Positions 1 to 64,000 of a stretch of DNA of 64,000 nt are shown here, in pieces. A program made the translations under genes and the position numbers. The notes under the pieces were generated by a model that saw only the letters and a list, made by a program, of their open reading frames with translations, was not told where the DNA came from and did no database searches. The DNA is from Nocardioides sp. HDW12B (GTDB lineage Bacteria > Actinomycetota > Actinomycetes > Propionibacteriales > Nocardioidaceae), in the NCBI RefSeq assembly GCF_011299595.1, contig NZ_CP049867.1, forward strand, positions 2,976,001 through 3,040,000, in the 5' to 3' direction. The number at the start of each line of letters is the position of its first letter. Within the stretch, counting starts at the first letter, position 1.

Positions 1-663
1 TGTCTCCTCGCGCCAGGGACCCCACAGCTCCACCGGCATCCCGACCGTGCCGTAGCGGAGGTCCTTACCTTCGGTGGCGAAGGAGAATACGTTGGGCACG
101 AAGAATTGCGGCACGCTCTGCTCGTAGTCGTCGTGGACCTGAGCAGCAGCGTCGATCCACGTGTACGCCGCCCGAACCGGCGTCTTCGCCTCACCCACCA
201 CCAGCGGGAAGCCGTTGCACCACAGCACCAGATCGAAGCGCTTATCGACGCGTCCCTGCTTGAAGGTGACTTCGGTCGAGATCACCCACTGGTTCGATGA
301 GTCATCCGCGGGTTCATCGAAGTTGATCAAGCGGACCGTCGTGTGCTCGCCGTTCGGGCCGAAGGGCATCGACTTCTGGCCCGTCAGCCATGCCATGAAC
401 TCCTCGTTCGCCACGACCGGATGCGGGCTGGTCCGGGCGGCGATCAGGATCGCGCGGAGGTTGTAGATCACCTCGTCTGCCTTGTCCGGGTCGGCCGCGA
501 TCTCCGGGTTCAACCGGATCAGCGCAGCCTTGACCAAGCCTTCGAGCATTACCTCGTCGGTCTGTCGCGGAAGCTCGTTGCCTGCGAGTGACTGGACGTT
601 GGTCGATTCCACCAGGTCGCGGACAAAGTCTCGGACTGAGTTGGCCTCGTTGAACTGAGCCAT
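1..663 (-). CDS. hsdR: Type I restriction endonuclease subunit R, N-terminal part (runs off the window)
   Basis: The visible 221 residues are the N-terminal nuclease domain of a type I restriction R subunit, the motor/nuclease subunit that cuts DNA lacking the cognate methylation. The PD-(D/E)XK core is seen as FDLVLW followed by VVGEAKTP at about residues 143-160; the DEAD-box translocase part lies beyond base 1. The start ATG at 663 overlaps the hsdS stop by one base (TGATG), which fixes the start and makes hsdR the last gene of a four-gene hsdM1-hsdM2-hsdS-hsdR operon. The reading frame is open to the window edge. Identity is firm; the integrity of the rest of the gene cannot be judged. 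Confidence 0.92.
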   Translation of the reverse strand, partial: MAQFNEANSVRDFVRDLVESTNVQSLAGNELPRQTDEVMLEGLVKAALIRLNPEIAADPDKADEVIYNLRAILIAARTSPHPVVANEEFMAWLTGQKSMPFGPNGEHTTVRLINFDEPADDSSNQWVISTEVTFKQGRVDKRFDLVLWCNGFPLVVGEAKTPVRAAYTWIDAAAQVHDDYEQSVPQFFVPNVFSFATEGKDLRYGTVGMPVELWGPWREET

Positions 664-1799
664 CAGTTGCCTCCGAAGACATCCGCTAGGAGCGACGAAC
701 GCAGGCCGACGAGGGTGTCAGCTTCCGCCTCAAGGCTCCCGACCGCTCGGCGGTGATTACCAACCAGCAGGTGGAGAACACTCCTGTCCTCCGGCCAAGG
801 CACCTCGACCTTCATGAGGTCGCCCTTGTTGAGCTTCCGAACAATCGTCGTTGTCTCTCGTGCCTCCATCGCAGCGCGCCCGAGCGGGTGCGCAAGGAGC
901 GCCTGCAAGAGATAGGCGTCCTCAGTCGATAGACCCACCACTGAAGTGATCTGCTGATTGGAGATACCTGGCTTTTCGATGACTGCGGACTTGCCCATAT
1001 CGCCGCCGATACAGGCGACAGCGACCGAGTTCGGAAGGAGCCGACGGCCGGCTTTGGCGCCAGCCTCACTGACCTTCTGGCGTGCCACGCGAACCGTGTC
1101 TCCCTCGATCTCGGACGGTGTGTAGAACGGGACATCTTCGCTGTCCCAGAATGTCCGGTTCGACTTCGACGGGGTCGACCCAGTCACACAATCGCCGATG
1201 CGTCCGACCGGCTGGAGTGCCTCAAGGGACCACAACTCTCGGATCTTCACCGCGAGCACAGTCCGAACTTCGGTGACCAAGTTCCGAGTTGCGAGCCGGT
1301 TGGCCTCGACCGCCCAGACCAAGGCGGCGATGCGCTTCTGCTCGTCGAGTGGTGGGAGATCGAACTCCTGCACTTTGAGGTCACGCCAGTTGACTGTCGG
1401 AGAGAGCGATCCGACTGAGATCTCGATGGCGCGCTCGAGAAAGTAGTCGCTGGAGAGGAAGACGGGAAGGAAGTCGGGGTCGACGTAGTCCGGCCGCGCA
1501 CGAAGGACGAGTGCGTGCGCCGAGCAGATGCCCTCAAACTCGGCTTTGGCGACCTTCTTCTGGTAAGCGCGGCGCCGGCCGAAGATCACGTCACCCGGAA
1601 GGAATCGCAGCTTCTGGGCTTCCACCCTTTCGGGGGCATCCCAACGTGTGACCGTCATTCCTCCCGGGTCCAGGTGCTCAAGGCCGACATACCGATCGAC
1701 ACCCGCCTCGGACGGGTTGTCGACACGATCGGTGACGCTGTCGATGACGTCGCCGAAAGCAACGCGCTTCCAGGTGGACTTGTCGAGGTTAAGACTCAT
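663..1799 (-). CDS. hsdS: Type I restriction-modification specificity subunit S
   Basis: This 378-residue protein recognises the bipartite DNA target for the type I methylase and restriction complex. It has the two-target-recognition-domain layout: TRD1 in roughly residues 10-150, a conserved spacer with LPPLDEQKRIA near 150-165 and a following helix, then TRD2 from about 200 to 335 and a C-terminal helix. An open frame extends upstream, but ATG at 1799 overlaps the hsdM2 stop as ATGA and begins the conserved sequence MSLNLDKSTWKRV, so it is taken as the start. Length is slightly short for a full HsdS (usually 400-450), but both half-sites are present. It is followed by hsdR with a one-base overlap. 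Confidence 0.93.
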   Translation of the reverse strand: MSLNLDKSTWKRVAFGDVIDSVTDRVDNPSEAGVDRYVGLEHLDPGGMTVTRWDAPERVEAQKLRFLPGDVIFGRRRAYQKKVAKAEFEGICSAHALVLRARPDYVDPDFLPVFLSSDYFLERAIEISVGSLSPTVNWRDLKVQEFDLPPLDEQKRIAALVWAVEANRLATRNLVTEVRTVLAVKIRELWSLEALQPVGRIGDCVTGSTPSKSNRTFWDSEDVPFYTPSEIEGDTVRVARQKVSEAGAKAGRRLLPNSVAVACIGGDMGKSAVIEKPGISNQQITSVVGLSTEDAYLLQALLAHPLGRAAMEARETTTIVRKLNKGDLMKVEVPWPEDRSVLHLLVGNHRRAVGSLEAEADTLVGLRSSLLADVFGGN

Positions 1800-3289
1800 G
1801 CCGACACCTCCGATCGGAGCACGGTGAGGACGTCGGTGATCGCGGCCTCCGACTCGGCAGCCGCGACCCTCCACTCGGCCAGCGCATCGACTACGTCGAT
1901 CTTCTCGCCAGCATCGCCAGCCTTCACGCCTGCGACGTACAGCGGGATCGCGAGGCTGAAGGACCTGCCTGCGATCTGATCGACAGTCGCCACTACCGCG
2001 AACTTGTCGATGTCGGCGAAGCCACGGTAGGCGTCGAGGATCTTCGACTGATGGGATTCGCTCAGGAATGACTGCGCCTGTTCACGTGCGACCTCGTTAA
2101 CCGCGTTGATGAAGAGCACAAGGCCCTTGTGCTCGGAAGGCTTGTTGGCGCGCAGGATGATGACGACTGCTTCCATCGGTGAGTTGTAAAACAGGCCGGC
2201 GCCGAGTCCGAGGACGCACTCGACCAGGTCTGACTTCACAAGTGCCTCGCGCAGGGCGGCCTCCTCGCGCCGGAAGAGCACGCCATGCGGGAACAGGATC
2301 GCTGCGCGTCCCACCTTGGGGTCGAGGCTCTTGGCGATGTGCTGGAAGAAGGCGTAGTCCGCCCGGCCCTGAGGCGGGACACCCCAGAGGTTCCGGCCGA
2401 AGGGGTCGTTAGTGAAGCCGTCACGATTCCACGCCTTGATGGAGTAGGGCGGGTTGGCCAGCACGACGTCGAAGGTCTGCAGACGCCCCTTGGCGTCGTG
2501 GAATGCCGGTCGCGACAGGGTGTCGCCGTGGGCGATGTGGCCGTCGGTCACCCCATGAAGGAACAGGTTCATCCGGGCGATGGCCGATGTCCCGTAGTTG
2601 AGCTCTTGGCCGTAGAGGCGCAGGTTGCGCCATTCTTTGCCCTGCCGCTTCACCTCGGCAGCGGTCGAAATGAGCATGCCCCCGGTGCCGCAGGTGGGGT
2701 CGTAGACGGATTCCCCCGGCTGTGGTTCCAGCATCAGCGTCATCAAGTGGACGAGGGTGCGGTTGGTGTAGAACTCCTGCGCGGTGTGGCCGGAGTCGTC
2801 GGCGAACTTCTTAATCAGAAACTCGTACCCGTTGCCGAGTTCGTCTTCTGGAAGGTTCGCGATTGACAGAGTCCTGGCCGAGAAGTGCTCGATCAGCTCA
2901 CTCAGCGTCGAGTCGGGCAGGAGGTTCTTGTTGCCCCAGTCCCCGTCGCCGAACACGCCTGGGAGGGTGTCGGGGTTGGCGGACTCGATCGCGCGCATGG
3001 CCTTCAGAACGGTGTTGCCGATGTCACGGGTGACAGAGCGGATGTCGTCCCAGTGGCAGCCGTCTGGGATGGCGAAGCGGTGGTTCTCGGGGAGGTCGGC
3101 GAGTTCCTCGTCGCCGTACACCTCCATCGCGGCGGCGTGCTCCTCGTCGTAGACGTCGGAGATCCGCTTCAGGAAGACCAGCGGGAAGATGTACTGCTTG
3201 TAGTCGCCGGCGTCGATGAGGCCGCGCAGGACGACGGCGGCACCCCACAGATAGTTTTCCAGCTCGCGCTGGGTGATTCGCGTACTCAC
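1796..3289 (-). CDS. hsdM: Type I restriction-modification methyltransferase subunit M, second copy
   Basis: This is an N6-adenine methyltransferase subunit of about 497 residues. The N-terminal HsdM helical domain (YIFPLVFLKRISDVYDEE) is followed by SAM-binding motif I DPTCGTGGML near residue 200 and catalytic motif IV NPPY near 290. A longer frame begins with ATG at 3304, but GTG at 3289 overlaps the hsdM1 stop as GTGA, the junction style of the rest of the operon, and is preferred. It is clearly a divergent paralogue of the adjacent hsdM1 (NPPF in place of NPPY), not a fragment. Two complete, different M genes beside one S gene is unusual; a heterodimeric methylase (M1M2S) is an inference. 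Confidence 0.92.
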   Translation of the reverse strand: MSTRITQRELENYLWGAAVVLRGLIDAGDYKQYIFPLVFLKRISDVYDEEHAAAMEVYGDEELADLPENHRFAIPDGCHWDDIRSVTRDIGNTVLKAMRAIESANPDTLPGVFGDGDWGNKNLLPDSTLSELIEHFSARTLSIANLPEDELGNGYEFLIKKFADDSGHTAQEFYTNRTLVHLMTLMLEPQPGESVYDPTCGTGGMLISTAAEVKRQGKEWRNLRLYGQELNYGTSAIARMNLFLHGVTDGHIAHGDTLSRPAFHDAKGRLQTFDVVLANPPYSIKAWNRDGFTNDPFGRNLWGVPPQGRADYAFFQHIAKSLDPKVGRAAILFPHGVLFRREEAALREALVKSDLVECVLGLGAGLFYNSPMEAVVIILRANKPSEHKGLVLFINAVNEVAREQAQSFLSESHQSKILDAYRGFADIDKFAVVATVDQIAGRSFSLAIPLYVAGVKAGDAGEKIDVVDALAEWRVAAAESEAAITDVLTVLRSEVSA

Positions 3290-4788
3290 GCCGACAACCC
3301 CCACTTCGCCAGCTCTGCTACCAGAGCCGAGCGGGTCTCCGCGGCTCTCGCGTATGCGCCTTCGAGGCGCGCGAGCGCATCCTCCATCGTCAGTTTCTCG
3401 CTGGCATCGGCGGGAGCCACGTAGAGCGGGATACTGAGGTTGTATTCATTGGCGGCGATTTCGTCGAGGTCGACGACGCGTGAGAGGCCGTCGATGTCGT
3501 CGAACGTCTCGTAGGCGTCGAGCAGCTGCTGGGCGTGCTCTGGCTCCAGGGTGTTCTGGTTGCGCCCCTTCTTGAGCAGGCTCTCTCCGTTGATGAAGAG
3601 GATCTTTCCCTGCTCATCGGGCTGCTTCTGGCGTCGCAGAACCAGGACGCAAGCGGCCAGGCCGGTGCCGTAGAACAGGTTGGGTGCAAGTCCGATCACG
3701 GCGTCGACGACGTCGGACTTGAGGATGTGGGTGCGGATTCTTGCCTCCGCACCCTGACGGAAGAGCGCGCCTTGGGGAAGGACGACGGCGACGCGGCCGG
3801 TCTTGGGCCGTGCGGAGGTGAGCATGTGCTGCACCCACGCCCAGTCGGCGTACCCCTTCGGCGGAACTCCGCCGAGGCCGTTGCGGCCCCACCTGTCGGA
3901 TCCCCACGCGGTCTCGCCCCAATTCTTCAACGAGAATGGCGGGTTGGCCACGACGCAGTCGAACTGCGCGAGGCGGTTGCCGGTGTAGAAGGCGGGGCTA
4001 CGAAGGGTGTCCTCGCGGAGGATCTTGAAGTCTTCGACGCCGTGAAGCAGCAGGTTCATGCGGGCGATGGAGGAGGTGGCGAGCACCTTCTCCTGCCCGT
4101 AGAGCTTGCCCCAGAGCGTCTTGGGGCTGCCGCCGGCAGCCTTCACGTGCTCGATGACCTCGATCAGCATGCCGCCAGTACCGCAAGCCGGGTCGTAGAC
4201 GCTCTCCGCCTCCTGAGGGTCGAGGATGTTGATCAGCAGACCGACGACCGAGCGCGGGGTGTAGTACTCACCGGCCTTCTTGTTCGACTGGTCGGCGAAG
4301 CGCTTGATGAGGTACTCGTACGCGTTGCCGAACACGTCCGGGGCCACGTTCGCGTTGGAGAGTGTCTTGCTCGAGAAGTGCTCGATCAGGTCGGCGAGCT
4401 TCCGGTCGGGCAGTTTGTCCTTGTTGGTCCAGTTGGCATTGCCGAAGATGCCGTAGAGCGTCTCAGGGTTGGCCTTCTCGATCTCGCGGAACGCCGTCTG
4501 TAGGGCGCTGCCGATGTTTTCGGTGTGATTTCGTACGTCGTCCCACAGGTTGCCATCAGGAATGGCGAAGCGGTGATTCTCGGCGAAGGCCGCGAACTCG
4601 TGGTCGCCGCCGGACTCCTCCAGCGCGTCGGCGAACTCCTCAAGGTAGACGTCGTTGATTCGTTTGAAGAACATCAGCGGGAAGATGTACGCCTTGAAGT
4701 CAGCCTGGTCGATGCTGCCGCGGAGAATGTCGGCGGCCTTCGCGAGGTACTGCTCTAGCTCCGACAGAGTGATCTGAGTTGTGGTCAC
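3286..4788 (-). CDS. hsdM: Type I restriction-modification methyltransferase subunit M, first copy
   Basis: This 500-residue adenine-N6 methyltransferase subunit is the first gene of the operon. Motif I DPACGTGGML sits at residues 199-208 and catalytic NPPF at 282-285; the N-terminal domain has the family signature YIFPLMFFKRINDVYLEE. An ATG lies further upstream at 4815, but GTG at 4788 has a strong Shine-Dalgarno AGAAGGAG four bases before it (complement of 4793-4800) and starts the conserved block TTTQITLSELEQYL, so GTG is chosen. The gene is complete with all catalytic residues. It is translationally coupled to the second M gene by a GTGA overlap. The operon promoter should lie in 4800-4968. 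Confidence 0.93.
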   Translation of the reverse strand: MTTTQITLSELEQYLAKAADILRGSIDQADFKAYIFPLMFFKRINDVYLEEFADALEESGGDHEFAAFAENHRFAIPDGNLWDDVRNHTENIGSALQTAFREIEKANPETLYGIFGNANWTNKDKLPDRKLADLIEHFSSKTLSNANVAPDVFGNAYEYLIKRFADQSNKKAGEYYTPRSVVGLLINILDPQEAESVYDPACGTGGMLIEVIEHVKAAGGSPKTLWGKLYGQEKVLATSSIARMNLLLHGVEDFKILREDTLRSPAFYTGNRLAQFDCVVANPPFSLKNWGETAWGSDRWGRNGLGGVPPKGYADWAWVQHMLTSARPKTGRVAVVLPQGALFRQGAEARIRTHILKSDVVDAVIGLAPNLFYGTGLAACVLVLRRQKQPDEQGKILFINGESLLKKGRNQNTLEPEHAQQLLDAYETFDDIDGLSRVVDLDEIAANEYNLSIPLYVAPADASEKLTMEDALARLEGAYARAAETRSALVAELAKWGLSA

Positions 4789-4968
4789 TTGACTCCTTCT
4801 GGTCCGCACGATCATGCCCTAGAGCCCCGACGGAACCCATGAGTGTCGACATCTCCCTCCGGGGAGGGCGACACCCGAGTAGGCAGCGACCCCGACTGCC
4901 GATCCGACTGAAATCCAGATGGCATCACCCCGGCGAGCGCCCGTGCCCGGACGGACCATCGACGCGCA
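4789..4968. promoter_or_regulatory. hsd operon leader with an imperfect hairpin
   Basis: This stretch precedes the hsd operon (minus strand) and lies beyond the 3' end of the PD-(D/E)XK-like gene. It contains the hsdM1 ribosome binding site (4793-4800) and an imperfect dyad at 4843-4874, with outer arms GTGTCG / CGACAC and an inner CTCCC / GGGAG pair. The dyad could be an operator or a leader hairpin. No clear -10/-35 pair was recognised and no small ORF is convincing. Confidence 0.4.
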
Positions 4969-4989
4969 ATCGGATCACCTCTCCGATCA
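4969..4989. repeat. Palindromic repeat, copy 1 (3' of PD-(D/E)XK-like gene)
   Basis: Arms ATCGGA (4969-4974) and TCCGAT (4982-4987) lie immediately after the stop codon of the neighbouring minus-strand gene (4992-4990). A closely similar sequence in the same orientation occurs at 7189-7209, beyond the stop of the divergent HNH gene. About 20 of 26 bases match between the two when flanks are included. Candidate terminator or boundary repeat. Confidence 0.6.
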
Positions 4990-5775
4990 TTAGTCGTGAA
5001 CTAGCTTGCGCAGCCACGCCGTCAGGAAGGTCGGCGCGCCGGTGTGTTCGAGCGCCGCGAATGCGTCCTTCCATAGGACCGTCTGGTAACTGGGCGTGCT
5101 GGCGGTCCCAGCCTTGACGACGTAGCGGAAGACGGCTTCAATCCCGAGGATTTCCTTGAACAGATACTGCTGGACGTCGGTCTGGCGTACGTATGGCAAC
5201 CCTCGCCGTTTGAAGATGTCCTTCTCCGGAGTCGTGCTTGGGTACGAGCCTTCACCTGCGGTGCACTTCGCCTCGATTACGACTGCGTGGTCGTTGTCGG
5301 TGTGGATCACGATGTCCGGTTTGATGTTGAAAGCCCACTTGAACTGGCACGTGGCCAGGAAGTCATCGTTGTCGGCGACGTTGGCATCGAACTTCGCCAG
5401 CGACCACCGCGAAGGGCTCTGGACATGCGCCGTCGACGCGACAGGCGTCCCGACTCCGAAGTGTTCATTCCACTCCTGCACCGACGCGGACTCCAGGGAA
5501 GAGACATCGTGGGTGTTGAGCAGCGCCGAGATGAGCTTGCGCTTCTTGTCGTTGTCGTTTCCGATCTTGTCCCACGCGTCCCGCAGGTAGGCGTATTCGA
5601 CGTAGGCGCTCCAGGTTTCATCGACTTTGTACGGACAGTCGATCAGTTCCAGAAACCGGGGTAGGTTGTCGCCGTTCAAGAGCAGGTGGTACAGGATCGC
5701 CGCGTACTGACGCTCCTCACGGTTAATCGCCCAGTACGTCTCGCCGACCCCTGATAGCTCGCGAAAGTCCCCCAT
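4990..5775 (-). CDS. PD-(D/E)XK nuclease-like protein of unknown family
   Basis: This 261-residue protein was not recognised as a named family. Its middle contains PDIVIHTDNDHAVVIEAKC, the PD-x(n)-(D/E)xK arrangement of restriction-type nucleases: hydrophobic strand, acidic residue, strand, E-x-K. The N-terminus (MGDFRELSGVGETYWAINREER) is helical and the C-terminus has several aromatic residues. ATG 5775 is the only plausible start because the longer frame upstream overlaps the preceding gene and has skewed composition. It lies 49 bp after a MazG-like gene on the same strand, divergent from an HNH nuclease gene and just outside a type I RM operon, which suggests a DNA-restriction or defence role. 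No enzymatic activity can be proven from the sequence. Confidence 0.75.
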   Translation of the reverse strand: MGDFRELSGVGETYWAINREERQYAAILYHLLLNGDNLPRFLELIDCPYKVDETWSAYVEYAYLRDAWDKIGNDNDKKRKLISALLNTHDVSSLESASVQEWNEHFGVGTPVASTAHVQSPSRWSLAKFDANVADNDDFLATCQFKWAFNIKPDIVIHTDNDHAVVIEAKCTAGEGSYPSTTPEKDIFKRRGLPYVRQTDVQQYLFKEILGIEAVFRYVVKAGTASTPSYQTVLWKDAFAALEHTGAPTFLTAWLRKLVHD

Positions 5776-5824
5776 CGATTGAACGTAGCGGCGTGTGTAG
5801 CTTGCCGCCAGTCCTCGACCGTTC

Positions 5825-6130
5825 TCAGCTGCCTTCGAGCCAGAACCGACCAGCGAATCCGCCCCGGGCGGCGTTCTTCGCGTCCGCGGCTTCACTGACC
5901 TGCTGCAAAGAGATTCCGAGGTTGGAAGCAAGGGACCGGAGCACCTCGTAGACGTCCGCCATCTCCTCCAGACGTTCCTCGGGAGCAGCGCGCCGGAGCT
6001 CTTCCGCCTCTTCCACAATCTTCTCCAACAGCGCATCTAGGTAGCGGGTCGCATCGAGAACTTGGACGACTGGTTCTTGACCTTCCGCGCGAATCAAATC
6101 GGGTATGCCGTCCCGAACGAGTTTGCCCAT
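5825..6130 (-). CDS. MazG-like / phosphoribosyl-ATP pyrophosphohydrolase-like NTPase
   Basis: This 101-residue all-alpha protein starts MGKLVRDGIPDLIR, the signature of small stand-alone MazG-like (PRA-PH-like) proteins. It contains the metal-binding EEAEEL and EEMADVYEVL motifs (E-x-x-E and D-x-x-E type) near residues 40-45 and 55-65. Members hydrolyse nucleoside triphosphates to monophosphates; in defence contexts such enzymes may alter nucleotide pools. ATG 6130 has a Shine-Dalgarno AAGGAG upstream (complement near 6141-6146). It probably forms an operon with the PD-(D/E)XK-like gene and is divergent from the HNH gene whose start lies only about 15-35 bp away. Substrate is unknown. Confidence 0.82.
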   Translation of the reverse strand: MGKLVRDGIPDLIRAEGQEPVVQVLDATRYLDALLEKIVEEAEELRRAAPEERLEEMADVYEVLRSLASNLGISLQQVSEAADAKNAARGGFAGRFWLEGS

Positions 6131-6163
6131 TGAACTGTCCACTCCTTGTTCGATACTGCCTCG

Positions 6164-7156
6164 GTGGACTACTACACCAGTCACCCGACACCAGCGACCG
6201 CGTGGCGGCTTGCGGTACTCATGGGGGCCAACAGTCGCACGTACAAGTTCGCCTTAGCGGATGCGCTGCTGGAGCACGCGACCGCTGGCCGTGAGGACGT
6301 AACGCTGCTTGAACTCGCAGATCCCTACGCGATGCGCCTCGTGGAGCACGCCCAGCACCTCCCCCAGGCACCGCTTGCAACTGAGTTGGGCGATCAGGAC
6401 TTCCTGCAGGTCGCGGACGAAGAGAGCAAGGCGTCTCTGGCTGCAGGGCGTCCGACAGAACGCCTCGTGGCCGCCGCCGCCCGCTCGATGCCCGGCATGG
6501 TCATGCAGAAGTTCCACAATCTCAACGGAGGCGTCCAGGTACCTCACGGGTTCTACGAGATACGCGGTCGAGGCAAACAGCGGCTGGTCGTGCTGTCCCC
6601 GGATTTGCTCCGGATCGCTAGTGAGCCGGGCGCCCGCGCTCTCCGGGGAGAGCTCGATGCCCGGTGGAGCATCGTCGAGAACTCGTTCGCCAGTGGTATC
6701 GGCGCGAGCCTGATCAATGAGGGTGTGGTCGCCGACCTCGGCCGAGACGTCATCACCGACAAGCTGCGTCGACGCTCGTTAGCGGGGGTACGAGAGGCAG
6801 TCGGCGGATTCTTGTATGACCGCTGCATCATCTGCAACATGGCGTTGGATGGCGACGTAGCAATCGACCACGTCTTCCCGTTCTCGCTCATGAGCCGTCG
6901 CATGCCGCTGGGGTGGGAGGGCTTGGACCTCGACTCCATCTGGAACCTCGCGCCGGCGCACGCCGGATGCAACGGGGCGAAGAGCAACCGCCCCCCTAGC
7001 TCCGAGGAAGTACATCGGCTCGCCGATCGCAATGCGGCGATCATGCTCTCCCCCCATCCGCTCAAGCGGACGCTGGAGCGCACCCTGCGGGCGCGGGGGT
7101 ACGCCGGGGGACCCAATGACTGGTACCGGTTCCTACAGCGCGTGCTGAGGGTCTAG
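6164..7156 (+). CDS. HNH endonuclease domain protein
   Basis: The protein is about 330 residues with a C-terminal HNH nuclease. It has CIICN, then a few residues on AIDHVFPFSLM (the catalytic His of the DH pair), then WNLAPAHAGCNGAKSNRPP (the N and C-x-x-C-like zinc partner, with the final H/N-K). The upstream 200 residues begin with a conserved-looking block WRLAVLMGANSRTYKFALADALL. The start is uncertain: GTG 6164 is listed, TTG 6146 is possible, ATG 6221 would cut the conserved block; none has a good Shine-Dalgarno. It is divergently paired with the MazG-like and PD-(D/E)XK-like genes, with almost no intergenic room, so their promoters must overlap. A restriction or defence role is inferred from motif and context. 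Confidence 0.85.
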   Translation: MDYYTSHPTPATAWRLAVLMGANSRTYKFALADALLEHATAGREDVTLLELADPYAMRLVEHAQHLPQAPLATELGDQDFLQVADEESKASLAAGRPTERLVAAAARSMPGMVMQKFHNLNGGVQVPHGFYEIRGRGKQRLVVLSPDLLRIASEPGARALRGELDARWSIVENSFASGIGASLINEGVVADLGRDVITDKLRRRSLAGVREAVGGFLYDRCIICNMALDGDVAIDHVFPFSLMSRRMPLGWEGLDLDSIWNLAPAHAGCNGAKSNRPPSSEEVHRLADRNAAIMLSPHPLKRTLERTLRARGYAGGPNDWYRFLQRVLRV

Positions 7157-7188
7157 GGCAACTGCATCTGATCGCGACTGGACCCAAC

Positions 7189-7209
7189 GATCGGATCGCC
7201 TATCCGATC
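7189..7209. repeat. Palindromic repeat, copy 2 (3' of HNH gene)
   Basis: This is a perfect 8-bp inverted repeat, GATCGGAT (7189-7196) and ATCCGATC (7202-7209), with a 5-bp spacer, 33 bp after the HNH stop codon. It matches the palindrome at 4969-4989 in sequence and orientation. It could be a transcription terminator, although no T-run follows, or a boundary repeat of the three-gene block. Confidence 0.6.
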
Positions 7210-8002
7210 ATCCGGCGAAGTGGATGCATGAGGAGGAACGTCCTCCTCATCAATGAGAGTGAGTCCTTTCGCCGCAAGATGGCCGACTCCGTAAGGCCAG
7301 ACTCGCATGCGGCGCGGAGTAGGGCGACAATGGGACGGTGAACGAGTCATTTCCCTACGACGCCCGTTATCACAGCAGCGGCTCGATCGGCGCATCGGGA
7401 AGGTGCTCACAGCACGGAATCGATTCGTGCGCAGAACCTGCAGTGATCTCGTTCCAGGATCGGCACCGGCGCTGGCAATCGGGCTGTGAGCGTGCGCTTG
7501 AGGAGTTGGTGGCTCGTGGAGAAATCTCGCCGCCTCGTAGCTGAGTCCTTCCGCCGCGATCAACCTTGGGCAAGGCTTACACCGGCATGGATGCTGGCGG
7601 CGGCGGATGCGGCGCCCAGCATGGTTCAACTGGACGGGACTACGTCGACGAAAGCGAGACTGCTCGGTCTGGTCGTCGCGCGAGCAGCGAATCTTCTTTT
7701 GTGATCGACGTCGACGGAGTCGCGGTTGCTCGTCAACGAGCTCTTTCTTTCCACGCGCTGCACATGAAGCGCCGTGGGCGCGTCGCTCCACGCGTTCGCC
7801 GAGGCGCTCGGGACCTTCGTTATCGAGTGCTCCTTTGCGGGATGTTCTCCGACTTCGACCTCTGAGCGAACCACGACCCCAAGGGGGTTCCAGCACCACT
7901 GCTGGACTGCCATTCTCAATCGCATGCGATTCAGTCCGATGCGCAGCCTCGACGCTTGCACGCCTCCCGACACCCGTTCTGCACAGGCGGTAGGGGGAGG
8001 GC
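7210..8002. other. Non-coding or degraded stretch between the HNH and metallophosphoesterase genes
   Basis: About 790 bases without a convincing gene. Several frames are open for 60-280 codons, but their translations are rich in Arg, Ser and Cys with no family motif and no ribosome binding sites. The GC3 bias of real genes in this window is lost. It may be the remains of decayed genes. The last bases (7990-8002) contain the GGGGGAGG ribosome binding site of the next gene. Confidence 0.5.
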
Positions 8003-9853
8003 ATGGGTAGTCACAAGCCGGCGACGAGGTGGCTGGACCTACACGAGCTCGTCCGCACCGGCTTGAAGGTGCACGACGCTGAGCAGTACGGCAGGTTCAC
8101 CGCGGCGCGCCAGGCTGCGATGGGGTACAAGTCCGGGTCGTGGTATGACTTCGCGCCTCTCGGTGTGAGGGCTGAACCATTCGTCGTCGACTTCCTAGCC
8201 GACACCGGCGACGGGTTCGACGCCACCTATGCGATGGCTCGGTGCCTGACTTCGGCATGCCTTCCAGAAGCATCCAAAGACCGCGGCCGCCACGCAAACC
8301 TGCTCATGCTCGGCGGGGACGAGGTCTACCCGACGCCGAAGAACGAGAACTACGAGTACCGCCTCAAGCGGGTCTTCGAGACAGCCCAGCAGGATGTCAC
8401 AGAGGACCTCGGCTACATTGCCGCCATACCCGGCAACCACGACTGGTATGACGGGGACCTCGGCGAATGGATGAAGATCTTCATGACAGCGTCGACCTCC
8501 GCCGAAGACCGGTATGCCAACACTCCCGTGGTACCCGTTCCCGTCCTAGACGCGGAACGCGTCCTGGGACGTCACCCCTTCCAGGACCGCTCGTACTTTG
8601 CCGCTCAGCTGCCGCACGGGTGGTGGCTCTGGGGCATCGACACGCAGTTGGACGCCACCATCGACGATGAGCAGCTCCAGTACTTCCACAGTGCTCGTCG
8701 CGCCGTGACTGGCGACCAACGCGTCATCCTGTGCACCCCGAAGCCCTCGTGGACCGAGCTACCCACCGCCGCCGAGAGCACGGCCGGTCGAGCCGCCGAC
8801 GAGGACAGCCTTCGAGGGCGTCTGGCCACCTTTGTGCATAGGCTCTTCGCCGACCCGGCGGCCGGACCCGCGGTGGATCCGTCCAACACCCCGGGTCGGC
8901 TCGGGCAGGTGCGGCTGCTCCTCAGCGGAGACACTCACCATTACGCGCGGTACCGGAGCTCTGGCGACAAAGCGGAGGATGCGCCCGAGCATCTGGTGAC
9001 CTGCGGAGGCGGTGGAGCGTACCTGTCCTCCACGCACCACCTCCAATGCTCGCTGTCGATGCCATGGGAACTGACGGAGCCGGGAACCCCGTACTGGCGC
9101 GAGTGCGAGTACCCATCTCAACACGAGTCCCGCAAACTCGCCCGGGGGTGGTGGCGGATCCCGATCGCGAACGGGGTACTCACACCGGCGTTGGTGCTGC
9201 TGATCTCCGGCGCGCTCCTGGCTGCGTTTCGAGGGTGGTGGCCGGTCTGGGCGAACGTGCTCACGGTAGTCGTAGTTGCGGGGCTGGCGGTGTCCTTGGC
9301 GCGAGCCTTCGCGCCAAGGCACCTTACGAGACGGCGTCGCACGCTGGCCGCGGTCGCCTTTGGTGCGGGCCACGCGCTCGGGTACGCGGCACTCGCGGCG
9401 GGCGCTTCGGCCATTCTGGAACGCGGAGAGACGGAGACCGGCGCGACCGCCCAGAAGGCGGCTAATGCGCTGTGGGAGTCTCGACCAGGTGGTGAGGTGG
9501 CCGAAGTGGTGGCGTGGCGTCCACCGGAAGGTTTCTCGGAACTGCTGGTGGCCGCTGCGGTCGCCCTGGTGGTGCTCCTGGTCGGTTCCTGGCTGGTGTT
9601 CGGAAGCTACTGGTGGGTGGCAGACAAGTTCGGGTGGCATGAGAACGAACTGTTCTCCGGCATGAGGCTGGACTCCTATAAGGCATTCGTCCGGCTCGTC
9701 ATCAACCCTCCCGACGTCGGACAGACGGCGGGGAAGGTCACGGTCATGGTGTACGGAATCCGCGAGGTGCCTCGGACCCGTCGCAAGAAGAAGTTGGACT
9801 ACCGCCATGACCCGCGCGTTGAGATCATCGACACGTTCGTCCTCGACCCTTGA
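8003..9853 (+). CDS. Membrane-anchored calcineurin-like metallophosphoesterase
   Basis: This 616-residue protein has an N-terminal metallophosphoesterase domain and a C-terminal membrane part. Metal-binding motifs appear in the usual order: DTGDG (about residue 67-71), GGDEVYP (104-110, the GD motif), GNHDWYD (144-150), and GDTHHY (about 310, the GxxHxH-like motif). Hydrophobic segments near residues 390-460 and 510-535 predict about four membrane spans, and the last 60 residues are soluble and basic. ATG 8003 has a strong GGGGGAGG upstream. Substrate is unknown; the family includes phosphodiesterases and nucleotidases. It stands alone within the island, so a defence role is only a suggestion from location. 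Confidence 0.85.
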   Translation: MGSHKPATRWLDLHELVRTGLKVHDAEQYGRFTAARQAAMGYKSGSWYDFAPLGVRAEPFVVDFLADTGDGFDATYAMARCLTSACLPEASKDRGRHANLLMLGGDEVYPTPKNENYEYRLKRVFETAQQDVTEDLGYIAAIPGNHDWYDGDLGEWMKIFMTASTSAEDRYANTPVVPVPVLDAERVLGRHPFQDRSYFAAQLPHGWWLWGIDTQLDATIDDEQLQYFHSARRAVTGDQRVILCTPKPSWTELPTAAESTAGRAADEDSLRGRLATFVHRLFADPAAGPAVDPSNTPGRLGQVRLLLSGDTHHYARYRSSGDKAEDAPEHLVTCGGGGAYLSSTHHLQCSLSMPWELTEPGTPYWRECEYPSQHESRKLARGWWRIPIANGVLTPALVLLISGALLAAFRGWWPVWANVLTVVVVAGLAVSLARAFAPRHLTRRRRTLAAVAFGAGHALGYAALAAGASAILERGETETGATAQKAANALWESRPGGEVAEVVAWRPPEGFSELLVAAAVALVVLLVGSWLVFGSYWWVADKFGWHENELFSGMRLDSYKAFVRLVINPPDVGQTAGKVTVMVYGIREVPRTRRKKKLDYRHDPRVEIIDTFVLDP

Positions 9854-10378
9854 TCCGCTCACCCTGGTAGCGGAAGCGCGGAGCGGGCTGTCCGCTGCTC
9901 CAGGGATCGCGAGCATCTGACCGGGATGGCAGATGCTGGCTGAGCTCCGGGTTCGCGCTGATCATCGATGTCTGCGGCCCGGACTCGCCGGCGCCCCCGG
10001 GGATTCACAACAGAGGCGATTGGCAACGCAGCGGTTCTTTTCGACCGGGAGGCAACCCTTACTGGGTGAGCATCGCGGCTCGGGCGAACCGGGCTGCGGC
10101 CTGCGCGTGTTGCCAGATGTCGGTCTCGAGGTGCCGGCTGGTTGCGCCCTCCGAGCCAGGCGGCTCTGACGGACGCCAATGGACGCGTTCGACGAGGCTC
10201 CCGAGACCTTCGTCGTACTACCGACAGGTAGGAACCACGGCCACGGCCGGAGCCGCGTCAACTCCGCCCATCCTGACGCCGGTATGCATTTGCTGGCACT
10301 TTGCTGGCGCGCGTGCGGCGAGCAGACCCGAATCCCACACGCCGCCCCCAGTCGTGGGAGATGTTGCCGCAAGACGTC
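9854..10378. other. Intergenic stretch without recognised genes
   Basis: About 525 bases between two convergent genes. Possible ORFs are compositionally unnatural. One minus-strand fragment around 10,065-10,190 reads in a natural-looking way at its end (HLETDIWQHAQAAARFAR) but has no start or recognisable domain, so it may be a gene remnant. Confidence 0.4.
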
Positions 10379-11230
10379 TTAGTCCCAGCCGGCAGCCTTT
10401 GCGAACGCACCCCCAAGAGCGATCACGGTGCTGAGCGCCCCCAGCCAGGCGAACGACGCACCGACCCGACCCCGGATCGTCGTGCCGCGCCACGCCAGCA
10501 CAAACCTCGACACCGCCTCCGCCTCCGTCGCAGGCACGAGCGGCGGCCGCGGCTCAATCAGCAGATGCCCCAGCACTTCTGCGAGCACCTTCCGATGCGC
10601 GCCCCAGATCTCCGGAGGGACGCCCAGCAGCCACGGCGTCGGCAGAGAAGGGAAGTCACCCTCCAACTCGCCAACTAGATGCGCGTCGTAGTCCAGCACG
10701 GCACGCCACCGCGCACGAAGCGCCAACGTGTGAGTCCGCGGCCGGTACCTCAACAGGTTCGTCTCCGCCCGCGCATACCGCTCAGGCGCGTTATCCGCCC
10801 CCTTCATCATGTCCAGACCGGACGGCAACTGATACGCGCCCCACGTCGACGACACCGCCCGAGCATGCCCATGAAACCTCACCCACAGCTTCACCAGGAC
10901 AGCAACGGCGAACGCCAACAGGACCGTGGCCACCCACCACCAGGTACCCGGCTCCGGATCGCCCCACGCAAGCCACGAGATCATCCGCCACGCGACTACG
11001 AACGCAAGCAGACCCAAGACGATTCGAGCCGCCTCCAGCCGCACAAACCAACGATTGCACTTCCGCAACCTGGCCAGCGCCCGACCGCCCTGGTCCGGGT
11101 ACCGCTCGTCGACATCGGCAACCAGCGCAGCCTCGCTCTTCGCCCGGTGCTCACGAAGCTTCGAGACGACCTCCGACCAGAGACCCGCGGAGGAGCCCCC
11201 GACGGGTTCCCCGGCGTCATCGGTCGCCAT
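10379..11230 (-). CDS. Hypothetical membrane protein
   Basis: This 283-residue protein has no recognised family. Its N-terminal soluble segment has a charged helix (residues about 15-65). Two adjacent hydrophobic spans follow at roughly 72-90 and 100-118, then a long soluble domain, and a final hydrophobic segment (FAWLGALSTVIALGGAF) near the C-terminus. ATG 11230 is chosen because the longer frame upstream loses codon bias and has an unnatural, Arg/Ser/Cys-rich translation. It stands alone between non-coding stretches in the island. The topology (two central spans, C-terminal anchor) is visible; function is unknown. Confidence 0.7.
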   Translation of the reverse strand: MATDDAGEPVGGSSAGLWSEVVSKLREHRAKSEAALVADVDERYPDQGGRALARLRKCNRWFVRLEAARIVLGLLAFVVAWRMISWLAWGDPEPGTWWWVATVLLAFAVAVLVKLWVRFHGHARAVSSTWGAYQLPSGLDMMKGADNAPERYARAETNLLRYRPRTHTLALRARWRAVLDYDAHLVGELEGDFPSLPTPWLLGVPPEIWGAHRKVLAEVLGHLLIEPRPPLVPATEAEAVSRFVLAWRGTTIRGRVGASFAWLGALSTVIALGGAFAKAAGWD

Positions 11231-11599
11231 GGCCCAAGCGTAGTGGCGAGGAAGCGTCAGGTCATCAGCACAGCTGCCGGCACCCACTGGCGGACTCCTG
11301 ATGGAGCATTTTGTCGTGGATCGACACCGTCCCCCTAAGCGCATCGAGAGCTGATCGACCTCGCTACAACCTGCAACGCCTTTAAGCCGGCTACCTCGCG
11401 CGGACACGCGACTGGCAGCCACACTCCGGCTACCGCCCGAACATCCTCCATCCGGAGACCGAAGACCTCCTGAACGTCGGCTAGCAGCGTGCGGCGACCT
11501 CCAGCAGGAGAGCGTATCCACCGCGACGCCAGCGGTTGCTTCGATGTGCGACTATCCGCCGCCTGGCGGCGTGCAGCCGATTTTCAGCGGAGCCAACCC

Positions 11600-12130
11600 A
11601 TCTGGAATCGGGAGGTGGAGTGCTTCTACTCTTCAACTGTGAGCACGTGGTGCCCCAAAGCTGGTTCGCAAAGGCGGAGCCGATGCGCGGGGACCTGCAT
11701 CACCTGTTCGCGTGTGAGTCCCGGTGCAACAGCTTCCGCGGCAACACCCCGTTCACTGAGTTCACCGACTTCCCTCCCCCCCGGGCCCTCCCCCGCTTCC
11801 CCGGATCGTGCGCGGGCGATGGCTGCGGTGCGCAACGAGTGCGGGAAGCCCACCTCGGCGGGGTTCGAACCGGTCCATGGCAAGGGTGCGGCGGCACGGG
11901 CCAGTTTCTACTTCCGCATCCGCTACCCCGGCCACATCTCCGAGGAGGAGCTGTCCTCGACGGGCTGGGAGGTGCTGCTGGCCTGGCACGAGCAGGAGCC
12001 GGTCTCGCAGTGGGAGCTGCACCGCAACGCCGCCATCTTCGAACGTCAGGGCAACCGCAACCCCTTCATCGACCACCCCCTAGTGGGTGCCCGACGTACT
12101 GCTGCTGACCCGCTCGGCCCCTTGATCCTT
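11600..12130 (+). pseudogene. Broken endonuclease I (EndA/NucM-like) gene
   Basis: Two adjacent frames together spell an endonuclease I protein, the bacterial extracellular or periplasmic nuclease family. In one frame (about 11,630-11,775) is CEHVVPQSWF followed by MRGDLHHLFACE, CNSFRGNTP and FTEFTDF. This continues only in another frame (about 11,800-12,090) with RNECGKPTSAGFEP, HGKGAAARASFYFRIRYPG and NPFIDHPLVG. The break lies in a C-rich run near 11,770-11,800, a typical slippage site. The N-terminal signal and first domain are not recognisable and the C-terminus runs into unrelated sequence. It is a frameshifted, 5'-truncated remnant unless the C-run is a sequencing error. Confidence 0.75.
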
Positions 12131-12160
12131 CGCCCGTCGTGGGGCATGCGTTGGTGGTGA

Positions 12161-12768
12161 TCGGATTGGTTATCGATTACGGCGTCTCGCGGGCGTCGAG
12201 ACTTTGGCCCGTGGTCGTTTTATGCAGGCCGACGCCGGCGCCTGGCCGCGATGCTCGCACCGTGCGCGCCACGCTGGCGTTATCGTCGAGTGCCGCTCAC
12301 GGCAAGCTGGCGACCACGGCGCGCCACGTACTGAGCCACGACGCAGGTCTGCCGCGCGTTCCCAGACACGGCGGCGCCTATCGCGTCCGACGGCGCGGAT
12401 CGGCTGACTGCTCTCCACGCGGACGCGACGCCGGGCCACGAATCTAGCGACGCGGTGGCCGAGCATGCCTAGGCCACGGGCACCTCTGCGAAGGATTAGT
12501 CCGAGCCGCCACGCGTGACGACCTCGCGGAGCGGTTCGCGCGCATCGCCGCCGAGCACGGCTGGGAACCTGCATCTGCGTGTCCCCACATCTGAGTCAGG
12601 CCGCGTAGTTGACGTCGTAGCGCTCGAGGGTTGACCGGAGACCTACACCGAGCATCCGCGGTGGGCTCCGCGCTGGACCATCCGGCGTTCCGTCGGGCGT
12701 CGCGTTACCTAATCATGGGCGGTGGCCGATGCTCGTGGACGCCGGTTGCCCTCGTTCCGTTGGAGGGC
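12161..12768. other. Non-coding stretch between nuclease remnant and NERD gene
   Basis: No gene is supported here. Open frames give Arg-rich translations without motifs. At 12,598-12,660 the minus strand reads MLGVGLRSTLERYDVNYAA and then a stop, a natural-looking protein C-terminus without an attached gene, possibly a fragment of a lost gene. Confidence 0.4.
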
Positions 12769-13737
12769 TCAGCCTCGCCATGTGATGGACCGGCGCGCTG
12801 CCTCATAGATGGCGTCGAGGGTTGCGGTGTCGAGGATGTCGCCGTGGCCGAGGAGCCACTTGGGGAGGTTGTTGCGCCAGGTCACGGAGACGCCGTCGGG
12901 TTGGGTCTTGATGACGACGTCGGTGGCGTTGACGGTAACGATGAGCCCTTCCACGTGGACGGGGAACCCGCAGGCGACGGTGAGGAGTTTGGCGGCGCGC
13001 TCGGCTTCGTAGCGGGCGTTGCGGATGTAGGGAACCCTGGTGCCGTTGACCATGAAGGTGTTCCCCCCGACCCAGATGTTGGCCTTGGGGTGGTTCTTGG
13101 CGTTGACGGTGAACACGCCGCCGGGGCCGACGATGAGGTGGTCGATGTCGGAGCCCCGGTTGCCGATAGGGATCGCGTGGACGGCCCTCCATCGGGGGTC
13201 CTTCTTGGTGGTCTTGGCGAGTTGAGCGGCGACCTTCTCTTCGCCGTCCGCGCCGATCCGCCAGGCACGTTCGTTGGTGTGGACCCCGAGGACGCGGGCG
13301 AGGGTCGTCTTGACCGGGGCGGCTTCGCGCGCGGCTTGGGCCTGTTCGCGGGCTGAGGCTCCGGGACGGTTAGCAGCGAGGTCGACCCAGGGGCGTGCCG
13401 CGCCCCCCGCATCGGGTGCGGGGTTGACGTGGGCTCCGACAGGCAAGGGCCCCAACGCCGCCGCGGGCTCGGGCCCGGGCGAAGGCGTCACCAGAGTCGG
13501 GTCACATGTCGGCGCAGGAGCCTCAGCAGACTGCCCCCCGTCGGCCCGGGCTCTCCACGTGGTGACCGCTGTGATCAACGCCCGTTCACCCTGCGGGGAC
13601 TCCGCGTGCCCTGTGTCCGTCAACAGGTCCCAGAACCCGACCTTGCTGCCGTCAGGACGCTCCACGTACAGCCGGTCCTTGCCGTAACGCCGCCACCTCG
13701 TGACCTGCAAATCCCCCGCATCCATGTTCTCAATCAT
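12769..13737 (-). CDS. NERD (nuclease-related) domain protein
   Basis: This 322-residue protein has a NERD domain in its C-terminal half. WRIGADGEEKVAAQLAK is followed by IPIGNRGSDIDHLIVGPGG and VFTVNAKNHP, the D...x-x-K nuclease-like core of the PD-(D/E)XK superfamily in its actinobacterial variant (N-x-K in place of E-x-K). The N-terminal 70 residues form a small domain (TRWRRYGKDRLYVERPDGSK) and a Pro/Ala-rich linker joins them. ATG 13737 is used; ATG 13725 is an alternative with a slightly better upstream GAGAA. NERD proteins are thought to act in DNA processing, and some occur in defence islands. The substitution in the acidic position leaves catalytic activity uncertain. Confidence 0.85.
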   Translation of the reverse strand: MIENMDAGDLQVTRWRRYGKDRLYVERPDGSKVGFWDLLTDTGHAESPQGERALITAVTTWRARADGGQSAEAPAPTCDPTLVTPSPGPEPAAALGPLPVGAHVNPAPDAGGAARPWVDLAANRPGASAREQAQAAREAAPVKTTLARVLGVHTNERAWRIGADGEEKVAAQLAKTTKKDPRWRAVHAIPIGNRGSDIDHLIVGPGGVFTVNAKNHPKANIWVGGNTFMVNGTRVPYIRNARYEAERAAKLLTVACGFPVHVEGLIVTVNATDVVIKTQPDGVSVTWRNNLPKWLLGHGDILDTATLDAIYEAARRSITWRG

Positions 13738-13979
13738 CGGCTGCGACTGGCTTTCATGACAGAAAAACGGCCACAACGGACTGATGGGGGTCGGTGATGG
13801 GCCATTGTCCACGGACGCGAGCGGACGCCAGGGCTCGGCAGACGGGGCTGGGGTCTAACTGCTTCATCTGGAGTGGACGTGGTCGCGTCAGACCCGCCGC
13901 CGACCCTTCGAAATCGCTCGGCCCGGAGGCGGGATGACCACGAAACCCGAGCTGAGGCGCCGCGAAGCGCACCGATTCT

Positions 13980-14300
13980 GTGCCGACTACCGAAGGGAAC
14001 ATTTATGTTCTCGTGCCAGCAGTGGTCGTCGCGAAGTCTGTGGCGGTGCCCAATACAAAGGCTCAGACCCACCGCTCCCTGCCCGAAGCAGCGGCCCGAT
14101 CTCTCGGGCACACGTTGCGCAGGCGGAGAGACGACGCCGGCCTCACGCAGGAGACTCTTGCCACCCGCGCCGGGGTGTCCGTCCAAATGGTTCGCCGCCT
14201 AGAGGCCGGCACCTCGAACCCGACCCTGGGCACCCTCTACGCCATCGCGACGGCCCTCGACGTGGCTTGGCCCGACCTGCTTGTCGAGGTCGAGCTCTGA
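13980..14300 (+). CDS. XRE-family transcriptional regulator
   Basis: This small DNA-binding protein has a Cro/C1-type helix-turn-helix: LGHTLRRRRDDAGLTQETLA, then AGVSVQMVRRLEAGTSNPTLGTL. The full frame from GTG 13980 is 106 residues, but the conserved domain begins only at about residue 40; in-frame GTGs at 14013, 14022, 14040 and 14046 are alternative starts and none has a strong Shine-Dalgarno. Its stop overlaps the start of the SRA-HNH endonuclease gene by one base (TGATG), so the two are translationally coupled. It probably represses the operon, like control proteins of restriction systems. Family assignment is firm, exact start is not. Confidence 0.85.
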   Translation: MPTTEGNIYVLVPAVVVAKSVAVPNTKAQTHRSLPEAAARSLGHTLRRRRDDAGLTQETLATRAGVSVQMVRRLEAGTSNPTLGTLYAIATALDVAWPDLLVEVEL

Positions 14301-15262
14301 TGCCCGGCAGAGTCGATTACTACTTCGGAGAACTTCCCGGACACCCAGTTGGAAGCACTTACCGCGGGCGTAAGGAAGCAATGTGGGCAGGATTGCACGA
14401 CAACTGGGTTCCGGGAATCTCAGGCAACGGCGACGTCGGAGCCAACTGCATTGCTTTAAATAAGGGCTACGTTGACGACGAAGATCACGGCGATTGGATT
14501 CTGTATACGGGGGCGGGGGCAAATGATTCCTCGACTGGGCGTCAAATAGCAGATCAGGACATTAATCATCGCCATAACGCTGCCCTTGTGTACAGCGAAC
14601 AAAATGGGCTGCCAGTTCGCGTGCTACGGGGACCAAAGGGCGAGAGGCCATATGCCCCTAGCGTGGGTTACAGATACGACGGCCTATATAAGGTCATTGG
14701 GCACTGGGCCGAGCCGGGGCGGGATGGGTATCGCATCTGGCGTTTTCGCCTTTCCCGACTGTCTCCTGACGAGGCGATCGCTTGGACGCCAGGGGAACAA
14801 CGTTCCGCAGGCACCGAGATGGCCCAGAGGTCATCGAGCACTGGTTCCGACGCAACGGGGCAGACGACTGGCGCGCCCACCGGAAATCAGGAGCCCGGCC
14901 GCGCGAGTGGCATCGTTCAACGCATCGTTCGATCAACCGCAGTAAGTCAGCATGTGAAGGAACTCCACGGTCACCGGTGCCAAATGTGCGGCCTGAAACT
15001 CGACCTCTTAGTCGGTCAGTACAGCGAGGGTGCCCACATTCGAGCACTCGGAGCACCGCACAATGGGCCGGACACTATTGAAAACGTGCTTTGCCTGTGC
15101 CCTAACGATCATGTACTACTTGACAAGGGAGCAATCTACATTAGCGACGATCTAACCATTTTCCGTCACGACGGCGCGCCTCTTGGGAATCTGACAACGC
15201 GACCGGACCATCGGATTTCAATTCAGAATATCGGTTACCATCGACTGCATCATGGCTTCTGA
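14300..15262 (+). CDS. SRA(YDG)-HNH modification-dependent endonuclease
   Basis: This 320-residue protein has an N-terminal YDG/SRA domain (about residues 5-150): GELPGHPVGSTYRGR, GISGNGDVGANCIALNKGY, DDEDHGDWILYTG and GYRYDGLYKV. The C-terminal HNH nuclease is in about 215-300: CQMCGLKLD, EGAHIRALG, ENVLCLCPNDHVLLD. SRA domains flip and read 5-methyl- or 5-hydroxymethylcytosine, and SRA-HNH proteins cut modified DNA (type IV-like restriction). ATG 14300 overlaps the stop of the XRE regulator gene. The frame is open further upstream but in the wrong register relative to the regulator. Base composition is distinctly less GC-rich than the neighbours (A/T-rich third positions), a sign of horizontal transfer. 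Confidence 0.92.
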   Translation: MPGRVDYYFGELPGHPVGSTYRGRKEAMWAGLHDNWVPGISGNGDVGANCIALNKGYVDDEDHGDWILYTGAGANDSSTGRQIADQDINHRHNAALVYSEQNGLPVRVLRGPKGERPYAPSVGYRYDGLYKVIGHWAEPGRDGYRIWRFRLSRLSPDEAIAWTPGEQRSAGTEMAQRSSSTGSDATGQTTGAPTGNQEPGRASGIVQRIVRSTAVSQHVKELHGHRCQMCGLKLDLLVGQYSEGAHIRALGAPHNGPDTIENVLCLCPNDHVLLDKGAIYISDDLTIFRHDGAPLGNLTTRPDHRISIQNIGYHRLHHGF

Positions 15263-15461
15263 ATTTCGTCTTCATTGTCGTTCGTCTGACTGAACTGCTA
15301 CCTCCCAGCAGGCCTCGGACGGCTCTACACTCCGAGCGATTCGGGTTCTCAACACGCGGGACGACACGGACGACTCGCTGACGACGCGCCCAACGCCCTT
15401 GCGGCACGCCGGACCACCTTGATAGTCCTCTTCGCTCAGGTGTTCGAAGAGGAGGTGGCCG
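15263..15461. promoter_or_regulatory. Intergenic region ahead of the MoxR-VWA cluster
   Basis: About 200 bases with no gene. Composition changes from the lower-GC defence island to the high-GC backbone here. It includes the GAGGAGG ribosome binding site (about 15,449-15,455) of the following GTG-started gene. No promoter elements were identified with confidence. Confidence 0.4.
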
Positions 15462-16625
15462 GTGGGAGCGTGGACCTCACCCCTCAGCGACCTCCAGCCC
15501 AGCCCCTACGGACCGCTCACGACCCAGGTCACGTGCCGCACCGGCACGCGCGGCCGTGGCACCAAGCACGACGTCACCCTCGCCAGCGACTGGTCGCTGA
15601 CCACTCCCCACGACCTCGACGCCGAGCGCATCCTCGCGGCCTTCGGCGGCACCCTCTCGTGCATCCCGTTGAACGACGTCGTCGTGCCAGCCCTCCACGA
15701 GCTGGTCCAGCTTTCGGCCCGCCGCCGACTGGCCGGGGTGCGGCGTACCGACCGCAGCCGCTGGATCCTCACCCGCCGCACCTGCCCGCGCTGCCACGAC
15801 CGCGCCTTCCGCACCCCCGCCGACGCCGCCCGGCACGAGCGCACCCTCGACCACTGGGTCGGCGCCACCCGCGCCGACCGGCGCTCCCTCGGCAAGCTGT
15901 ACGACGCCGTCGGTCACGCCCACCACCAAGCCGACACCACCCGCCCCCGCCAGCACCCTCTCGTCCACGAGGTCGGCGGCGTGGCCGACCTGTGGGAGGC
16001 GGGCGTGCCGCTGGAGTTCGTCGAGCACGTCCACGCCCAGGTCTGGCCCGACGGGCCGGCGCTGTCGGTCGCGCTCTACCTCAGCGCGGCGTACCTCCTG
16101 CCCGACCTCGACTGGCTCGCCGCCGTCGCCCTCCAGCGCCCGGACCCGGACACCCTGACCTGGGCGGCGTGGACCGAGTGCGACCTCGACCGGCACCACC
16201 CCGAGTCCCGGCTGCAGTGGCTCGCGACCGGACTGTCGGTGCGCGACGTGCAGCGGCTGATGACCGCGGGCTACACCATCGACGACGCGCAGGACTACGC
16301 ACGACGGACCGGACGCCCGCTGCGCTCCGCCGCCGCGTTCCTCGCCGCCTGGCACGCCGCCGACTGCCTCCCCGGCTCCGGCGACCTCGCCGCGCTCGAG
16401 GCGGCCGCCCCCGACGCCTGGACCGTGCCCAGCGGTGGCGCCATCGACCTGCTCGCCAACGACGTCAGCGGGCTGCGGCCGGTGCCCACCCGCACTCAGG
16501 TCGGGCTCGTGCTGGCGATCGCCGGGACGCGCGCGCGGGCGCTCAGCCTGCTGCGGCTCGGCGTCCGCACGCCCGCTGAGGCCGCGGTGTTCCTGGACGA
16601 CTCGCTGCCGCTCGGGGGTGAGTGA
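15462..16625 (+). CDS. Hypothetical protein upstream of MoxR-VWA genes
   Basis: This 387-residue protein was not recognised. GTG 15462 has an excellent GAGGAGG seven bases upstream. Around residues 107-131 it has a possible zinc-binding pattern, CPRC followed by two His spaced H-x5-H (C-x2-C-x13-H-x5-H), resembling a C2H2 finger. Most of the remainder is alpha-helical, Ala/Leu/Asp-rich, with repeated acidic-aromatic stretches (ALSVALYLSAAYLLPDLDWL; LTWAAWTECDLD). No signal peptide or membrane span is seen. It precedes a MoxR-type ATPase and a VWA protein, separated from them by a repeat array, so it may be a substrate or adaptor of that pair. This is inference from gene order. Confidence 0.75.
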   Translation: MGAWTSPLSDLQPSPYGPLTTQVTCRTGTRGRGTKHDVTLASDWSLTTPHDLDAERILAAFGGTLSCIPLNDVVVPALHELVQLSARRRLAGVRRTDRSRWILTRRTCPRCHDRAFRTPADAARHERTLDHWVGATRADRRSLGKLYDAVGHAHHQADTTRPRQHPLVHEVGGVADLWEAGVPLEFVEHVHAQVWPDGPALSVALYLSAAYLLPDLDWLAAVALQRPDPDTLTWAAWTECDLDRHHPESRLQWLATGLSVRDVQRLMTAGYTIDDAQDYARRTGRPLRSAAAFLAAWHAADCLPGSGDLAALEAAAPDAWTVPSGGAIDLLANDVSGLRPVPTRTQVGLVLAIAGTRARALSLLRLGVRTPAEAAVFLDDSLPLGGE

Positions 16626-16633
16626 GGTCGCGA

Positions 16634-16868
16634 CGAGCTCGACCACTGGGGTCACCGGGTCTCGACATCGGTCGCTGCGCGACCTGCTCGACCACCGAAG
16701 TGCTCGACCAGCAGGGTCACCGGGTCTCGACATCGGTCGCTGCGCGACCTGCTCGACCACCGATTCAGCTCGACCACCGGGTCACCGGGTCTCGACGACG
16801 CTCGCTGGCGCTCGCTGCTCGACCAACGGAACTAGCTCGACCAACGGATCTCGACAGGCTCGATCACC
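16634..16868. repeat. Array of dispersed TCGAC/GCTCGACC repeat units
   Basis: Several copies of a short element reading GGTCTCGAC...GCTCGACCACC are clustered here. GGTCACCGGGTCTCGAC occurs three times, two of them joined to CATCGGTCGCTGCGCGACC and one to the longer GACGCTCGCTGGCGCTCGCT version; short forms (CTCGACAGGCTCGATC) end the array. The same element occurs at 17434-17544, 18167-18271, 19444-19500, 23352-23481, 55434-55601 and 58196-58319. Copies contain partial inverted repeats built on TCGA. The array ends just before the AAGGAG of the MoxR gene. Confidence 0.85.
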
Positions 16869-16883
16869 GAATCAAGGAGACGC

Positions 16884-18113
16884 ATGACCATTCGCACGCG
16901 CACCGACTACGAGCACGCCCTGACCGCCCTCGGCGTCTGCGTCAGCGCCCGCATCCCCGTCCTGCTCTGGGGCAACCCCGGCGAGGGCAAGACCGCCGTC
17001 GTGGAGTCCGCGCGCGAGGGCGGCTGGCACGTCGAGACCCTCATCGTCAGCCACTACGAACCCAGCGACTTCGCCGGCCTCCCCGTCCTCACCGGCGACG
17101 GCGGCGTCTCGCTCGCCCCGCCCCAGTGGGCCAAGCGCCTCGCCGCCCACGAGGGACCGGCCATCGCGTTCTTCGACGAGTTCAGCACCGCCTCCCCCGC
17201 GCTCCAGGCCGCCGCGCTGCACCCGCTCACCCACTACGAGGTCGGGTCGCTGCAGCTGCCCGAGACCGTCTCCTTCGTCGCCGCCGCCAACCCCGCCGAC
17301 GTCGCGGCCGCCGGCTGGGAGCTCGCCTCCCCCACCGCCTCACGCTTCGTCCACCTCGACTGGGGCATGCCGCTCGAGGTGTACGCCGAGTCGATGGTCA
17401 CCGGGGTGTGGCCGGCGATGCCGGTGTTCGATCGGGTCTCGACCGACGAGGTCTCGACGACGCTCGCTGGCGCTCGCTGCTCGACCACCGGGGGCGGCTC
17501 GACCACCGGGGAGGACGAGGTCTCGACAAGCTCGACCACCGAAGCTACGACCCGTGAGCGGGTGCTGGTCGCGGGGTTCCTACGCACCCGCGAGTCCCAG
17601 CTCAGCGTCATCCCCAAGGACGCCGCCGGCCGCGGCCGGGCGTTCCCCACCCCCCGCACCTGGGAGTACGCCGCACGCCTGCTCGGTCTGGCCCGCGCGC
17701 TCGGCACGCACGCCACCGTCCGACGCCTCCTGGCGGCCGGCTGCCTGGGGGACGCGGTCGCCCACGAGTACCTCGCCTGGGTCGCCGCCCAGGACCTCGT
17801 CGACCCCGAAGCGCTGCTGGCCGACCCCGCGGCGTACGACTTCGCCGGCATGCGCGCCGACCGCGTGCACGTCAGCCTCCAGGCCGTCCTCGGCGCCGTC
17901 GCCCGCGACAACGCACCCCAGCGGTGGACCAACGCCGTGCTGCTCTGCGCCCGCGCCGCCGAGGCGGTCGGCGTAGACCCGGCCGTGCCCGTCGTGCGCG
18001 CGCTGGTCCGTGACGGGCTGCGCCCGGCCGGCGCCGCCGTACCGCCCCAGATCGCCGTCTTCGCCCCTGCCCTCGCGCTCGCGGGCCTGCTCCCGGACCG
18101 CCCCGCAGCATGA
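16884..18113 (+). CDS. MoxR-family AAA+ ATPase with an in-frame repeat insertion
   Basis: This 409-residue AAA+ ATPase of the MoxR/RavA-like group has Walker A GNPGEGKT at residues 30-37 and Walker B IAFFDEFS around 95-102. The sensor region SFVAAANPADVAAAGWELASPTASRFVHLD follows. ATG 16884 has AAGGAG upstream. MoxR ATPases usually act with VWA proteins as chaperones that insert cofactors or remodel complexes, and the next gene is such a partner, overlapping by four bases (ATGA). Residues about 184-220 (bases 17434-17544) are Ser/Thr/Gly-rich low complexity encoded by copies of the dispersed repeat, inserted between the ATPase core and the C-terminal lid, without breaking the frame. Function of the complex is unknown. 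Confidence 0.88.
   Translation: MTIRTRTDYEHALTALGVCVSARIPVLLWGNPGEGKTAVVESAREGGWHVETLIVSHYEPSDFAGLPVLTGDGGVSLAPPQWAKRLAAHEGPAIAFFDEFSTASPALQAAALHPLTHYEVGSLQLPETVSFVAAANPADVAAAGWELASPTASRFVHLDWGMPLEVYAESMVTGVWPAMPVFDRVSTDEVSTTLAGARCSTTGGGSTTGEDEVSTSSTTEATTRERVLVAGFLRTRESQLSVIPKDAAGRGRAFPTPRTWEYAARLLGLARALGTHATVRRLLAAGCLGDAVAHEYLAWVAAQDLVDPEALLADPAAYDFAGMRADRVHVSLQAVLGAVARDNAPQRWTNAVLLCARAAEAVGVDPAVPVVRALVRDGLRPAGAAVPPQIAVFAPALALAGLLPDRPAA
17434..17544. repeat. Dispersed repeat copies inside the MoxR coding region
   Basis: Three element copies lie in frame: a short GGTCTCGACC start, a long copy with GACGCTCGCTGGCGCTCGCT, and a short copy with TCTCGACAAGCTCGACC. They are read as Val-Ser-Thr and Ser-Thr-Thr-Gly runs and no stop is created. 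The segment matches the intergenic copies at 16634-16868 rather than any MoxR domain. Confidence 0.85.
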
Positions 18114-19435
18114 GCGCCCACCTGCTCGACCGGCTGGCGGCGGCGAAGCTGTGGCTGATCACCGAGGATCTCGACAGGCTCGATCAGCGTGGACAGGGTC
18201 TCGACGACGCTCGCTCGCGCTCGCTGCTCGACCACCGTGGGTCACCGGGTCTCGACAAGCTCGACCACGGGGGGCCGCCGGGGCTGGCGTACCTCGCGCA
18301 CGCGCTCTACGCGCTGGTCCCGGTGCTGACCGAGGACGTCGAGACGATGACCGTCGACGAGCGCTGGCGCGTCTACGTCCACCCCGGCTGGCTGGCCGCC
18401 AGCGACGTACCCACCGTCGCCGGCGACCTCGCCCACGTCACGTGGCACCTGCTGCTCGACCACGCCGACCGCGCCCGCGACCAGCACGTCGACGCCCGCA
18501 CCGCCGAGCCGTGGCACCAGGCCGCGGACCTCACCGTGCGGCAGGTGCTCGACGGTGACGCGCTCGCCAACGAGCTGCCGTGGACGACCGGGATGGCGCC
18601 GAACCTGTCGGCCGAGGAGTACTTCGCGATCATCTCCCGACTCCCCGCCGCGCTCGACGACGAGCCCACCGACACCGGCCCCCCTCCGCCCGGGTGCGGC
18701 AGCGGCTGCGACGGCCTGCTCCGCAGCCACGAGCTGCCGCCGGACGCCGACGCCGCCGGGGTCGACGCCGAGGACGCCCGCCACATCCGCCGCCGGGTCG
18801 CCATCGACTTCACCGAGCACTGCACGCGCCGCGGCACCGAGCCGGGCGACGCCGGGCGCTGGGCCAAGGAGATCCTCGAGCCGACGATCGCCTGGGAGCC
18901 GCTCCTCGCCGGAGCTGTACGACGAGGGGCCGGCTGGGCCCACGGGCACGCCGAGTACACCTACACCCGCCCGTCGCGGAGGGCCGGCGCGGTCAGGGGC
19001 ATCGTGCTGCCGTCGACCCGGAGGCCACTGCCCCGGGTGGCGATGGTCGTCGACACCTCCGGCTCGGTCGACGACCGGCTGCTCGGGCGCGCGCTCGGCG
19101 AGGTCGACGGGGCCCTGCGAGCCCTGGGGGTGGGCAGCCAGGCGGTCAGCGTCATCTCGTGCGACGTGGCCGCGACCCAGCCCACGCGGGTCCGCCGCGC
19201 GCGCGAGGTACGCCTGGCCGGAGGGGGTGGCACCGACATGCGCGTCGGCATCCGGGCCGCCGAGGCGTTGCGGCCACGACCGGACCTGGTGGTGGTGCTG
19301 ACCGACGGTTACACGCCGTGGCCGGACGCTCCCCCGCCCGGCGCGGCCGTGGTGGTGGCACTGCTCGGTCGCGATCGGCGCGAGCTGCCGCCGACCCCTT
19401 CGTGGGCGACCCGGGTCGAGTGCCTGCTCGACTGA
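18110..19435 (+). CDS. DUF2201-like metallopeptidase/VWA-domain protein
   Basis: This 441-residue protein is the partner of the MoxR ATPase, whose stop it overlaps (ATGA). The N-terminal half resembles the putative metallopeptidase domain of the DUF2201 family, with HVTWHLLLDH in the place of the HExxH-type helix (the Glu is missing, so activity is doubtful). The C-terminal half is a VWA-like domain with MIDAS motifs DTSGSV (about residue 316), GGGTDM and LTDGYTPW. Residues about 20-54 (bases 18167-18271) are encoded by dispersed repeat copies and read LDRLD, LDDARSRSLLDHR and LDKLDHG, an in-frame insertion near the N-terminus. Metal-dependent ligand binding is expected of the VWA part. Confidence 0.85.
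   Translation: MSAHLLDRLAAAKLWLITEDLDRLDQRGQGLDDARSRSLLDHRGSPGLDKLDHGGPPGLAYLAHALYALVPVLTEDVETMTVDERWRVYVHPGWLAASDVPTVAGDLAHVTWHLLLDHADRARDQHVDARTAEPWHQAADLTVRQVLDGDALANELPWTTGMAPNLSAEEYFAIISRLPAALDDEPTDTGPPPPGCGSGCDGLLRSHELPPDADAAGVDAEDARHIRRRVAIDFTEHCTRRGTEPGDAGRWAKEILEPTIAWEPLLAGAVRRGAGWAHGHAEYTYTRPSRRAGAVRGIVLPSTRRPLPRVAMVVDTSGSVDDRLLGRALGEVDGALRALGVGSQAVSVISCDVAATQPTRVRRAREVRLAGGGGTDMRVGIRAAEALRPRPDLVVVLTDGYTPWPDAPPPGAAVVVALLGRDRRELPPTPSWATRVECLLD
18167..18271. repeat. Dispersed repeat copies inside the VWA coding region
   Basis: Three copies lie in tandem: ATCTCGACAGGCTCGATC, a long GGTCTCGACGACGCTCGC version, and GGTCTCGACAAGCTCGACC. They are translated in a different frame from the copies in the MoxR gene (Leu-Asp-rich here, Ser-Thr-rich there), so the element is open in at least two frames. 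Confidence 0.85.
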
Positions 19436-19443
19436 GTGCGGCG

Positions 19444-19500
19444 GTCACCGGGTCTCGACGACGGTCGCTGGCGCTCCCTGCTCCTCGGATCGAGCCCGTT
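19444..19500. repeat. Dispersed repeat copy downstream of the VWA gene
   Basis: This single long-form copy begins GTCACCGGGTCTCGACGACG and ends GGATCGAGCCCGTTGAG, just after the VWA stop codon. It shows some sequence drift in the core relative to copies at 16634-16868. Confidence 0.75.
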
Positions 19501-19527
19501 GAGGGCAACCACCGGTCGCGAGCGACC

Positions 19528-19565
19528 TATGCAAGAATCTTGTTTGTCTTTGCATAGATCTTGCA
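19528..19565. promoter_or_regulatory. 38-bp site, copy 1, upstream of the Fic gene
   Basis: The sequence starts TATGCAAGAATCTTG and ends TCTTGCA; 34 of 38 bases match the site at 20937-20974. It contains the dyad CAAGA-N-TCTTG and outer arms TGCAAGA / TCTTGCA. It ends 28 bp before the Fic start codon; the second copy ends 34 bp before the next gene. This placement suggests a shared operator or promoter, possibly bound by the Fic protein's own C-terminal helix-turn-helix. Confidence 0.7.
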
Positions 19566-19593
19566 CACCCCCGCCCATGCCCTGGAGGCTCGA

Positions 19594-20928
19594 GTGAAAG
19601 TACCGGCGCGTCCCCCGGCGTTCGACGAGCTTCTCAGGAAGATCATGGCGTCCGACAACGCCGTGAGGGCGATGCTCGCAGCGCAACAGCACACACCCAC
19701 AACTGAGTACCTGTCGTGGGACAGGGTGCGAAACAAGACTCCACCCGAGGGCTTGACGCACGAGGAGTGGTGGTTCGGCCTCAAGATGGCCAGGCGCTCG
19801 GCACAGCGAGATCTTGCATCGCTCCTCGCCATTGACGGCACCCCCTTCCACTTCAACCTCCCCGACCAGCTCCTCCGACTGATCGATGAGATCAATCGAA
19901 GCGCGAGCGGCAACATCAGCATCGGTGAGGAGGTCACCAATCCGGGCACACGTGATCGCTATGTCGTGACCTCACTGATCGAGGAGGCAATCACCTCGAG
20001 CCAGCTCGAGGGAGCGGCCACGAGCCGGCGTGTGGCCAAGGAGATGCTCCGCTCCGGACGCCCTCCACGCGACCACTCAGAACGGATGATCGTCAACAAC
20101 TTCCACGCGATGCGGTTGGTCCTCGACTTCCAGGACGATCGCCTGACCCCGGAGCGAGTTCTGGAGCTGCACCGGGTCGTCACCGATGGAACCTTGGCAG
20201 ACCCGGAGGATGCCGGCCGACTGCAGACCGACCAGGCGGAGCGAATCGCTGTGTACGGCGATCACGACCAGCTCCTGCACAGCCCTCCTCACGTGGATGA
20301 GCTGCCGGAACGCCTCCAACGCCTGTGCGACTTCGCCAATGCCGATCCGGAGGACGAGAGTCTCTATCTCCCCCCTGTGCTGCGCGCCGTGGCGCTTCAC
20401 TTCATGGTCGGCTACGACCACTACTTCGTCGACGGCAACGGGCGGACAGCTCGCGCACTCTTCTACTGGAGCATGGTTCGCCAGGGTTACTGGCTCACCG
20501 AGTTCCTCACGATCTCGACGATCCTGAAGGGCGCTCCCGCCAAGTACGGCCGCAGCTTCCTGCTCAGCGAGGACGATGAGGGGGACCTCACGCACTTCTT
20601 CGTCTACCACTGTCAGGTCATCGTGCGAGCGATAGAAGCTCTGCACGAGTATCTGGCTCGCAAAGCCGATGAGGTGCGTGACCTGCGGAACAGGCTGGGC
20701 TCGACAGGCCGGTTCAATCACCGTCAGCTGGCGATGCTCGAGCATGCGATCAAGAACCCGGGGGCGACGTACACCGCGCAGTCACACGCGCGGAGCCACC
20801 AGGTGACCACTCAGACGGCGCGACAGGACCTGGGGCAGCTCGAAGAGCTGGGCCTGCTCCGCCACGAGACGTCCGGACGCCGGATGATCTGGTCGGCGTC
20901 TCCAGACCTTCGAGAAAGGCTGATCTAG
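19594..20928 (+). CDS. Fic/DOC family protein with C-terminal winged-helix region
   Basis: This 444-residue Fic protein belongs to the family that transfers AMP or similar groups to target proteins. The catalytic loop is HYFVDGNGR at residues 276-284 (family HxFxDGNGR), with all key residues present. The inhibitory helix motif SSQLEG (S-x-x-x-E-G) at 135-140 precedes the Fic core, as in class II self-inhibited Fic proteins. The C-terminus (about 370-440; GATYTAQSHARSHQVTTQTA) looks like a winged helix, suggesting DNA binding and autoregulation. GTG 19594 with GGAGG five bases upstream is chosen over TTG 19561. A 38-bp dyad-containing site precedes it and recurs before the next gene. The target protein is unknown. 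Confidence 0.9.
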   Translation: MKVPARPPAFDELLRKIMASDNAVRAMLAAQQHTPTTEYLSWDRVRNKTPPEGLTHEEWWFGLKMARRSAQRDLASLLAIDGTPFHFNLPDQLLRLIDEINRSASGNISIGEEVTNPGTRDRYVVTSLIEEAITSSQLEGAATSRRVAKEMLRSGRPPRDHSERMIVNNFHAMRLVLDFQDDRLTPERVLELHRVVTDGTLADPEDAGRLQTDQAERIAVYGDHDQLLHSPPHVDELPERLQRLCDFANADPEDESLYLPPVLRAVALHFMVGYDHYFVDGNGRTARALFYWSMVRQGYWLTEFLTISTILKGAPAKYGRSFLLSEDDEGDLTHFFVYHCQVIVRAIEALHEYLARKADEVRDLRNRLGSTGRFNHRQLAMLEHAIKNPGATYTAQSHARSHQVTTQTARQDLGQLEELGLLRHETSGRRMIWSASPDLRERLI

Positions 20929-20936
20929 GTCCCCTT

Positions 20937-20974
20937 TATGCAAGATTCTTGTTTGCCTTTGCATACGTCTTGCA
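20937..20974. promoter_or_regulatory. 38-bp site, copy 2, between Fic and pRiA4b-like genes
   Basis: This is the second copy of the site at 19528-19565, in the same orientation and 9 bp after the Fic stop codon. It keeps TATGCAAGA, CAAGATTCTTG, TTTGCATA and the terminal TCTTGCA. It ends 34 bp before the GTG of the next gene, nearly the same distance as copy 1 from the Fic start. Confidence 0.7.
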
Positions 20975-21008
20975 TTCGATGCGCCAAGGGTCGCCCTAGG
21001 CTCCTGGG

Positions 21009-22295
21009 GTGGCTGCTTCCCGACGCCGACCGCGTCTCGACGAACCGGCGGTCCTTCGCGTCCGTGTCACCCTCGAGCACTCCGACCCGCCGATCGTCCG
21101 TGTCCTCGACCTCCGCTCGGACCTGCGACTGGATCAGGTCCACGAGGTCCTGCAGGTCGCCTTCGGGTGGGCTGACTCCCACCTGCATCGCTTCGCTCTC
21201 GGCGAGAGCGTGTTCGACGACACCTCGGAGAAATTCCTGTGTTCCTTCGACGTCGAGGAGCAGGACGACGGGGTTCCCGAGACCACCGTTCACCTCGACG
21301 AGACGCTGTCCCGCCCGGGCGACGTGCTGCGCTACTGCTACGACTACGGCGACGACTGGTCGCTCGACCTCGTCCTCGAGGACGTGCAGGCTCTCGACCG
21401 GGTGAGCGTGTCGGCCCGCTGCGTGGCCGCCGAGCGCGCCGCGCCCCCGGAGGACTGCGGCAGCCGACGCACCGCCGAGGAGCTCGCCGGAGTGCTCGCC
21501 GATCCCGCTCACGTCGACGTGCACGACATCAACGAGGTGCTCGGCTCACCGCTCGCCCGGTTGGTCACCGGCCCCTTCACTCCTGACCTCGTCGCCGCCC
21601 TTCTCCCCCTGACCGGCTCCCTCCCGGACCGGATCGTGCCGGGCCTTCTCGCGCAGCTCGACGAGCCCGCACCACTCGACCGCGCCGAGAAGGAGAGGGC
21701 GCTGTCCACCATCCGGTGGTTCCTCGAGCGCATCGGAGCCGACGGGCTGGCGATGACGGCCGCGGGCTGGCTGCGCCCCGAGGACGTGGTCGCCGCGTCC
21801 GAGATGGTGCCGGACGGACCGGACTGGATCGGCAAGAAGAACCGCGAGATCGACACCGTCCCCGTGCACCAGTTCCGACTGATGCTCGCGGACCTGGGAC
21901 TGACCCGGAAGTACGAGGGACGGCTGCGACTCAGCAAGTCCGGCGCTGCGGCGTACGACGACCCCGACCGGCTCTGGCGCTTGCTCGCCGGCGCGCTGCC
22001 ACCCGGCAAGACGCGCACCTTCGCTCGGCAGGCCGGTCTGCTGGTGCTCGCACAGATCGCCGCGACGGGCGTCAGCGACACCGACGCCGTGGCACGCGCC
22101 CTCACCAACCTTGGCTGGCGCACCAGCGACGGGCGACGGGTCGATGGCTTCCAGGCGTATGACGCGACACGCGCCGTCCACGCCGCCCTCGCCAGCCTGG
22201 ACCCGTCCCGCCACCGGCGGATGCGCCGCCCGGAGGACAGCTTCGGTCCGGCGGGGCGACAGCTGGCGTTCGAGGCCCTCCTCGACCTCCACTGA
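21009..22295 (+). CDS. pRiA4b ORF-3-like domain protein
   Basis: This 428-residue protein has an N-terminal plasmid pRiA4b ORF-3-like domain: LRVRVTLEHSDPPIVRVLDL, LDQVHEVLQVAFGWADSHLH, DVLRYCYDYGDDWSLDLVLE. The latter Y-x-Y-D-x-G-D-x-W motif is the family hallmark. The C-terminal about 280 residues are helical and unassigned. Function of this domain family is not established; it is common on plasmids and in accessory regions. The GTG 21009 start lies 34 bp after a 38-bp site shared with the Fic gene, so the two genes are probably co-regulated. No membrane span or signal peptide is visible. Confidence 0.87.
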   Translation: MAASRRRPRLDEPAVLRVRVTLEHSDPPIVRVLDLRSDLRLDQVHEVLQVAFGWADSHLHRFALGESVFDDTSEKFLCSFDVEEQDDGVPETTVHLDETLSRPGDVLRYCYDYGDDWSLDLVLEDVQALDRVSVSARCVAAERAAPPEDCGSRRTAEELAGVLADPAHVDVHDINEVLGSPLARLVTGPFTPDLVAALLPLTGSLPDRIVPGLLAQLDEPAPLDRAEKERALSTIRWFLERIGADGLAMTAAGWLRPEDVVAASEMVPDGPDWIGKKNREIDTVPVHQFRLMLADLGLTRKYEGRLRLSKSGAAAYDDPDRLWRLLAGALPPGKTRTFARQAGLLVLAQIAATGVSDTDAVARALTNLGWRTSDGRRVDGFQAYDATRAVHAALASLDPSRHRRMRRPEDSFGPAGRQLAFEALLDLH

Positions 22296-22334
22296 CCCAC
22301 GGCCGACTCACGGGCGCCGACCTAGACTCCCGTC

Positions 22335-23342
22335 ATGTCTCGACCCGCCTCCCGGCTCCGGCGCGCCCTGTCCTCGGTGAGGAGTCGGCTCGGTCAGGGG
22401 TCTGGCGACGCGGTCGGCGGCCCCACCCGCTCGACGCCTCTGGGCAGCCGGGCCCGGCTGGTCCAGCACGGTGAGGGACGCCGTCTGGTCACGAAGCAGC
22501 TGGGCACGCGGTCCTGGCTCGTCCACCCGCGCCGCGGGCCGCACCGCCGCACCGTCACCACGTTCGGTCCCGCCGACCACCAGACCTTCCTGCTCACCCC
22601 CGAGGGCAAGCCCGACCACCACGTCCCGCTGCTGAAGCACGTCGGCCACGAGCACGTCGGGCAGGTCCTGCACCGGCTGGGCGTGACCTGCGTGCTGGAC
22701 GTCGGGGCGAACCGCGGGCAGTACGGCCAGCGCCTGCGCGAGACCGGCTACACCGGTCGCATCGTCTCCTTCGAGCCGCTCGACCACCTCGCCGACCAGG
22801 TCGCCGATGTCGCAGCCGACGCCCCGGACTGGACGCTGATGCGGTGCGCGCTGGGTCGCGAGGACAGCAAGGCCGAGATCCACGTCGACACCGGCAAGGG
22901 CACCCTCAGCTCGATGCTCGAGCCCAGCGACTTCGGACGGTCCTGGAACCAGCGGCTGCGCGAGGAGCCCACGATGCAGACCGTGCAGGTGCGCCGCCTC
23001 GACGACGTGTGGGACGAGGTCGTCGAGGGTCTCGAGGACCCCCGGGTCTTCCTCAAGCTCGACACCCAGGGCTTCGACCTCGAGGCGTTCGCGGGGGCGG
23101 GCGAGCGGGTCGCTGACGTCCTCGCGATGCAGTCGGAGCTGGCTTCCATGCCGATCTACGACGGCATGCCGCGCATGACGGAACAGCTGGAGACCTACCA
23201 GGACGCCGGCTTCGTGCTCAGCGGGCTCTTCCCGGTCGGCGTGCACAAGCCGACGATGGGCGTCATCGAGTTCGACGCCGTGATGGTGCGGCCCGAGGCC
23301 GTCCGTGCCGCCAAGCGCGCGGGTCGACGCGGGGGACGCTGA
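22335..23342 (+). CDS. FkbM family SAM-dependent methyltransferase
   Basis: This 335-residue protein has a FkbM-type methyltransferase domain. CVLDVGANRGQYGQRLRETG (SAM-binding motif I) begins near residue 119, followed by IVSFEPLDH, a typical acidic post-motif. VFLKLDTQGFDLEAF is the FkbM signature near 235, and the C-terminal FVLSGLFPVGVH completes the fold. FkbM enzymes O-methylate polyketides, glycans and other small molecules; the substrate here is unknown. The N-terminal 100 residues are basic and not part of the domain. The gene begins 39 bp after the pRiA4b-like gene and is followed by repeat copies that separate it from a convergent gene. Confidence 0.88.
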   Translation: MSRPASRLRRALSSVRSRLGQGSGDAVGGPTRSTPLGSRARLVQHGEGRRLVTKQLGTRSWLVHPRRGPHRRTVTTFGPADHQTFLLTPEGKPDHHVPLLKHVGHEHVGQVLHRLGVTCVLDVGANRGQYGQRLRETGYTGRIVSFEPLDHLADQVADVAADAPDWTLMRCALGREDSKAEIHVDTGKGTLSSMLEPSDFGRSWNQRLREEPTMQTVQVRRLDDVWDEVVEGLEDPRVFLKLDTQGFDLEAFAGAGERVADVLAMQSELASMPIYDGMPRMTEQLETYQDAGFVLSGLFPVGVHKPTMGVIEFDAVMVRPEAVRAAKRAGRRGGR

Positions 23343-23351
23343 GGGTCGCCA

Positions 23352-23481
23352 GGTCTCGACGACGCTCGCTGGCGCTCGCTGCTCCTTGGATCGAGCTCGT
23401 CGAGATCGACCGGCGGGTGACTCTGCTCCTTGGATCGAGCGGGTCTCGACGACGCTCGCTGGCGCTCGCTGCTCGACCAAC
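23352..23481. repeat. Dispersed repeat copies between convergent genes
   Basis: Two long-form copies (GGTCTCGACGACGCTCGCTG...) flank shorter variants ending in GGATCGAGC, in the gap between the FkbM gene and the convergent oxidoreductase gene. The copy closest to 23,481 ends in CTCGACCAAC, seven bases before the stop of the neighbour. The placement between two 3' ends is the least harmful one. Confidence 0.85.
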
Positions 23482-23488
23482 AAGGCGC

Positions 23489-24976
23489 TCAGTCGTCGAC
23501 CTGGGACAGGTCCTTCGTGGCCATGCCTTCGAGCAGGGTGCCGTCTGCGGCGAAGCGCGAGCCGTGCAGCGGGCAGTCCCAGGAGGTCTCGGCGGCGTTC
23601 CACTGCAGGATGCCGCCGAGGTGCGTGCAGATCCCCGACACCGAGCAGACCCGGCCGTCGACGTTCGACGTCGCCACCACCGAGGCGCCCTCGCGGTGCA
23701 CATGGCCCTCTCCGGGCGCGGGCGCGCTGCTGCCGAACGGCGCCAACGCGCCAGTCCACCCGCGCACCGCGTGGAAGCCGACCTTGGTGCCCGCCCGGGT
23801 CGCCTCGGCGAGGTCACGCACGCCCGGCACGCGACGTCGCATCTCCGCGCGCCACGACGGCTCCGCCTCGCCCGTCACGTGCGCGACCATGGCGATCGCC
23901 GCGGCGGGCCCGTTGCTCATCCCCCACTTGTGGAACCCGGTCGCGACCTGGATGCCCGAGCCGCCGGGCAGGCTCTGCACGATCGGCAGCTGGTTCTCCG
24001 CGGCGTAGTCCTGCGCCGACCACTGGTGGGTCAGCACGGCGCCCGGCCAGTGCTCCTCGGTCCAGCTCACGAGCTCGTCGACGCGGCGCTGGGTGTCGGG
24101 CTCGCGACCGACCTCGTGGCCGTTGCCGCCGACGAGCAGCAGCCGCCCGTCGTCGTGCGGTGCGTAGCGCAGCGAGCGGCTCGGCGAGTCCGCCGCGAGG
24201 TACATGCCGTCCGGCACCGCGGGGCCGCCGTCGGGCACCCGGAACGCCAGCGCGTAGGAGCGCTCGGCCACCAGACGCGTGAAGTGGCCGCCACGGTCGA
24301 GGATGGGCGCCCCGGTTGCCAGCACGACGTGCGGGGCGCGGACCACGCCGTACGTCGTCTGGACGGTGTCCGAGCGCAGCCCGAGGCCGGTCACCCGCAC
24401 GCCCTCGACGACCCGGCCGCCGGCGTCGACGAACGCGCGGTGCAGGGCCTCGAGCAGCTCGACCGGGTCCATCTGGAGCTGGTCGGCGAGCCGGATGGCG
24501 CCGCCGGTGCGGTACGGCAGCTCGGTGGTCTCGGCCCACAGCACGGGCAGACCGGCGGCGCTCGCGGCGTCGTACTCCTTCTCCAGCGTGCTGATCCCGC
24601 TGTCGTGGTTGACGTAGGTGTACGCCGCCTCGCGCTGGTAGGCCACGCCGAGCTCGTCCATGAGCTCGTGGACCTGCTGCTGCCCGGCGGCGTTGGCCTG
24701 CACGTAGGCCCGGACCGCGTCGTCGTCGTGGTGCGCGCGGATCGCCGAGAGGATGGTGCCCTGAAGCAGGCTGACCTTGGCGGTGGTGTTGCCGGTGGCG
24801 GCGGCGCCGAGGTGCCGCCCCTCCAGCACGAGTACGTCGACCCCCGCGCGCTGGGCGAGCAGGGCCGTGGTGAGACCCGTGATCCCGGCCCCCACCACGA
24901 CGAGCTGGGCGTGCTCGGGGAGGGAGCCGCCGGCGGAGGGCGCGCGGGAGGAGGTGTCGTGCCAGAGCGAGGTCAT
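23489..24976 (-). CDS. FAD-dependent oxidoreductase with C-terminal Rieske domain
   Basis: This 495-residue fusion protein starts with an N-terminal DAO-type FAD-binding fold: LVVVGAGITGLTTALLAQ at about residue 25 and the E at the end of strand 2 (VLVLEGRH). The C-terminal Rieske [2Fe-2S] centre is CTHLGG followed by CPLHGS (C-x-H ... C-x-x-H) within about residues 450-480. Such proteins are cytosolic or membrane-associated oxidases that pass electrons from substrate to the Rieske cluster; the substrate is not known. The protein is complete. The gene is single, with repeat copies at its 3' end and a hairpin plus the HU gene upstream. Confidence 0.9.
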   Translation of the reverse strand: MTSLWHDTSSRAPSAGGSLPEHAQLVVVGAGITGLTTALLAQRAGVDVLVLEGRHLGAAATGNTTAKVSLLQGTILSAIRAHHDDDAVRAYVQANAAGQQQVHELMDELGVAYQREAAYTYVNHDSGISTLEKEYDAASAAGLPVLWAETTELPYRTGGAIRLADQLQMDPVELLEALHRAFVDAGGRVVEGVRVTGLGLRSDTVQTTYGVVRAPHVVLATGAPILDRGGHFTRLVAERSYALAFRVPDGGPAVPDGMYLAADSPSRSLRYAPHDDGRLLLVGGNGHEVGREPDTQRRVDELVSWTEEHWPGAVLTHQWSAQDYAAENQLPIVQSLPGGSGIQVATGFHKWGMSNGPAAAIAMVAHVTGEAEPSWRAEMRRRVPGVRDLAEATRAGTKVGFHAVRGWTGALAPFGSSAPAPGEGHVHREGASVVATSNVDGRVCSVSGICTHLGGILQWNAAETSWDCPLHGSRFAADGTLLEGMATKDLSQVDD

Positions 24977-25039
24977 GGTGGGCCTGTACCCCGCCGGGCC
25001 CTGCCCGAACTCCTGCGGGACGTGACCGGACGCACGAAG

Positions 25040-25075
25040 GGCGGACCAGCAGGTCGTGGGACCTGCCGATCCGCC
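25040..25075 (-). terminator. Hairpin terminator after the HU gene
   Basis: Arms at 25040-25055 and 25060-25075 pair at 14 of 16 positions (GGCGGACC.. with ..CGATCCGCC) around a four-base loop. It lies 20 bp past the HU stop codon on the minus strand. No long T-run follows, which is usual for this high-GC group. It is also close to the 5' end of the FAD/Rieske gene. Confidence 0.65.
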
Positions 25076-25094
25076 CTGTCGGACGTGGGGGCGA

Positions 25095-25370
25095 TCAGCC
25101 CGCGACGCGGTCCTTCAGCTGCTTGGCGGCCTTGAAGCCGGGCACCGTGGTGGCGGCGATCTGGATGGTCTCGCCGGTCTGCGGGTTGCGGCCCTCGCGG
25201 GCGTTGCGCGGGCGGGCCTCGAAGGTGCCGAGGCCGGCGATCTGGACCTTGTCGCCCTTGGACAGACCGTCCGAGATGATCTCGACGACGGCGTCGAGGG
25301 CCCGGGAGGCCTCGGCGTTCTGCAGGTTCGCCGAGTCGGCGATGGCCTTGATGAGCTCGTCCTTGCGCAT
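25095..25370 (-). CDS. hup: HU-family DNA-binding protein
   Basis: This 91-residue nucleoid protein starts MRKDELIKAIADSANLQ and carries the HU/IHF signature GLGTFEARPRNAREGRNPQTGE in the DNA-binding arm region. It is the short type lacking the Lys/Ala-rich C-terminal tail found in the longer HupB proteins of mycobacteria. The ATG at 25370 has GGAGAACCACC upstream. It is monocistronic with a strong hairpin after the stop codon. Function is DNA bending and compaction in the cytoplasm; the assignment is certain at family level. Confidence 0.95.
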   Translation of the reverse strand: MRKDELIKAIADSANLQNAEASRALDAVVEIISDGLSKGDKVQIAGLGTFEARPRNAREGRNPQTGETIQIAATTVPGFKAAKQLKDRVAG

Positions 25371-25518
25371 GGTGGTTCTCCTGAGATCGAGGGTCCGCGG
25401 GCCGGTCGAACCGGCCCAGGCGGCACGCGGCGTAGGGCCGACGTGGTCGCGACGCTAGGGGAAACCCCCGGCACAGACAACTAAGCGGGCCGCGACGCGC
25501 CCGGACGGGACGGATTCC

Positions 25519-26349
25519 TCACGCCCAACGCCTCACCGCCCACTTCTGCACCACGCCGAGCAGGGCGTCGCTGGTCTTGCCGAGCACCGCCAGCAGCACG
25601 ATCGCGAGCAGCAGCCGGTCCGTGCGGCCGTTGTTCTGGCTGTCGATGAGCAGGAAGCCGAGGCCCTTCGACGAGGCGATCAGCTCGGCCGCGACGAGGA
25701 ACAGCCACGACTGCGCCAGCGCCAGCCGCAGGCCCGAGAACACGGCCGGGACGACGGCCGGCAGCTGCACCGTGCGCAGCAGCCGGACCCCGCTGAAGCC
25801 GAACGCACGCGCCGCCTCGACGAGCTGGCGGTCGACGTGCCGCAGCGCCACCGCGACCGTCGTGAAGACCGGGAACACCGCCCCGATCGCGATCAGGGTC
25901 AGCTTGGAGTCCTCGCCGATCTGCATCCAGAGGATGAGCAGCGGCACCCACGCGAGCGACGGCACCGCGCGCAGCGCTCCGATCGTCGGGCCGACCATGG
26001 TGTCGGCCACCCGCGACAGGCCCACCAGCGACCCGAGGAGCAGGCCGACGGTGGCGCCGATGCCGAAGCCGATGAGCACCCGCTGCGTCGAGATGTGGAT
26101 GTGGCCGAGCAGCTCGCCGCGCTGCCACAGCTCGCGTCCGGCCAGCAGCACGTCGACGGGCGGCGGCAGCTGCACGGGGCTGAACACCCCGGCGCTGGTC
26201 ACCAGCTGCCACAGCCCCAGCAGGGCGAGCGGCACGACCAGTCCCAGTGTCCAGCGACCTCCACGACGGGCGGCCGAAGCGGCGTACCGGCCCGACGAGC
26301 CGGCGGTGCGGACACCGGAGGTGGCCGCGACCATGTCCTGCAGGGCCAT
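25519..26349 (-). CDS. ssuC: ABC transporter permease, SsuC/TauC type
   Basis: This 276-residue integral membrane permease of the aliphatic sulfonate/nitrate/taurine class has about six hydrophobic spans and the EAA-type cytoplasmic loop (EAARAFGFSGVRLLRTVQLP). The start ATG at 26349 overlaps the stop of the binding-protein gene as TGATG, so a longer frame reading through it is rejected. It is the last gene of an ATPase - binding protein - permease operon. Substrate could be an alkanesulfonate, taurine, nitrate or a nitrogenous organic compound; the sulfonate assignment is by general similarity and is not certain. Confidence 0.82.
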   Translation of the reverse strand: MALQDMVAATSGVRTAGSSGRYAASAARRGGRWTLGLVVPLALLGLWQLVTSAGVFSPVQLPPPVDVLLAGRELWQRGELLGHIHISTQRVLIGFGIGATVGLLLGSLVGLSRVADTMVGPTIGALRAVPSLAWVPLLILWMQIGEDSKLTLIAIGAVFPVFTTVAVALRHVDRQLVEAARAFGFSGVRLLRTVQLPAVVPAVFSGLRLALAQSWLFLVAAELIASSKGLGFLLIDSQNNGRTDRLLLAIVLLAVLGKTSDALLGVVQKWAVRRWA

Positions 26350-27425
26350 CAGCTCTCGCCACCCACGCGCGCGGGGTCGGCCTTGCTGGCGTACTCGTCC
26401 TCGATCAGCGACGCCAGCGCCTCGTCGACCTGGTCCTGCGACGACACGTCGCCGGAGTCGACGAAGATCGGCCCGATCTTCTCGAGCACGTCGATCTGGG
26501 CCTGCCCGGGCACGTTGTCGATGTCGAAGCCGGTGCGCTCGGTGAGCACGGTCTTCGCGACCGACTCCTCGACGCCCGACTCCTCGGCCAGGATCGCGAC
26601 GGCCTCGTCGGGGTTGTCGATGGCCCACTGCCGCGCCCGCTCGTAGACGTCGACGACGGTCTGGGCCAGCTCGGGCTCCTCGGCGAGGAAGTCCTCGGTG
26701 GCGTCGAGGGTGCCGTAGGAGGCAAAGTCGACGTTGCGGTAGATGAGCTTCGCGCCGCTGTTCTGTTCCGCGTCGGCCATCATCGGGTCGAGGCCGGCCC
26801 AGGCGTCGACCGAGCCGCCCTCGAGCGCCGTCTGGCCGTCGGGGTGCTGCAGGTTCTCGATGGTGACCTCGTCGAGGCCGACGCCGGCCTCCTCGAGCGC
26901 CTGGAGCAGGAAGAAGTAGGCGTCGGTGCCGAGCGTGGCCGCGATGGTCTTGCCCTTGAGGTCGGCGACCTCCTTGATGTCGGAGTCGGGGCCGACGACG
27001 AGCGCGACCCACTCGGGCTGGGTGTAGATGTCGATGATCTTGATCGGCGTGCCGTTGGCGCGGGCCAGCAGCGCGGCCGAGCCGGCGGTCGAGCCGACGT
27101 CGATGGCGCCGGCGCGCAGGTTCTGGTTGGCGATGTTGGAGCCGGTCGACTCCACCCACGTCACCGACACGCCCTCGTCCTTCAGCTCGTCCTCGAGCCA
27201 GCCCTGGTCCTTGATGACGAGGCTGAGGGGGTTGTAGGTGGCGAAGTCGATGGCCAGCTCCGGCCCGCCGTCCGACCCGCTGGCGCCGGAGGCCTCGCTG
27301 GCGCAGCCGGCGAGCGCGCTGGACGCGAGGGTCAGGGCGGCGGCGGCCACCGCGACGCGGGCGCGGGTGGCGCGCAGGGGGTTGCGGGTGGGACGGGAAG
27401 CGGCCGGGGTGCCGGTCGTGGGCAT
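26349..27425 (-). CDS. ssuA: ABC transporter substrate-binding lipoprotein, SsuA-like
   Basis: The protein has 358 residues. A Tat/Sec-like basic N-terminus, hydrophobic segment and lipobox LAGC at about residues 38-41 mark a lipoprotein anchored outside the membrane. The mature part has the SsuA/NrtA-type fold signatures: FATYNPLSLVIKDQGWLEDEL, GSTAGSAALLARANGTPIK, ADLKGKTIAATLGTDAYF. These proteins capture sulfonates, taurine, nitrate or related anions for the permease. It is 79 bp downstream of the ATPase gene and overlaps the permease gene by one base. The start ATG at 27425 is preceded by GAAAGG. Confidence 0.87.
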   Translation of the reverse strand: MPTTGTPAASRPTRNPLRATRARVAVAAAALTLASSALAGCASEASGASGSDGGPELAIDFATYNPLSLVIKDQGWLEDELKDEGVSVTWVESTGSNIANQNLRAGAIDVGSTAGSAALLARANGTPIKIIDIYTQPEWVALVVGPDSDIKEVADLKGKTIAATLGTDAYFFLLQALEEAGVGLDEVTIENLQHPDGQTALEGGSVDAWAGLDPMMADAEQNSGAKLIYRNVDFASYGTLDATEDFLAEEPELAQTVVDVYERARQWAIDNPDEAVAILAEESGVEESVAKTVLTERTGFDIDNVPGQAQIDVLEKIGPIFVDSGDVSSQDQVDEALASLIEDEYASKADPARVGGES

Positions 27426-27504
27426 GGTGGAACCTTTCGGGAGGGTGGGGGGAGGGTGCGCCCGCGAGCGCGGGTGCGGATCGTTGCGGGTGGTTCGGGG
27501 CAGA

Positions 27505-28389
27505 TCAGTGCCGGTGGGCGTCGACCCCGAGGCTGGTGAGCAGGTCGGAGCGCATCGCGGCCAGGTCGGCGGCGCCGCGGTCGCGCGGGCGGCTACCGGG
27601 TACGTCGACCAGGCGGACGAGTCCGGAGGGCTCCCCCGCGCTGGGGCGACCCAGGACGGCCACCCGGTCGGCGAGCTGGAGGGCCTCGTCGACGTCGTGG
27701 GTGACGAGCAGGACCGTGGTCGGGGCGGCCCGGTGGATCGACAGCAGCAGGTCCTGCATGCGCATCCGGGTCAGCGCGTCGAGGGCGCCGAACGGCTCGT
27801 CGAGCAGCAGCACGCCGGGGCGTCGGGCCAGGGCGCGGGCCAGCGACGTGCGCTGGGCCATGCCGCCGGAGATCTCGCGGGGCCGCTTGTCGGCGTGCTC
27901 GGCCAGCCCGACGAGCTCGAGCAGCTCGGCGACCCGGTCGACCCCCTCGGCGCGCGGCGTACCCCGGGGCAGGCCGAGCGCGACGTTCTCGCGCACCATC
28001 TTCCACGGCATGAGGCGCGGCTCCTGGAAGGCGACCGCGCAGGAGGCGTCGATGCCGTCGACGGCGTGGTCACCGACGAGGACGCGGCCCTCGGTGGGCC
28101 GGTCGAGGCCCGCGGCCGAGCGCAGCAGCGTCGACTTGCCGCAGCCGGACGGCCCGAGCAGCGCGACGACCTCGCCGGCCGCGACCCGCAGGTCCACGCC
28201 GCGCAGGACGGCGTTGGCGCCGAGGCCGGTGCCGAAGGTGCGGCCAGTGTGCTCGAAGGTCAGCGGCAGGGCGGTGGACGTCGCGGTGCGCGTCGTCCCG
28301 GGGGCGCCGTCACGGGCGGGGTCGGGCACGGCCGAGAGGCCGCCGCGACGGTCGGGCAACCGGTCCGCGGGCGCCGGGCTGAGCGCCAT
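27505..28389 (-). CDS. ssuB: ABC transporter ATP-binding protein, SsuB/TauB type
   Basis: This 294-residue ATPase has Walker A GPSGCGKST (about residue 78), Q-loop VAFQEPRLMPWK, signature ISGGMAQRTSLARALA and Walker B VLLLDEPFGALD, followed by the switch His in LLVTHDVDEA. The Q-loop with MPW is typical of the sulfonate/nitrate importer subfamily. About 40 N-terminal residues are an extra Pro/Ala-rich extension. It is the first gene of the operon; ATG 28389 has AAGGAG at a good distance. The region upstream contains AT-rich candidate promoter sequence. Confidence 0.88.
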   Translation of the reverse strand: MALSPAPADRLPDRRGGLSAVPDPARDGAPGTTRTATSTALPLTFEHTGRTFGTGLGANAVLRGVDLRVAAGEVVALLGPSGCGKSTLLRSAAGLDRPTEGRVLVGDHAVDGIDASCAVAFQEPRLMPWKMVRENVALGLPRGTPRAEGVDRVAELLELVGLAEHADKRPREISGGMAQRTSLARALARRPGVLLLDEPFGALDALTRMRMQDLLLSIHRAAPTTVLLVTHDVDEALQLADRVAVLGRPSAGEPSGLVRLVDVPGSRPRDRGAADLAAMRSDLLTSLGVDAHRH

Positions 28390-28399
28390 GGCGTCTCCT

Positions 28400-28440
28400 T
28401 CAGGTCATAGTAAAGTAAGTCACTCGACTATAGGAGATAG
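28400..28440 (-). promoter_or_regulatory. Candidate promoter/operator of the ssu-type operon
   Basis: In an otherwise GC-rich gap this AT-rich stretch carries an imperfect dyad, CATAGT (28406-28411) paired with ACTATAG (28427-28433). On the minus strand it reads ..GACTTACTTTACTATG.. just upstream of the AAGGAG of the ATPase gene. It is a likely regulatory region for the transporter operon; the regulator is unknown. Confidence 0.45.
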
Positions 28441-28546
28441 CCGTGCCCACTCCTCGACATGGGCCGCGTTCTGGACGATCGCTTCCCCCGACCGGGCCAT
28501 CGGCGTCCCCGACCACCCCGGCCCGCTCCTGACCGGCTGCCGGGGG

Positions 28547-31009
28547 TCAGCCCTCCGGGGTGTGGAGAGCGGCGTCCTCGGTGACGACCTCGGGACCGGC
28601 AGCCGAGCCCCACTGCCACTCGCGGATCTCGGGCAGGTCCTCCCCCTCGGTCCGGACGTGACGGCGGTGCTCGATGAGCTTGTTCTTGAGCCGCTCGCGC
28701 ACCGGGCCGCTGGTGCCCTGCAGCCGCGGCACCCGGTCGATGACGTCCATGGCGAGGTTGAACCGGTCGATCTGGTTCATCACCGTCATGTCGAACGGCG
28801 TCGTGGTCGTGCCCTCCTCCTTGAAGCCGCGCACGTGGAAGCTGTCGTGGTTGGTGCGGCGGTAGGTCAGCCGGTGGATGAGCCACGGGTAGCCGTGGTA
28901 GGCGAAGATCACCGGCTTGTCGCGGGTGAACAGCGCGTCGAAGTCGGCGTCCGACAGCCCGTGCGAGTGCTCGGTGTGGTCCTGCAGCCGCATCAGGTCG
29001 ACGACGTTGACGAAGCGGATCCGCAGGTCGGGGAAGGCGTCGCGCAGGATCATCACCGCCGCCAGCGCCTCCATCGTCGGCACGTCGCCGGCGCATCCGA
29101 TGACCACGTCGGGCTCGCCGCCCTGCGACCCCTCGCCCTCGGTGCCGGCCCACTCCCAGATGCCGATCCCCTTGGTGGCGTGGACGATCGCCTCGTCCAT
29201 CGTGAGGTACTGCGGCGCCGGCTGCTTGCCCGCCACGATCACGTTGACGTACTGCTTGCTGCGCAGGCAGTGGTCGGCCACCGACAGCAGCGTGTTGGCG
29301 TCGGCGGGCAGGTAGACCCGGATGACCTCGGCCTTCTTGTTGACCACGTGGTCGATGAAGCCCGGGTCCTGGTGGGAGAAGCCGTTGTGGTCCTGGCGCC
29401 ACACGTGCGACGTCAGCAGGTAGTTGAGCGAGGCCACCGGTCGCCGCCACGGGATGTGATTGGTGGTCCGCAGCCACTTGGCGTGCTGGTTGAACATCGA
29501 GTCGACGACGTGGATGAACGCCTCGTAGCACGAGAACAATCCGTGCCGCCCGGTGAGCAGGTAGCCCTCCAGCCAGCCCTCACAAGTGTGCTCTGACAAT
29601 ATCTCCATGATCCGGCCGTCGACGGCGAGGTGGTCGTCGTCCGGCAGCGTCTCGGCGTTCCACGTCCGGTCGGTCACCTCCATGACGTCCTGCAGCCGGT
29701 TGGAGCTGTTCTCGTCCGGGGCGAACAGCCGGAAGGTCTCGCCGTTGCGTGCCATCACGTCGCGCAGGAAGCGCCCGAGCACGCGGGTGGACTCGACGGC
29801 TCCGGTCCCCGGCTCCTCCACCTCGACGGCGTAGTCGGCGAAGTCCGGCATCACGAGGTCCTTGAGCAGCAACCCGCCGTTGGCGTGCGGGTTGGCACTC
29901 ATCCGCCGCTCGCCGACCGGGTGCAGGTCGGCGATCGCCGCGGCGGGCGCCCCGGACTCGTCGAAGAGCTCCTCGGGCCGGTAGCTGCGCATCCAGTCCT
30001 CCAGCACCTTGCGGTGCGCCGGGTCGGGTCGCGCGTCAGCGAACGGCACCTGGTGGGAGCGCCACGACCCCTCCACCCGGTGGCCGTCGAGCTCCTTCGG
30101 CCCGGTCCAGCCCTTGGGCGAGCGCAGGACGATCATCGGCCAGGGGCGTCGCGTGGCGACGCGACCCTTCTTCTGCCCGCGAGCCTCGCGCTGGATGTCG
30201 GCGATCTCGTCGAGGCAGTGGTCGAGCGTGGCGGCGAAGGCCTGGTGCATCTCGGCGGGGTCCGAGCCGGAGACGACGTACGGCGCGTGCCCGTAGCCCC
30301 TCATGAGGGAGAGCAGCTCGTCCTCGGGGATCCGGGCGAGCACCGTGGGGTTGGCGATCTTGTAGCCGTTGAGGTGCAGGATCGGCAGCACGGCGCCGTC
30401 GCGGCGCGGGTCGACGAACTTCGTCGAGTGCCAGCTGGCGGCGAGCGGGCCGGTCTCGGCCTCCCCGTCACCCACCACGGCAGCCACGACGAGGTCCGGG
30501 TTGTCGAAGGCGGCGCCGTACGCGTGGGAGAGGGCGTAGCCGAGCTCGCCGCCCTCGTGGATCGAGCCCGGCGTCTCGGGCGCGACGTGGCTGGGGATGC
30601 CGCCGGGGAAGGAGAACTGGCGGAACAGCCGCCGCATGCCGTCGAGGTCGCGCCCGATCGCGGGGTAGACCTCGCTGTAGGTGCCCTCGAGCCAGGCCGC
30701 GGCGACCGGGCCGGGACCGCCGTGGCCGGGGCCCATGACGTACATCAGGTCCTGGTCGCGGGCGGTGATGGCGCGGTTGAGGTGGGCGTAGAGGAAGTTC
30801 AGCCCCGGCGTCGTACCCCAGTGGCCGAGCAGGCGGGGCTTGACGTGCTCGGGCAGCAGCGGCTCGCGCAGCAGCGGGTTGTCCATCAGGTAGATCTGGC
30901 CGACGGACAGGTAGTTGGCCGCCCGCCACCAGGCGTCGATGCCCTTCGCCTCGCTCCGAGCGAGGGGCTTGCCGGTGACGGTGCTGCGGGTCGGCTGGGT
31001 TCGGCTCAT
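28547..31009 (-). CDS. xfp: Xylulose-5-phosphate/fructose-6-phosphate phosphoketolase
   Basis: This 820-residue thiamine-diphosphate enzyme splits xylulose-5-phosphate or fructose-6-phosphate with phosphate into acetyl phosphate and a C3/C4 sugar phosphate. Length and motifs are standard. GHGGPGP lies near residue 94, [19 protein letters not shown] near 148, and [11 protein letters not shown] near 180 (the TPP/Mg site). The XFP central region ([20 protein letters not shown]) and the C-terminal domain ([13 protein letters not shown]) are present. All expected blocks are intact. It is a single gene, divergent from an MFS transporter. The acetyl phosphate produced would feed acetate metabolism. 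Confidence 0.95.
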
Positions 31010-31081
31010 CCGTCACCGTGCCCCTCCGCCCGACGCACATGCAAGGGCTGTCCACGGTTTCGCCGCACGCCCCGCCGGGAA

Positions 31082-31100
31082 TATAGTTGCCACTAGCAAC
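31082..31100. promoter_or_regulatory. Candidate MarR operator overlapping an MFS promoter
   Basis: A perfect palindrome GTTGCCACTAGCAAC (31086-31100) directly follows TATAGT (31082-31087), a good -10 box for the plus-strand transporter gene. Palindromes of this size are typical MarR sites, and a MarR gene lies at the end of the same operon, so it is probably autoregulatory. The regulator-site link is inference. Confidence 0.6.
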
Positions 31101-31128
31101 CTTTTTACCTGACGTGAGCAGAGAAACC

Positions 31129-32718
31129 GTGACCCAGACCCACCCGACCGCGACGAGCACGCCGACCCTCGGCGCGATGACGCACCGCGAGGTGCTCGAG
31201 GCCCTCAGCGGCCTGCTGCTGGCGATGTTCGTCGCCATGGTCTCGAGCACCATCGTCACCAACGCGCTGCCGCGCATCGTGGCCGACCTCGAGGGCACCC
31301 AGACCGGCTACACCTGGGTGGTGGTGGCGACCCTGCTGACGATGACCGCCACGACCCCGATCTGGGGCAAGCTGGCCGACCTGTTCAGCAAGAAGCTGCT
31401 CGTGCAGTCCGCGCTGGTGATCTACTCCGCCGGCTCGCTGGTCGCCGCCTTCGCACCGAGCATGAGCGTGCTCATCGGGGCGCGCGCCTTCCAGGGGCTC
31501 GGCGTCGGCGGCCTGACCGCGCTGGTCCAGGTCGTCATCGCGAGCATGGTCAGCCCGCGTGAGCGCGGCCGCTACTCCGGCTACATCGGCGCGGTCTTCG
31601 CCCTGGCCACGGTCAGCGGCCCCCTCATCGGCGGCCTCATCGTCGACAGCCCGCTCGGCTGGCGCGGCTGCTTCTTCGCCCCGCTCCCGATCGCGCTGGC
31701 GGCGTACGTCGTCCTGCAGCGGCGCCTCAAGCTGCCCGTCGTCAAGCGCGAGGTCTCCATCGACTGGGCCGGCGCCACCCTCATCGTCGGCGGCGTCTCG
31801 ATCCTGCTCGTGTGGGTATCGCTCGCCGGCTCGAGCTTCGACTGGGTCTCGGTCACCACCGCGCTGCTGCTCGGCGTCGGCGTGCTCGTCATCGCCGCCG
31901 CGGTGTACGTCGAGGCGCGGGTTGCCCGCGAGCCCGTCATCCCGCTGAAGCTGTTCAAGGACCGAACCATCGTGCTGGCCACCCTGGCCTCGGCGATGAT
32001 CGGGCTGGCGATGTTCGGCTCGACGGTCTACCTGAGCCAGTACTTCCAGCTCTCCCGCGGCATGTCGCCCACCGAGGCCGGCCTGATGTCGATCGCCATG
32101 GTCGGTGGACTGCTGGTCTCCAGCATCGTCACCGGGCGGATCATCTCCTCGACCGGGAAGTGGAAGCGCTACCTCGTCGGCGGCTCCGCGCTCGTCGTCA
32201 TCGGCTTCTCGCTGCTGTCCACCATCGACCACGCCACCTCGCTGTACGTCGTCGGCGGCTACATGGCCCTGCTCGGCCTCGGCATGGGCGCGACCATGCA
32301 GAACCTCGTGCTCGCGGTGCAGAACAACACCCGCCAGGCCGACATGGGCGCCGCCAGCGCGACCGTGGCGTTCTTCCGCTCGATGGGCGGCGCGGTCGGC
32401 GTCTCCGCACTCGGTGCCGTGCTGGCCCACCAGGTCCGCGACTCCCTCGAGGCCGGGCTGGAGCGCATGGGCGTCTCCGGCTCCGGAGGGGGCAGCAGCA
32501 TCCCGGACCTGGCGTCGCTGCCGGCGCCGGTGCGCGAGCTCTACGAGACCGCCTTCGGCGACGCGACCGGACACCTCTTCCTGATCTCGGTGCCGTTCGC
32601 GGTGGTGGCGTTCGTCTGCATCCTCGCGGTCCGCGAGGTGCCGCTCCGCACGACCCTGGACGTCGAGGAGGCCGCCGGGTCGGTCACCCCGGTCCCCGCC
32701 GCTCCCGAGAAGGCGTGA
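31129..32718 (+). CDS. MFS drug-efflux transporter (DHA2/EmrB-like, 14 spans)
   Basis: This roughly 530-residue proton-coupled exporter has about 14 hydrophobic segments. Family motifs include GKLADLFSKKLLVQSALVIYS (motif A region), ARAFQGLGVGGL, and GPLIGGLIVD (motif C-like). It resembles multidrug exporters of the EmrB/QacA type. The start is uncertain: TTG 31087 would overlap the operator, GTG 31114 and GTG 31129 remain, and 31129 is listed for its AGAG upstream. A MarR regulator follows with a GTGA overlap, suggesting a self-contained efflux module that responds to an unknown compound. Confidence 0.88.
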   Translation: MTQTHPTATSTPTLGAMTHREVLEALSGLLLAMFVAMVSSTIVTNALPRIVADLEGTQTGYTWVVVATLLTMTATTPIWGKLADLFSKKLLVQSALVIYSAGSLVAAFAPSMSVLIGARAFQGLGVGGLTALVQVVIASMVSPRERGRYSGYIGAVFALATVSGPLIGGLIVDSPLGWRGCFFAPLPIALAAYVVLQRRLKLPVVKREVSIDWAGATLIVGGVSILLVWVSLAGSSFDWVSVTTALLLGVGVLVIAAAVYVEARVAREPVIPLKLFKDRTIVLATLASAMIGLAMFGSTVYLSQYFQLSRGMSPTEAGLMSIAMVGGLLVSSIVTGRIISSTGKWKRYLVGGSALVVIGFSLLSTIDHATSLYVVGGYMALLGLGMGATMQNLVLAVQNNTRQADMGAASATVAFFRSMGGAVGVSALGAVLAHQVRDSLEAGLERMGVSGSGGGSSIPDLASLPAPVRELYETAFGDATGHLFLISVPFAVVAFVCILAVREVPLRTTLDVEEAAGSVTPVPAAPEKA

Positions 32719-33185
32719 GCGGCATGGGTCCCGGCGCGGGCGGAGGGTCGGACGTGCGGTCGGACGTCGTCCACCGGCTCGAGCAGGAGGTCGGCGTGCT
32801 GCTGCGGCGGGTGCGCCGCGCCATCGGCGAGCGGGCCCGGCTGGTGCACGAGGACCTGCACCCGTCGGCGTACTTCCTGCTCGTGCACGTCGCCGAGCAC
32901 GGCCCCCTGCGCGCCTCCGCGCTCGTGGAGGCGATGGACCTCGACAAGGGCGCGATGAGCCGTGGCGTGCAGCACCTCATCGACCTCGGCCTGGTCGACC
33001 GCACCCCCGACCCCGACGACGGTCGCGCCACGCTCATCGCGGTCACCGACGAGGGCCGCACGCGCCTGGCCGACATGGCCGAGCACCGCCGCAAACGCCT
33101 CGACGAGCGCCTCGCCGGCTGGTCCGACGACGAGCTCACCGCCTTCGTCTCCGAGCTCGCCCGCTACAACGCCACCCTCGGCTGA
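32715..33185 (+). CDS. MarR-family transcriptional regulator
   Basis: This 156-residue winged-helix regulator contains LRASALVEAMDLDKGAMSRGVQHLIDLGLV, the recognition helix region, and RTPDPDDGRATLIAVTDEGR, the wing typical of MarR proteins. GTG 32715 overlaps the transporter stop (GTGA) and has GAGAAGG upstream; ATG 32724 is an alternative. It most likely represses the transporter operon by binding the palindrome at 31086-31100. The ligand is unknown. Confidence 0.9.
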   Translation: MSGMGPGAGGGSDVRSDVVHRLEQEVGVLLRRVRRAIGERARLVHEDLHPSAYFLLVHVAEHGPLRASALVEAMDLDKGAMSRGVQHLIDLGLVDRTPDPDDGRATLIAVTDEGRTRLADMAEHRRKRLDERLAGWSDDELTAFVSELARYNATLG

Positions 33186-33198
33186 CCTGGTCGGAGCG

Positions 33199-33280
33199 GT
33201 CGGTTTCCCAAGGTATGCAGGCAACCTGGCGCTCCCCATGGCGTCGGGAGCGTGGGGAGCGTCAGGTTGCCGTGGGGAGT
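33199..33280. repeat. Hairpin repeat family B, copy 1
   Basis: An 80-bp element begins GGTTTCCCAAGGTATGCAGG and has a strong internal hairpin: AACCTGGCGCTCCCC (33223-33237) pairs with GGGGAGCGTCAGGTT (33254-33268) at 14 of 15 positions. The reverse complement of 40733-40815 matches it closely along its length. It lies after the MarR gene. Confidence 0.8.
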
Positions 33281-33337
33281 ACGGCGTACCGCGGCCCGGC
33301 CCGGCGTCCTGTCCGGGCCTCTCGCTAGCGTCGCCGC

Positions 33338-34213
33338 ATGACTGCGCTCGTCCTCATCGCCACCTGCTCCGAGCTGCCCGACCTCGACCACGACAGCCGC
33401 GCCCTGCAACGGGCCCTGGTCGAGCGCGGGGCCGACCGGGGTGTCGAGGCCCGCCCGGCGGTCTGGGACGACCCGTCCGTCGACTGGTCAGCCGCCGACC
33501 TCGTGCTGGTCCGCTCGACGTGGGACTACGCCCGGCGACGTGACGAGTTCCTCGCCTGGGCGGCCCGGGTCGAGCAGGTGACGGCGCTGCACAACCCGCT
33601 CGAGGTCCTGCGGTGGAGCACCGACAAGACCTACCTGCGCGACCTCGCCGCGGCCGGCGTACCGACGGTGCCGACGGCATTCCTCGACAGCGCCGACGAG
33701 GAGCACCCCTATGGGGACGTCGAGCACGTCGTGAAGCCGGCCGTCTCCGCCGGGTCGCTCGACACCACCCGGGTCGCGCCCGGCGACGGCGTCGAGTCGC
33801 GGCGGCGGGTCGAGGCGATCCTCGCGACGGGCCGGACCGTGATGGTGCAGCCCTACCTCCACGGCGTCGACGAGCTCGGCGAGACAGCGCTCGTGTTCTA
33901 CGACGGGACGTTCTCCCACGCGCTGCGCAAGGCCGCGCTGCTCACCGCCGACGGCGGGGAAGCCACCGGGTTGTTCAAGGAGGAGGACATGTCTCCGCGC
34001 GAGCCGTCGGAGGTCGAGCACGCCGCGGCCGCGCGCGTCGTCGCCGCCATCCCGGGCGGGCCACCCCTCTACGCCCGCGTGGACCTCCTGCCCAGCGACG
34101 ACGGTCCGCTGCTGCTCGAGCTGGAGCTGGCCGAGCCGTCGTTCTTCCTCGACCTGGTCGACCCCGCCGCCGCCGACCGGGCCGCGGACGCCGTCCTCGC
34201 CCGCCTGGCCTGA
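33338..34213 (+). CDS. ATP-grasp domain protein
   Basis: This 291-residue protein is related to ATP-grasp ligases of the type that includes the cycloserine-synthesis enzyme DcsG. Visible features are DLVLVRSTWDYARRRDEFL in the N-terminal part, DKTYLRDLAAAGVPTVPTAF (ATP-grasp lid entry), VKPAVSAGS (nucleotide-contact Lys), VQPYL and, near the end, LLLELELAEPSFFL with the Mg-binding acidic residues. It probably forms amide-type bonds with ATP; the substrate is unknown. It is a single gene with ATG 33338, following the family B hairpin. A perfect 22-bp hairpin follows its stop codon. Confidence 0.82.
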   Translation: MTALVLIATCSELPDLDHDSRALQRALVERGADRGVEARPAVWDDPSVDWSAADLVLVRSTWDYARRRDEFLAWAARVEQVTALHNPLEVLRWSTDKTYLRDLAAAGVPTVPTAFLDSADEEHPYGDVEHVVKPAVSAGSLDTTRVAPGDGVESRRRVEAILATGRTVMVQPYLHGVDELGETALVFYDGTFSHALRKAALLTADGGEATGLFKEEDMSPREPSEVEHAAAARVVAAIPGGPPLYARVDLLPSDDGPLLLELELAEPSFFLDLVDPAAADRAADAVLARLA

Positions 34214-34254
34214 ACCAGGTCCTCGTCCGTGCCGCGCCCCTGGGCCGGGGCGTC

Positions 34255-34315
34255 GCAGAACCGAGAGAAAAGCACCTCATCACTCCCATGGCGGGTGCTT
34301 TTCTCTCGGTTCTGC
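34255..34315. repeat. Perfect 22-bp hairpin, family A related (1)
   Basis: Arms at 34255-34276 and 34294-34315 are perfectly complementary over 22 bases (core GAGAGAAAAGCACC / GGTGCTTTTCTCTC) around an 18-base loop. It lies 42 bp after the ATP-grasp stop, between convergent genes, and shares the AAAAGCACC core with the hairpins at 34360 and 37832. Confidence 0.85.
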
Positions 34316-34359
34316 CACCTCCTGGTCTGCCGCCCATCCCGCGTAGCCGTCCAGGCCCA

Positions 34360-34419
34360 CAGATGCGTGGGAAAAGCACCCCCGGACCCCGCCCTCAGGG
34401 TGCTTTTCCCACGCATCTG
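34360..34419. repeat. Perfect 21-bp hairpin, family A (2)
   Basis: Arms 34360-34380 and 34399-34419 are perfect (core GTGGGAAAAGCACC / GGTGCTTTTCCCAC). The same arm sequence occurs at 37832-37894 around a different loop, so the arms rather than the loop are conserved. It could act as a bidirectional terminator between convergent genes. Confidence 0.85.
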
Positions 34420-34526
34420 GAGGCCCAGAGCACCGAGCCACTGGTCACGCCCAGGGGTTAGCCACTGGTCACGTCCAGGCACGGAGCCGCTGGGCAAGGG
34501 CCGGGATCCGCGAGGTGACTGCGGGC

Positions 34527-36422
34527 TCAGGATCCGGGTGATGGAGCCCGTGACATGGCGGCCGCCTCGGCGCGGTTGCGGGCGCCGAGCTTGGCCAGGA
34601 TGTGGCTGACGTGGTGGCCGGCGGTCTTCTCCGAAATCACCAGCTCCCGGGCGATGGCGGCGTTGGACCGTCCTCGTGCCACCAGCTCGAGAACCTCGCG
34701 CTCCCGCGCGGTCAACGGGCGCCCCAGCAGCCCGGCCTGCACGCGGTCGACCCCCGCGGACGCCCCGACGGACACTCCGGCGGCCCCCCTGGCCGACACC
34801 CCCGCACCCGTAGACATCGGTCCACGACCACCGAGTCCGGGACTACGCAGCCCCGCGAGCACCGACTCCGCCCGACGCTCCGCCGCGACCGCGCCGAGCT
34901 CACGGAACGTCGCGAGGGCTGCATCGGCCTCTTCGGCTGCGACCTCGGGGCTCGTCTCCACCGAGGCGCGTGCCAGCTCCAGCCGTGACTCGGCCACCTC
35001 CAACGGCATCACGAGCGACTCGAACAGCGCCAACGCCTCCGCGGCCCGCCTGGCCGCGCACCTCGTGACGTCCTCAACAGCGCCCCCGCCACGACCCTCG
35101 CCACGACCCTCGCCAGCGTCAGCGCCTGCACTCCGAACACCACCTCCGTCGGCCCCCTCGGCCACCCCTCCGCCCGCAGCCCCTTCAGCATCCTCAGCCG
35201 CACCGGGGGCTCCGGTCGGGCCAGATCCCAGGAAGACCCGGGCGGAGGCGAGGGCGCCGCGTGCCCGCACCAGGTGGATCCCCGTCGAGTCGGCCAGCGC
35301 GTCGAGCCGCGCCGCCGCCGTACCCGCCGACGGGGCGTCCCCCACCGCGAGGTGGGCGTCGACGAGCGCGGCCAGCAGCTGCGCCGTACGCATGACGTCG
35401 CCGCCCGCGGCCCGCAGCCCGCGTGTCAGCAGCTCGACGGCGACCGCCGGCCGGCCGTCGGCGATCCTCAGCAGCGCCAACGAGCGCAGCGCCGACGCCG
35501 TCTCGGAGCGCCCGGTGAGCAGCTGCTCGGCCTCGGCCAGGCGCCCCTGCGCCACCCGCAGCTCGGCCAGGGAGGCGATCGCGGGCTCGCCGATGCCGGG
35601 CACGAACCGGCCGGCGGTCTCCAGCGCAGCGGTCAAAGCCGTCTCGGCCTCGGCCCAGTGCCCCCGCGCCAGCAGCACCTCGGCGTGCACCGACCGGCAC
35701 GCCCCCCACAGCGGCGCCGTCTCGTGGGTGCGCGCGAACTCCTCGACGTGCTCGCACCACTCCGCGGCCCGCTCCCACTCACCCGCGTTGGTGCACGCCA
35801 TCACCAGGTTGCAGTAGGCCTCGGCCAGCGTGTGCACGTTGCGCACGACCCCGGAGGTCGCGGCCGCCATCGCCTCCTCGAGCAGGCCCATCCCCCGCTC
35901 GCGCCGCCCGGCTGCGGTCTCCGCCCGCCCGAGCAGGCTGAGCGCGAAGACCTCGAGATCCTCGGCTCCGGTACGCCGTGCCACGTCCAGCGCCCGCTCG
36001 CAGTGGCCGACCTGCTCCTCGACGTCGGTGGCGTGCCGGGCCCGCTCGACGGCGACCCAGCCGTGGCCGGAGCACTCCGGCACGTGCTCGAGGGCCCGCT
36101 CGGCCCGGGCCAACCACCCCCGCGCGGCCGACGTACGACCGGCCGTGAGGTGCTGGTGGGAGACCCAGACCGCGACCCGGGCCGCGTCGCCGCAGGCCCG
36201 CGCGGCGGCGTACTCGGTGAAGGCGCGCTCGCGCGCCGTGATCCCCGCGGCGACCTCGCCGAGGAACCACAGCGCCTGGCCGAGCCCCTCGAGGGCGGCG
36301 CCGGTCTGCTCCGGGCTCGGGTCCGTGTCGAGGACGCGTTCGTACGCCGTGCGCGCCTCGAGCCACCGGGCCTGCTCCATGGCTCGCGCGCCCGCTCTCA
36401 GGTCCTCCACGACCGCCGCCAT
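34527..36422 (-). CDS. LuxR-family regulator with TPR-like sensor region
   Basis: This 631-residue protein has a long N-terminal region of TPR-like helical repeats (Ala-rich, with [20 protein letters not shown] and further pairs of helices) and a C-terminal LuxR-type helix-turn-helix: [20 protein letters not shown], then [21 protein letters not shown] Gly/Ala/Glu-rich low-complexity stretch lies near residues 395-430. ATG 36422 is used because the frame upstream runs through the neighbouring divergent gene. It probably controls the divergent methyltransferase gene or itself; the signal is unknown. Confidence 0.85.
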
Positions 36423-36524
36423 CACCTGGAGTATCGCGCGATAGGGAGCAGATGGGGAGTCCTCCCGATGCCGGGACCCCCGGGTCGGGAGCACGGTGGG
36501 ACCAGGACCTACAAGGAGGAACCC
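36423..36524. promoter_or_regulatory. Divergent promoter region between LuxR and methyltransferase genes
   Basis: This 102-base gap contains the ribosome binding site AAGGAGG of the methyltransferase gene (36513-36519) and must hold both promoters. No clear dyad stands out. Position supports regulation of the methyltransferase by the LuxR protein. Confidence 0.4.
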
Positions 36525-37349
36525 ATGACCACGACCATCTCCGACGACGAGCTCAAGACCCGCCACCGCACGATGTGGGCCTCGGGCGACTACCCGACCA
36601 TGGTGGAGACGTTCCTGCTGCCGCTCGGACCGCGGCTCGTCGAGGCGTGCGGGGTGACGGAGGGCGCGCGCGTCCTCGACGTCGCCGCCGGCACCGGCAA
36701 CGCCTCGATCCCGGCCGCGCAGCGCGGGGCGCACGTCACCGCCAGCGACCTCACCCCGGAGCTGCTCGAGGCCGGACGGGCCCGGCCGGAGGCGCAGGGC
36801 CTCGACATCGACTGGGTGCCCGCCGACGCCGAGCACCTGCCGTTCGCGGACGGCTCGTTCGACGTCGTCATGTCGTCGATCGGCGTGATGTTCGCGCCGC
36901 ACCACCAGGCGGCCGCGGACGAGCTGGTGCGGGTGCTGCGACCGGGCGGCACGCTGGGGCTGCTGAGCTGGACGCCGGAGGGGATGCTCGGTGCGCTGTT
37001 CGCGACGATGAAGCCCTACGCACCCCCGCCGCCCGCCGGCGCGCTTCCCCCGCCGCTGTGGGGCAGCGAGGAGCACCTGCGCGGTCTGCTCGGCGGCCGG
37101 GTGCGGCTCGACTCGGTCACCCGTGACGAGCTCGCGATCACCGCGTTCGGCCGGCCGCAGGAGTACGCCGAGCACTTCAAGGCGTTCTACGGGCCGACGC
37201 GTGCGGTGCGGGCCAACGCGGAGAAGGAGGGCCGGGCCCACGACTTCGACACCGACCTGGACACCTTCTGCGACCGGTGGAACCGCGGAACGCCGGAGGA
37301 CGCGGTGTTCGGCAAGGAGTACCTGCTGACGGTGGGCACGCGCCTCTGA
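36525..37349 (+). CDS. Class I SAM-dependent methyltransferase
   Basis: This 274-residue protein belongs to the UbiE/COQ5-like methyltransferase group. Motif I is [20 protein letters not shown] near residue 50, the acidic post-I residue is in [11 protein letters not shown], and [20 protein letters not shown] forms motif [16 protein letters not shown] follows as motif III. ATG 36525 has AAGGAGGAACCC upstream, an ideal ribosome binding site. The substrate is not identified. It is divergent from a LuxR-type regulator, and followed 49 bp later by a RidA-family gene. Confidence 0.9.
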
Positions 37350-37398
37350 CGCCGAGGCGTGGCAGGGTGGCACGGACCCCGACCGACCGGAGGAGCCC

Positions 37399-37803
37399 GT
37401 GCCACCCGTCTCCCTCGTGCGTGCCGCGTCGCTCGACGGCACCGTTCCCTACGCGTACGCCGCCGTCACCGCGCCGGGCAGCCTGGTCTTCACGGCCGGT
37501 GCCTGCCCGCTCGACGAGGCCGGCGACGTGGTGGCCGTCGGCGACGTCGCCGGGCAGGCGGCCGTCGTGATGGCCAACCTCGAGGTCGCGCTGGCCGCCG
37601 CCGGAGCCGGTCTGGACGACGTCGCCAAGTCGACGGTCTACGTCGCCTCGTCGCGGCGCGAGGACCTGGTCGCCGCGTGGGACGTCGTGCGCGCCGCCTT
37701 CGGTGACCACGACGCTCCGAGCACGTTGCTCGGGGTGGCCGCCCTCGGGTTCCCCGACCAGCTCGTCGAGGTCGAGGCGGTCGCGGCGCTGCCACCCGCC
37801 TGA
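37399..37803 (+). CDS. RidA family protein (reactive enamine/imine deaminase)
   Basis: This 134-residue YjgF/YER057c/UK114-family protein has the features [18 protein letters not shown] and [20 protein letters not shown]. The family Arg that contacts the carboxylate near the end appears replaced by other residues: the usual P-x-R-x-x-V is P-S-T-L-L-G-V here. This suggests a RidA subgroup with different chemistry. The GTG start at 37399 has GGAGGAGCCC upstream. Typical RidA proteins hydrolyse enamines formed by PLP enzymes; this one may not. A perfect 22-bp hairpin follows the stop. Confidence 0.85.
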
Positions 37804-37831
37804 CGCGTACGTCGGGCGCGCCCGCCGACCC

Positions 37832-37894
37832 CGCAGATGCGTGGGAAAAGCACCTCCGGGCCGCCTCCCGACGTGCTTTTCCCACGCATCTGCG
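37832..37894. repeat. Perfect 22-bp hairpin, family A (3)
   Basis: Arms 37832-37853 and 37873-37894 are perfectly complementary; the core GATGCGTGGGAAAAGCAC is identical to that of 34360-34419. It is located 28 bp after the RidA stop codon and again sits between convergent genes. Confidence 0.85.
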
Positions 37895-37917
37895 CTCGGT
37901 CGAGGTCCGGGTGTGAA

Positions 37918-38020
37918 GGCGTCCGGGCGTCGGGGCGTGAGGGGGGCGGGGCGTCCGGGCGTCCGGGCGTCCGGGCGTCGGTGCGTCGGGGCGTCGGTGC
38001 GTCGGGGCGTCCGGGCCGGG
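37918..38020. repeat. 8-bp tandem repeat, GCGTCCGG/GCGTCGGG type
   Basis: About a dozen copies of an 8-mer GCGTCCGG or GCGTCGGT/GCGTCGGG run in tandem between two convergent genes, with only small variations. It is a simple GC-rich repeat and is likely variable in length between strains. Confidence 0.85.
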
Positions 38021-38021
38021 T

Positions 38022-38378
38022 CTAGCCCGGCGGCGTCTCGGCGCCCGGCTTGGGCGGCAGCGTCCGGACGTGGTCGCGACCGACCCCGACCCAGCGCGCC
38101 AGCACCTCGTCGTCGGTGACCGCGTCGGCCTCGACCCGCATCCAGCCCGTCATCTCCCGCCCGCGCATCACCATCGGGCCGGCTCCCGGCTCGGCGAGCA
38201 GCTCGTCGAGGCGCTCGGGCGGCACGCGCAGCATCAGCCCACCAGCACCGCTGACGGCCACCGCCATGTGGCCGCCGAGCAGGAACGCCAGCCCGCCGAA
38301 CATCCGCTTCTCGGTCGACCCCGGCTCGCCCGCCAGCTCGTCGCGGACCCGGGCGGCCAGGGCTTCGTCGTACGCCAT
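38022..38378 (-). CDS. TfoX N-terminal domain-like protein
   Basis: This 118-residue protein has the TfoX N-terminal fold: DEALAARVRDELAGEPGSTE, KRMFGGLAFLLGGHMAVAVS, RGREMTGWMRVEADAV. Stand-alone proteins of this kind are common in actinobacteria, with no established function; in Gammaproteobacteria TfoX is a competence regulator. ATG 38378 starts with MAYDEALAAR. The frame upstream was rejected because it overlaps the neighbouring dehydrogenase region and is Arg-rich. A GC-rich tandem repeat lies directly after its stop. Confidence 0.85.
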   Translation of the reverse strand: MAYDEALAARVRDELAGEPGSTEKRMFGGLAFLLGGHMAVAVSGAGGLMLRVPPERLDELLAEPGAGPMVMRGREMTGWMRVEADAVTDDEVLARWVGVGRDHVRTLPPKPGAETPPG

Positions 38379-38491
38379 GGGTCCAGGGTGACCACCGGAC
38401 CGCACGGATGTCGAGGCCGCCGAGCGACCCGCCGCGGACGACCCGCCGCGACCGAACCGCCGCGGACGACCTGCCGCGATGGGTCCGCAGC

Positions 38492-39346
38492 TCAGGCGTC
38501 GAAGGCAGAGCGCACGGCGGCCATGTCGGCTCCGCCGTGACCACGGGCCGACGCGTCGTCGTACAGGCCGAGCAGGGCGGTCAGCAGCGCGGGCGGCACG
38601 TGCGCGGTCTCTGCGGCGTCGAGCATCAGCCCGACGTCCTTGCGCACCCCGTCGACGGCGAAGGCCGGGGTGTCCCAGTCGCGCGACTGCATGAGTCCGC
38701 CCTTCAGCTGGGCGTACGGCGTGTCGACCGGCCCGCCCTTGATCGCCTCGAGGAACAGCGCGGGGTCGACCCCCTGCCCCTCGGCCAGCGCCATCGCCTG
38801 CGCGGTCGCGGCGTTGATGGTCGCGACCCAGGAGTTGCAGGCCAGCTTCAGCGCGCTGGCCGGGCCCACCTCGTCGGCGACCGTCACCACGCGCGAGCCG
38901 ACCGCCCCGAAGACCGGACCCGCGGTCTCGCGCGCGGCCGCCGGGCCGGACACCAGCAGCACCAGCGCCCCGTCCTCGGCCGGCTTGCGCGTGCCGAGCA
39001 CCGGAGCGTCGAGCAGCCGGTCGGACACCGAGCCGGCCGCCGACGCGATCCGCTTCATCCCGTCGGGGCCGACCGTGCTCGCCTGCACCCACACCGCCTC
39101 GGGACCGAGCGCCTCGGCGACCTCGGGGGCCACCGCGACCACGGAGTCGGCGTCGAACAGCATCGTCACCACCGCGTCGGCGCCGGTGACGGCCCCGAGG
39201 ACCGAGGTCGCGGCTGTGATCCCCTTCCCGAGGTCGCGGGCCTTCTCAGGGGTGCGGTTCCAGGCCACCACCTCGTGTCCCTCGCGGGCGAGGGAGCGGG
39301 CCATGGCGGCTCCCATGATACCGGTTCCGAGCATCGCGACGCGCAT
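38492..39346 (-). CDS. NAD(P)-dependent 3-hydroxyisobutyrate dehydrogenase-like oxidoreductase
   Basis: This 284-residue beta-hydroxyacid dehydrogenase has the Rossmann start MRVAMLGTGIMGAAMARSLA (GxGxxG) with NRTPEKA after strand 2, suggesting NADP preference. The substrate motif near residue 120 is APVLGTRKPAEDGAL. The catalytic Lys is in GPASALKLACNSW. It reduces or oxidises 3-hydroxyacids such as 3-hydroxyisobutyrate or tartronate semialdehyde; the exact substrate is unknown. It is monocistronic as far as can be seen and divergent from a zinc dehydrogenase gene. Confidence 0.88.
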   Translation of the reverse strand: MRVAMLGTGIMGAAMARSLAREGHEVVAWNRTPEKARDLGKGITAATSVLGAVTGADAVVTMLFDADSVVAVAPEVAEALGPEAVWVQASTVGPDGMKRIASAAGSVSDRLLDAPVLGTRKPAEDGALVLLVSGPAAARETAGPVFGAVGSRVVTVADEVGPASALKLACNSWVATINAATAQAMALAEGQGVDPALFLEAIKGGPVDTPYAQLKGGLMQSRDWDTPAFAVDGVRKDVGLMLDAAETAHVPPALLTALLGLYDDASARGHGGADMAAVRSAFDA

Positions 39347-39495
39347 GACGGGTTCCTACCCGGACGGTCGCCCACCCACCCCTACGGGCGTGTTGGCCCC
39401 CTCCCGGGCGGGGCAACCTCCACGGTCCCGTCACGACAGTCGGGCGGCCGACGGCCGCCGGCGAGGGACCCTCACGACATCGAGAGGACAGCCCC

Positions 39496-40674
39496 ATGAA
39501 GGCAGTCACCTGGCAAGGCAAGCGCAACGTCGCGGTCCACGAGGTCCCGGACGCCCGCATCGAGCAGCCCACGGACGCGGTCATCAAGGTCTCGACCACC
39601 AACATCTGCGGCTCCGACCTGCACCTCTACGAGACGCTCGGCGCGTTCATGACGCCCGGCGACATCCTGGGCCACGAGCCGATGGGCACCGTGGTCGAGG
39701 TCGGCAGCGAAGTCCGCGACCTGAGCGTCGGCGACCGCGTCGTCATCCCGTTCCAGATCGCCTGCGGCCGCTGCTGGATGTGCGAGCGCGGCCTGCCCAC
39801 GCAGTGCGAGACCACCCAGGTCCGCGAGCAGGGCACGGGCGCCGCACTCTTCGGCTTCTCCTCGCTGTACGGCGCGGTGGCCGGCGGCCAGGCCGAGCTG
39901 CTCCGGGTCCCCCACGCCGACTTCACCCACGTCAAGGTGCCCCAGGGTCCGCCGGACTCGCGGTTCGTCTACCTCTCCGACGTGCTGCCGACCGCCTGGC
40001 AGGGCGTGCAGTACGCCGACGTGCCCGAGGGCGGCTCCCTCGTCGTCATGGGTCTCGGCCCGATCGGCGACATGGCCTCACGCATCGCCACCCATCTCGG
40101 CCACCGCGTCATCGGCGTCGACCTCGTGCCCGAGCGTCTCGAGCGGCTGCGCGCCCGGGGCATCGACGCCGTCGACCTGCGCGAGCACGACGACCTCGGC
40201 GAGCACCTGCGCAGCCTGACCGACGGCCGCGGCCCCGACTCCGTCCTCGACGCGGTCGGCATGGAGGCCCACGGCTCCCCCGCCGCGACCTTCCTGCAGA
40301 ACGTCGTCGGCTTCCTGCCCGACGCCGTCGCGGCCCCGATGATGAAGAAGGCCGGTGTCGACCGGCTCGCGGCGGTCTACGCCTCGATCGACGCCGTACG
40401 CCGCGGCGGGACGGTCTCGCTGTCCGGCGTGTACGGCGGAGCGCAGGACCCGTTGCCGCTGATGACGATGTTCGACAAGCAGCTCACGGTGCGGATGGGA
40501 CAGGCCAACGTCAAGCGCTGGGCCGATGACATCCTGCCGCTGCTCACCGACGAGGACCCGCTCGGCGTCGACACGTTCGCCACGCACGAGCTGTCCCTCG
40601 ACGAGGCGCCCCACGCCTACGAGATCTTCCAGAAGAAGCAGGACGGTGCGGTGAAGGTGCTGCTCAAGCCCTGA
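39496..40674 (+). CDS. Zinc-dependent alcohol dehydrogenase (formaldehyde dehydrogenase-like)
   Basis: This 392-residue medium-chain dehydrogenase has catalytic zinc ligands in NICGSDLHLYE (Cys) and GHEPMG (His-Glu). The structural zinc site is a run of four Cys, CGRCWMCERGLPTQC. The NAD-binding motif VVMGLGPIGDMASRIA lies near residue 180. Length and an insertion in the C-terminal half place it with the glutathione-independent formaldehyde dehydrogenase-like group. The ATG at 39496 is preceded by GAGAGGACAGCCCC. The actual substrate may be another aldehyde or alcohol. It is followed by a family B hairpin. Confidence 0.9.
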   Translation: MKAVTWQGKRNVAVHEVPDARIEQPTDAVIKVSTTNICGSDLHLYETLGAFMTPGDILGHEPMGTVVEVGSEVRDLSVGDRVVIPFQIACGRCWMCERGLPTQCETTQVREQGTGAALFGFSSLYGAVAGGQAELLRVPHADFTHVKVPQGPPDSRFVYLSDVLPTAWQGVQYADVPEGGSLVVMGLGPIGDMASRIATHLGHRVIGVDLVPERLERLRARGIDAVDLREHDDLGEHLRSLTDGRGPDSVLDAVGMEAHGSPAATFLQNVVGFLPDAVAAPMMKKAGVDRLAAVYASIDAVRRGGTVSLSGVYGGAQDPLPLMTMFDKQLTVRMGQANVKRWADDILPLLTDEDPLGVDTFATHELSLDEAPHAYEIFQKKQDGAVKVLLKP

Positions 40675-40732
40675 TCCGCAGAGCCGAGCGGGCCGGGCCC
40701 GGCCGGCGCTCGGCGTACCTCCCGCCCCTGCT

Positions 40733-40815
40733 CCCCATGGCGTCCTGGCACTCCCCGTGCTCCGGACGCCGTGGGGAGCGCCAGTTCACCTGCATACCGT
40801 GGGAAACCGGCACCC
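40733..40815. repeat. Hairpin repeat family B, copy 2 (inverted relative to copy 1)
   Basis: This is the reverse complement of the 33199-33280 element along nearly its whole length, ending CCTGCATACCGTGGGAAACC. Its internal hairpin is CTGGCACTCCCC (40745-40756) with GGGGAGCGCCAG (40773-40784). It lies between the alcohol dehydrogenase and the convergent small gene at 40818. Confidence 0.8.
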
Positions 40816-40817
40816 GG

Positions 40818-40976
40818 TCAGGAGCCCGCGGGGGTGTGGCGCTCGGTCACCTCGATGAGGTGGGACAGGCGCTCGTCGTTGGTGCGCTTCAGCTCGGCGA
40901 GGACCTCGGCGAGGAGCTTGTTGGTGGTCTCCAGAGCGTCCTGCACCTGGGCGATTCCCGAGAGGTTGTTCAGCAC
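40818..40976 (-). CDS. Small helical protein, 52 residues
   Basis: GTG 40976 has GAGGAGAACCGCC directly upstream, a strong ribosome binding site, and the translation LNNLSGIAQVQDALETTNK, LLAEVLAELKRTNDERL is clean, amphipathic and likely a coiled coil. It has no family match in memory. It lies 12 bp beyond an 82-codon membrane protein gene that overlaps the large membrane protein, so it is the last gene of that operon. Its role may be to assemble or stabilise the membrane complex; this is a guess from context. Confidence 0.65.
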   Translation of the reverse strand: MLNNLSGIAQVQDALETTNKLLAEVLAELKRTNDERLSHLIEVTERHTPAGS

Positions 40977-40987
40977 GGCGGTTCTCC

Positions 40988-41108
40988 TCAGTTGAGCTGG
41001 TTGGGTCGGTCGAGCTGGTCGAGCTGGTTGGGTCGGTCGAGCTGGTCGAGCTGGTCGAGCTGGTTGGGTCGGTCGAGCGGGTGGGATCGGTCGAGCAGGT
41101 CGAGCCGG
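40988..41108. repeat. Degenerate GGTCGAGCTGGTCGAGCTGG tandem array
   Basis: Nine-base units GGTCGAGCT alternate with GGTTGGGTC over about 120 bases. The array is the 3' end of the 82-codon gene and is related to the dispersed TCGAC/GCTCGACC repeat by its core. Confidence 0.75.
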
Positions 41109-41236
41109 TTCTGGTCCCGACGTCGGGCGACGACGATGACGATCCCGAGGCCGAGGAACGGCCCGACGGCGAGCGCGACGAAGAGCACGAGCTCGATCGC
41201 GTGCAGGCTGCCCATGTGCAGCGCGACCGGGCTCAC
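40988..41236 (-). CDS. Small single-span membrane protein with a repeat-encoded tail
   Basis: This 82-residue ORF overlaps the upstream membrane-protein gene by four bases (GTGA). It has one hydrophobic span (IELVLFVALAVGPFLGLGIVIVV) followed by a basic stop-transfer RRR. Its last 35 residues are Leu-Asp-Gln/Arg-Pro-Asn-Gln repeats (LDRPNQLDQLDQLD and so on), encoded by a tandem array of GGTCGAGCTGGTCGAGCTGG-like units related to the dispersed TCGA repeat. The membrane part looks real; the tail may be an expansion that extended or replaced the original C-terminus. Confidence 0.65.
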   Translation of the reverse strand: MSPVALHMGSLHAIELVLFVALAVGPFLGLGIVIVVARRRDQNRLDLLDRSHPLDRPNQLDQLDQLDRPNQLDQLDRPNQLN

Positions 41237-43113
41237 GAGGCGACCCGCTCCCGCTCACGCGGACGCACCGACCCGCCGGAGCGGGCGTAGCGGTTGACGC
41301 CCCAGCCGAGGGCGAGCACGAGGACACCGGAGCAGACGAGCACCACGAGCCCACCGGCGGCCCACAGCCAGCCGGCCACGCCGTCCTTGCGCTCGCGCTG
41401 CAGGAGCAGGTGCTCCTCGGCGAAGGCCCGCGTCTCGCCGGCGGTGGCGGGCACCTCGGGCGCGTCGATGGCCGGGTCGGCCGGCAGGAACACCGGGGCG
41501 GCGGTGAGGGTGCGGCCGTCGTGCACGCGCACCATCGTCTTCCAGGTGCCGCCGACCGGTGCCGGCTCGGTGAGGCGGTACTCGGTGGCCGAGACCCGCT
41601 CGAGCGGCTCGACGTGCAGGCCGTGGGCGTCGGGGACCGTGCCGGACCCCTCGCCCTGCCAGGCGGTGACGGTCACCCAGGCGGCCTCGTCGTCGACGGG
41701 TGCCCGGTTGAAGCGGACGGTGCCGACGACATGCTCGGGCGCCACGGTGCCGGTCGCGGCCGAGGTGGGCTCGAGGTCGAGCGTCACCGACAGGTCGTCG
41801 GGCACGTCGGTCCGCAGCCCGTCGTACGTCGCAGCGGAGATGGCGAGCACCGACAGGGCGAAGAGGCCGGCAGCGACGCGCGGGGCGGGCAGCCGCTGGT
41901 GGAGGCCGAGCGTGAGCAGCGCACCGAGCACGCCACCGGCGACGCCGCCGACCACGGCCAGCGCGACGCCCTCGACGAGGATGTCGCTGGTCCACGGCAA
42001 CGGGAAGACCAGGCGCGTCCACCAGAACTCGGCGGCGAACCCGACGGTCCCGACGAGGAAACCGGCAACCGCGCCGAAGGCCAGCGGGCGACGACGAAGC
42101 AGCACGAGGGCTGCCACCTCGACCACGAGCGCCTCACCGAAGTAGAGCGGCACGGCGGCGAAGAGCTCGCCCAGGCCGGGGCCGACCAGCAGGCTGACGC
42201 CGCCGCGGACGAGCATGTAGAAGCCGACCGCGGCGAGCGCGCCCCCGCGTCCGATCCACATCCGGGCGGCGACGAGGGTGAGCGCGGCGGCGACGGCGAT
42301 GAGCAGCGGCTGCAGGACCAGGCGGAACTGCGGGACGCCGAAGTCGAACTCGGCCTGGAAGACCGACAGCCCGATGAGCATGCCGCCCATGACGCCGACG
42401 CGGCGCAGCAGGCTGGGCAGCGACCCGTCGGCCTCGGGGGCGCCGCCGGGGTTGCGGGCGCGCAGCCCCTCCTGGAGCAGGATGGCCATCCCGACCAGCG
42501 AGAGACCGGCGCCGCCGATGAGCATGAGGTGGGTGGGGCCCCACAGCGTCACGTCCTGGCCGAAGAGCCGGTGCCAGACGTCGTCGAGGGGGAAGCCGAG
42601 CAGCGCGTAGGAGCCGGCCGCCAGGATCAGCAGTCCGCCGACGGGCATGGACCAGGTGCTGGTGACGCGGACCGCGGCGGGTCCGGCCTCGTCGCCGCGG
42701 GGCAGCGCGCACGCCAGGGCGCCCGAGGCGGACAGCCCGAAGAGCCCGATGAGGATCGGGTAGTGGGCCGGGTTGGCCAGCGGGCCCTCGTCGCGGCCGA
42801 CGCCGATGTGCAGGGCGATGTCCCAGTACATGCCGATCAGCGCCGTGATGAGCGAGACCATCGCCGTCATCAGCGGGACGGTCGCCCACCCCGCGGCGCC
42901 GCCGAGGCCCTGGGTCGCCTCGGCCCGGGCGGTGAGCCGCGCCAGGACCGTGGTACGTCCGGAGCGGTGGGCCAGCAGGAGGGCACCGAGCGCGACGGAC
43001 GCCACGACGACGACGCCGGTGGCCAGGACGACCTGGTCCAGCGGGGCCGGCCCGGCGGGCCGGGTGACCTCGGCGACCTCGGTCGCGGACAGCAGTGCGG
43101 CTGACATGTTCAT
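41233..43113 (-). CDS. Large polytopic membrane protein of unknown function
   Basis: This 626-residue protein has about 11-13 hydrophobic spans in residues 15-420, a soluble domain of about 150 residues (beta-rich, LSVTLDLEPTSAATGTVAPE onward) and a final span plus basic tail. Histidines in the membrane (WDIALHIGVGRDEGP, WGPTHLMLIGG) could bind a metal or haem, but no known enzyme family was recognised. ATG 43113 lies exactly six bases after a -10 box, allowing a leaderless start; ATG 43107 with AGAGGG upstream is the alternative. A MerR regulator is divergent, and the 19-bp spacer promoter between them suggests metal or redox control. Two small genes follow in the operon. Confidence 0.72.
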   Translation of the reverse strand: MNMSAALLSATEVAEVTRPAGPAPLDQVVLATGVVVVASVALGALLLAHRSGRTTVLARLTARAEATQGLGGAAGWATVPLMTAMVSLITALIGMYWDIALHIGVGRDEGPLANPAHYPILIGLFGLSASGALACALPRGDEAGPAAVRVTSTWSMPVGGLLILAAGSYALLGFPLDDVWHRLFGQDVTLWGPTHLMLIGGAGLSLVGMAILLQEGLRARNPGGAPEADGSLPSLLRRVGVMGGMLIGLSVFQAEFDFGVPQFRLVLQPLLIAVAAALTLVAARMWIGRGGALAAVGFYMLVRGGVSLLVGPGLGELFAAVPLYFGEALVVEVAALVLLRRRPLAFGAVAGFLVGTVGFAAEFWWTRLVFPLPWTSDILVEGVALAVVGGVAGGVLGALLTLGLHQRLPAPRVAAGLFALSVLAISAATYDGLRTDVPDDLSVTLDLEPTSAATGTVAPEHVVGTVRFNRAPVDDEAAWVTVTAWQGEGSGTVPDAHGLHVEPLERVSATEYRLTEPAPVGGTWKTMVRVHDGRTLTAAPVFLPADPAIDAPEVPATAGETRAFAEEHLLLQRERKDGVAGWLWAAGGLVVLVCSGVLVLALGWGVNRYARSGGSVRPRERERVAS

Positions 43114-43165
43114 CCCTCTATGTAACACCAAACGATGTCACAGTCACAAGTGTCATACTGCTCAC
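43114..43165 (-). promoter_or_regulatory. MerR-type promoter with 19-bp spacer
   Basis: On the minus strand -35 TTGTGA (complement of 43144-43149) and -10 TACATA (complement of 43119-43124) are separated by 19 bases, the long spacer typical of MerR-activated promoters. An imperfect dyad GTGACA-N8-TGTTAC fills the spacer. It lies between the MerR gene and the membrane operon and probably drives the latter. Confidence 0.7.
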
Positions 43166-43924
43166 ATGAGCAGCACGTCCGACCCCGAGCCGTTCGTCAT
43201 CGAGGAGCTCGCCCGACGCACCGGGATGACCGTCCGGTCGATCCGCGCCTACCAGTCCCGCAAGCTCCTGCCGCCGCCCGACGTCCGCGGCCGCACCGGC
43301 TGGTACGACGAGCGCCACGTCGCCCGCATCGAGCTCATCAAGGACCTGCAGAGCGAGGGCCTCAAGCTCGACTCCATCGCGCGGATGCTCGACAACGCCG
43401 GGCGCTCCGACGCCGACCTGCTGCGCTTCAGCCGCACCGTGGCCGGCCTGTTCGGCGACGCCCCCGGCACCATGTCCACCCTCGAGGACCTCCGGCAGCG
43501 CTTCGGCGTCGGCGAGTCCGAGGAGCGCAGCGTGCTGGCGCGCGCCGAGAAGCTCGGCATCATCCGCTCGGTCGGTGACGACCAGTTCGAGGTGCTCTCC
43601 ACCCGCCTCGTCGACGCCGGCGAGCACGCCGTCCACACCCTCGGCCTGACCGCCGACGAGGCGCTGCGCGTCGTCGAGCGCCTGCGCCGCCACGCCGACG
43701 GCGTCGCCAGCACCTACCTCGACCTGTACGTCGACCGCGTCTGGGCACCCTTCGTCGACCGGGGCCAGCCGTCCGAGGAGTGGCCCGGCGTCCAGGACGC
43801 GCTGCAGATGGTGCGCAACCTGGCCACCGAGGCCCTGGTGGCGGCCTTCGAGATGGTCATGGCCGAGCGGGTCGACGAGGTGTTCGGGCGCGAGATCGGG
43901 CGCGACCGCAAGCGCCGTTCCTGA
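43166..43924 (+). CDS. MerR-family transcriptional regulator
   Basis: This 252-residue protein has an N-terminal MerR helix-turn-helix: FVIEELARRTGMTVRSIRAY and QSRKLLPPPDVRGRTGWYDE, then HVARIELIKDLQSEGLKLDSI. The long C-terminal domain (about 170 residues, helical) is not that of a small metal sensor; no obvious Cys-rich metal site is present. ATG 43166 starts MSSTSDPEPFVIEEL. It is divergent from the large membrane-protein operon, whose promoter has the MerR 19-bp spacer. It probably activates that operon and may control itself. The inducer is unknown. Confidence 0.88.
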   Translation: MSSTSDPEPFVIEELARRTGMTVRSIRAYQSRKLLPPPDVRGRTGWYDERHVARIELIKDLQSEGLKLDSIARMLDNAGRSDADLLRFSRTVAGLFGDAPGTMSTLEDLRQRFGVGESEERSVLARAEKLGIIRSVGDDQFEVLSTRLVDAGEHAVHTLGLTADEALRVVERLRRHADGVASTYLDLYVDRVWAPFVDRGQPSEEWPGVQDALQMVRNLATEALVAAFEMVMAERVDEVFGREIGRDRKRRS

Positions 43925-43992
43925 CCCTGAAGGGTCCCGAACTGCCTACAGTGAGGGTCCGTCCGGCCGGGCGGTCTCACCTCGGAGGACTC

Positions 43993-44373
43993 GTGAAGTC
44001 GAAGATCACCGCCGTCGTCGCCGCCCTGGCGGTCGGCGTCCTGCTGGTGGGCGGGTTCCTGGCGCTCCAGGGCGACGGCAGCGAGGAGCGGCGCGAGGAG
44101 CGCGAGACCGCGCGCCAGGCCGGTCCGGCCGGCAACTGCGCGCCGCAGAGCGAGGAGAAGGCGCAGCAGGCCACCCGCGCCTTCCTCGACCGGTTCCTCG
44201 GCGAGGACGGCCAGGGCTCGCTCAAGGGCGTCGGTCCCACACAGCTCGGCGGCGGCTGGGTCCTCTTCGTCAGCACCGGCAACGAGAGCCCGCTCACCAA
44301 GGAGCCGGACTGCTTCATGGGCGTCCCGGTGCGCTACCAGCGCACGCCGCCGGACATCCCCACCAACGAGTGA
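43993..44373 (+). CDS. Hypothetical exported or membrane-anchored protein
   Basis: This 126-residue protein begins with a single hydrophobic segment (KITAVVAALAVGVLLVGGFL) after a short basic start, so it is anchored or secreted. The rest is soluble and charged, with two cysteines (NCAPQ and DCFMG) that may form a disulfide outside the cell. GTG 43993 has GGAGG seven bases upstream. No lipobox and no known domain are seen. It follows the MerR gene by about 70 bp and need not be functionally linked. Confidence 0.7.
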   Translation: MKSKITAVVAALAVGVLLVGGFLALQGDGSEERREERETARQAGPAGNCAPQSEEKAQQATRAFLDRFLGEDGQGSLKGVGPTQLGGGWVLFVSTGNESPLTKEPDCFMGVPVRYQRTPPDIPTNE

Positions 44374-44455
44374 CCCCGGGTGCAGGGCCGGTCGACCCTC
44401 GCGGTGATGACATCCGGGCCTGCCGGGCAGGCACGCGCCGCGACACGCTGAGGGC

Positions 44456-45355
44456 ATGACCTTCACCCCTCCCCGTGGCGCCGTCGTGGTCGGCGTCGAC
44501 GACTCCGACGCCAGCACCCGGGCCCTCGAGGCCGCCGCCCTCGAGGCGACCGCCTCCCACCGGCCCCTGCACGTCGTCCACGCCTGGTCGGCGCACCCGA
44601 CCGGCTACGCGCCCGGGACCTACCCGCACACCGCCGTCGGCCTGTCCGACGCCCTCAAGGAGTACGCCGCCACCGTGCTCACCCGGGCGGTCACCGGCGT
44701 GCGGGAGGCCCACCCGGGTCTCGAGGTGACCGAGGAGCTGGCCATGGGTGACGCCCGCCAGGTCCTCGAGACGCGCTCGGAGGAGGCCGCCGTGCTCGTG
44801 GTCGGCTCGCGCGGCCACGGTGCGCTCAAGCGGATGCTGCTCGGCTCGACCAGCGCCTGGCTCGCCCGTCACGCCCACAGCCCGCTGCTCGTCGTACGCC
44901 CCTCGCTGGACGGCGAGAAGCGAGGTGTCGCGGTCGGCACCGACGGCGGGCACGCCTCCGCGAACGCCCTCGCCCACGCCTACGCGGCGGCGTCGCGCCG
45001 CGGCACCGGACTGACGGTCGTCACCTGCTACGACCCCATCCCCCGCCACGTCAACGACGGCTCCCCCGACCTGCAGCCGGGCGAGCCGGAGGCGGTCCGC
45101 CGCACGATGGCCGAGGCGGTGGCCGGCCTCGCCGAGAAGTACCCCGACGTCGAGGTCACCCTCGACGCCGTCGCCAGCCCGGCGGTGGACCACCTCGTCG
45201 AGCTCTCCGACCACGTCGGGCTGCTCGTCGTCGGCTCGCACCGGCGGTCCCGGATCGGCTCGCTCACGCACCTGTCGACCAGCCGGGTCGTCGTCGAGCA
45301 CGCCCGCTGCGCGGTCGCCGTCGTCCCCGAGACCGAGGACCGAGCGGCCGTCTGA
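44456..45355 (+). CDS. Universal stress protein, tandem UspA domains
   Basis: This 299-residue protein has two UspA domains. Domain 1 (about residues 8-147) starts GAVVVGVDDSDASTRALEAAA and has the ATP-binding G-x2-G-x9-G-S/T pattern in VVGSRGHGALKRMLLGSTS, ending LLVVRP. Domain 2 (156-290) has VGTDGGHASANALAHA and LVVGSHRRSRIGSLTHLSTS, a less perfect nucleotide site. Such proteins are induced under stress, starvation or hypoxia in actinobacteria. The ATG at 44456 is monocistronic as far as can be seen. Presence near a nitrate respiration operon fits low-oxygen physiology but is not proof of a link. Confidence 0.93.
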   Translation: MTFTPPRGAVVVGVDDSDASTRALEAAALEATASHRPLHVVHAWSAHPTGYAPGTYPHTAVGLSDALKEYAATVLTRAVTGVREAHPGLEVTEELAMGDARQVLETRSEEAAVLVVGSRGHGALKRMLLGSTSAWLARHAHSPLLVVRPSLDGEKRGVAVGTDGGHASANALAHAYAAASRRGTGLTVVTCYDPIPRHVNDGSPDLQPGEPEAVRRTMAEAVAGLAEKYPDVEVTLDAVASPAVDHLVELSDHVGLLVVGSHRRSRIGSLTHLSTSRVVVEHARCAVAVVPETEDRAAV

Positions 45356-45389
45356 CCGGGCGCCGGGCGACCGGGCGACGTGACCGGGG

Positions 45390-45695
45390 TCAGTCGGTCG
45401 CGGTGCTCCGCGGCGCCCGGTAGTCGAGGTCGGCGTAGTCGGGGTGCCGCTGCATCCACGACTGCACGAAAGGGCAGGTCGGCAGCACGGGCAGGCCCTG
45501 GCGACGCACGTCGTCGAGGGCGGCGCGCACCAGGCGGCTCCCCACCCCCTTGCCCTCCCAGCCCGGGTCGATCTCGGTGTGGGTGAAGACGATGAGCCGC
45601 TCGGCCTTCTGGTAGGCCGCGAAGCCGATCACGGCACCGCCCTCACCGTCGGTGATCTCGTAGCGGCTGCTGGCGGGGTTGTCGCGGACCTGCAC
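45390..45695 (-). CDS. GNAT-family N-acetyltransferase, YjdJ-like
   Basis: This 101-residue short acetyltransferase-like protein has the acetyl-CoA loop EIDPGWEGKGVGSRLVRAALD and the C-terminal LPTCPFVQSWMQRHPDYADL, the hallmark of the YjdJ-type small GNAT proteins. GTG 45695 has AGGAGGACGCC upstream and starts QVRDNPASSRYEITDGEGG. The protein is complete and intracellular. The acceptor substrate is unknown. The gene is divergent from the flavin oxidoreductase gene and convergent with uspA. Confidence 0.88.
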   Translation of the reverse strand: MQVRDNPASSRYEITDGEGGAVIGFAAYQKAERLIVFTHTEIDPGWEGKGVGSRLVRAALDDVRRQGLPVLPTCPFVQSWMQRHPDYADLDYRAPRSTATD

Positions 45696-45849
45696 GGCGT
45701 CCTCCTGGCTCGGCGAGGTGCTCGAGTGTGCCAGCCCTGCCCGCCCCGGGTCGTCCCGCCCCGGATCCACACGTCGGACTTGCCAAACCGGCAAGAAAGG
45801 TTGCCACCAGGCTCCGACGCGGCGCACGCTCACCTCGGAGGTGGTCGAG

Positions 45850-46827
45850 ATGACCGATCGGTTGGAGAAGGACTACGACGTCGTCGTGATCGGCGGAGGA
45901 GCCGCCGGGCTCAACGGCGCGCTGATGCTGGGACGGTCGCGGCGCTCGGTCGTCGTGATCGACGGCGGGCACCCGCGCAACGCCCCGGCGCACGCGGTGC
46001 ACGGCCTGCTGGGGCACGACGGCACGCCCCCGGGCGAGCTGCTGGCGCGCGGCCGCGCGGAGGTGCGCTCGTACGGCGGCCACGTCGTGACGGGCGAGGT
46101 GGTGACCGCGGAGCCCACGGACCTCGCGGCCGACGCCGACGACGGGTCTCCGGCGCCCGGGTTCACGGTGACGCTCGCCGACCGACGCACGGTGACCGCG
46201 CGGCGCCTGCTCGTGACGACCGGGCTGGTCGACGAGCTGCCCGACGTGCCCGGCGTGCGCGAGCAGTGGGGTCACGACGTCATCCACTGCCCCTACTGCC
46301 ACGGCTACGAGGTGCGCGACCGGGCCATCGGCGTCCTGGCGACGACACCGATGGCCACCCACCAGGCCCTGCTGTTCTCCCAGCTCAGCGACGACGTCGT
46401 CCTGCTCTCCCACACCAGCCCGCCGGACGACGAGCAGCGGGCTCTCCTCGACGCCCGCGGCGTCCGGGTCGTGACCGGGGAGGTCGAGGCGCTCGTGGCA
46501 GAAGGCGGCCGAGTGACGGGCGTCCGCCTCGTCGACGGCTCGGTCGCGCCCCGCGAGGTCGTGACGGTGCAGTCACGGATGGTGGCGCGGGCCGGCTTCC
46601 TGTCCGGCCTGGGGCTCGCGGTGGTCGACCACCCCAGCGGCCTGGGCGTGCACCTGCCCGTCGACACGTTCGGGCGCACCGACGTGCCCGGGGTGTGGGC
46701 GGCCGGCAACGTGGCCGACCTCGCGGCGCAGGTCGGCGCCTCGGCTGCCGCCGGGGCGATGGCGGGGGCCCAGATCAACGCGGACCTGGTGATGGAAGCG
46801 GCCCGGCGGGCCCCGGCGCCCGCCTAG
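45850..46827 (+). CDS. Thioredoxin reductase-like FAD/NAD(P)H oxidoreductase
   Basis: This 325-residue flavoprotein has the FAD-binding start DYDVVVIGGGAAGLNGALML and the redox-active pair CPYC (CPYCHGYEVRDRAIGVLAT) of the thioredoxin-reductase family at about residue 145. The terminal FAD motif is VPGVWAAGNVADLAAQVG. The NADPH motif GxGxxA of true TrxB is degraded (LATTPMATHQA), so it may belong to the bacillithiol/mycothiol-type or ferredoxin-like branch. ATG 45850 with GGAGG upstream is used. A decapeptide-repeat gene follows after only 9 bp, suggesting cotranscription. Confidence 0.88.
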   Translation: MTDRLEKDYDVVVIGGGAAGLNGALMLGRSRRSVVVIDGGHPRNAPAHAVHGLLGHDGTPPGELLARGRAEVRSYGGHVVTGEVVTAEPTDLAADADDGSPAPGFTVTLADRRTVTARRLLVTTGLVDELPDVPGVREQWGHDVIHCPYCHGYEVRDRAIGVLATTPMATHQALLFSQLSDDVVLLSHTSPPDDEQRALLDARGVRVVTGEVEALVAEGGRVTGVRLVDGSVAPREVVTVQSRMVARAGFLSGLGLAVVDHPSGLGVHLPVDTFGRTDVPGVWAAGNVADLAAQVGASAAAGAMAGAQINADLVMEAARRAPAPA

Positions 46828-46836
46828 GCTTCGCGC

Positions 46837-47655
46837 ATGGCCTCTCCGCTCGACCGCGCCCTCGCGCGCCCCGACACGTCCCTGCTGCTCCACCGGGCGA
46901 CCGCGCTCGCCGCCCTGCCGGGCCAGCTCGCCGTGGCCGGGGTGAACATCACGTTGGCCGCCGGGGAGCTGATGGCGCCGCGGGGGCCGATGCGGCGTCG
47001 CGGCGGCTACCTCGACCAGCTCTCGGCCCTGCTGGGCGAGGACGGCATGATCGGCAAGCTCGACGCGATGAGCCGTGACCCGCAGAGCCCGCTGGGTCGC
47101 ATCGCGGCCATCTCGCGGGCGGCCGGCGCGGACCGGCCGCTGGGCAAGGCGCTGGCGCCCGGCGGCTTCCTCGACCGCTTGCTCGCCGAGGACGGCCCCC
47201 TGGGACGCATCCTGAGCGAGAACGGCGCCGCCGACCGGTTCCTCGCCCCGAACGGGCCCCTCGACCGGCTCCTCGCGCCGGGCGGCGCGCTCGACCGGCT
47301 CCTCGTCGAGGACGGTCCGCTGGAGCGGCTGGTCACCGACGAGGGGGCGCTGGACCGGATCACCCGCCCGGGCGGCGCGCTCGACACGGTGCTCGCCGAG
47401 GGCGGGCTGGTCGACCGGCTGCTGGAGGACCGCGGCTTCGTCGAGAAGCTGGTCGCCCACGGCGGCACCCTCGACCAGCTGGTCGCCCTCGGACCGATCC
47501 TGGAGAAGGTGCACCCGCGCCTGCTCGAGCTCGTCGAGGTGCTGCCGCAGCTGCACGACTCGGTCACCACGCTCTCGGAGACGGTCGGCCCGCTCGGCGA
47601 CCTCGCCAACCGCATCCCGGGCGGGCGCCGCAAGGCTCTCTCCAGCGGCAGCTGA
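46837..47655 (+). CDS. Decapeptide-repeat protein of unknown function
   Basis: This 272-residue protein contains, at residues 101-220, twelve uninterrupted ten-residue repeats with consensus x-L-D-R-L-L-x-x-x-G. Examples are PLDRLLAPGG, ALDRLLVEDG, PLERLVTDEG, ALDTVLAEGG and FVEKLVAHGG. The phase is exact, with no insertions. The leading 100 residues have a hydrophobic stretch (LAALPGQLAVAGVNITLAAG) and the last 50 are helical (LLELVEVLPQLHDSVTTLS). It might form a regular solenoid or amphipathic helices on a membrane. No family was recognised. It begins 9 bp after the oxidoreductase gene. Confidence 0.78.
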   Translation: MASPLDRALARPDTSLLLHRATALAALPGQLAVAGVNITLAAGELMAPRGPMRRRGGYLDQLSALLGEDGMIGKLDAMSRDPQSPLGRIAAISRAAGADRPLGKALAPGGFLDRLLAEDGPLGRILSENGAADRFLAPNGPLDRLLAPGGALDRLLVEDGPLERLVTDEGALDRITRPGGALDTVLAEGGLVDRLLEDRGFVEKLVAHGGTLDQLVALGPILEKVHPRLLELVEVLPQLHDSVTTLSETVGPLGDLANRIPGGRRKALSSGS

Positions 47656-47719
47656 CGCCACCGGCGCCGCGGGCCGAGCGCCCGACCGCCTCGGGGCCGC
47701 GTGACGGTCGCCACGCTTT

Positions 47720-47770
47720 TTGCACTCACTTGATCAGAGTGCAAGAATGCACTCTGTGGACAAGAGTGCA
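47720..47770 (+). promoter_or_regulatory. Two perfect palindromes and a promoter ahead of the TetR gene
   Basis: Dyad 1 has arms TTGCACTC (47720-47727) and GAGTGCAA (47737-47744). Dyad 2 has arms TGCACTCT (47748-47755) and AGAGTGCA (47763-47770). They share the half-site GCACTC. -35 TTGCAC (47720-47725) and -10 AAGAAT (47743-47748) are 17 bases apart and overlap the dyads. Binding would block the promoter; the TetR protein is the expected ligand. Confidence 0.75.
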
Positions 47771-48373
47771 GAAACGAAGGGTCGGAGCGACCGCCGTCAG
47801 CGGATGCTCCACCGCATCACGCTGACGGCCCAGCGGCTGACCGACGACCGCGGGCTCGACGGCTTCACCATGGACGACCTCGCCGCAGCGGTCGACGTCT
47901 CGCGACGCACGCTCTTCAACTACTACCCGAGCAAGGTCGACGCCGTCCTCGGTCCGGACCCCGACCTCGACGACGAGGTGTGGGCGACCTTCGTCGCCGG
48001 CGGCCCGTACGGCGACCTCGTCGAGGACCTCATCGCGTTGGCCGCCCACGTCCTCGAGGCCAAGACCCTCACCCGTGAGGAGCTCGCCCTCGGACGCCGC
48101 GTGATGCTGGCCGAGCCGCGGCTGCTCGCCGCCGTCCACGAGCGGCTGGCGAGCGTGAGCGCCGACCTGGGCGCCCTGCTCGTCGCGCGCACCGGCGAGA
48201 AGCTCGACCTGGCCACGGCCCAGCTGCTGGTCCGCGTCCTGGCCGCCACCTTCGACTGCGCCCTCGACCGCGCGCTGTCCGACGACACGCTGGCCGCCGA
48301 CGCCATGCCGCAGCTCGTCGCCGAGAACATCCGCGCCCTGCGCGACCTCTTCACCGGCGCCTACGGCACCTGA
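47747..48373 (+). CDS. TetR-family transcriptional regulator
   Basis: This protein of about 208 residues has an N-terminal TetR helix-turn-helix: RITLTAQRLTDDRGLDGFTM, then DDLAAAVDVSRRTLFNYYPS. ATG 47747 is listed, but GTG 47756 is at the predicted transcription start (six to eight bases after the -10 box AAGAAT), so a leaderless start at GTG is plausible. The C-terminal ligand domain is helical and unassigned. Two dyads with half-site GCACTC cover its promoter and start codon, so it is probably autoregulated. It precedes an MMPL exporter gene by 60 bp and is its likely repressor. Confidence 0.9.
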   Translation: MHSVDKSAETKGRSDRRQRMLHRITLTAQRLTDDRGLDGFTMDDLAAAVDVSRRTLFNYYPSKVDAVLGPDPDLDDEVWATFVAGGPYGDLVEDLIALAAHVLEAKTLTREELALGRRVMLAEPRLLAAVHERLASVSADLGALLVARTGEKLDLATAQLLVRVLAATFDCALDRALSDDTLAADAMPQLVAENIRALRDLFTGAYGT

Positions 48374-48433
48374 CCCGCAGGTCCCCGGCACCCCCAGTCC
48401 CCCGCCCCGCCCCCCACTCCAGGAGTCCCCCGC

Positions 48434-50740
48434 ATGGCCACCCTGCTCTACCGCCTCGGACGCGCGTCGTTCCGCCGCTGGCCGATCGTCCTCGCCCTCT
48501 GGCTCGTCACCGTGGTCGTCGTCGGCACCGCCGCGGCCACGCTCGCCAAGCCGACCACCGACACCTTCTCCATCCCCGGCATCCCGTCCGAGGAGGCCGC
48601 CGACCTGCAGCAGGAGCTGTTCCCGACCGCCCAGGACGCCTTCGACCAGGCCACCGTGAACGTGGTCGTCGCCGCGCCCGAGGGCGAGACGCTCACCGAC
48701 CCCGGCCCCGCGAAGGCGGTCGACGCCCTGGTCGCCGACCTCGAGGCGATCGACGACGTGCCTGCCGAGCCCGCGCTCGCCAACCCCGGCACCGCCGGTC
48801 CGGCCCAGGTCGACGCGATGGTGAAGAGCGCCGTGAAGGCCGGCACCCCGCGCGCCGAGGCCGTCGCCGACGCCGAGACCCTGTCCCCGCTGAGCGAGGA
48901 CGGCCGCGTCGGGCTGATCACCTTCGCCTTCGACGTCGACACCGTGACCGACGTGGACCCCGCCACCCAGGACGCCGTACGCGGCGCGCTCGACGACGCC
49001 CGTGACGCGGGCCTCGAGGCCGAGGTCAACGGGCAGGGCATGCAGAGCTTCGCCCCGCCCGGCGGGGAGTCCGAGCTCATCGGCATCGCGGTCGCGCTCG
49101 CCGTCCTGGTGCTGACCTTCGGCTCGCTGGTCGCCGCCGGGCTGCCGATCCTCACCGCCCTCATCGGCATCGGGATCGGGATCTCCGGCATCACCGCCGC
49201 CACCGCGTTCCTCGACCTGGGCTCCAGCACCGCGACCCTGGCCACGATGATCGGCCTCGCGGTCGGCATCGACTACGCGCTGTTCATCCTGGCCCGCTAC
49301 CGCTCCGAGCTGCGCCGCACCGACGACCGCGAGGAGGCGGTCGGCGTCGCCGTCGGCACCGCCGGCTCCGCGGTGGTCTTCGCCGGCCTGACGGTGCTCA
49401 TCGCGCTGGCCGCGCTCGCCGTCGTCCGCATCCCCTTCCTGACCGCGATGGGCATCGCGGCCGCCGCCACCGTGCTGATCGCGGTCCTGGTCGCGCTCAC
49501 GCTCCTGCCCGCGCTGCTGGGCCTGTTCAAGTCCAAGGCGTTCGGCGGCACCGTCCGCCGCTACCGCCCGAAGCACGACGAGCAGGGCCAGGTCGTCAAC
49601 AACGGCGCCCGCTGGGCCCGCGTGGTCGGCAGGCGTCCGGTCGCGGTCGCCCTGCTGGTCGTCGTCGTCCTCGGGGTGCTCGCCACCCCGGTGCGCGACC
49701 TCTACCTCGCCTTCCCGAGCGACAGCACGGCGGCGACCGACACCACCCAGCGCCGCGCCTCCGACCTCATCTCGGCGTCGTTCGGCCCCGGCCGGGAGGC
49801 GCCGATGATCGCCGTCGTCGACGCGCGCGACGTGGCCGAGGACGAGCGCGGCCAGGCCTTCGGCGACGTCGTCGCCTGGGCCGCTGCGCAGGAGGGCGTC
49901 GCCAACGCCCAGGTCGCCGGCACCAGCGAGGCCGGTGACGGCGCGCAGGTCCTCATCACCCCCGAGGCCGGCCCCGACGACCCTGCGACGCAGGACCTGC
50001 TCGACGAGCTGCGCTCCACCGAGGAGGCCACCGAGGCCGACACCGGTACGACGATCGGGGTGACCGGCCTGACCGCCATCACCACCGACGTCTCCGAGCG
50101 GCTCGACGCCGCCCTGCCGGTCTACCTCGCCGTCGTCATCGGCCTGGCGTTCCTGCTGCTGATGGTCGTCTTCCGCTCGGTGCTGGTGCCGCTGACCGCC
50201 ACCCTCGGGTTCCTGTTCTCGGTGCTCGCCACCCTGGGCGCGACGGTCGCGGTGTTCCAGGAGGGCATGTTTGGCCTGGTCGACCCGCAGCCGATCGTCA
50301 GCTTCATGCCGATCTTCCTCATCGGCGTGGTCTTCGGCCTGGCGATGGACTACCAGGTGTTTCTGGTGACCCGGATCCGGGAGGCACACGTGCACGGGGC
50401 CTCGCCGCGCGAGTCGGTCGTCGACGGCTTCCGCAACAGCGCCCGGGTGGTGGCCGCCGCGGCGGTCATCATGACTGCGGTCTTCGCCGCCTTCATGCTG
50501 ATCGACGAGCCGATCATCAAGTCGATGGGCTTCGCGCTGGCCGTCGCGGTCCTGCTGGACGCCTTCGTGGTCCGCATGACGCTGATCCCGGCCCTGATGT
50601 ACGTCCTGGGCGAGAAGGCCTGGTGGCTGCCCCGCTGGCTCGACCGCCTGCTGCCGGACGTGGACGTCGAGGGCGACTCGCTGCGCAAGCACATCGCCGC
50701 GCAGGCCGAGACCCGCGACCGCGAGCTCGTCGGCGCCTGA
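48434..50740 (+). CDS. MMPL/RND-family transporter
   Basis: This 768-residue exporter has the internal duplication of RND proteins: two sets of six spans with a large extracellular domain after the first span of each half. Conserved membrane motifs include GLAVGIDYALFILARYRSEL in the first half and GVVFGLAMDYQVFLVTRIRE in the second, the Asp-Tyr pair of the proton relay. Relatives export lipids or drugs. It is complete and cotranscribed with a TetR gene. The substrate cannot be inferred. Confidence 0.93.
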   Translation: MATLLYRLGRASFRRWPIVLALWLVTVVVVGTAAATLAKPTTDTFSIPGIPSEEAADLQQELFPTAQDAFDQATVNVVVAAPEGETLTDPGPAKAVDALVADLEAIDDVPAEPALANPGTAGPAQVDAMVKSAVKAGTPRAEAVADAETLSPLSEDGRVGLITFAFDVDTVTDVDPATQDAVRGALDDARDAGLEAEVNGQGMQSFAPPGGESELIGIAVALAVLVLTFGSLVAAGLPILTALIGIGIGISGITAATAFLDLGSSTATLATMIGLAVGIDYALFILARYRSELRRTDDREEAVGVAVGTAGSAVVFAGLTVLIALAALAVVRIPFLTAMGIAAAATVLIAVLVALTLLPALLGLFKSKAFGGTVRRYRPKHDEQGQVVNNGARWARVVGRRPVAVALLVVVVLGVLATPVRDLYLAFPSDSTAATDTTQRRASDLISASFGPGREAPMIAVVDARDVAEDERGQAFGDVVAWAAAQEGVANAQVAGTSEAGDGAQVLITPEAGPDDPATQDLLDELRSTEEATEADTGTTIGVTGLTAITTDVSERLDAALPVYLAVVIGLAFLLLMVVFRSVLVPLTATLGFLFSVLATLGATVAVFQEGMFGLVDPQPIVSFMPIFLIGVVFGLAMDYQVFLVTRIREAHVHGASPRESVVDGFRNSARVVAAAAVIMTAVFAAFMLIDEPIIKSMGFALAVAVLLDAFVVRMTLIPALMYVLGEKAWWLPRWLDRLLPDVDVEGDSLRKHIAAQAETRDRELVGA

Positions 50741-50764
50741 GGGCTCTCGGAGGGCGGTCCGAGG

Positions 50765-51400
50765 TCAGCGACCGGTGCGGGCGGCGAGAGCCGCCCGCAT
50801 CTCGGTCGCGACCCGACGACCCCAGGCGTAGGCCCGCTCCTCCTCACCGGGCAGGAGCGGTCCAGGCGTCCCGGTGACGTAGAAGCTCTCGTGCTCGACG
50901 GTGCGGTAGCCGTGACGCCCGAGCTGCTTCAGCGCGGACGTCGCCGCCGAGCCGGGCAGGTGCCGCATCAGCTCGACGCGGGTGTCGAAGGTGGCCGCCA
51001 TCGCGTCGCGGCTGCGCACCGGCAGGGTGCCGATCCACTCCCGCACCCCGGACATCACCGGCCCGGTCGCCCCCTGGCGTACGGCGTCCTCCCGCGTCGA
51101 CTGGCGCGGGAGGGCGAAGGCGTGGGTGGGCGCGCCGACGAGCAGCATCCGCACCGACTGCGTCATCTCGGGCTCGACGCGGTTCGCCGCTGCGAGCGCC
51201 ACCGAGGCGTCCCCCTCGAGCGCGGCCGCCACCCCCTCGGCGACCGCCATCGCGATCGTCCTGGTGTTGCCGAACGACGACTCGTGGACGACGAGCGCGG
51301 AGACGCGCCCCTCGGCTGCTCCGAGGTCGGCGAGGTCGAGGTCGGCGTAGACGGGGCCCTGCTGGACGGGCACCCGGAGCGGGTGGTTCGGGGTGGTCAT
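50765..51400 (-). CDS. Flavodoxin-like protein
   Basis: This 211-residue protein has a flavodoxin fold: RVSALVVHESSFGNTRTIAM supplies the FMN phosphate loop near residue 40 (T/S-x-T-G-x-T/S-like), then MLLVGAPTHAFALPR, and the C-terminal HGYRTVEHESFYVTGTPGPL. About 30 N-terminal residues precede the fold. ATG 51400 is preceded by GGAGGACCCC. It may carry electrons as an FMN protein, or be a degraded relative; the phosphate-loop sequence is close to the consensus but not perfect. It is convergent with the MMPL gene. Confidence 0.82.
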   Translation of the reverse strand: MTTPNHPLRVPVQQGPVYADLDLADLGAAEGRVSALVVHESSFGNTRTIAMAVAEGVAAALEGDASVALAAANRVEPEMTQSVRMLLVGAPTHAFALPRQSTREDAVRQGATGPVMSGVREWIGTLPVRSRDAMAATFDTRVELMRHLPGSAATSALKQLGRHGYRTVEHESFYVTGTPGPLLPGEEERAYAWGRRVATEMRAALAARTGR

Positions 51401-51565
51401 GGGTGGGGTCCTCCGGTGACAGGCGACGGTCGGGCCACGGTCGGGCTTCGTCACCTCCACACTCCTCGCCTCGGGGACCCCTGGCTAGGGCTGCCCGTCA
51501 GCGGTACGGATGACTATGGTCAGACGACTGTCCGACAACGTGCCCGATCACAGGAAGGAGCTGCC

Positions 51566-51802
51566 GTGGAGCCCGGGACCGACCCCGACGACACCCGGAA
51601 GTCGGAGGACGCCGAGGCGCTCGTCGCCGACCTGCAGCGCTGGGAGGACTCCGGGGCGGTGTGGCGCGTCGTCCACCGCGCCCCCGGCGAGGTCACCGTC
51701 GCGCTGCTGCGCTGCGACGGCGGCGAGGAGGTGGGCCGGCTGAGCGGCGGCGGGTCGGCCTGGCTGGGCCTCCTCGAGGGCCGCGAGGGCAGCGACGACT
51801 GA
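51566..51802 (+). CDS. Small acidic protein of unknown function
   Basis: This 78-residue protein has a GTG 51566 start and a strong GAAGGAG seven bases upstream. The translation (EALVADLQRWEDSGAVWRVV then VTVALLRCDGGEEVGRLSGG) looks natural, acidic at both ends with a predicted beta-rich middle. Conserved small proteins like this are common in actinobacteria without known function. It lies between a flavodoxin-like gene (divergent) and the cupin end of the nitrate reductase operon (convergent). Confidence 0.72.
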   Translation: MEPGTDPDDTRKSEDAEALVADLQRWEDSGAVWRVVHRAPGEVTVALLRCDGGEEVGRLSGGGSAWLGLLEGREGSDD

Positions 51803-51855
51803 ACGGCGCCTCTGCGGCGACCGTGCCGTCGACGTGCGGCCACCGAAGGCCCGGC

Positions 51856-52188
51856 TCAGCGGCGCTTGGCCACCGTCAGCAGCACAACCGAGTCCTCGAC
51901 GGCCTCGAGCGAGTGGCGCGCGTCGGGGATCGTGAGCAGGTCGCCCGGGGAGCCGTTCCAGCGGTCCTCCCCCGCGACGAGCGTGACGCGCCCGTGCAGC
52001 ACCTGCAGGGTGGCCTCCCCCGGGCTCTCGTGCTCGTCGAGCTGCGACTCCCCGCGCAGCGCGATGACGGTCTGGCTGAGCGCGTGCTCGTGACCGCCGT
52101 ACACGGTGTGGGCGCTGCGGCCGCTGGTCGCGTGGCGGGCCTTGTCGAGGTGGTGGCGCTGCAGGGCGGTGAGTGATTCCTTCTGCAC
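51856..52188 (-). CDS. Cupin-domain protein at the end of the nar operon
   Basis: This 110-residue single cupin has HEHALSQTVIALRGESQLDE, then HESPGEATLQVLHGRVTLVA and GDLLTIPDARHSLEAVEDS, i.e. the two cupin motifs with several metal-binding His/Glu residues. GTG 52188 has AGGAGCTCCCC directly upstream. It lies 83 bp after narI in the same orientation and is probably the sixth gene of the nitrate reductase operon. Its role there is unknown; related small cupins near nar genes may sense or handle toxic nitrogen species, but this is speculation. Confidence 0.82.
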   Translation of the reverse strand: MQKESLTALQRHHLDKARHATSGRSAHTVYGGHEHALSQTVIALRGESQLDEHESPGEATLQVLHGRVTLVAGEDRWNGSPGDLLTIPDARHSLEAVEDSVVLLTVAKRR

Positions 52189-52271
52189 GGGGAGCTCCTG
52201 GGTCGAGGTGACACCGATCGGGGTGAGGGCCGGGGTGAGGTTCGGGGGGCGGTGCGGTCGGGCGGGGGCGC

Positions 52272-52988
52272 TCAGCCCACGCGGTCCCACCCCCGCCGGG
52301 GGCGGTGGCTGCCGAGCCGGTCGTCGCGGCTGCGGTAGACGATGTAGGGCCGCGTCAGGTAGCCCAGCGGGGCGCTGAAGACGTGCACCAGCCGGGTGAA
52401 GGGCCACAGCGCGAAGAGGACCATCGCGGCCAGCCCGTGCAGCTGGAAGCCGATCGGTGCCGCCCCCATCAGCTCGGGATGCAGGGAGAAGCGGAAGATG
52501 CCGCGGAACCAGATCGACACCCCCTCGCGGTAGTCGTAGTGGCCGAACACGTTGGCGATCACGGTGTTGGCCAGCCCGAGGACGATCACGGTCGCCAGCA
52601 CGGCGTACATCGCCTTGTCCATGCGGGTGGTGGCCGAGAAGACCGGCCCCACCGTGCGCCGGCGGTAGATCAGGATCGTCATGCCGACGACGGTGCCGAA
52701 GCCGGCCACGGCCCCGACCGAGACGGCGAGGACGTGGTAGAGCCCCTCGGAGACCCCGACGGCCTCGGTCCACGACTTCGGCACGCCGAGCCCCATCACG
52801 TGGCCGAGGAACACGGCCAGGATCCCGAAGTGGAACAGCGGGCTGCCCCAGCGCAGCAGCCGGTCCTCGTAGAGCTGCGAGGACCGGGTGGTCCAGCCGA
52901 ACTTGTCGTAGCGGTAGCGCCACACGTGACCGACGACGAAGGTCGTCAGGCAGACGTAGGGCACGACCACCCACAGGAAGGTGTCCAT
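52272..52988 (-). CDS. narI: Respiratory nitrate reductase gamma subunit (cytochrome b)
   Basis: This 238-residue membrane diheme cytochrome b anchors NarGH and takes electrons from quinol. About five spans are seen. Haem-ligand histidines lie in spans such as LFHFGILAVFLGHVMGLG, YHVLAVSVG and GFQLHGLAAMVLFALWPFTR. Length and pattern are typical. ATG 52988 is only 2 bases after the narJ stop. All core parts are intact, so the membrane module is likely functional. Confidence 0.95.
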   Translation of the reverse strand: MDTFLWVVVPYVCLTTFVVGHVWRYRYDKFGWTTRSSQLYEDRLLRWGSPLFHFGILAVFLGHVMGLGVPKSWTEAVGVSEGLYHVLAVSVGAVAGFGTVVGMTILIYRRRTVGPVFSATTRMDKAMYAVLATVIVLGLANTVIANVFGHYDYREGVSIWFRGIFRFSLHPELMGAAPIGFQLHGLAAMVLFALWPFTRLVHVFSAPLGYLTRPYIVYRSRDDRLGSHRPRRGWDRVG

Positions 52989-52990
52989 CC

Positions 52991-53752
52991 TCAGCCCCCT
53001 GCCCGGAACGTCGGCATCGGCAGGAGGGTGGGTCCGCTCGGCCCCGGCGGGCCGGGCGGCGCCGGCCCCGGGTCGAAGCCGGGCGTCGCGTACGGCGTCA
53101 GCCCGACCTCCTCGGCCGGTGGGCCCTCGGCGGCCAGCCGTCGCACCGCCTCGACCTCTTCGCCGCGCAGGGGCGGGAAGGTGGCCGTCACGGCCTCGAC
53201 CGCCCCCGCCCAGCGCGAGCCCTTCTCGGCCAGCGACATCCGGAGCAGCTCGAGACCGGCCCGGTGGTCGAGCAGCAGCTGGAGGCCCTGCTCCTGGTCG
53301 ACGGTGGCGGCGTACTCCAGGACCACGGAGAGGTGGTCGGGCAGCTCGGCGCCGACCGGTGTGGTCTCGTCGACCGCGACGCCGGACGCCTGGTAGGCCT
53401 GCTTGAAGCGCAGCAGCGCGAGGCCGCGCTTGCGGGTGTCCCCGTGGGCGAAGTAGGTCAGGAAGAGGTTGTGGCGGCGCCGGCTGTCGAAGGTTTCGAC
53501 GTAGTCGGCCTCGAGGTCGGGCAGCGGCAGCTCCGCGAGCGCGGTCGCGCTGCGGCGCAGCGGCTCGCCGACCGCCTCCGGCAGGGTCCGGCTCCCCTCC
53601 GCCACGAGAGCCAGGTGGTCGAGCAGGTGCTGGTCGGGGTAGCCCAGCAGCAGCGAGGCCGACTGCCAGGCGACGAGGCGCTGCTCGCGGGCCAGGTGCG
53701 AGCCCCGCTCCCCTGACGACCGGCGTGAGGCGCGCTCCCGGAGCCGGCTCAC
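52991..53752 (-). CDS. narJ: Nitrate reductase assembly chaperone
   Basis: This is a NarJ/TorD-type chaperone (about 253 residues) that holds apo-NarG while the molybdenum cofactor is inserted. The signature YVETFDSRRRHNLFLTYFAH is followed by GDTRKRGLALLRFKQAY. GTG 53752 overlaps the narH stop by four bases (GTGA) and is chosen over longer frames into narH. The C-terminal 40 residues are Pro/Gly-rich. It is cytoplasmic and required for enzyme maturation. Confidence 0.94.
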   Translation of the reverse strand: MSRLRERASRRSSGERGSHLAREQRLVAWQSASLLLGYPDQHLLDHLALVAEGSRTLPEAVGEPLRRSATALAELPLPDLEADYVETFDSRRRHNLFLTYFAHGDTRKRGLALLRFKQAYQASGVAVDETTPVGAELPDHLSVVLEYAATVDQEQGLQLLLDHRAGLELLRMSLAEKGSRWAGAVEAVTATFPPLRGEEVEAVRRLAAEGPPAEEVGLTPYATPGFDPGPAPPGPPGPSGPTLLPMPTFRAGG

Positions 53753-55407
53753 GGCTCGTCCGTCCCGTCCGAGCGCGGCGGGAACAGCCCGCCCGGGCTG
53801 CCCTTGCCGTCCCAGCTGAGCAGGTTGACCCGCGACCGCTTGTCCTCCGGCGACGCCAGGGTGTCGGACGTCTGGCGCTCCTGGAGCATCTGGAAGTTCT
53901 CCACCGCGATCGGGGTGAGCCCGCCCGAGCCCTCGCCGAAGATCTCCGGGTTTCCGCCGCCGTACTCCGAGACCGAGCACTCGGTGGCGATCTCCTCCAG
54001 CGAGTGGGCCTGCTCGGCGTGGGCAGTGGGGATGACGTAGCGCTCGTCGTACTTCGCGATCGCCAGCAGGCGGTACATGTCGTACATCTCCTCCTCGGTC
54101 ATGCCGACCGCGGCGGGGATGGAGGGGTCCGCCTCCCGCCCGAGGTTGAGGTCGCGCATGTAGCACCGCATCGCGGCGAGCTTCTTCAGCACGCCGTCCA
54201 CCGGCGCGACGTCGCCGGCGGTGAAGAGCTCGGCGAGGTACTCCACCGGGATCCGCAGCGCGTCGATGGCGGCGAAGAGGTTGCCGCTGTCCTCGGCGTC
54301 CTCACCGGTGTCGCGGACCACGTCGACGACCGGCGACAGCGGCGGGATGTACCAGACCATCGGCATCGTGCGGTACTCCGGGTGCAGCGGCAGGGCGACC
54401 TTGAACCGGTTGATCAACGCGTGGATCGGGGAGCGCTGCGCGGCCAGGACCCAGTCGCGCGGGATGCCGTCACGCTCGGCGGCGCGCACCACCTCGGGGT
54501 CGTTCGGGTCCAGCAGCACCGAGCGCTGCGCCTCGTAGAGGTCGTGCTCGTCGGGGGTGGACGCCGCCTCCTGGACCCGGTCGACGTCGTACAGGACGAG
54601 CCCGATGTAGCGCAGCCGACCGACGCAGGTCTCCGCGCACACCGTCGGCAGCCCGACCTCGACCCGCGGGAAGCAGAACGTGCACTTCTCGGCCTTGCCG
54701 GTGCGGTGGTTGAAGTAGACCTTCTTGTAGGGGCAGCCCGAGACGCACATCCGCCAGCCGCGGCAGCGGTCCTGGTCGACCAGCACGATGCCGTCCTCCG
54801 CGCGCTTGTAGATCGCGCCGCTGGGGCACGACGCCGCGCAGGACGGGTTGAGGCAGTGCTCGCAGATCCGCGGCAGGTAGAACATGAAGGTCTGCTCGAA
54901 CTCGAACGTCACCTTGTCGGCGATCTTCGCGAGCATCGGGTCGAGCTTCTCCGTGGCCTTCGAACCACCCAGGTCGTCGTCCCAGTTCGACGACCACTCG
55001 ATCTTCATGTCCTTGCCGGTCAGCAGCGACTTCGGCCGCGCCACCGGGGTGTGCTCCTGCGCGGGAGCGTCGGTCAGCGTGGCGTAGTCGTAGGTCCACG
55101 GCTCGTAGTAGTCGTGGATCGACGGCATCTTGGGGTTGGAGAAGATCGTGGCGAGCTTCTTCAGGCGCCCGCCCGCCTTCAGCTTCAGCCGACCGCGACG
55201 GTTCAGCTCCCAGCCGCCCTTCCACTCCTCCTGGTCCTCGTAGCGACGTGGGTAGCCCTGCCCGGGCCGCGTCTCCACGTTGTTGAACCAGACGTACTCC
55301 GTGCCGGTGCGGTTGGTCCACGCCTGCTTGCACGTGACCGAGCACGTGTGGCAGCCGATGCACTTGTCGAGGTTCATCACCATCGCCATCTGCGCCATGA
55401 CCTTCAT
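53749..55407 (-). CDS. narH: Respiratory nitrate reductase beta subunit (iron-sulfur)
   Basis: This 552-residue electron-transfer subunit carries four Cys clusters in order: CIGCHTCSVTCK near residue 16, CEHCLNPSCAASCP, CRGWRMCVSGCP (the Trp replaces a Cys, giving a [3Fe-4S] centre) and CTFCF...CAETCVGR. The internal NarH helical domain follows. ATG 55407 overlaps the stop of the last of four tiny ORFs (TGATG) that lie between narG and narH. It is complete and cytoplasmic. Confidence 0.96.
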   Translation of the reverse strand: MKVMAQMAMVMNLDKCIGCHTCSVTCKQAWTNRTGTEYVWFNNVETRPGQGYPRRYEDQEEWKGGWELNRRGRLKLKAGGRLKKLATIFSNPKMPSIHDYYEPWTYDYATLTDAPAQEHTPVARPKSLLTGKDMKIEWSSNWDDDLGGSKATEKLDPMLAKIADKVTFEFEQTFMFYLPRICEHCLNPSCAASCPSGAIYKRAEDGIVLVDQDRCRGWRMCVSGCPYKKVYFNHRTGKAEKCTFCFPRVEVGLPTVCAETCVGRLRYIGLVLYDVDRVQEAASTPDEHDLYEAQRSVLLDPNDPEVVRAAERDGIPRDWVLAAQRSPIHALINRFKVALPLHPEYRTMPMVWYIPPLSPVVDVVRDTGEDAEDSGNLFAAIDALRIPVEYLAELFTAGDVAPVDGVLKKLAAMRCYMRDLNLGREADPSIPAAVGMTEEEMYDMYRLLAIAKYDERYVIPTAHAEQAHSLEEIATECSVSEYGGGNPEIFGEGSGGLTPIAVENFQMLQERQTSDTLASPEDKRSRVNLLSWDGKGSPGGLFPPRSDGTDEP

Positions 55408-55588
55408 CAGCGGGTCACCTCGGTCGCCGTGGAGGTCGAGCCTGTCGAGACCATCAGTAGGTCACCTCTGTCCTGGCGGTCGAGCCTGTCGAGACCATCA
55501 GTAGGTCACCTCTGTCCTGGCGGTCGAGCCTGTCGAGACCATCAGTAGGGCACCTCTGTCCTGGCGGTCGAGCCTGTCGAGACCATCA
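55407..55588 (-). other. Chain of four translationally coupled mini-ORFs between narG and narH
   Basis: Starting at the narG stop, four ORFs follow, each beginning with ATG that overlaps the previous stop as TGATG: 55586-55542, 55542-55498, 55498-55454 and 55454-55407. Each encodes 14-15 residues beginning MVSTGST (MVSTGSTARTEVPY, MVSTGSTARTEVTY twice, MVSTGSTSTATEVTR). The last stop overlaps the narH ATG. Each mini-ORF carries its own GAGGTG eight bases before the next ATG. The 44-bp period equals 15 codons minus one overlapped base. A terminating ribosome could thus restart through the chain to reach narH. Confidence 0.85.
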
Positions 55589-55601
55589 GTAGGTCACCTC
55601 T
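55434..55601. repeat. 44-bp tandem repeat between narG and narH
   Basis: Four units begin at 55434, 55478, 55522 and 55566 (the last is partial). Each has GGTCGAGCCTGTCGAGACC, the dispersed element, plus a copy of the narG tail (ATCAGTAGGTCACCTC, complement of ..EVTY stop). Units differ at only a few bases. The ancestral junction was probably a direct narG-narH TGATG overlap, since the sequence next to narH (GAGGTGACCCGCTGATG) resembles the narG end. Confidence 0.88.
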
Positions 55602-58600
55602 TGCGAACGTCGGCGGATCACGGTGACCTCGTCGCGCTGGTTCCCGGTGGGACCGAGGTAGTTGAAGGCGAAGGCGAGCTGCGCGTAGCCGCCGATGAGG
55701 TGGCTGGGCTTGACCAGGATGCGGGTCAGCGAGTTGTGGATGCCGCCGCGCTTGCCGGAGGTCTCCGCGATCGGTACGTCGATCAGCCGGTCCTGGGCGT
55801 GGTGCATGTAGACCGTGCCCTCGGGCATCCGGTGCGAGACGATCGCGCGGGCCACCACGACGCCGTTGCGGTTGACCGCCTCGATCCAGTCGTTGTCCTC
55901 GATGCCGACCTTGGCGGCGTCGCGGTCGCTCATCCAGATCGTCTGGCCGCCGCGCGAGAGCGACAGCATGAACAGGTTGTCCTGGTACTCCGAGTGGATC
56001 GACCACTTGTTGTGCGGCGTCAGGTAACGCACCGTCACCCCCAGCTCGCCGGTGCTCCCGATGTCCGGCTCCCCGAAGAGGGCGCCCATGTTCAGCGGTG
56101 GTCGGTAGACCGGCAGCCCCTCCCCGAGCTCGCTCATCCAGTCGTGGTCGAGGTAGAAGTGCTGCCGCCCGGTGAGGGTGTGCCAGGGCTTGAGGCGCTC
56201 GACGTTGATCGTGAAGGGCGAGTAGCGGCGCCCCCCGGTCTCCGAGCCCGACCACTCCGGCGAGGTGATCACCGGCACCGGCGCGGCCTGGGTGTCGGCG
56301 AAGGTGATCTGCTTGCCCTCGTGCTCGGCGGCCAGGTCGTGCAGCAGCCGGCCGGTCCGCTTCTCCAGGGTCCTGAAGCCCTGCGTCGCGAGGTGGCCGT
56401 TGGTGGTGCCCGACAGCGCCAGGATCGCCTCGCAGGCGTGCACGTCGCGCACCAGCGAGGGTCGCCCGTCGCCGGCCCCGCCGCGGATCGCGCCGTTCTT
56501 CGCGCGCAGGTAGTCGATGGAGGCGGTGACGTCGTAGGTGACGCCCTTCGTCGTCGTCCCCAGCTTCTCCAGCAGTGGCCCGAGCGCCTGCATCTGCGCC
56601 CCGACGGCCGGGTAGTCGCGGGTGACCTCGACGATCTTCGGCATGGTCACGCCCGGGACCGGCGCGCACTCGCCGTGCTTCCAGTCGCGGACCACGCCGT
56701 GCGGGTTGGCCATCGCGTCCGGGGTGTCGTGCAGCAGCGGTACGGCGACCACGTCGGTGCGGGTGTCGAGCCGCCCGACGGCGAGCTCGCTGAACTTCGT
56801 GGCGATCGTCTGCCAGGCGTCCCAGTCGGTCCGGGTCTGCCAGGGCGGGGCGATGGCGGGGTTGAACGAGTGGATGAAGGGGTGCATGTCGGTGGTGTTG
56901 AGGTCGTGCTTCTCGTACCACGTGGCCGCCGGCAGCACGATGTCGGAGAAGATCGTCGTGCTGGTCTGGCGGAAGTCGAGGGTGAGCAGCAGGTCGAGCT
57001 TCCCCTCGGGCGCGGTCTCGTGCCAGTCCACCTCCTGCGGCCGGTGGGCCTCCCCTGCCTCGGTGGCGCGCAGCGAGCTGTCGGTGCCGAGCAGGTGCTT
57101 GAGGAAGTACTCGTTGCCCTTGCCCGACGAGCCCAGCAGGTTGGCTCGCCAGATCGCGAGGATGCGCGGGAAGTTCTCCGGCGCGTCGGGGTCCTCGGCC
57201 GCGAAGCGCAGGTCGCCGCTCTGCAGCTGCTCGACGACGTGCTCGGCGACCGGCGTGCCGGCGGCCGCGGCCTCGTCGGCGAGCTCGAGCGGGTTGCGGT
57301 CGAAGGTCGGGTAGGACGGCATCCAGCCCATCCGCGCGCTCTTGGCGATGACGTCGGCCGTGCTCAGCCCCGCCAGCTGCCCGGTGCCGGTGGCCGCCGC
57401 GACGGTGTCGGCGCCGAAGGTGTCGTAGCGGAACTGGTCGGTGTGGAGGTACCAGTAGGCGGTGTGGATCATCTGCCGCGGCGGACGGACCCAGTCGAGG
57501 CCGAAGGCGAGCTGGGCCCAGCCGGTGACCGGCCGGCACTTCTCCTGGCCGACGTAGTGCGCCCAGCCGCCGCCGTTGACGCCCTGGCAGCCCGTCAACG
57601 TCGTCAGGGCCAGGAAGCCGCGGTAGATCGTGTCGGAGTGGAACCAGTGGTTCGTCCCGGCCCCCATGAGGATCATCGAGCGGCCCTTCGACTCCTCGGC
57701 GTTGGCCGCGAACTCGCGCGCGATCCGGGCCGCGGCCGCCGCGGGCACGCCGGTGATCGCCTCCTGCCAGGCCGGGGTGTACGGCGCGGTGGCGTCGTCG
57801 TACCCGGTGGGCCAGTGGCCCGGCAGCCCGTCGCGGGCGACGCCGTACTGGGCGAGCATGAGGTCGAGGACGGTCGTCACCAGGTGGCCGTCGATGCGGC
57901 GCACCGGCACCCCGCGCGTCAGCGAGTCGGCGGTGCCGTCGACGTCGTCGAAGCGGGGCAGCTCGACGAGCGCGGAGTCGTGGGTGGTGCCGAGCAGGGT
58001 CAGCCGGGGGTCGACGCCGTCCAGGTCGAGGTTCCAGGACCCGACGCCGCTGTCGCCGAAGCGGTGGCCGAGCGCGCCGTTGGGCACCACCGGCTCGTCG
58101 CTGCGGGCGTCGACGACGACGGTCTTGAAGTGCGCGTTCTCGACGTGGCGGTGCGCGGCCAGGTCGGCCGCGGTCAGGAACTTGCCGGGCCGGTAGGTCG
58201 AGCCCCCGGTGGTCGAGCCCCCGGTGGTCGAGCCCCCGGTGGTCGAGCCCCCGGTGGTCGAGCCCCCGGTGGTCGAGCCCCCGGTGGTCGAGCCCCCGGT
58301 GGTCGAGCCTGTCGAGACCTCCACCTCGTCGAGCACCACGAGGTGGGGCAGGTCGGTGTACTTCTTCGTGTAGTCGGCGAAGTACGGCGTCGTCCGGTCG
58401 ACGAAGAACTCCTTGAGCACGACGTGGCCCATCGACATGGCCAGCGCACCGTCGGTGCCCGGCGCGATCGCCAGCCACTCGTCGGCGAACTTCACGTTGT
58501 CGGCGTAGTCGGGCGCGACCACGACCACCTTCTGACCGCGGTAGCGCGCCTCGGTCATCCAGTGCGCGTCGGGGGTGCGCGTGACCGGCACGTTGGAGCC

Positions 58601-59383
58601 CCACATGACGAGGTAGCCGGCGTCCCACCAGTCCCCCGACTCCGGCACGTCGGTCTGGTCGCCGAACACCTGCGGGGAGGCGACGGGCAGGTCGGCGTAC
58701 CAGTCGTAGAAGGAGAGCATCGAGCCGCCGACCAGCGAGGTGAAGCGGGCGCCGGAGGCGTGGGAGACCATCGACATGGCGGGGATCGGGGAGAAGCCGG
58801 CGACCCTGTCGGGGCCCCACGTCATGATCGTGTGGACGTAGGCGGCGGCGATCATCTCGGTCGCCTCGTCCCAGCTCGCCCGGACCAGGCCGCCCTTGCC
58901 GCGGGCGGCCTTGTAGGCCTTCGCGCGCTGGGGGTGGTCGACGACGTGGGCCCACGCCTTCACCGGGTCGCCGTCGTGCTGCGTCTTCGCCTCGCGGTAC
59001 ATCTGCAGCAGCACGCCGCGGACGTAGGGGTAGCGCACCCGGGTCGGCGAGTAGGTGTACCAGGAGAAGGCGGCGCCGCGCGGGCAGCCGCGGGGCTCGT
59101 ACTCCGGGCTGTCGGGTCCCACCGACGGGTAGTCGGTCTGCTGGGTCTCCCAGGTGATGATCCCGTCCTTGACGTAGACCTTCCAGGAGCACGAGCCGGT
59201 GCAGTTCACCCCGTGCGTCGACCGCACCACTGTGTCGTGGCTCCACCGGTCGCGGTAGAAGTCGTCGGCCTCCCGTCCGCCCTGGTGGGTCAGCGTCCTC
59301 AGGTCCTCGGACACCGTGCCCTGGGTGAAGAACCGTCGGCTGCGCAGCAGCGCGTCGCCGACGCGGTCGGAGGGTGACGTCAT
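55586..59383 (-). CDS. narG: Respiratory nitrate reductase alpha subunit, with a GGSTT-repeat insertion
   Basis: This 1265-residue catalytic subunit binds bis-MGD molybdenum and a [4Fe-4S] cluster (FS0; HGVNCTGSCSW and later CPRG). It reduces nitrate to nitrite on the cytoplasmic face. Typical motifs include GSNVPVTRTPDAHWMTEARY, and the C-terminal domain is intact. ATG 59383 overlaps the narK stop (ATGA). Residues about 355-396 are VSTGSTTGGSTTGG..., a run encoded by seven 15-bp repeats plus one canonical dispersed element, inserted between LPHLVVLDE and YRPGKFLTAADL. In E. coli NarG this site is a short loop. The insertion is in frame and lies on an apparently exposed loop. Confidence 0.95.
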   Translation of the reverse strand: MTSPSDRVGDALLRSRRFFTQGTVSEDLRTLTHQGGREADDFYRDRWSHDTVVRSTHGVNCTGSCSWKVYVKDGIITWETQQTDYPSVGPDSPEYEPRGCPRGAAFSWYTYSPTRVRYPYVRGVLLQMYREAKTQHDGDPVKAWAHVVDHPQRAKAYKAARGKGGLVRASWDEATEMIAAAYVHTIMTWGPDRVAGFSPIPAMSMVSHASGARFTSLVGGSMLSFYDWYADLPVASPQVFGDQTDVPESGDWWDAGYLVMWGSNVPVTRTPDAHWMTEARYRGQKVVVVAPDYADNVKFADEWLAIAPGTDGALAMSMGHVVLKEFFVDRTTPYFADYTKKYTDLPHLVVLDEVEVSTGSTTGGSTTGGSTTGGSTTGGSTTGGSTTGGSTTGGSTYRPGKFLTAADLAAHRHVENAHFKTVVVDARSDEPVVPNGALGHRFGDSGVGSWNLDLDGVDPRLTLLGTTHDSALVELPRFDDVDGTADSLTRGVPVRRIDGHLVTTVLDLMLAQYGVARDGLPGHWPTGYDDATAPYTPAWQEAITGVPAAAAARIAREFAANAEESKGRSMILMGAGTNHWFHSDTIYRGFLALTTLTGCQGVNGGGWAHYVGQEKCRPVTGWAQLAFGLDWVRPPRQMIHTAYWYLHTDQFRYDTFGADTVAAATGTGQLAGLSTADVIAKSARMGWMPSYPTFDRNPLELADEAAAAGTPVAEHVVEQLQSGDLRFAAEDPDAPENFPRILAIWRANLLGSSGKGNEYFLKHLLGTDSSLRATEAGEAHRPQEVDWHETAPEGKLDLLLTLDFRQTSTTIFSDIVLPAATWYEKHDLNTTDMHPFIHSFNPAIAPPWQTRTDWDAWQTIATKFSELAVGRLDTRTDVVAVPLLHDTPDAMANPHGVVRDWKHGECAPVPGVTMPKIVEVTRDYPAVGAQMQALGPLLEKLGTTTKGVTYDVTASIDYLRAKNGAIRGGAGDGRPSLVRDVHACEAILALSGTTNGHLATQGFRTLEKRTGRLLHDLAAEHEGKQITFADTQAAPVPVITSPEWSGSETGGRRYSPFTINVERLKPWHTLTGRQHFYLDHDWMSELGEGLPVYRPPLNMGALFGEPDIGSTGELGVTVRYLTPHNKWSIHSEYQDNLFMLSLSRGGQTIWMSDRDAAKVGIEDNDWIEAVNRNGVVVARAIVSHRMPEGTVYMHHAQDRLIDVPIAETSGKRGGIHNSLTRILVKPSHLIGGYAQLAFAFNYLGPTGNQRDEVTVIRRRSQEVTY
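58196..58319. repeat. 15-bp tandem repeat inside narG
   Basis: Seven perfect copies of GGTCGAGCCCCCGGT (58196-58300) are followed by GGTCGAGCCTGTCGAGACC (58301-58319), the standard dispersed element. On the coding strand each unit reads Thr-Gly-Gly-Ser-Thr. The unit looks like the half-site of the element plus CCCCGGT, multiplied by slippage; length is a multiple of three so the frame is kept. Confidence 0.92.
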
Positions 59384-60663
59384 GCGAGGACCTCTCGTCG
59401 GGTGGAGCCGAGCTCGGTGCGTCGTACGACGGTGAGGGTGAGGACCAGCGTCAGGGCGGCGGTGACCGACAGCAGCCACAGCCCGATGGCGTAGGAGTCG
59501 GTGCGGCCGTAGACGTAGCCCATGACGAGCGGGGGCACGAAGCCGCCGAGCCCGCCCGCGGCGCCGACCAGGCCGGTCACGCCGCCGACCCGCGACGGGT
59601 CGGTCACCTTGGCCACCAGCGCGAAGGTCGCGCCGCTGCCCGAGCCGAGGGCCGCGGCCATGGCCAGGAACGCCACCGTGCCGATGTGCTCGAGGAGCGG
59701 GTGGGTCGCGGCCACCCCGGCCCCCACGACGACCACGGCGTAGCCGGAGGCGAGGACGGGGACGGCACCGAAGCGGTCCGAGAGCCAGCCCCCGACCGGG
59801 CGCATCAGCACCGCCACCACCACGAAGCCGGCCATCCGGTTGGCGGCGTCCGCCGGGGTGAGGTCGTAGTCGGTCTTGAGGTAGGACGGCAGGTAGACCG
59901 AGAACGCGACGTAGCCGCCGAACGCGACGGCGTAGAGCAGGCAGGCCTGCCAGGTGATCGGCAGACGCGCGTTGGCCGACAGCCGGGCGGCCAGGGACGT
60001 CGTGGGGACGGAACGTCCCGGGGCGTCACGCAGGACCAGCCACGCCACCACGGCGTACACCGCCAGCGCGACGGCGGTGATGAGGAACGGAGCCTTCTCC
60101 CCCGCGTCGGTGAAGAGTCGGACCGTGGTCAGGGCGCTGACGGCGGTGCCGCCCATGCCCGCCCCGAAGATGCCGACCGCCAGGCCCCGACGCTCCGGGG
60201 GGAACCACGCGTTGACGAAGGGGACGCCGACGGCGAAGGCGGTGCCGCCGATCCCGAGGAAGAACCCGCCCACCAGGACGAGCGCGTAGGAGTCCAGCGC
60301 GAAGAAGGCGAGGAACAGGATCGGCACCGTGGTCGCCGCCGAGACGAGCGGGAACATCACGCGCCCGCCGAAGCGGTCGGTCAGCGCACCCACCAGGATG
60401 CGGCCGAGCGACCCCACCACCACCGGCACCGCGACCATCAGCGCGACGTCGGACTCGCTGAGGGCTCCGAGTGACCCGCTCTCGCGGAACAGCGGGCCCA
60501 GCGGGCTGAGCAGCGCCCAGGCCCAGAAGTTCACGGCGAAGCCGATCGTGGCCACCACGAGCATCACCCACGGGGAGCCGTGGGTCCCGGTGCCACCATC
60601 GCTGTGGGCAGCGGTGTCGGCGCCGTCGGACCTCGTGGTGCTGTGCTGTGTCGTCCGGGCCAT
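59380..60663 (-). CDS. narK: Nitrate/nitrite MFS transporter
   Basis: This 427-residue 12-span transporter of the nitrate/nitrite porter family imports nitrate or exports nitrite for the reductase. NNP-type features are GGRVMFPLVSAATTVPILFL, GVPFVNAWFPPERRGLAVGI with the conserved Gly-rich nitrate signature (FGAGMGGTAVSALTT), and a second Gly-rich segment (GGVTGLVGAAGGLGGFVPPL). It is the first gene of the operon and overlaps narG by four bases. The N-terminal 30 residues are a hydrophilic Ser/Thr/His-rich tail. Confidence 0.94.
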   Translation of the reverse strand: MARTTQHSTTRSDGADTAAHSDGGTGTHGSPWVMLVVATIGFAVNFWAWALLSPLGPLFRESGSLGALSESDVALMVAVPVVVGSLGRILVGALTDRFGGRVMFPLVSAATTVPILFLAFFALDSYALVLVGGFFLGIGGTAFAVGVPFVNAWFPPERRGLAVGIFGAGMGGTAVSALTTVRLFTDAGEKAPFLITAVALAVYAVVAWLVLRDAPGRSVPTTSLAARLSANARLPITWQACLLYAVAFGGYVAFSVYLPSYLKTDYDLTPADAANRMAGFVVVAVLMRPVGGWLSDRFGAVPVLASGYAVVVVGAGVAATHPLLEHIGTVAFLAMAAALGSGSGATFALVAKVTDPSRVGGVTGLVGAAGGLGGFVPPLVMGYVYGRTDSYAIGLWLLSVTAALTLVLTLTVVRRTELGSTRREVLA

Positions 60664-60897
60664 CAGGTGCCCTTCCCGCGCAGTCGTCCCTCACCATGGC
60701 AGCAGCGGGTGTGCCCCGGCTACCTCTCGCGCCCCACCTTGTCGGTGCGGGGCAGCCGGGGTGAGGGCCGCTCGTCAACGACCCGAGTGACCAACGTCGT
60801 CCGCGGGGGTTGAGGCCACAACCTGTGGGAAGGTTGGTCGTGGTGCGCCGGGAAGTCTGGTCGGCAACGGATCCGTCGACCCTGGAGGTTCTCCCCC
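60664..60897. promoter_or_regulatory. Divergent intergenic region of narK and nhaA
   Basis: About 230 bases hold the promoters for the nar operon (minus) and nhaA (plus). A small dyad GGTTG-AGGCCA-CAACC is at 60808-60823 and GTTGG/CCAAC half-sites recur nearby (60790, 60833). GGAGG for nhaA lies at 60882-60886. The dyad might be an operator for either gene; no Fnr-type TTGAT-N4-ATCAA box is present. Confidence 0.4.
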
Positions 60898-62202
60898 GTG
60901 TCCCGTGAGCAGCGCCACGCCCGCCGTACCTTCCTCGGACGGGGGTCCTGGGCCGAGACCGCCCGCATCGCCGAGGTGCTCCGCCAGGAGACCGTCGGAG
61001 GGGCGCTGCTGCTGCTCGGCACGGTGGTCGCCCTGGTGTGGATCAACTCCCCGGCCGGGGACTCCTACGTCGCGCTGCGCGACCTCACCGTCGGACCGTC
61101 GGCCCTGCACCTCGACCTCACGCTGGGCACCTGGGCGGCGGACGGGCTGCTGGCGGTCTTCTTCTTCGTCGTCGGCCTGGAGCTCAAGCGGGAGTTCGTG
61201 GCCGGCGACCTGCGCGACCCCAAGCGTGCCGCGCTGCCGATCCTGGCCGCGGTCGGCGGTGTGGTCGTGCCGGCGGTGGTCTACGCCCTGGTCACCTTCC
61301 GCACCGACGGGGCGCTGCAGGGCTGGGCCATCCCGACCGCCACCGACATCGCCTTCGCGCTCGCGGTGCTGGCCATCATCAGCACCCACCTGCCGAGCGG
61401 CATGCGGACCTTCCTGCTCACGCTGGCGGTGGTCGACGACCTGATCGCGGTCACGATCATCGCGGTGTTCTACACCTCCGACCTGGCGTTGCTGCCGCTG
61501 GCCGCGGCGCTGCTGCCGCTCGGGCTCTTCGCCCTCCTGGTCCAGAAGCGGGTCCGGTCCTGGTGGCTGCTGCTCCCGCTGGCGCTCGTCACGTGGGTGC
61601 TCATGCACGAGTCCGGCGTGCACGCCACCGTCGCGGGCGTGCTGCTCGGCTTCACGGTGCCGGTGATCCGCTCCCGGGCCGCGGGCGGCCCCGACGCCGG
61701 CCCGGGCCTGGCCGAGCACTTCGAGCACCGGATCCGCCCGTTGTCGGCCGGCGTCGCCGTCCCGGTCTTCGCGTTCTTCGCCGCCGGTGTCGAGATCGGC
61801 GGCCTCGAGGGCCTGGGCGACTCGCTGGCCGACCCGGTCGCGCTGGGCATCGTGCTGGCGCTGGTGCTCGGCAAGCCGATCGGCATCGTCGGCACGACGT
61901 ACGTCGTCGCCCGCTTCACCCGGGCGAGCCTCGACGAGGAGCTGAGCTGGCTCGACGTGGTCGGGCTCGGCCTGCTCGCCGGCATCGGCTTCACCGTGTC
62001 GCTGCTGATCGGCGACCTGGCGTTCGGAGGCGGCGGCGACACCGACGACCACGTCAAGGTCGGCATCCTGCTCGGCTCGCTGGTCGCCGCCCTGCTCGCG
62101 AGCGTCCTCGTCAAGACCCGCGACCGGGTCTACCGCCGCATCTGGGAGGCCGAGAACGTCGACGACGACCAGGACGGCGTCCCCGACGTCTACCAGCGCT
62201 GA
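60898..62202 (+). CDS. nhaA: NhaA-type Na+/H+ antiporter
   Basis: This 434-residue antiporter has 12 spans and the catalytic double-aspartate in span 5, [34 protein letters not shown] in span 4 is also diagnostic, as is [16 protein letters not shown]. It exchanges sodium for protons across the plasma membrane and supports pH and salt tolerance. GTG 60898 has GGAGG upstream. The C-terminus ends with [13 protein letters not shown], a DxDxDG calcium-binding-like loop not typical of NhaA, perhaps a lineage-specific tail. Confidence 0.94.
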
Positions 62203-62223
62203 GGCGGCCCCGCTCGTGCTCGG

Positions 62224-63060
62224 TCAGCGGTGGAGGCGCTCGCAGTCGCGTCGGGTGTCCCCGCGCTCGGTCCAGGCGTGGTCGCGCCCGTCACCGCAGG
62301 AGATCGCGTCGGCCCCGTCGCCGCCGTAGAGGCGGTCCCGACCGGGCCCGCCGCCGACCTGGTCGCGGCCCGCGCCGCCGCGGACGACGTCGTCGTCCTC
62401 GACACCGACGAGCCGGTCACCACCGCGACCGCCCTTGATGACGTCGTCCCCGATGCCCGTGCGGATCCAGTCGCTGCCCCGGCCGCCGAAGACCCGGTCG
62501 ACCCCGGTGTAGCCGTTGACGAAGTCGTCGCCGTCACCGAGGCGTACGACGTCGTGCCCGGCGTCGGCGAGCACCGAGAGGTTGTAGCGGGCCGGCAGCG
62601 AACGGGCGTCGACGAGGTCGTTGCCGAGCCGGGGCACGACGCCGAGCCGCATCGGGTGGCGCTTGGTGACGCGGTCGGAGACCCGGCAGAGCGCGCCGAT
62701 GCCGACGCGGACCCGGACGCGCTCGCAGGAGCGCAGCCTCTCGCGCAGCTCGGCCGTGCCGGGGTCGACGATCCGCAGGCCGTTGCGGGTCTCGGTGATC
62801 CGCATCCGGCTGTGCTGGAGACCGGCGGTGACGAGGTAGCCCCGCCGGGTGCGCTCGATCTGCAGCCACCGCTGGGGAGCAGGAGCCTTCCGTGCCGCGG
62901 CGGGGGCGAGCGCGACCTGCGAGACGGCCGCGGAGGACGGGGCCGCGACGGGCGAGGCGCCGGCGGACACGGGCACGACCGTGCCCAGGACGAGGAGAAA
63001 GGCCGCCCCCGCCGCCGGGACGAGCCCGGCGGCGGTGGACGGCCTCAGCCGTGCCTTCAC
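62224..63060 (-). CDS. RTX-type calcium-binding repeat protein, secreted
   Basis: This protein of about 278 residues has a signal peptide (basic start, then hydrophobic AGAAFLLVLGTVVPVSAGA). Its C-terminal third contains hemolysin-type calcium-binding nonapeptides: GDGDDFVNG, GGRGSDWIRTG, GGRGGDRLVG, GGAGRDQVGG, GGPGRDRLYGGDGADAISCG. The middle domain is unassigned. GTG 63060 is used; it lies two bases after the lactate permease stop, so the genes are probably cotranscribed. Calcium-dependent folding outside the cell is expected; the true role is unknown. A Cys pair near the end may form a disulfide. Confidence 0.82.
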   Translation of the reverse strand: MKARLRPSTAAGLVPAAGAAFLLVLGTVVPVSAGASPVAAPSSAAVSQVALAPAAARKAPAPQRWLQIERTRRGYLVTAGLQHSRMRITETRNGLRIVDPGTAELRERLRSCERVRVRVGIGALCRVSDRVTKRHPMRLGVVPRLGNDLVDARSLPARYNLSVLADAGHDVVRLGDGDDFVNGYTGVDRVFGGRGSDWIRTGIGDDVIKGGRGGDRLVGVEDDDVVRGGAGRDQVGGGPGRDRLYGGDGADAISCGDGRDHAWTERGDTRRDCERLHR

Positions 63061-63062
63061 GA

Positions 63063-64000
63063 TCAGGGCACCATCCAGGACAGGACCGGGGTGGCCTGCA
63101 GCGCGACGAGCGCGCACATGAACACCAGCAGCAGCAGGCTCCATCCCACGACCTTGCGGAAGATGTCGCCCTCCTTGCCGGCCATGCCGACCGCCGCCGC
63201 CGCGATGGCGAGGTTCTGCGGGCTGATCATCTTGCCGAGCACGCCGCCGGAGGTGTTGGCCGCCGCCATCAGGACGGGGTCGAGCCCGGCCTGCGCCGCG
63301 GTCTGCACCTGAAGGGCGCCGAAGAGCGCGTTGGCGGAGGTGTCCGAGCCGGTGACGGCCACGCCGAGCCAGCCGAGGATCGGCGAGAGGATCGCGAACG
63401 CCGTACCGGCACCGGCGAGCCACGCGCCCAGCGCCGCGGTCTGGCCCGAGAGGTTCATGACGTAGGCCAGGGCGAGCACCGCCATGACGGTGAGGATGGC
63501 CGACTTCAGCTCGACGTAGGTCTCGCCGTAGGTCTTGAGGGCGGTGCCCGGCGAGACCTTGAGGATCGCCGCGGTGATGATGCCGGCGAAGATCATGAGC
63601 GTGCCGGCGGCCGGGAACCAGTTGAAGTTGTAGATGGTGGCCACCGGGTCCCCGGACGGGTTGAGGATGTCCAGCCCCGGCCACGTGAAGGCGAAGGTCC
63701 ACGGCTCGGCGGCGAAGAACTCCTTGACCGCCGGGATGTTGATGACGGAGAAGATCGCCACGATCACCAGGTAGGGCGCGTAGGCCTTGACGACGTCGGC
63801 CCGGCTGTCGGCGTGGGCCGGCTCGGTCTTGGTCGCGGTGGCACCCGGGCCACCGGCGCCACCAGGACGGCCGGCTCCGACCGCGCTGCCACCGGACTCA
63901 CCGGCGGACTCGTCGGAGTCGCGCATGTCGGCCGCGGTGATGGTCTGCGACGGGCTCCACACCCGCACCAGCGCCACGATGGCGAGGGCGGAGACGAGGG
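63063..64000 (-). CDS. lldP: L-lactate permease, C-terminal part (runs off the window)
   Basis: The visible 312 codons are the C-terminal half of a lactate permease (LldP/LctP family), a polytopic transporter for L-lactate and related monocarboxylates. Diagnostic sequences are NFNWFPAAGTLMIFAGIITA, LSPILGWLGVAVTGSDTSAN (the G-W-L-G-x-x-x-T-G-S-D-T family core) and SPQNLAIAAAAVGMAGKEG. The frame remains open to the window edge, so the true start lies beyond base 64,000. A hydrophilic, Gly/Ser-rich segment (residues around the middle loop) is longer than usual. Identity is firm. Confidence 0.9.
   Translation of the reverse strand, partial: LVSALAIVALVRVWSPSQTITAADMRDSDESAGESGGSAVGAGRPGGAGGPGATATKTEPAHADSRADVVKAYAPYLVIVAIFSVINIPAVKEFFAAEPWTFAFTWPGLDILNPSGDPVATIYNFNWFPAAGTLMIFAGIITAAILKVSPGTALKTYGETYVELKSAILTVMAVLALAYVMNLSGQTAALGAWLAGAGTAFAILSPILGWLGVAVTGSDTSANALFGALQVQTAAQAGLDPVLMAAANTSGGVLGKMISPQNLAIAAAAVGMAGKEGDIFRKVVGWSLLLLVFMCALVALQATPVLSWMVP

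Follow-up and report, generated by a model that had tools for sequence, protein, structure and literature searches.

Candidate operators before and after an actinobacterial fic gene and the probable autoregulation of its winged-helix Fic protein

The stretch of DNA analysed here (the window) comprises 64,000 nucleotides of Nocardioides sp. HDW12B and carries, on the forward strand, a fic gene (19594-20928; 444 aa, GTG start, TAG stop), preceded by a GGAGG ribosome-binding site read from the sequence (19584-19588) and followed after 80 bp by a gene resembling pRiA4b ORF-3 (PF07929; 21009-22295). A 38-bp repeat, identical at 34 of 38 positions, brackets fic. Its first copy (the 5' site, 19528-19565, forward strand), delimited from the sequence and from comparison with relatives, ends 28 nt before the GTG at 19594; the second (the 3' site, 20937-20974) begins 8 bp past the fic stop in direct orientation and ends 34 nt before the GTG at 21009 of the pRiA4b-like gene. 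Both copies contain CAAGA-N-TCTTG and both terminate in TCTTGCA. This layout had been described accurately in an earlier note, which proposed that Fic regulates its own gene together with its neighbour.

The fic product matches PF02661 (E 9e-17) and retains the Fic motif HxFx(D/E)GN(G/K)RxxR intact as H276-Y-F-V-D-G-N-G-R-T-A-R287 (20419-20454), in which H276, F278, D280-R284 and R287 are invariant across 21 homologues. On its N-terminal side, S135-S-Q-L-E139-G140 (19996-20013), the SxxxEG motif pointed out earlier as inhibitory, is of the class II type (S/T)xxxE(G/N), with S135, E139 and G140 likewise invariant across the 21 homologues; both motifs were placed by homologue alignment, and the protein is predicted to be a self-inhibited class II Fic acting as an AMPylator. 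The winged-helix-like C-terminus previously suspected is predicted as a winged helix by AlphaFold2 (mean pLDDT 88), spanning residues 376-435 (20719-20898), with helices 376-387, 395-402 and 406-418 and a wing at 422-435, the third helix, beginning T406-Q407, being the predicted recognition helix (20809-20847). Weak HTH_DeoR and SoFic-like_C matches accompany this prediction, and Pfam HTH matches to the C-terminus are below cut-off only. The closest solved structures to the model include Mycobacterium marinum Fic proteins, SoFic, CbFic2 and CccR. Phage and plasmid matches to the protein are distant (<=44% identity), and none of its relatives was found on viral contigs.

The repeat is peculiar to this locus. 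The combined 38-bp pattern has no match beyond the two copies in the 4.19-Mb genome, where a looser half-site pattern again finds just these two places; it does not occur in any of 199 further family genomes, and with <=3 mismatches it arose in none of 100 shuffles of the window. Judged against relatives, its more informative symmetry is TATGCAA-N15-TTGCATA, joined 11 bp further along by a third half-site, TTGCA; CAAGA-N-TCTTG is secondary. The half-sites of the first copy are TATGCAA at 19528-19534, the inverted TTGCATA at 19550-19556 and TTGCA at 19561-19565, and those of the second copy lie at 20937-20943, 20959-20965 and 20970-20974; the TATGCAA arms measure 29 bp from edge to edge, and a 25-bp inverted repeat (TGCAAGA...TTTGCA) occupies 19530-19554 of the first copy. 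Scanning 19400-21100 for promoters and terminators gave no hits, and neither site showed a recognisable sigma-70-like promoter.

Comparison with 55 related fic loci of several phyla, drawn from genome contigs and whole genomes, places this arrangement in a wider context. With half-site registers assigned by inspection, an inward-facing pair of the assigned half-sites (16-23 bp start to start) stands ahead of fic in 48 of the 55, while control stretches inside fic and well beyond its 3' end yield 0.000 per 200 bp; the remaining seven lack an upstream pair under the strict pair rule. Without preset half-sites, perfect inward 7-mer pairs occur in 43 of 56 upstream windows; control windows hold one in 14-16% of cases and shuffles in 6.5%. 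The typical upstream operator is a 25-bp inverted repeat with outer edges CT...AG, its bases being specific to clades (CTATCAA...TTGATAG, CTACTAA...TTAGTAG, CTGTAAA...TTTACAG, CTCCAA...TTGGAG and others), and additional half-sites frequently lie some 10-11 bp away, like the third half-site in the window. The window's own inward pair has a spacing of 22, the widest seen among the loci. A perfect inward pair also precedes fic in a Klebsiella plasmid homologue of 34% identity, and no inward pair was found ahead of fic in a Vibrio plasmid homologue (L118).

Operator bases also correspond to the two residues that open the predicted recognition helix. In a register set by the outer edges, which was taken up once the 25-bp span had been seen and makes the ranking partly post hoc, residue 406 ranks second among 436 protein columns for arm position 3 and first for bases 3 and 4 jointly, while residue 407 ranks second for position 4 and first for position 5; in the initial register, anchored on the inner AA, residue 407 ranked poorly. 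Tyr406 accompanies A at arm position 3 in 12 of 13 instances and is found with no other base there. The correspondence comprises few independent evolutionary changes, a number with which no sign test can get to 0.05, and the tree-based independent pairs, in tests short of power, include almost none in the wrong direction. This tracking is strong circumstantial evidence, rather than proof, that Fic itself binds the operators.

A second operator copy at or just past the fic stop is present in about 14 actinobacterial loci (the window, L005/L064, L020, L024, L039, L063, L066, L067, L068, L069, L070, L071 and L072), some of them called by eye without passing the strict pair rule (L005/L064, L066). 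In L020, L069 and L071, which form the CTGTAA clade, it overlaps the stop codon, and in L068 it occurs with no recognisable upstream copy. By reading of the open reading frames, the gene that follows is co-directional in seven loci and convergent in six, and its products, named from sequence by eye, are unrelated: DciA, LeuRS, MsrA, an SMR transporter, an Lhr-like helicase, an aminotransferase and others. Because the next gene is unrelated each time, and convergent in six, the 3' copy is judged to belong to fic. It is missing from most homologues outside Propionibacteriales and therefore is not essential to autoregulation. Upstream half-sites average 5.2 in loci without a 3' copy and 3.4 in loci with one, a pattern that would fit two operators as the usual number per gene. 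In 10 of 12 loci the two copies are more alike when compared in direct orientation; they share several spacer bases as well, and the tree implies about seven gains or losses of the 3' copy. One of the listed loci, L039 (G158), holds at 1399-2046 a shortened fic frame with an operator-like pair 88 bp past its stop, possibly a decaying copy.

The proposal that Fic, bound at both sites, controls itself and the pRiA4b-like gene as a toxin-antitoxin-like or defence module has two points in its favour: the 3' site lies 34 bp ahead of the pRiA4b start, next to a would-be -35 region where a bound protein could affect that gene, and the PADLOC SoFic profile matches Fic (E 1.3e-36). Against such a pair, fic and full-length pRiA4b are found together in no other of 299 family genomes, and the 3' copy precedes dciA, leuS, msrA and other genes or lies between convergent ones. 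Furthermore, TAGGCT at 20997-21002 (forward strand), read directly and compared with L042, L045 and L046, probably serves as the -10 element of a promoter from which pRiA4b is read without a leader; fic-less pRiA4b orthologues start in the same leaderless manner, with a TANNNT-like element shortly ahead of the GTG, and an apparent leaderless start is likewise kept by dciA behind the fic unit in L071. Co-regulation of pRiA4b as such a pair is thus unsupported and very improbable; the gene lies outside the conserved fic unit and looks like a bystander with its own leaderless promoter, though the 3' site is near enough upstream to influence it.

The origin of the site-fic-site arrangement bears on two further explanations, a cassette or a tandem duplication. 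In the former, site-fic-site would transpose or recombine as a unit, the direct repeats being its ends or an integration duplication; the scattered distribution of fic, its GC content of 63% against 71-75% in the neighbours, the better match in direct orientation and an insertion in one genus, where L071 carries fic and its two sites between recF and dciA, all speak for it. However, fic-less relatives of the same genus pass from recF directly to dciA with no site copy at the junction, and only four of 40 genomes of that genus carry the site, G875 being one (counted on site match alone), with no solo site in the other 36. Copy-free empty junctions together with the absence of solo sites argue against an ordinary target-site duplication, which was rejected at this one comparable insertion spot, as were solo attachment sites in those 36 genomes. 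In relatives that have it, the gene to the left of fic is followed by unrelated genes, leaving no clean empty homologue of the window's own spot. The alternative already raised in the earlier note, repeats flanking an inserted fic, is accordingly retained in part: the layout and the joint travel of both copies with fic stand, and the target-site duplication does not. Also against a cassette, the repeats follow an operator grammar found ahead of fic in phyla without a 3' copy, and an unsystematic reading of gene neighbourhoods showed no recombinase next to fic; on balance we regard a cassette as unlikely. Equally unlikely is that the 3' copy is a functionless relic of a tandem duplication of site-fic whose second fic was lost, an idea in keeping with the direct orientation, the matching spacer bases and the roughly seven gains or losses. 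It is countered by the CTGTAA clade, where the 3' copy retains half-sites and stop-codon overlap although the proteins have diverged and the next genes differ, a persistence that suggests selection.

Computation shows that the operators follow a common grammar, that their bases track the recognition helix, that both copies are linked to fic and that the next gene varies; together these results favour the interpretation that the 38-bp repeat is a pair of Fic operators, before and after the gene, with Fic autoregulating and pRiA4b incidental, which we consider likely with good confidence. Autoregulation, as first suggested in the earlier note, is well supported at the level of sequence comparison by clade-specific upstream operators across phyla, by their tracking with recognition-helix residues and by the precedent of CccR of Yersinia pseudotuberculosis, a class II Fic whose C-terminus carries an HTH and which represses its own promoter via an inverted repeat (PMC9755527). 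In the mechanism envisaged, the C-terminal winged helix would bind operators built of inward-facing half-sites, and Fic dimers occupying the 5' site, as an autoregulatory operator, would repress fic. The 3' site would probably cooperate with the 5' site, perhaps through a loop that spans the 1.4-kb gene or as a roadblock to transcription through the fic 3' end. It would not serve to drive the next gene, and any effect of Fic on pRiA4b would be secondary. A more speculative extension, which we hold to be quite unlikely, is that Fic on both gene ends would form a loop and a low-activity DNA-bound dimer, the flanking DNA helping to neutralise a toxic AMPylating enzyme and so taking the place of an antitoxin gene.

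Comparison with characterised systems brings out both parallels and departures. The window protein resembles CccR in being class II, with a predicted C-terminal winged helix and an inverted repeat upstream of its gene; CccR (PDB 7xux) was found by structure search and weakly by sequence, sequence similarity being low. The CccR footprint is one 46-nt site, AGATAATCAT-N26-ATGATAATCT, described in the CccR promoter only (PMC9755527), whereas in operators of the window type the paired arms span about 25 bp, further half-sites stand about 11 bp away and another operator follows at the 3' end of fic. The anti-phage SoFic/Sofic proteins (PDB 3eqx, 3zcn; PMC12249575) share domain layout and fold with the window Fic, which matches the PADLOC SoFic profile as stated above but scores 26.2 bits in the NCBIfam SoFic equivalog NF046030 against a cut-off of 550; moreover, the 80 bp between fic and pRiA4b offers no room for an AS1-like antitoxin gene of the Sofic kind. 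For SoFic itself, no binding to DNA had been demonstrated (PMC10628234). CbFic2 of Coxiella burnetii (PDB 8cil), a class II Fic with a C-terminal winged helix and a structure match to the window protein, is a dimer whose activity is stimulated by DNA binding; it was assayed with random DNA sequences, no native operator being described, and its target is histone H3 (PMC10628234). Winged-helix Fic proteins occur across several bacterial phyla, and in the literature compared a mapped operator exists for CccR only. The operator grammar and the 406/407 correspondence provide many predicted native sites, so that binding to DNA, the influence of such binding on AMPylation and the part played by a 3' operator become open to direct testing in harmless organisms.

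Several features of the surroundings may be recorded in their own right. In the genus with the recF-dciA insertion, fic stands directly 3' of recF in L069 and L071, in the latter just ahead of dciA. The gyrB gene usually lies near recF. Some Fic enzymes have been published as acting on DNA gyrase (PMC12894286). In the window itself, a gene with SRA (SAD) and HNH domains (13934-15262, forward strand; low GC, 59%), overlapped by an HTH_3 open reading frame at 13980-14300, lies about 4.3 kb ahead of fic and resembles a restriction gene for modified DNA that was acquired horizontally. Between them runs a group of three forward-strand genes (15462-19435) encoding an unknown 387-aa protein, an AAA_5 (MoxR-like) ATPase and a DUF2201 metallopeptidase/VWA-like protein, the last of which is followed by different genes in other genomes. 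A dispersed repeat, GGTCTCGACGACGCTCGCTGGCGCTCGCTGCTC, recurs with variants at 16640-16830, 18150-18270, 19447-19500 and 23350-23480, partly within predicted open reading frames.
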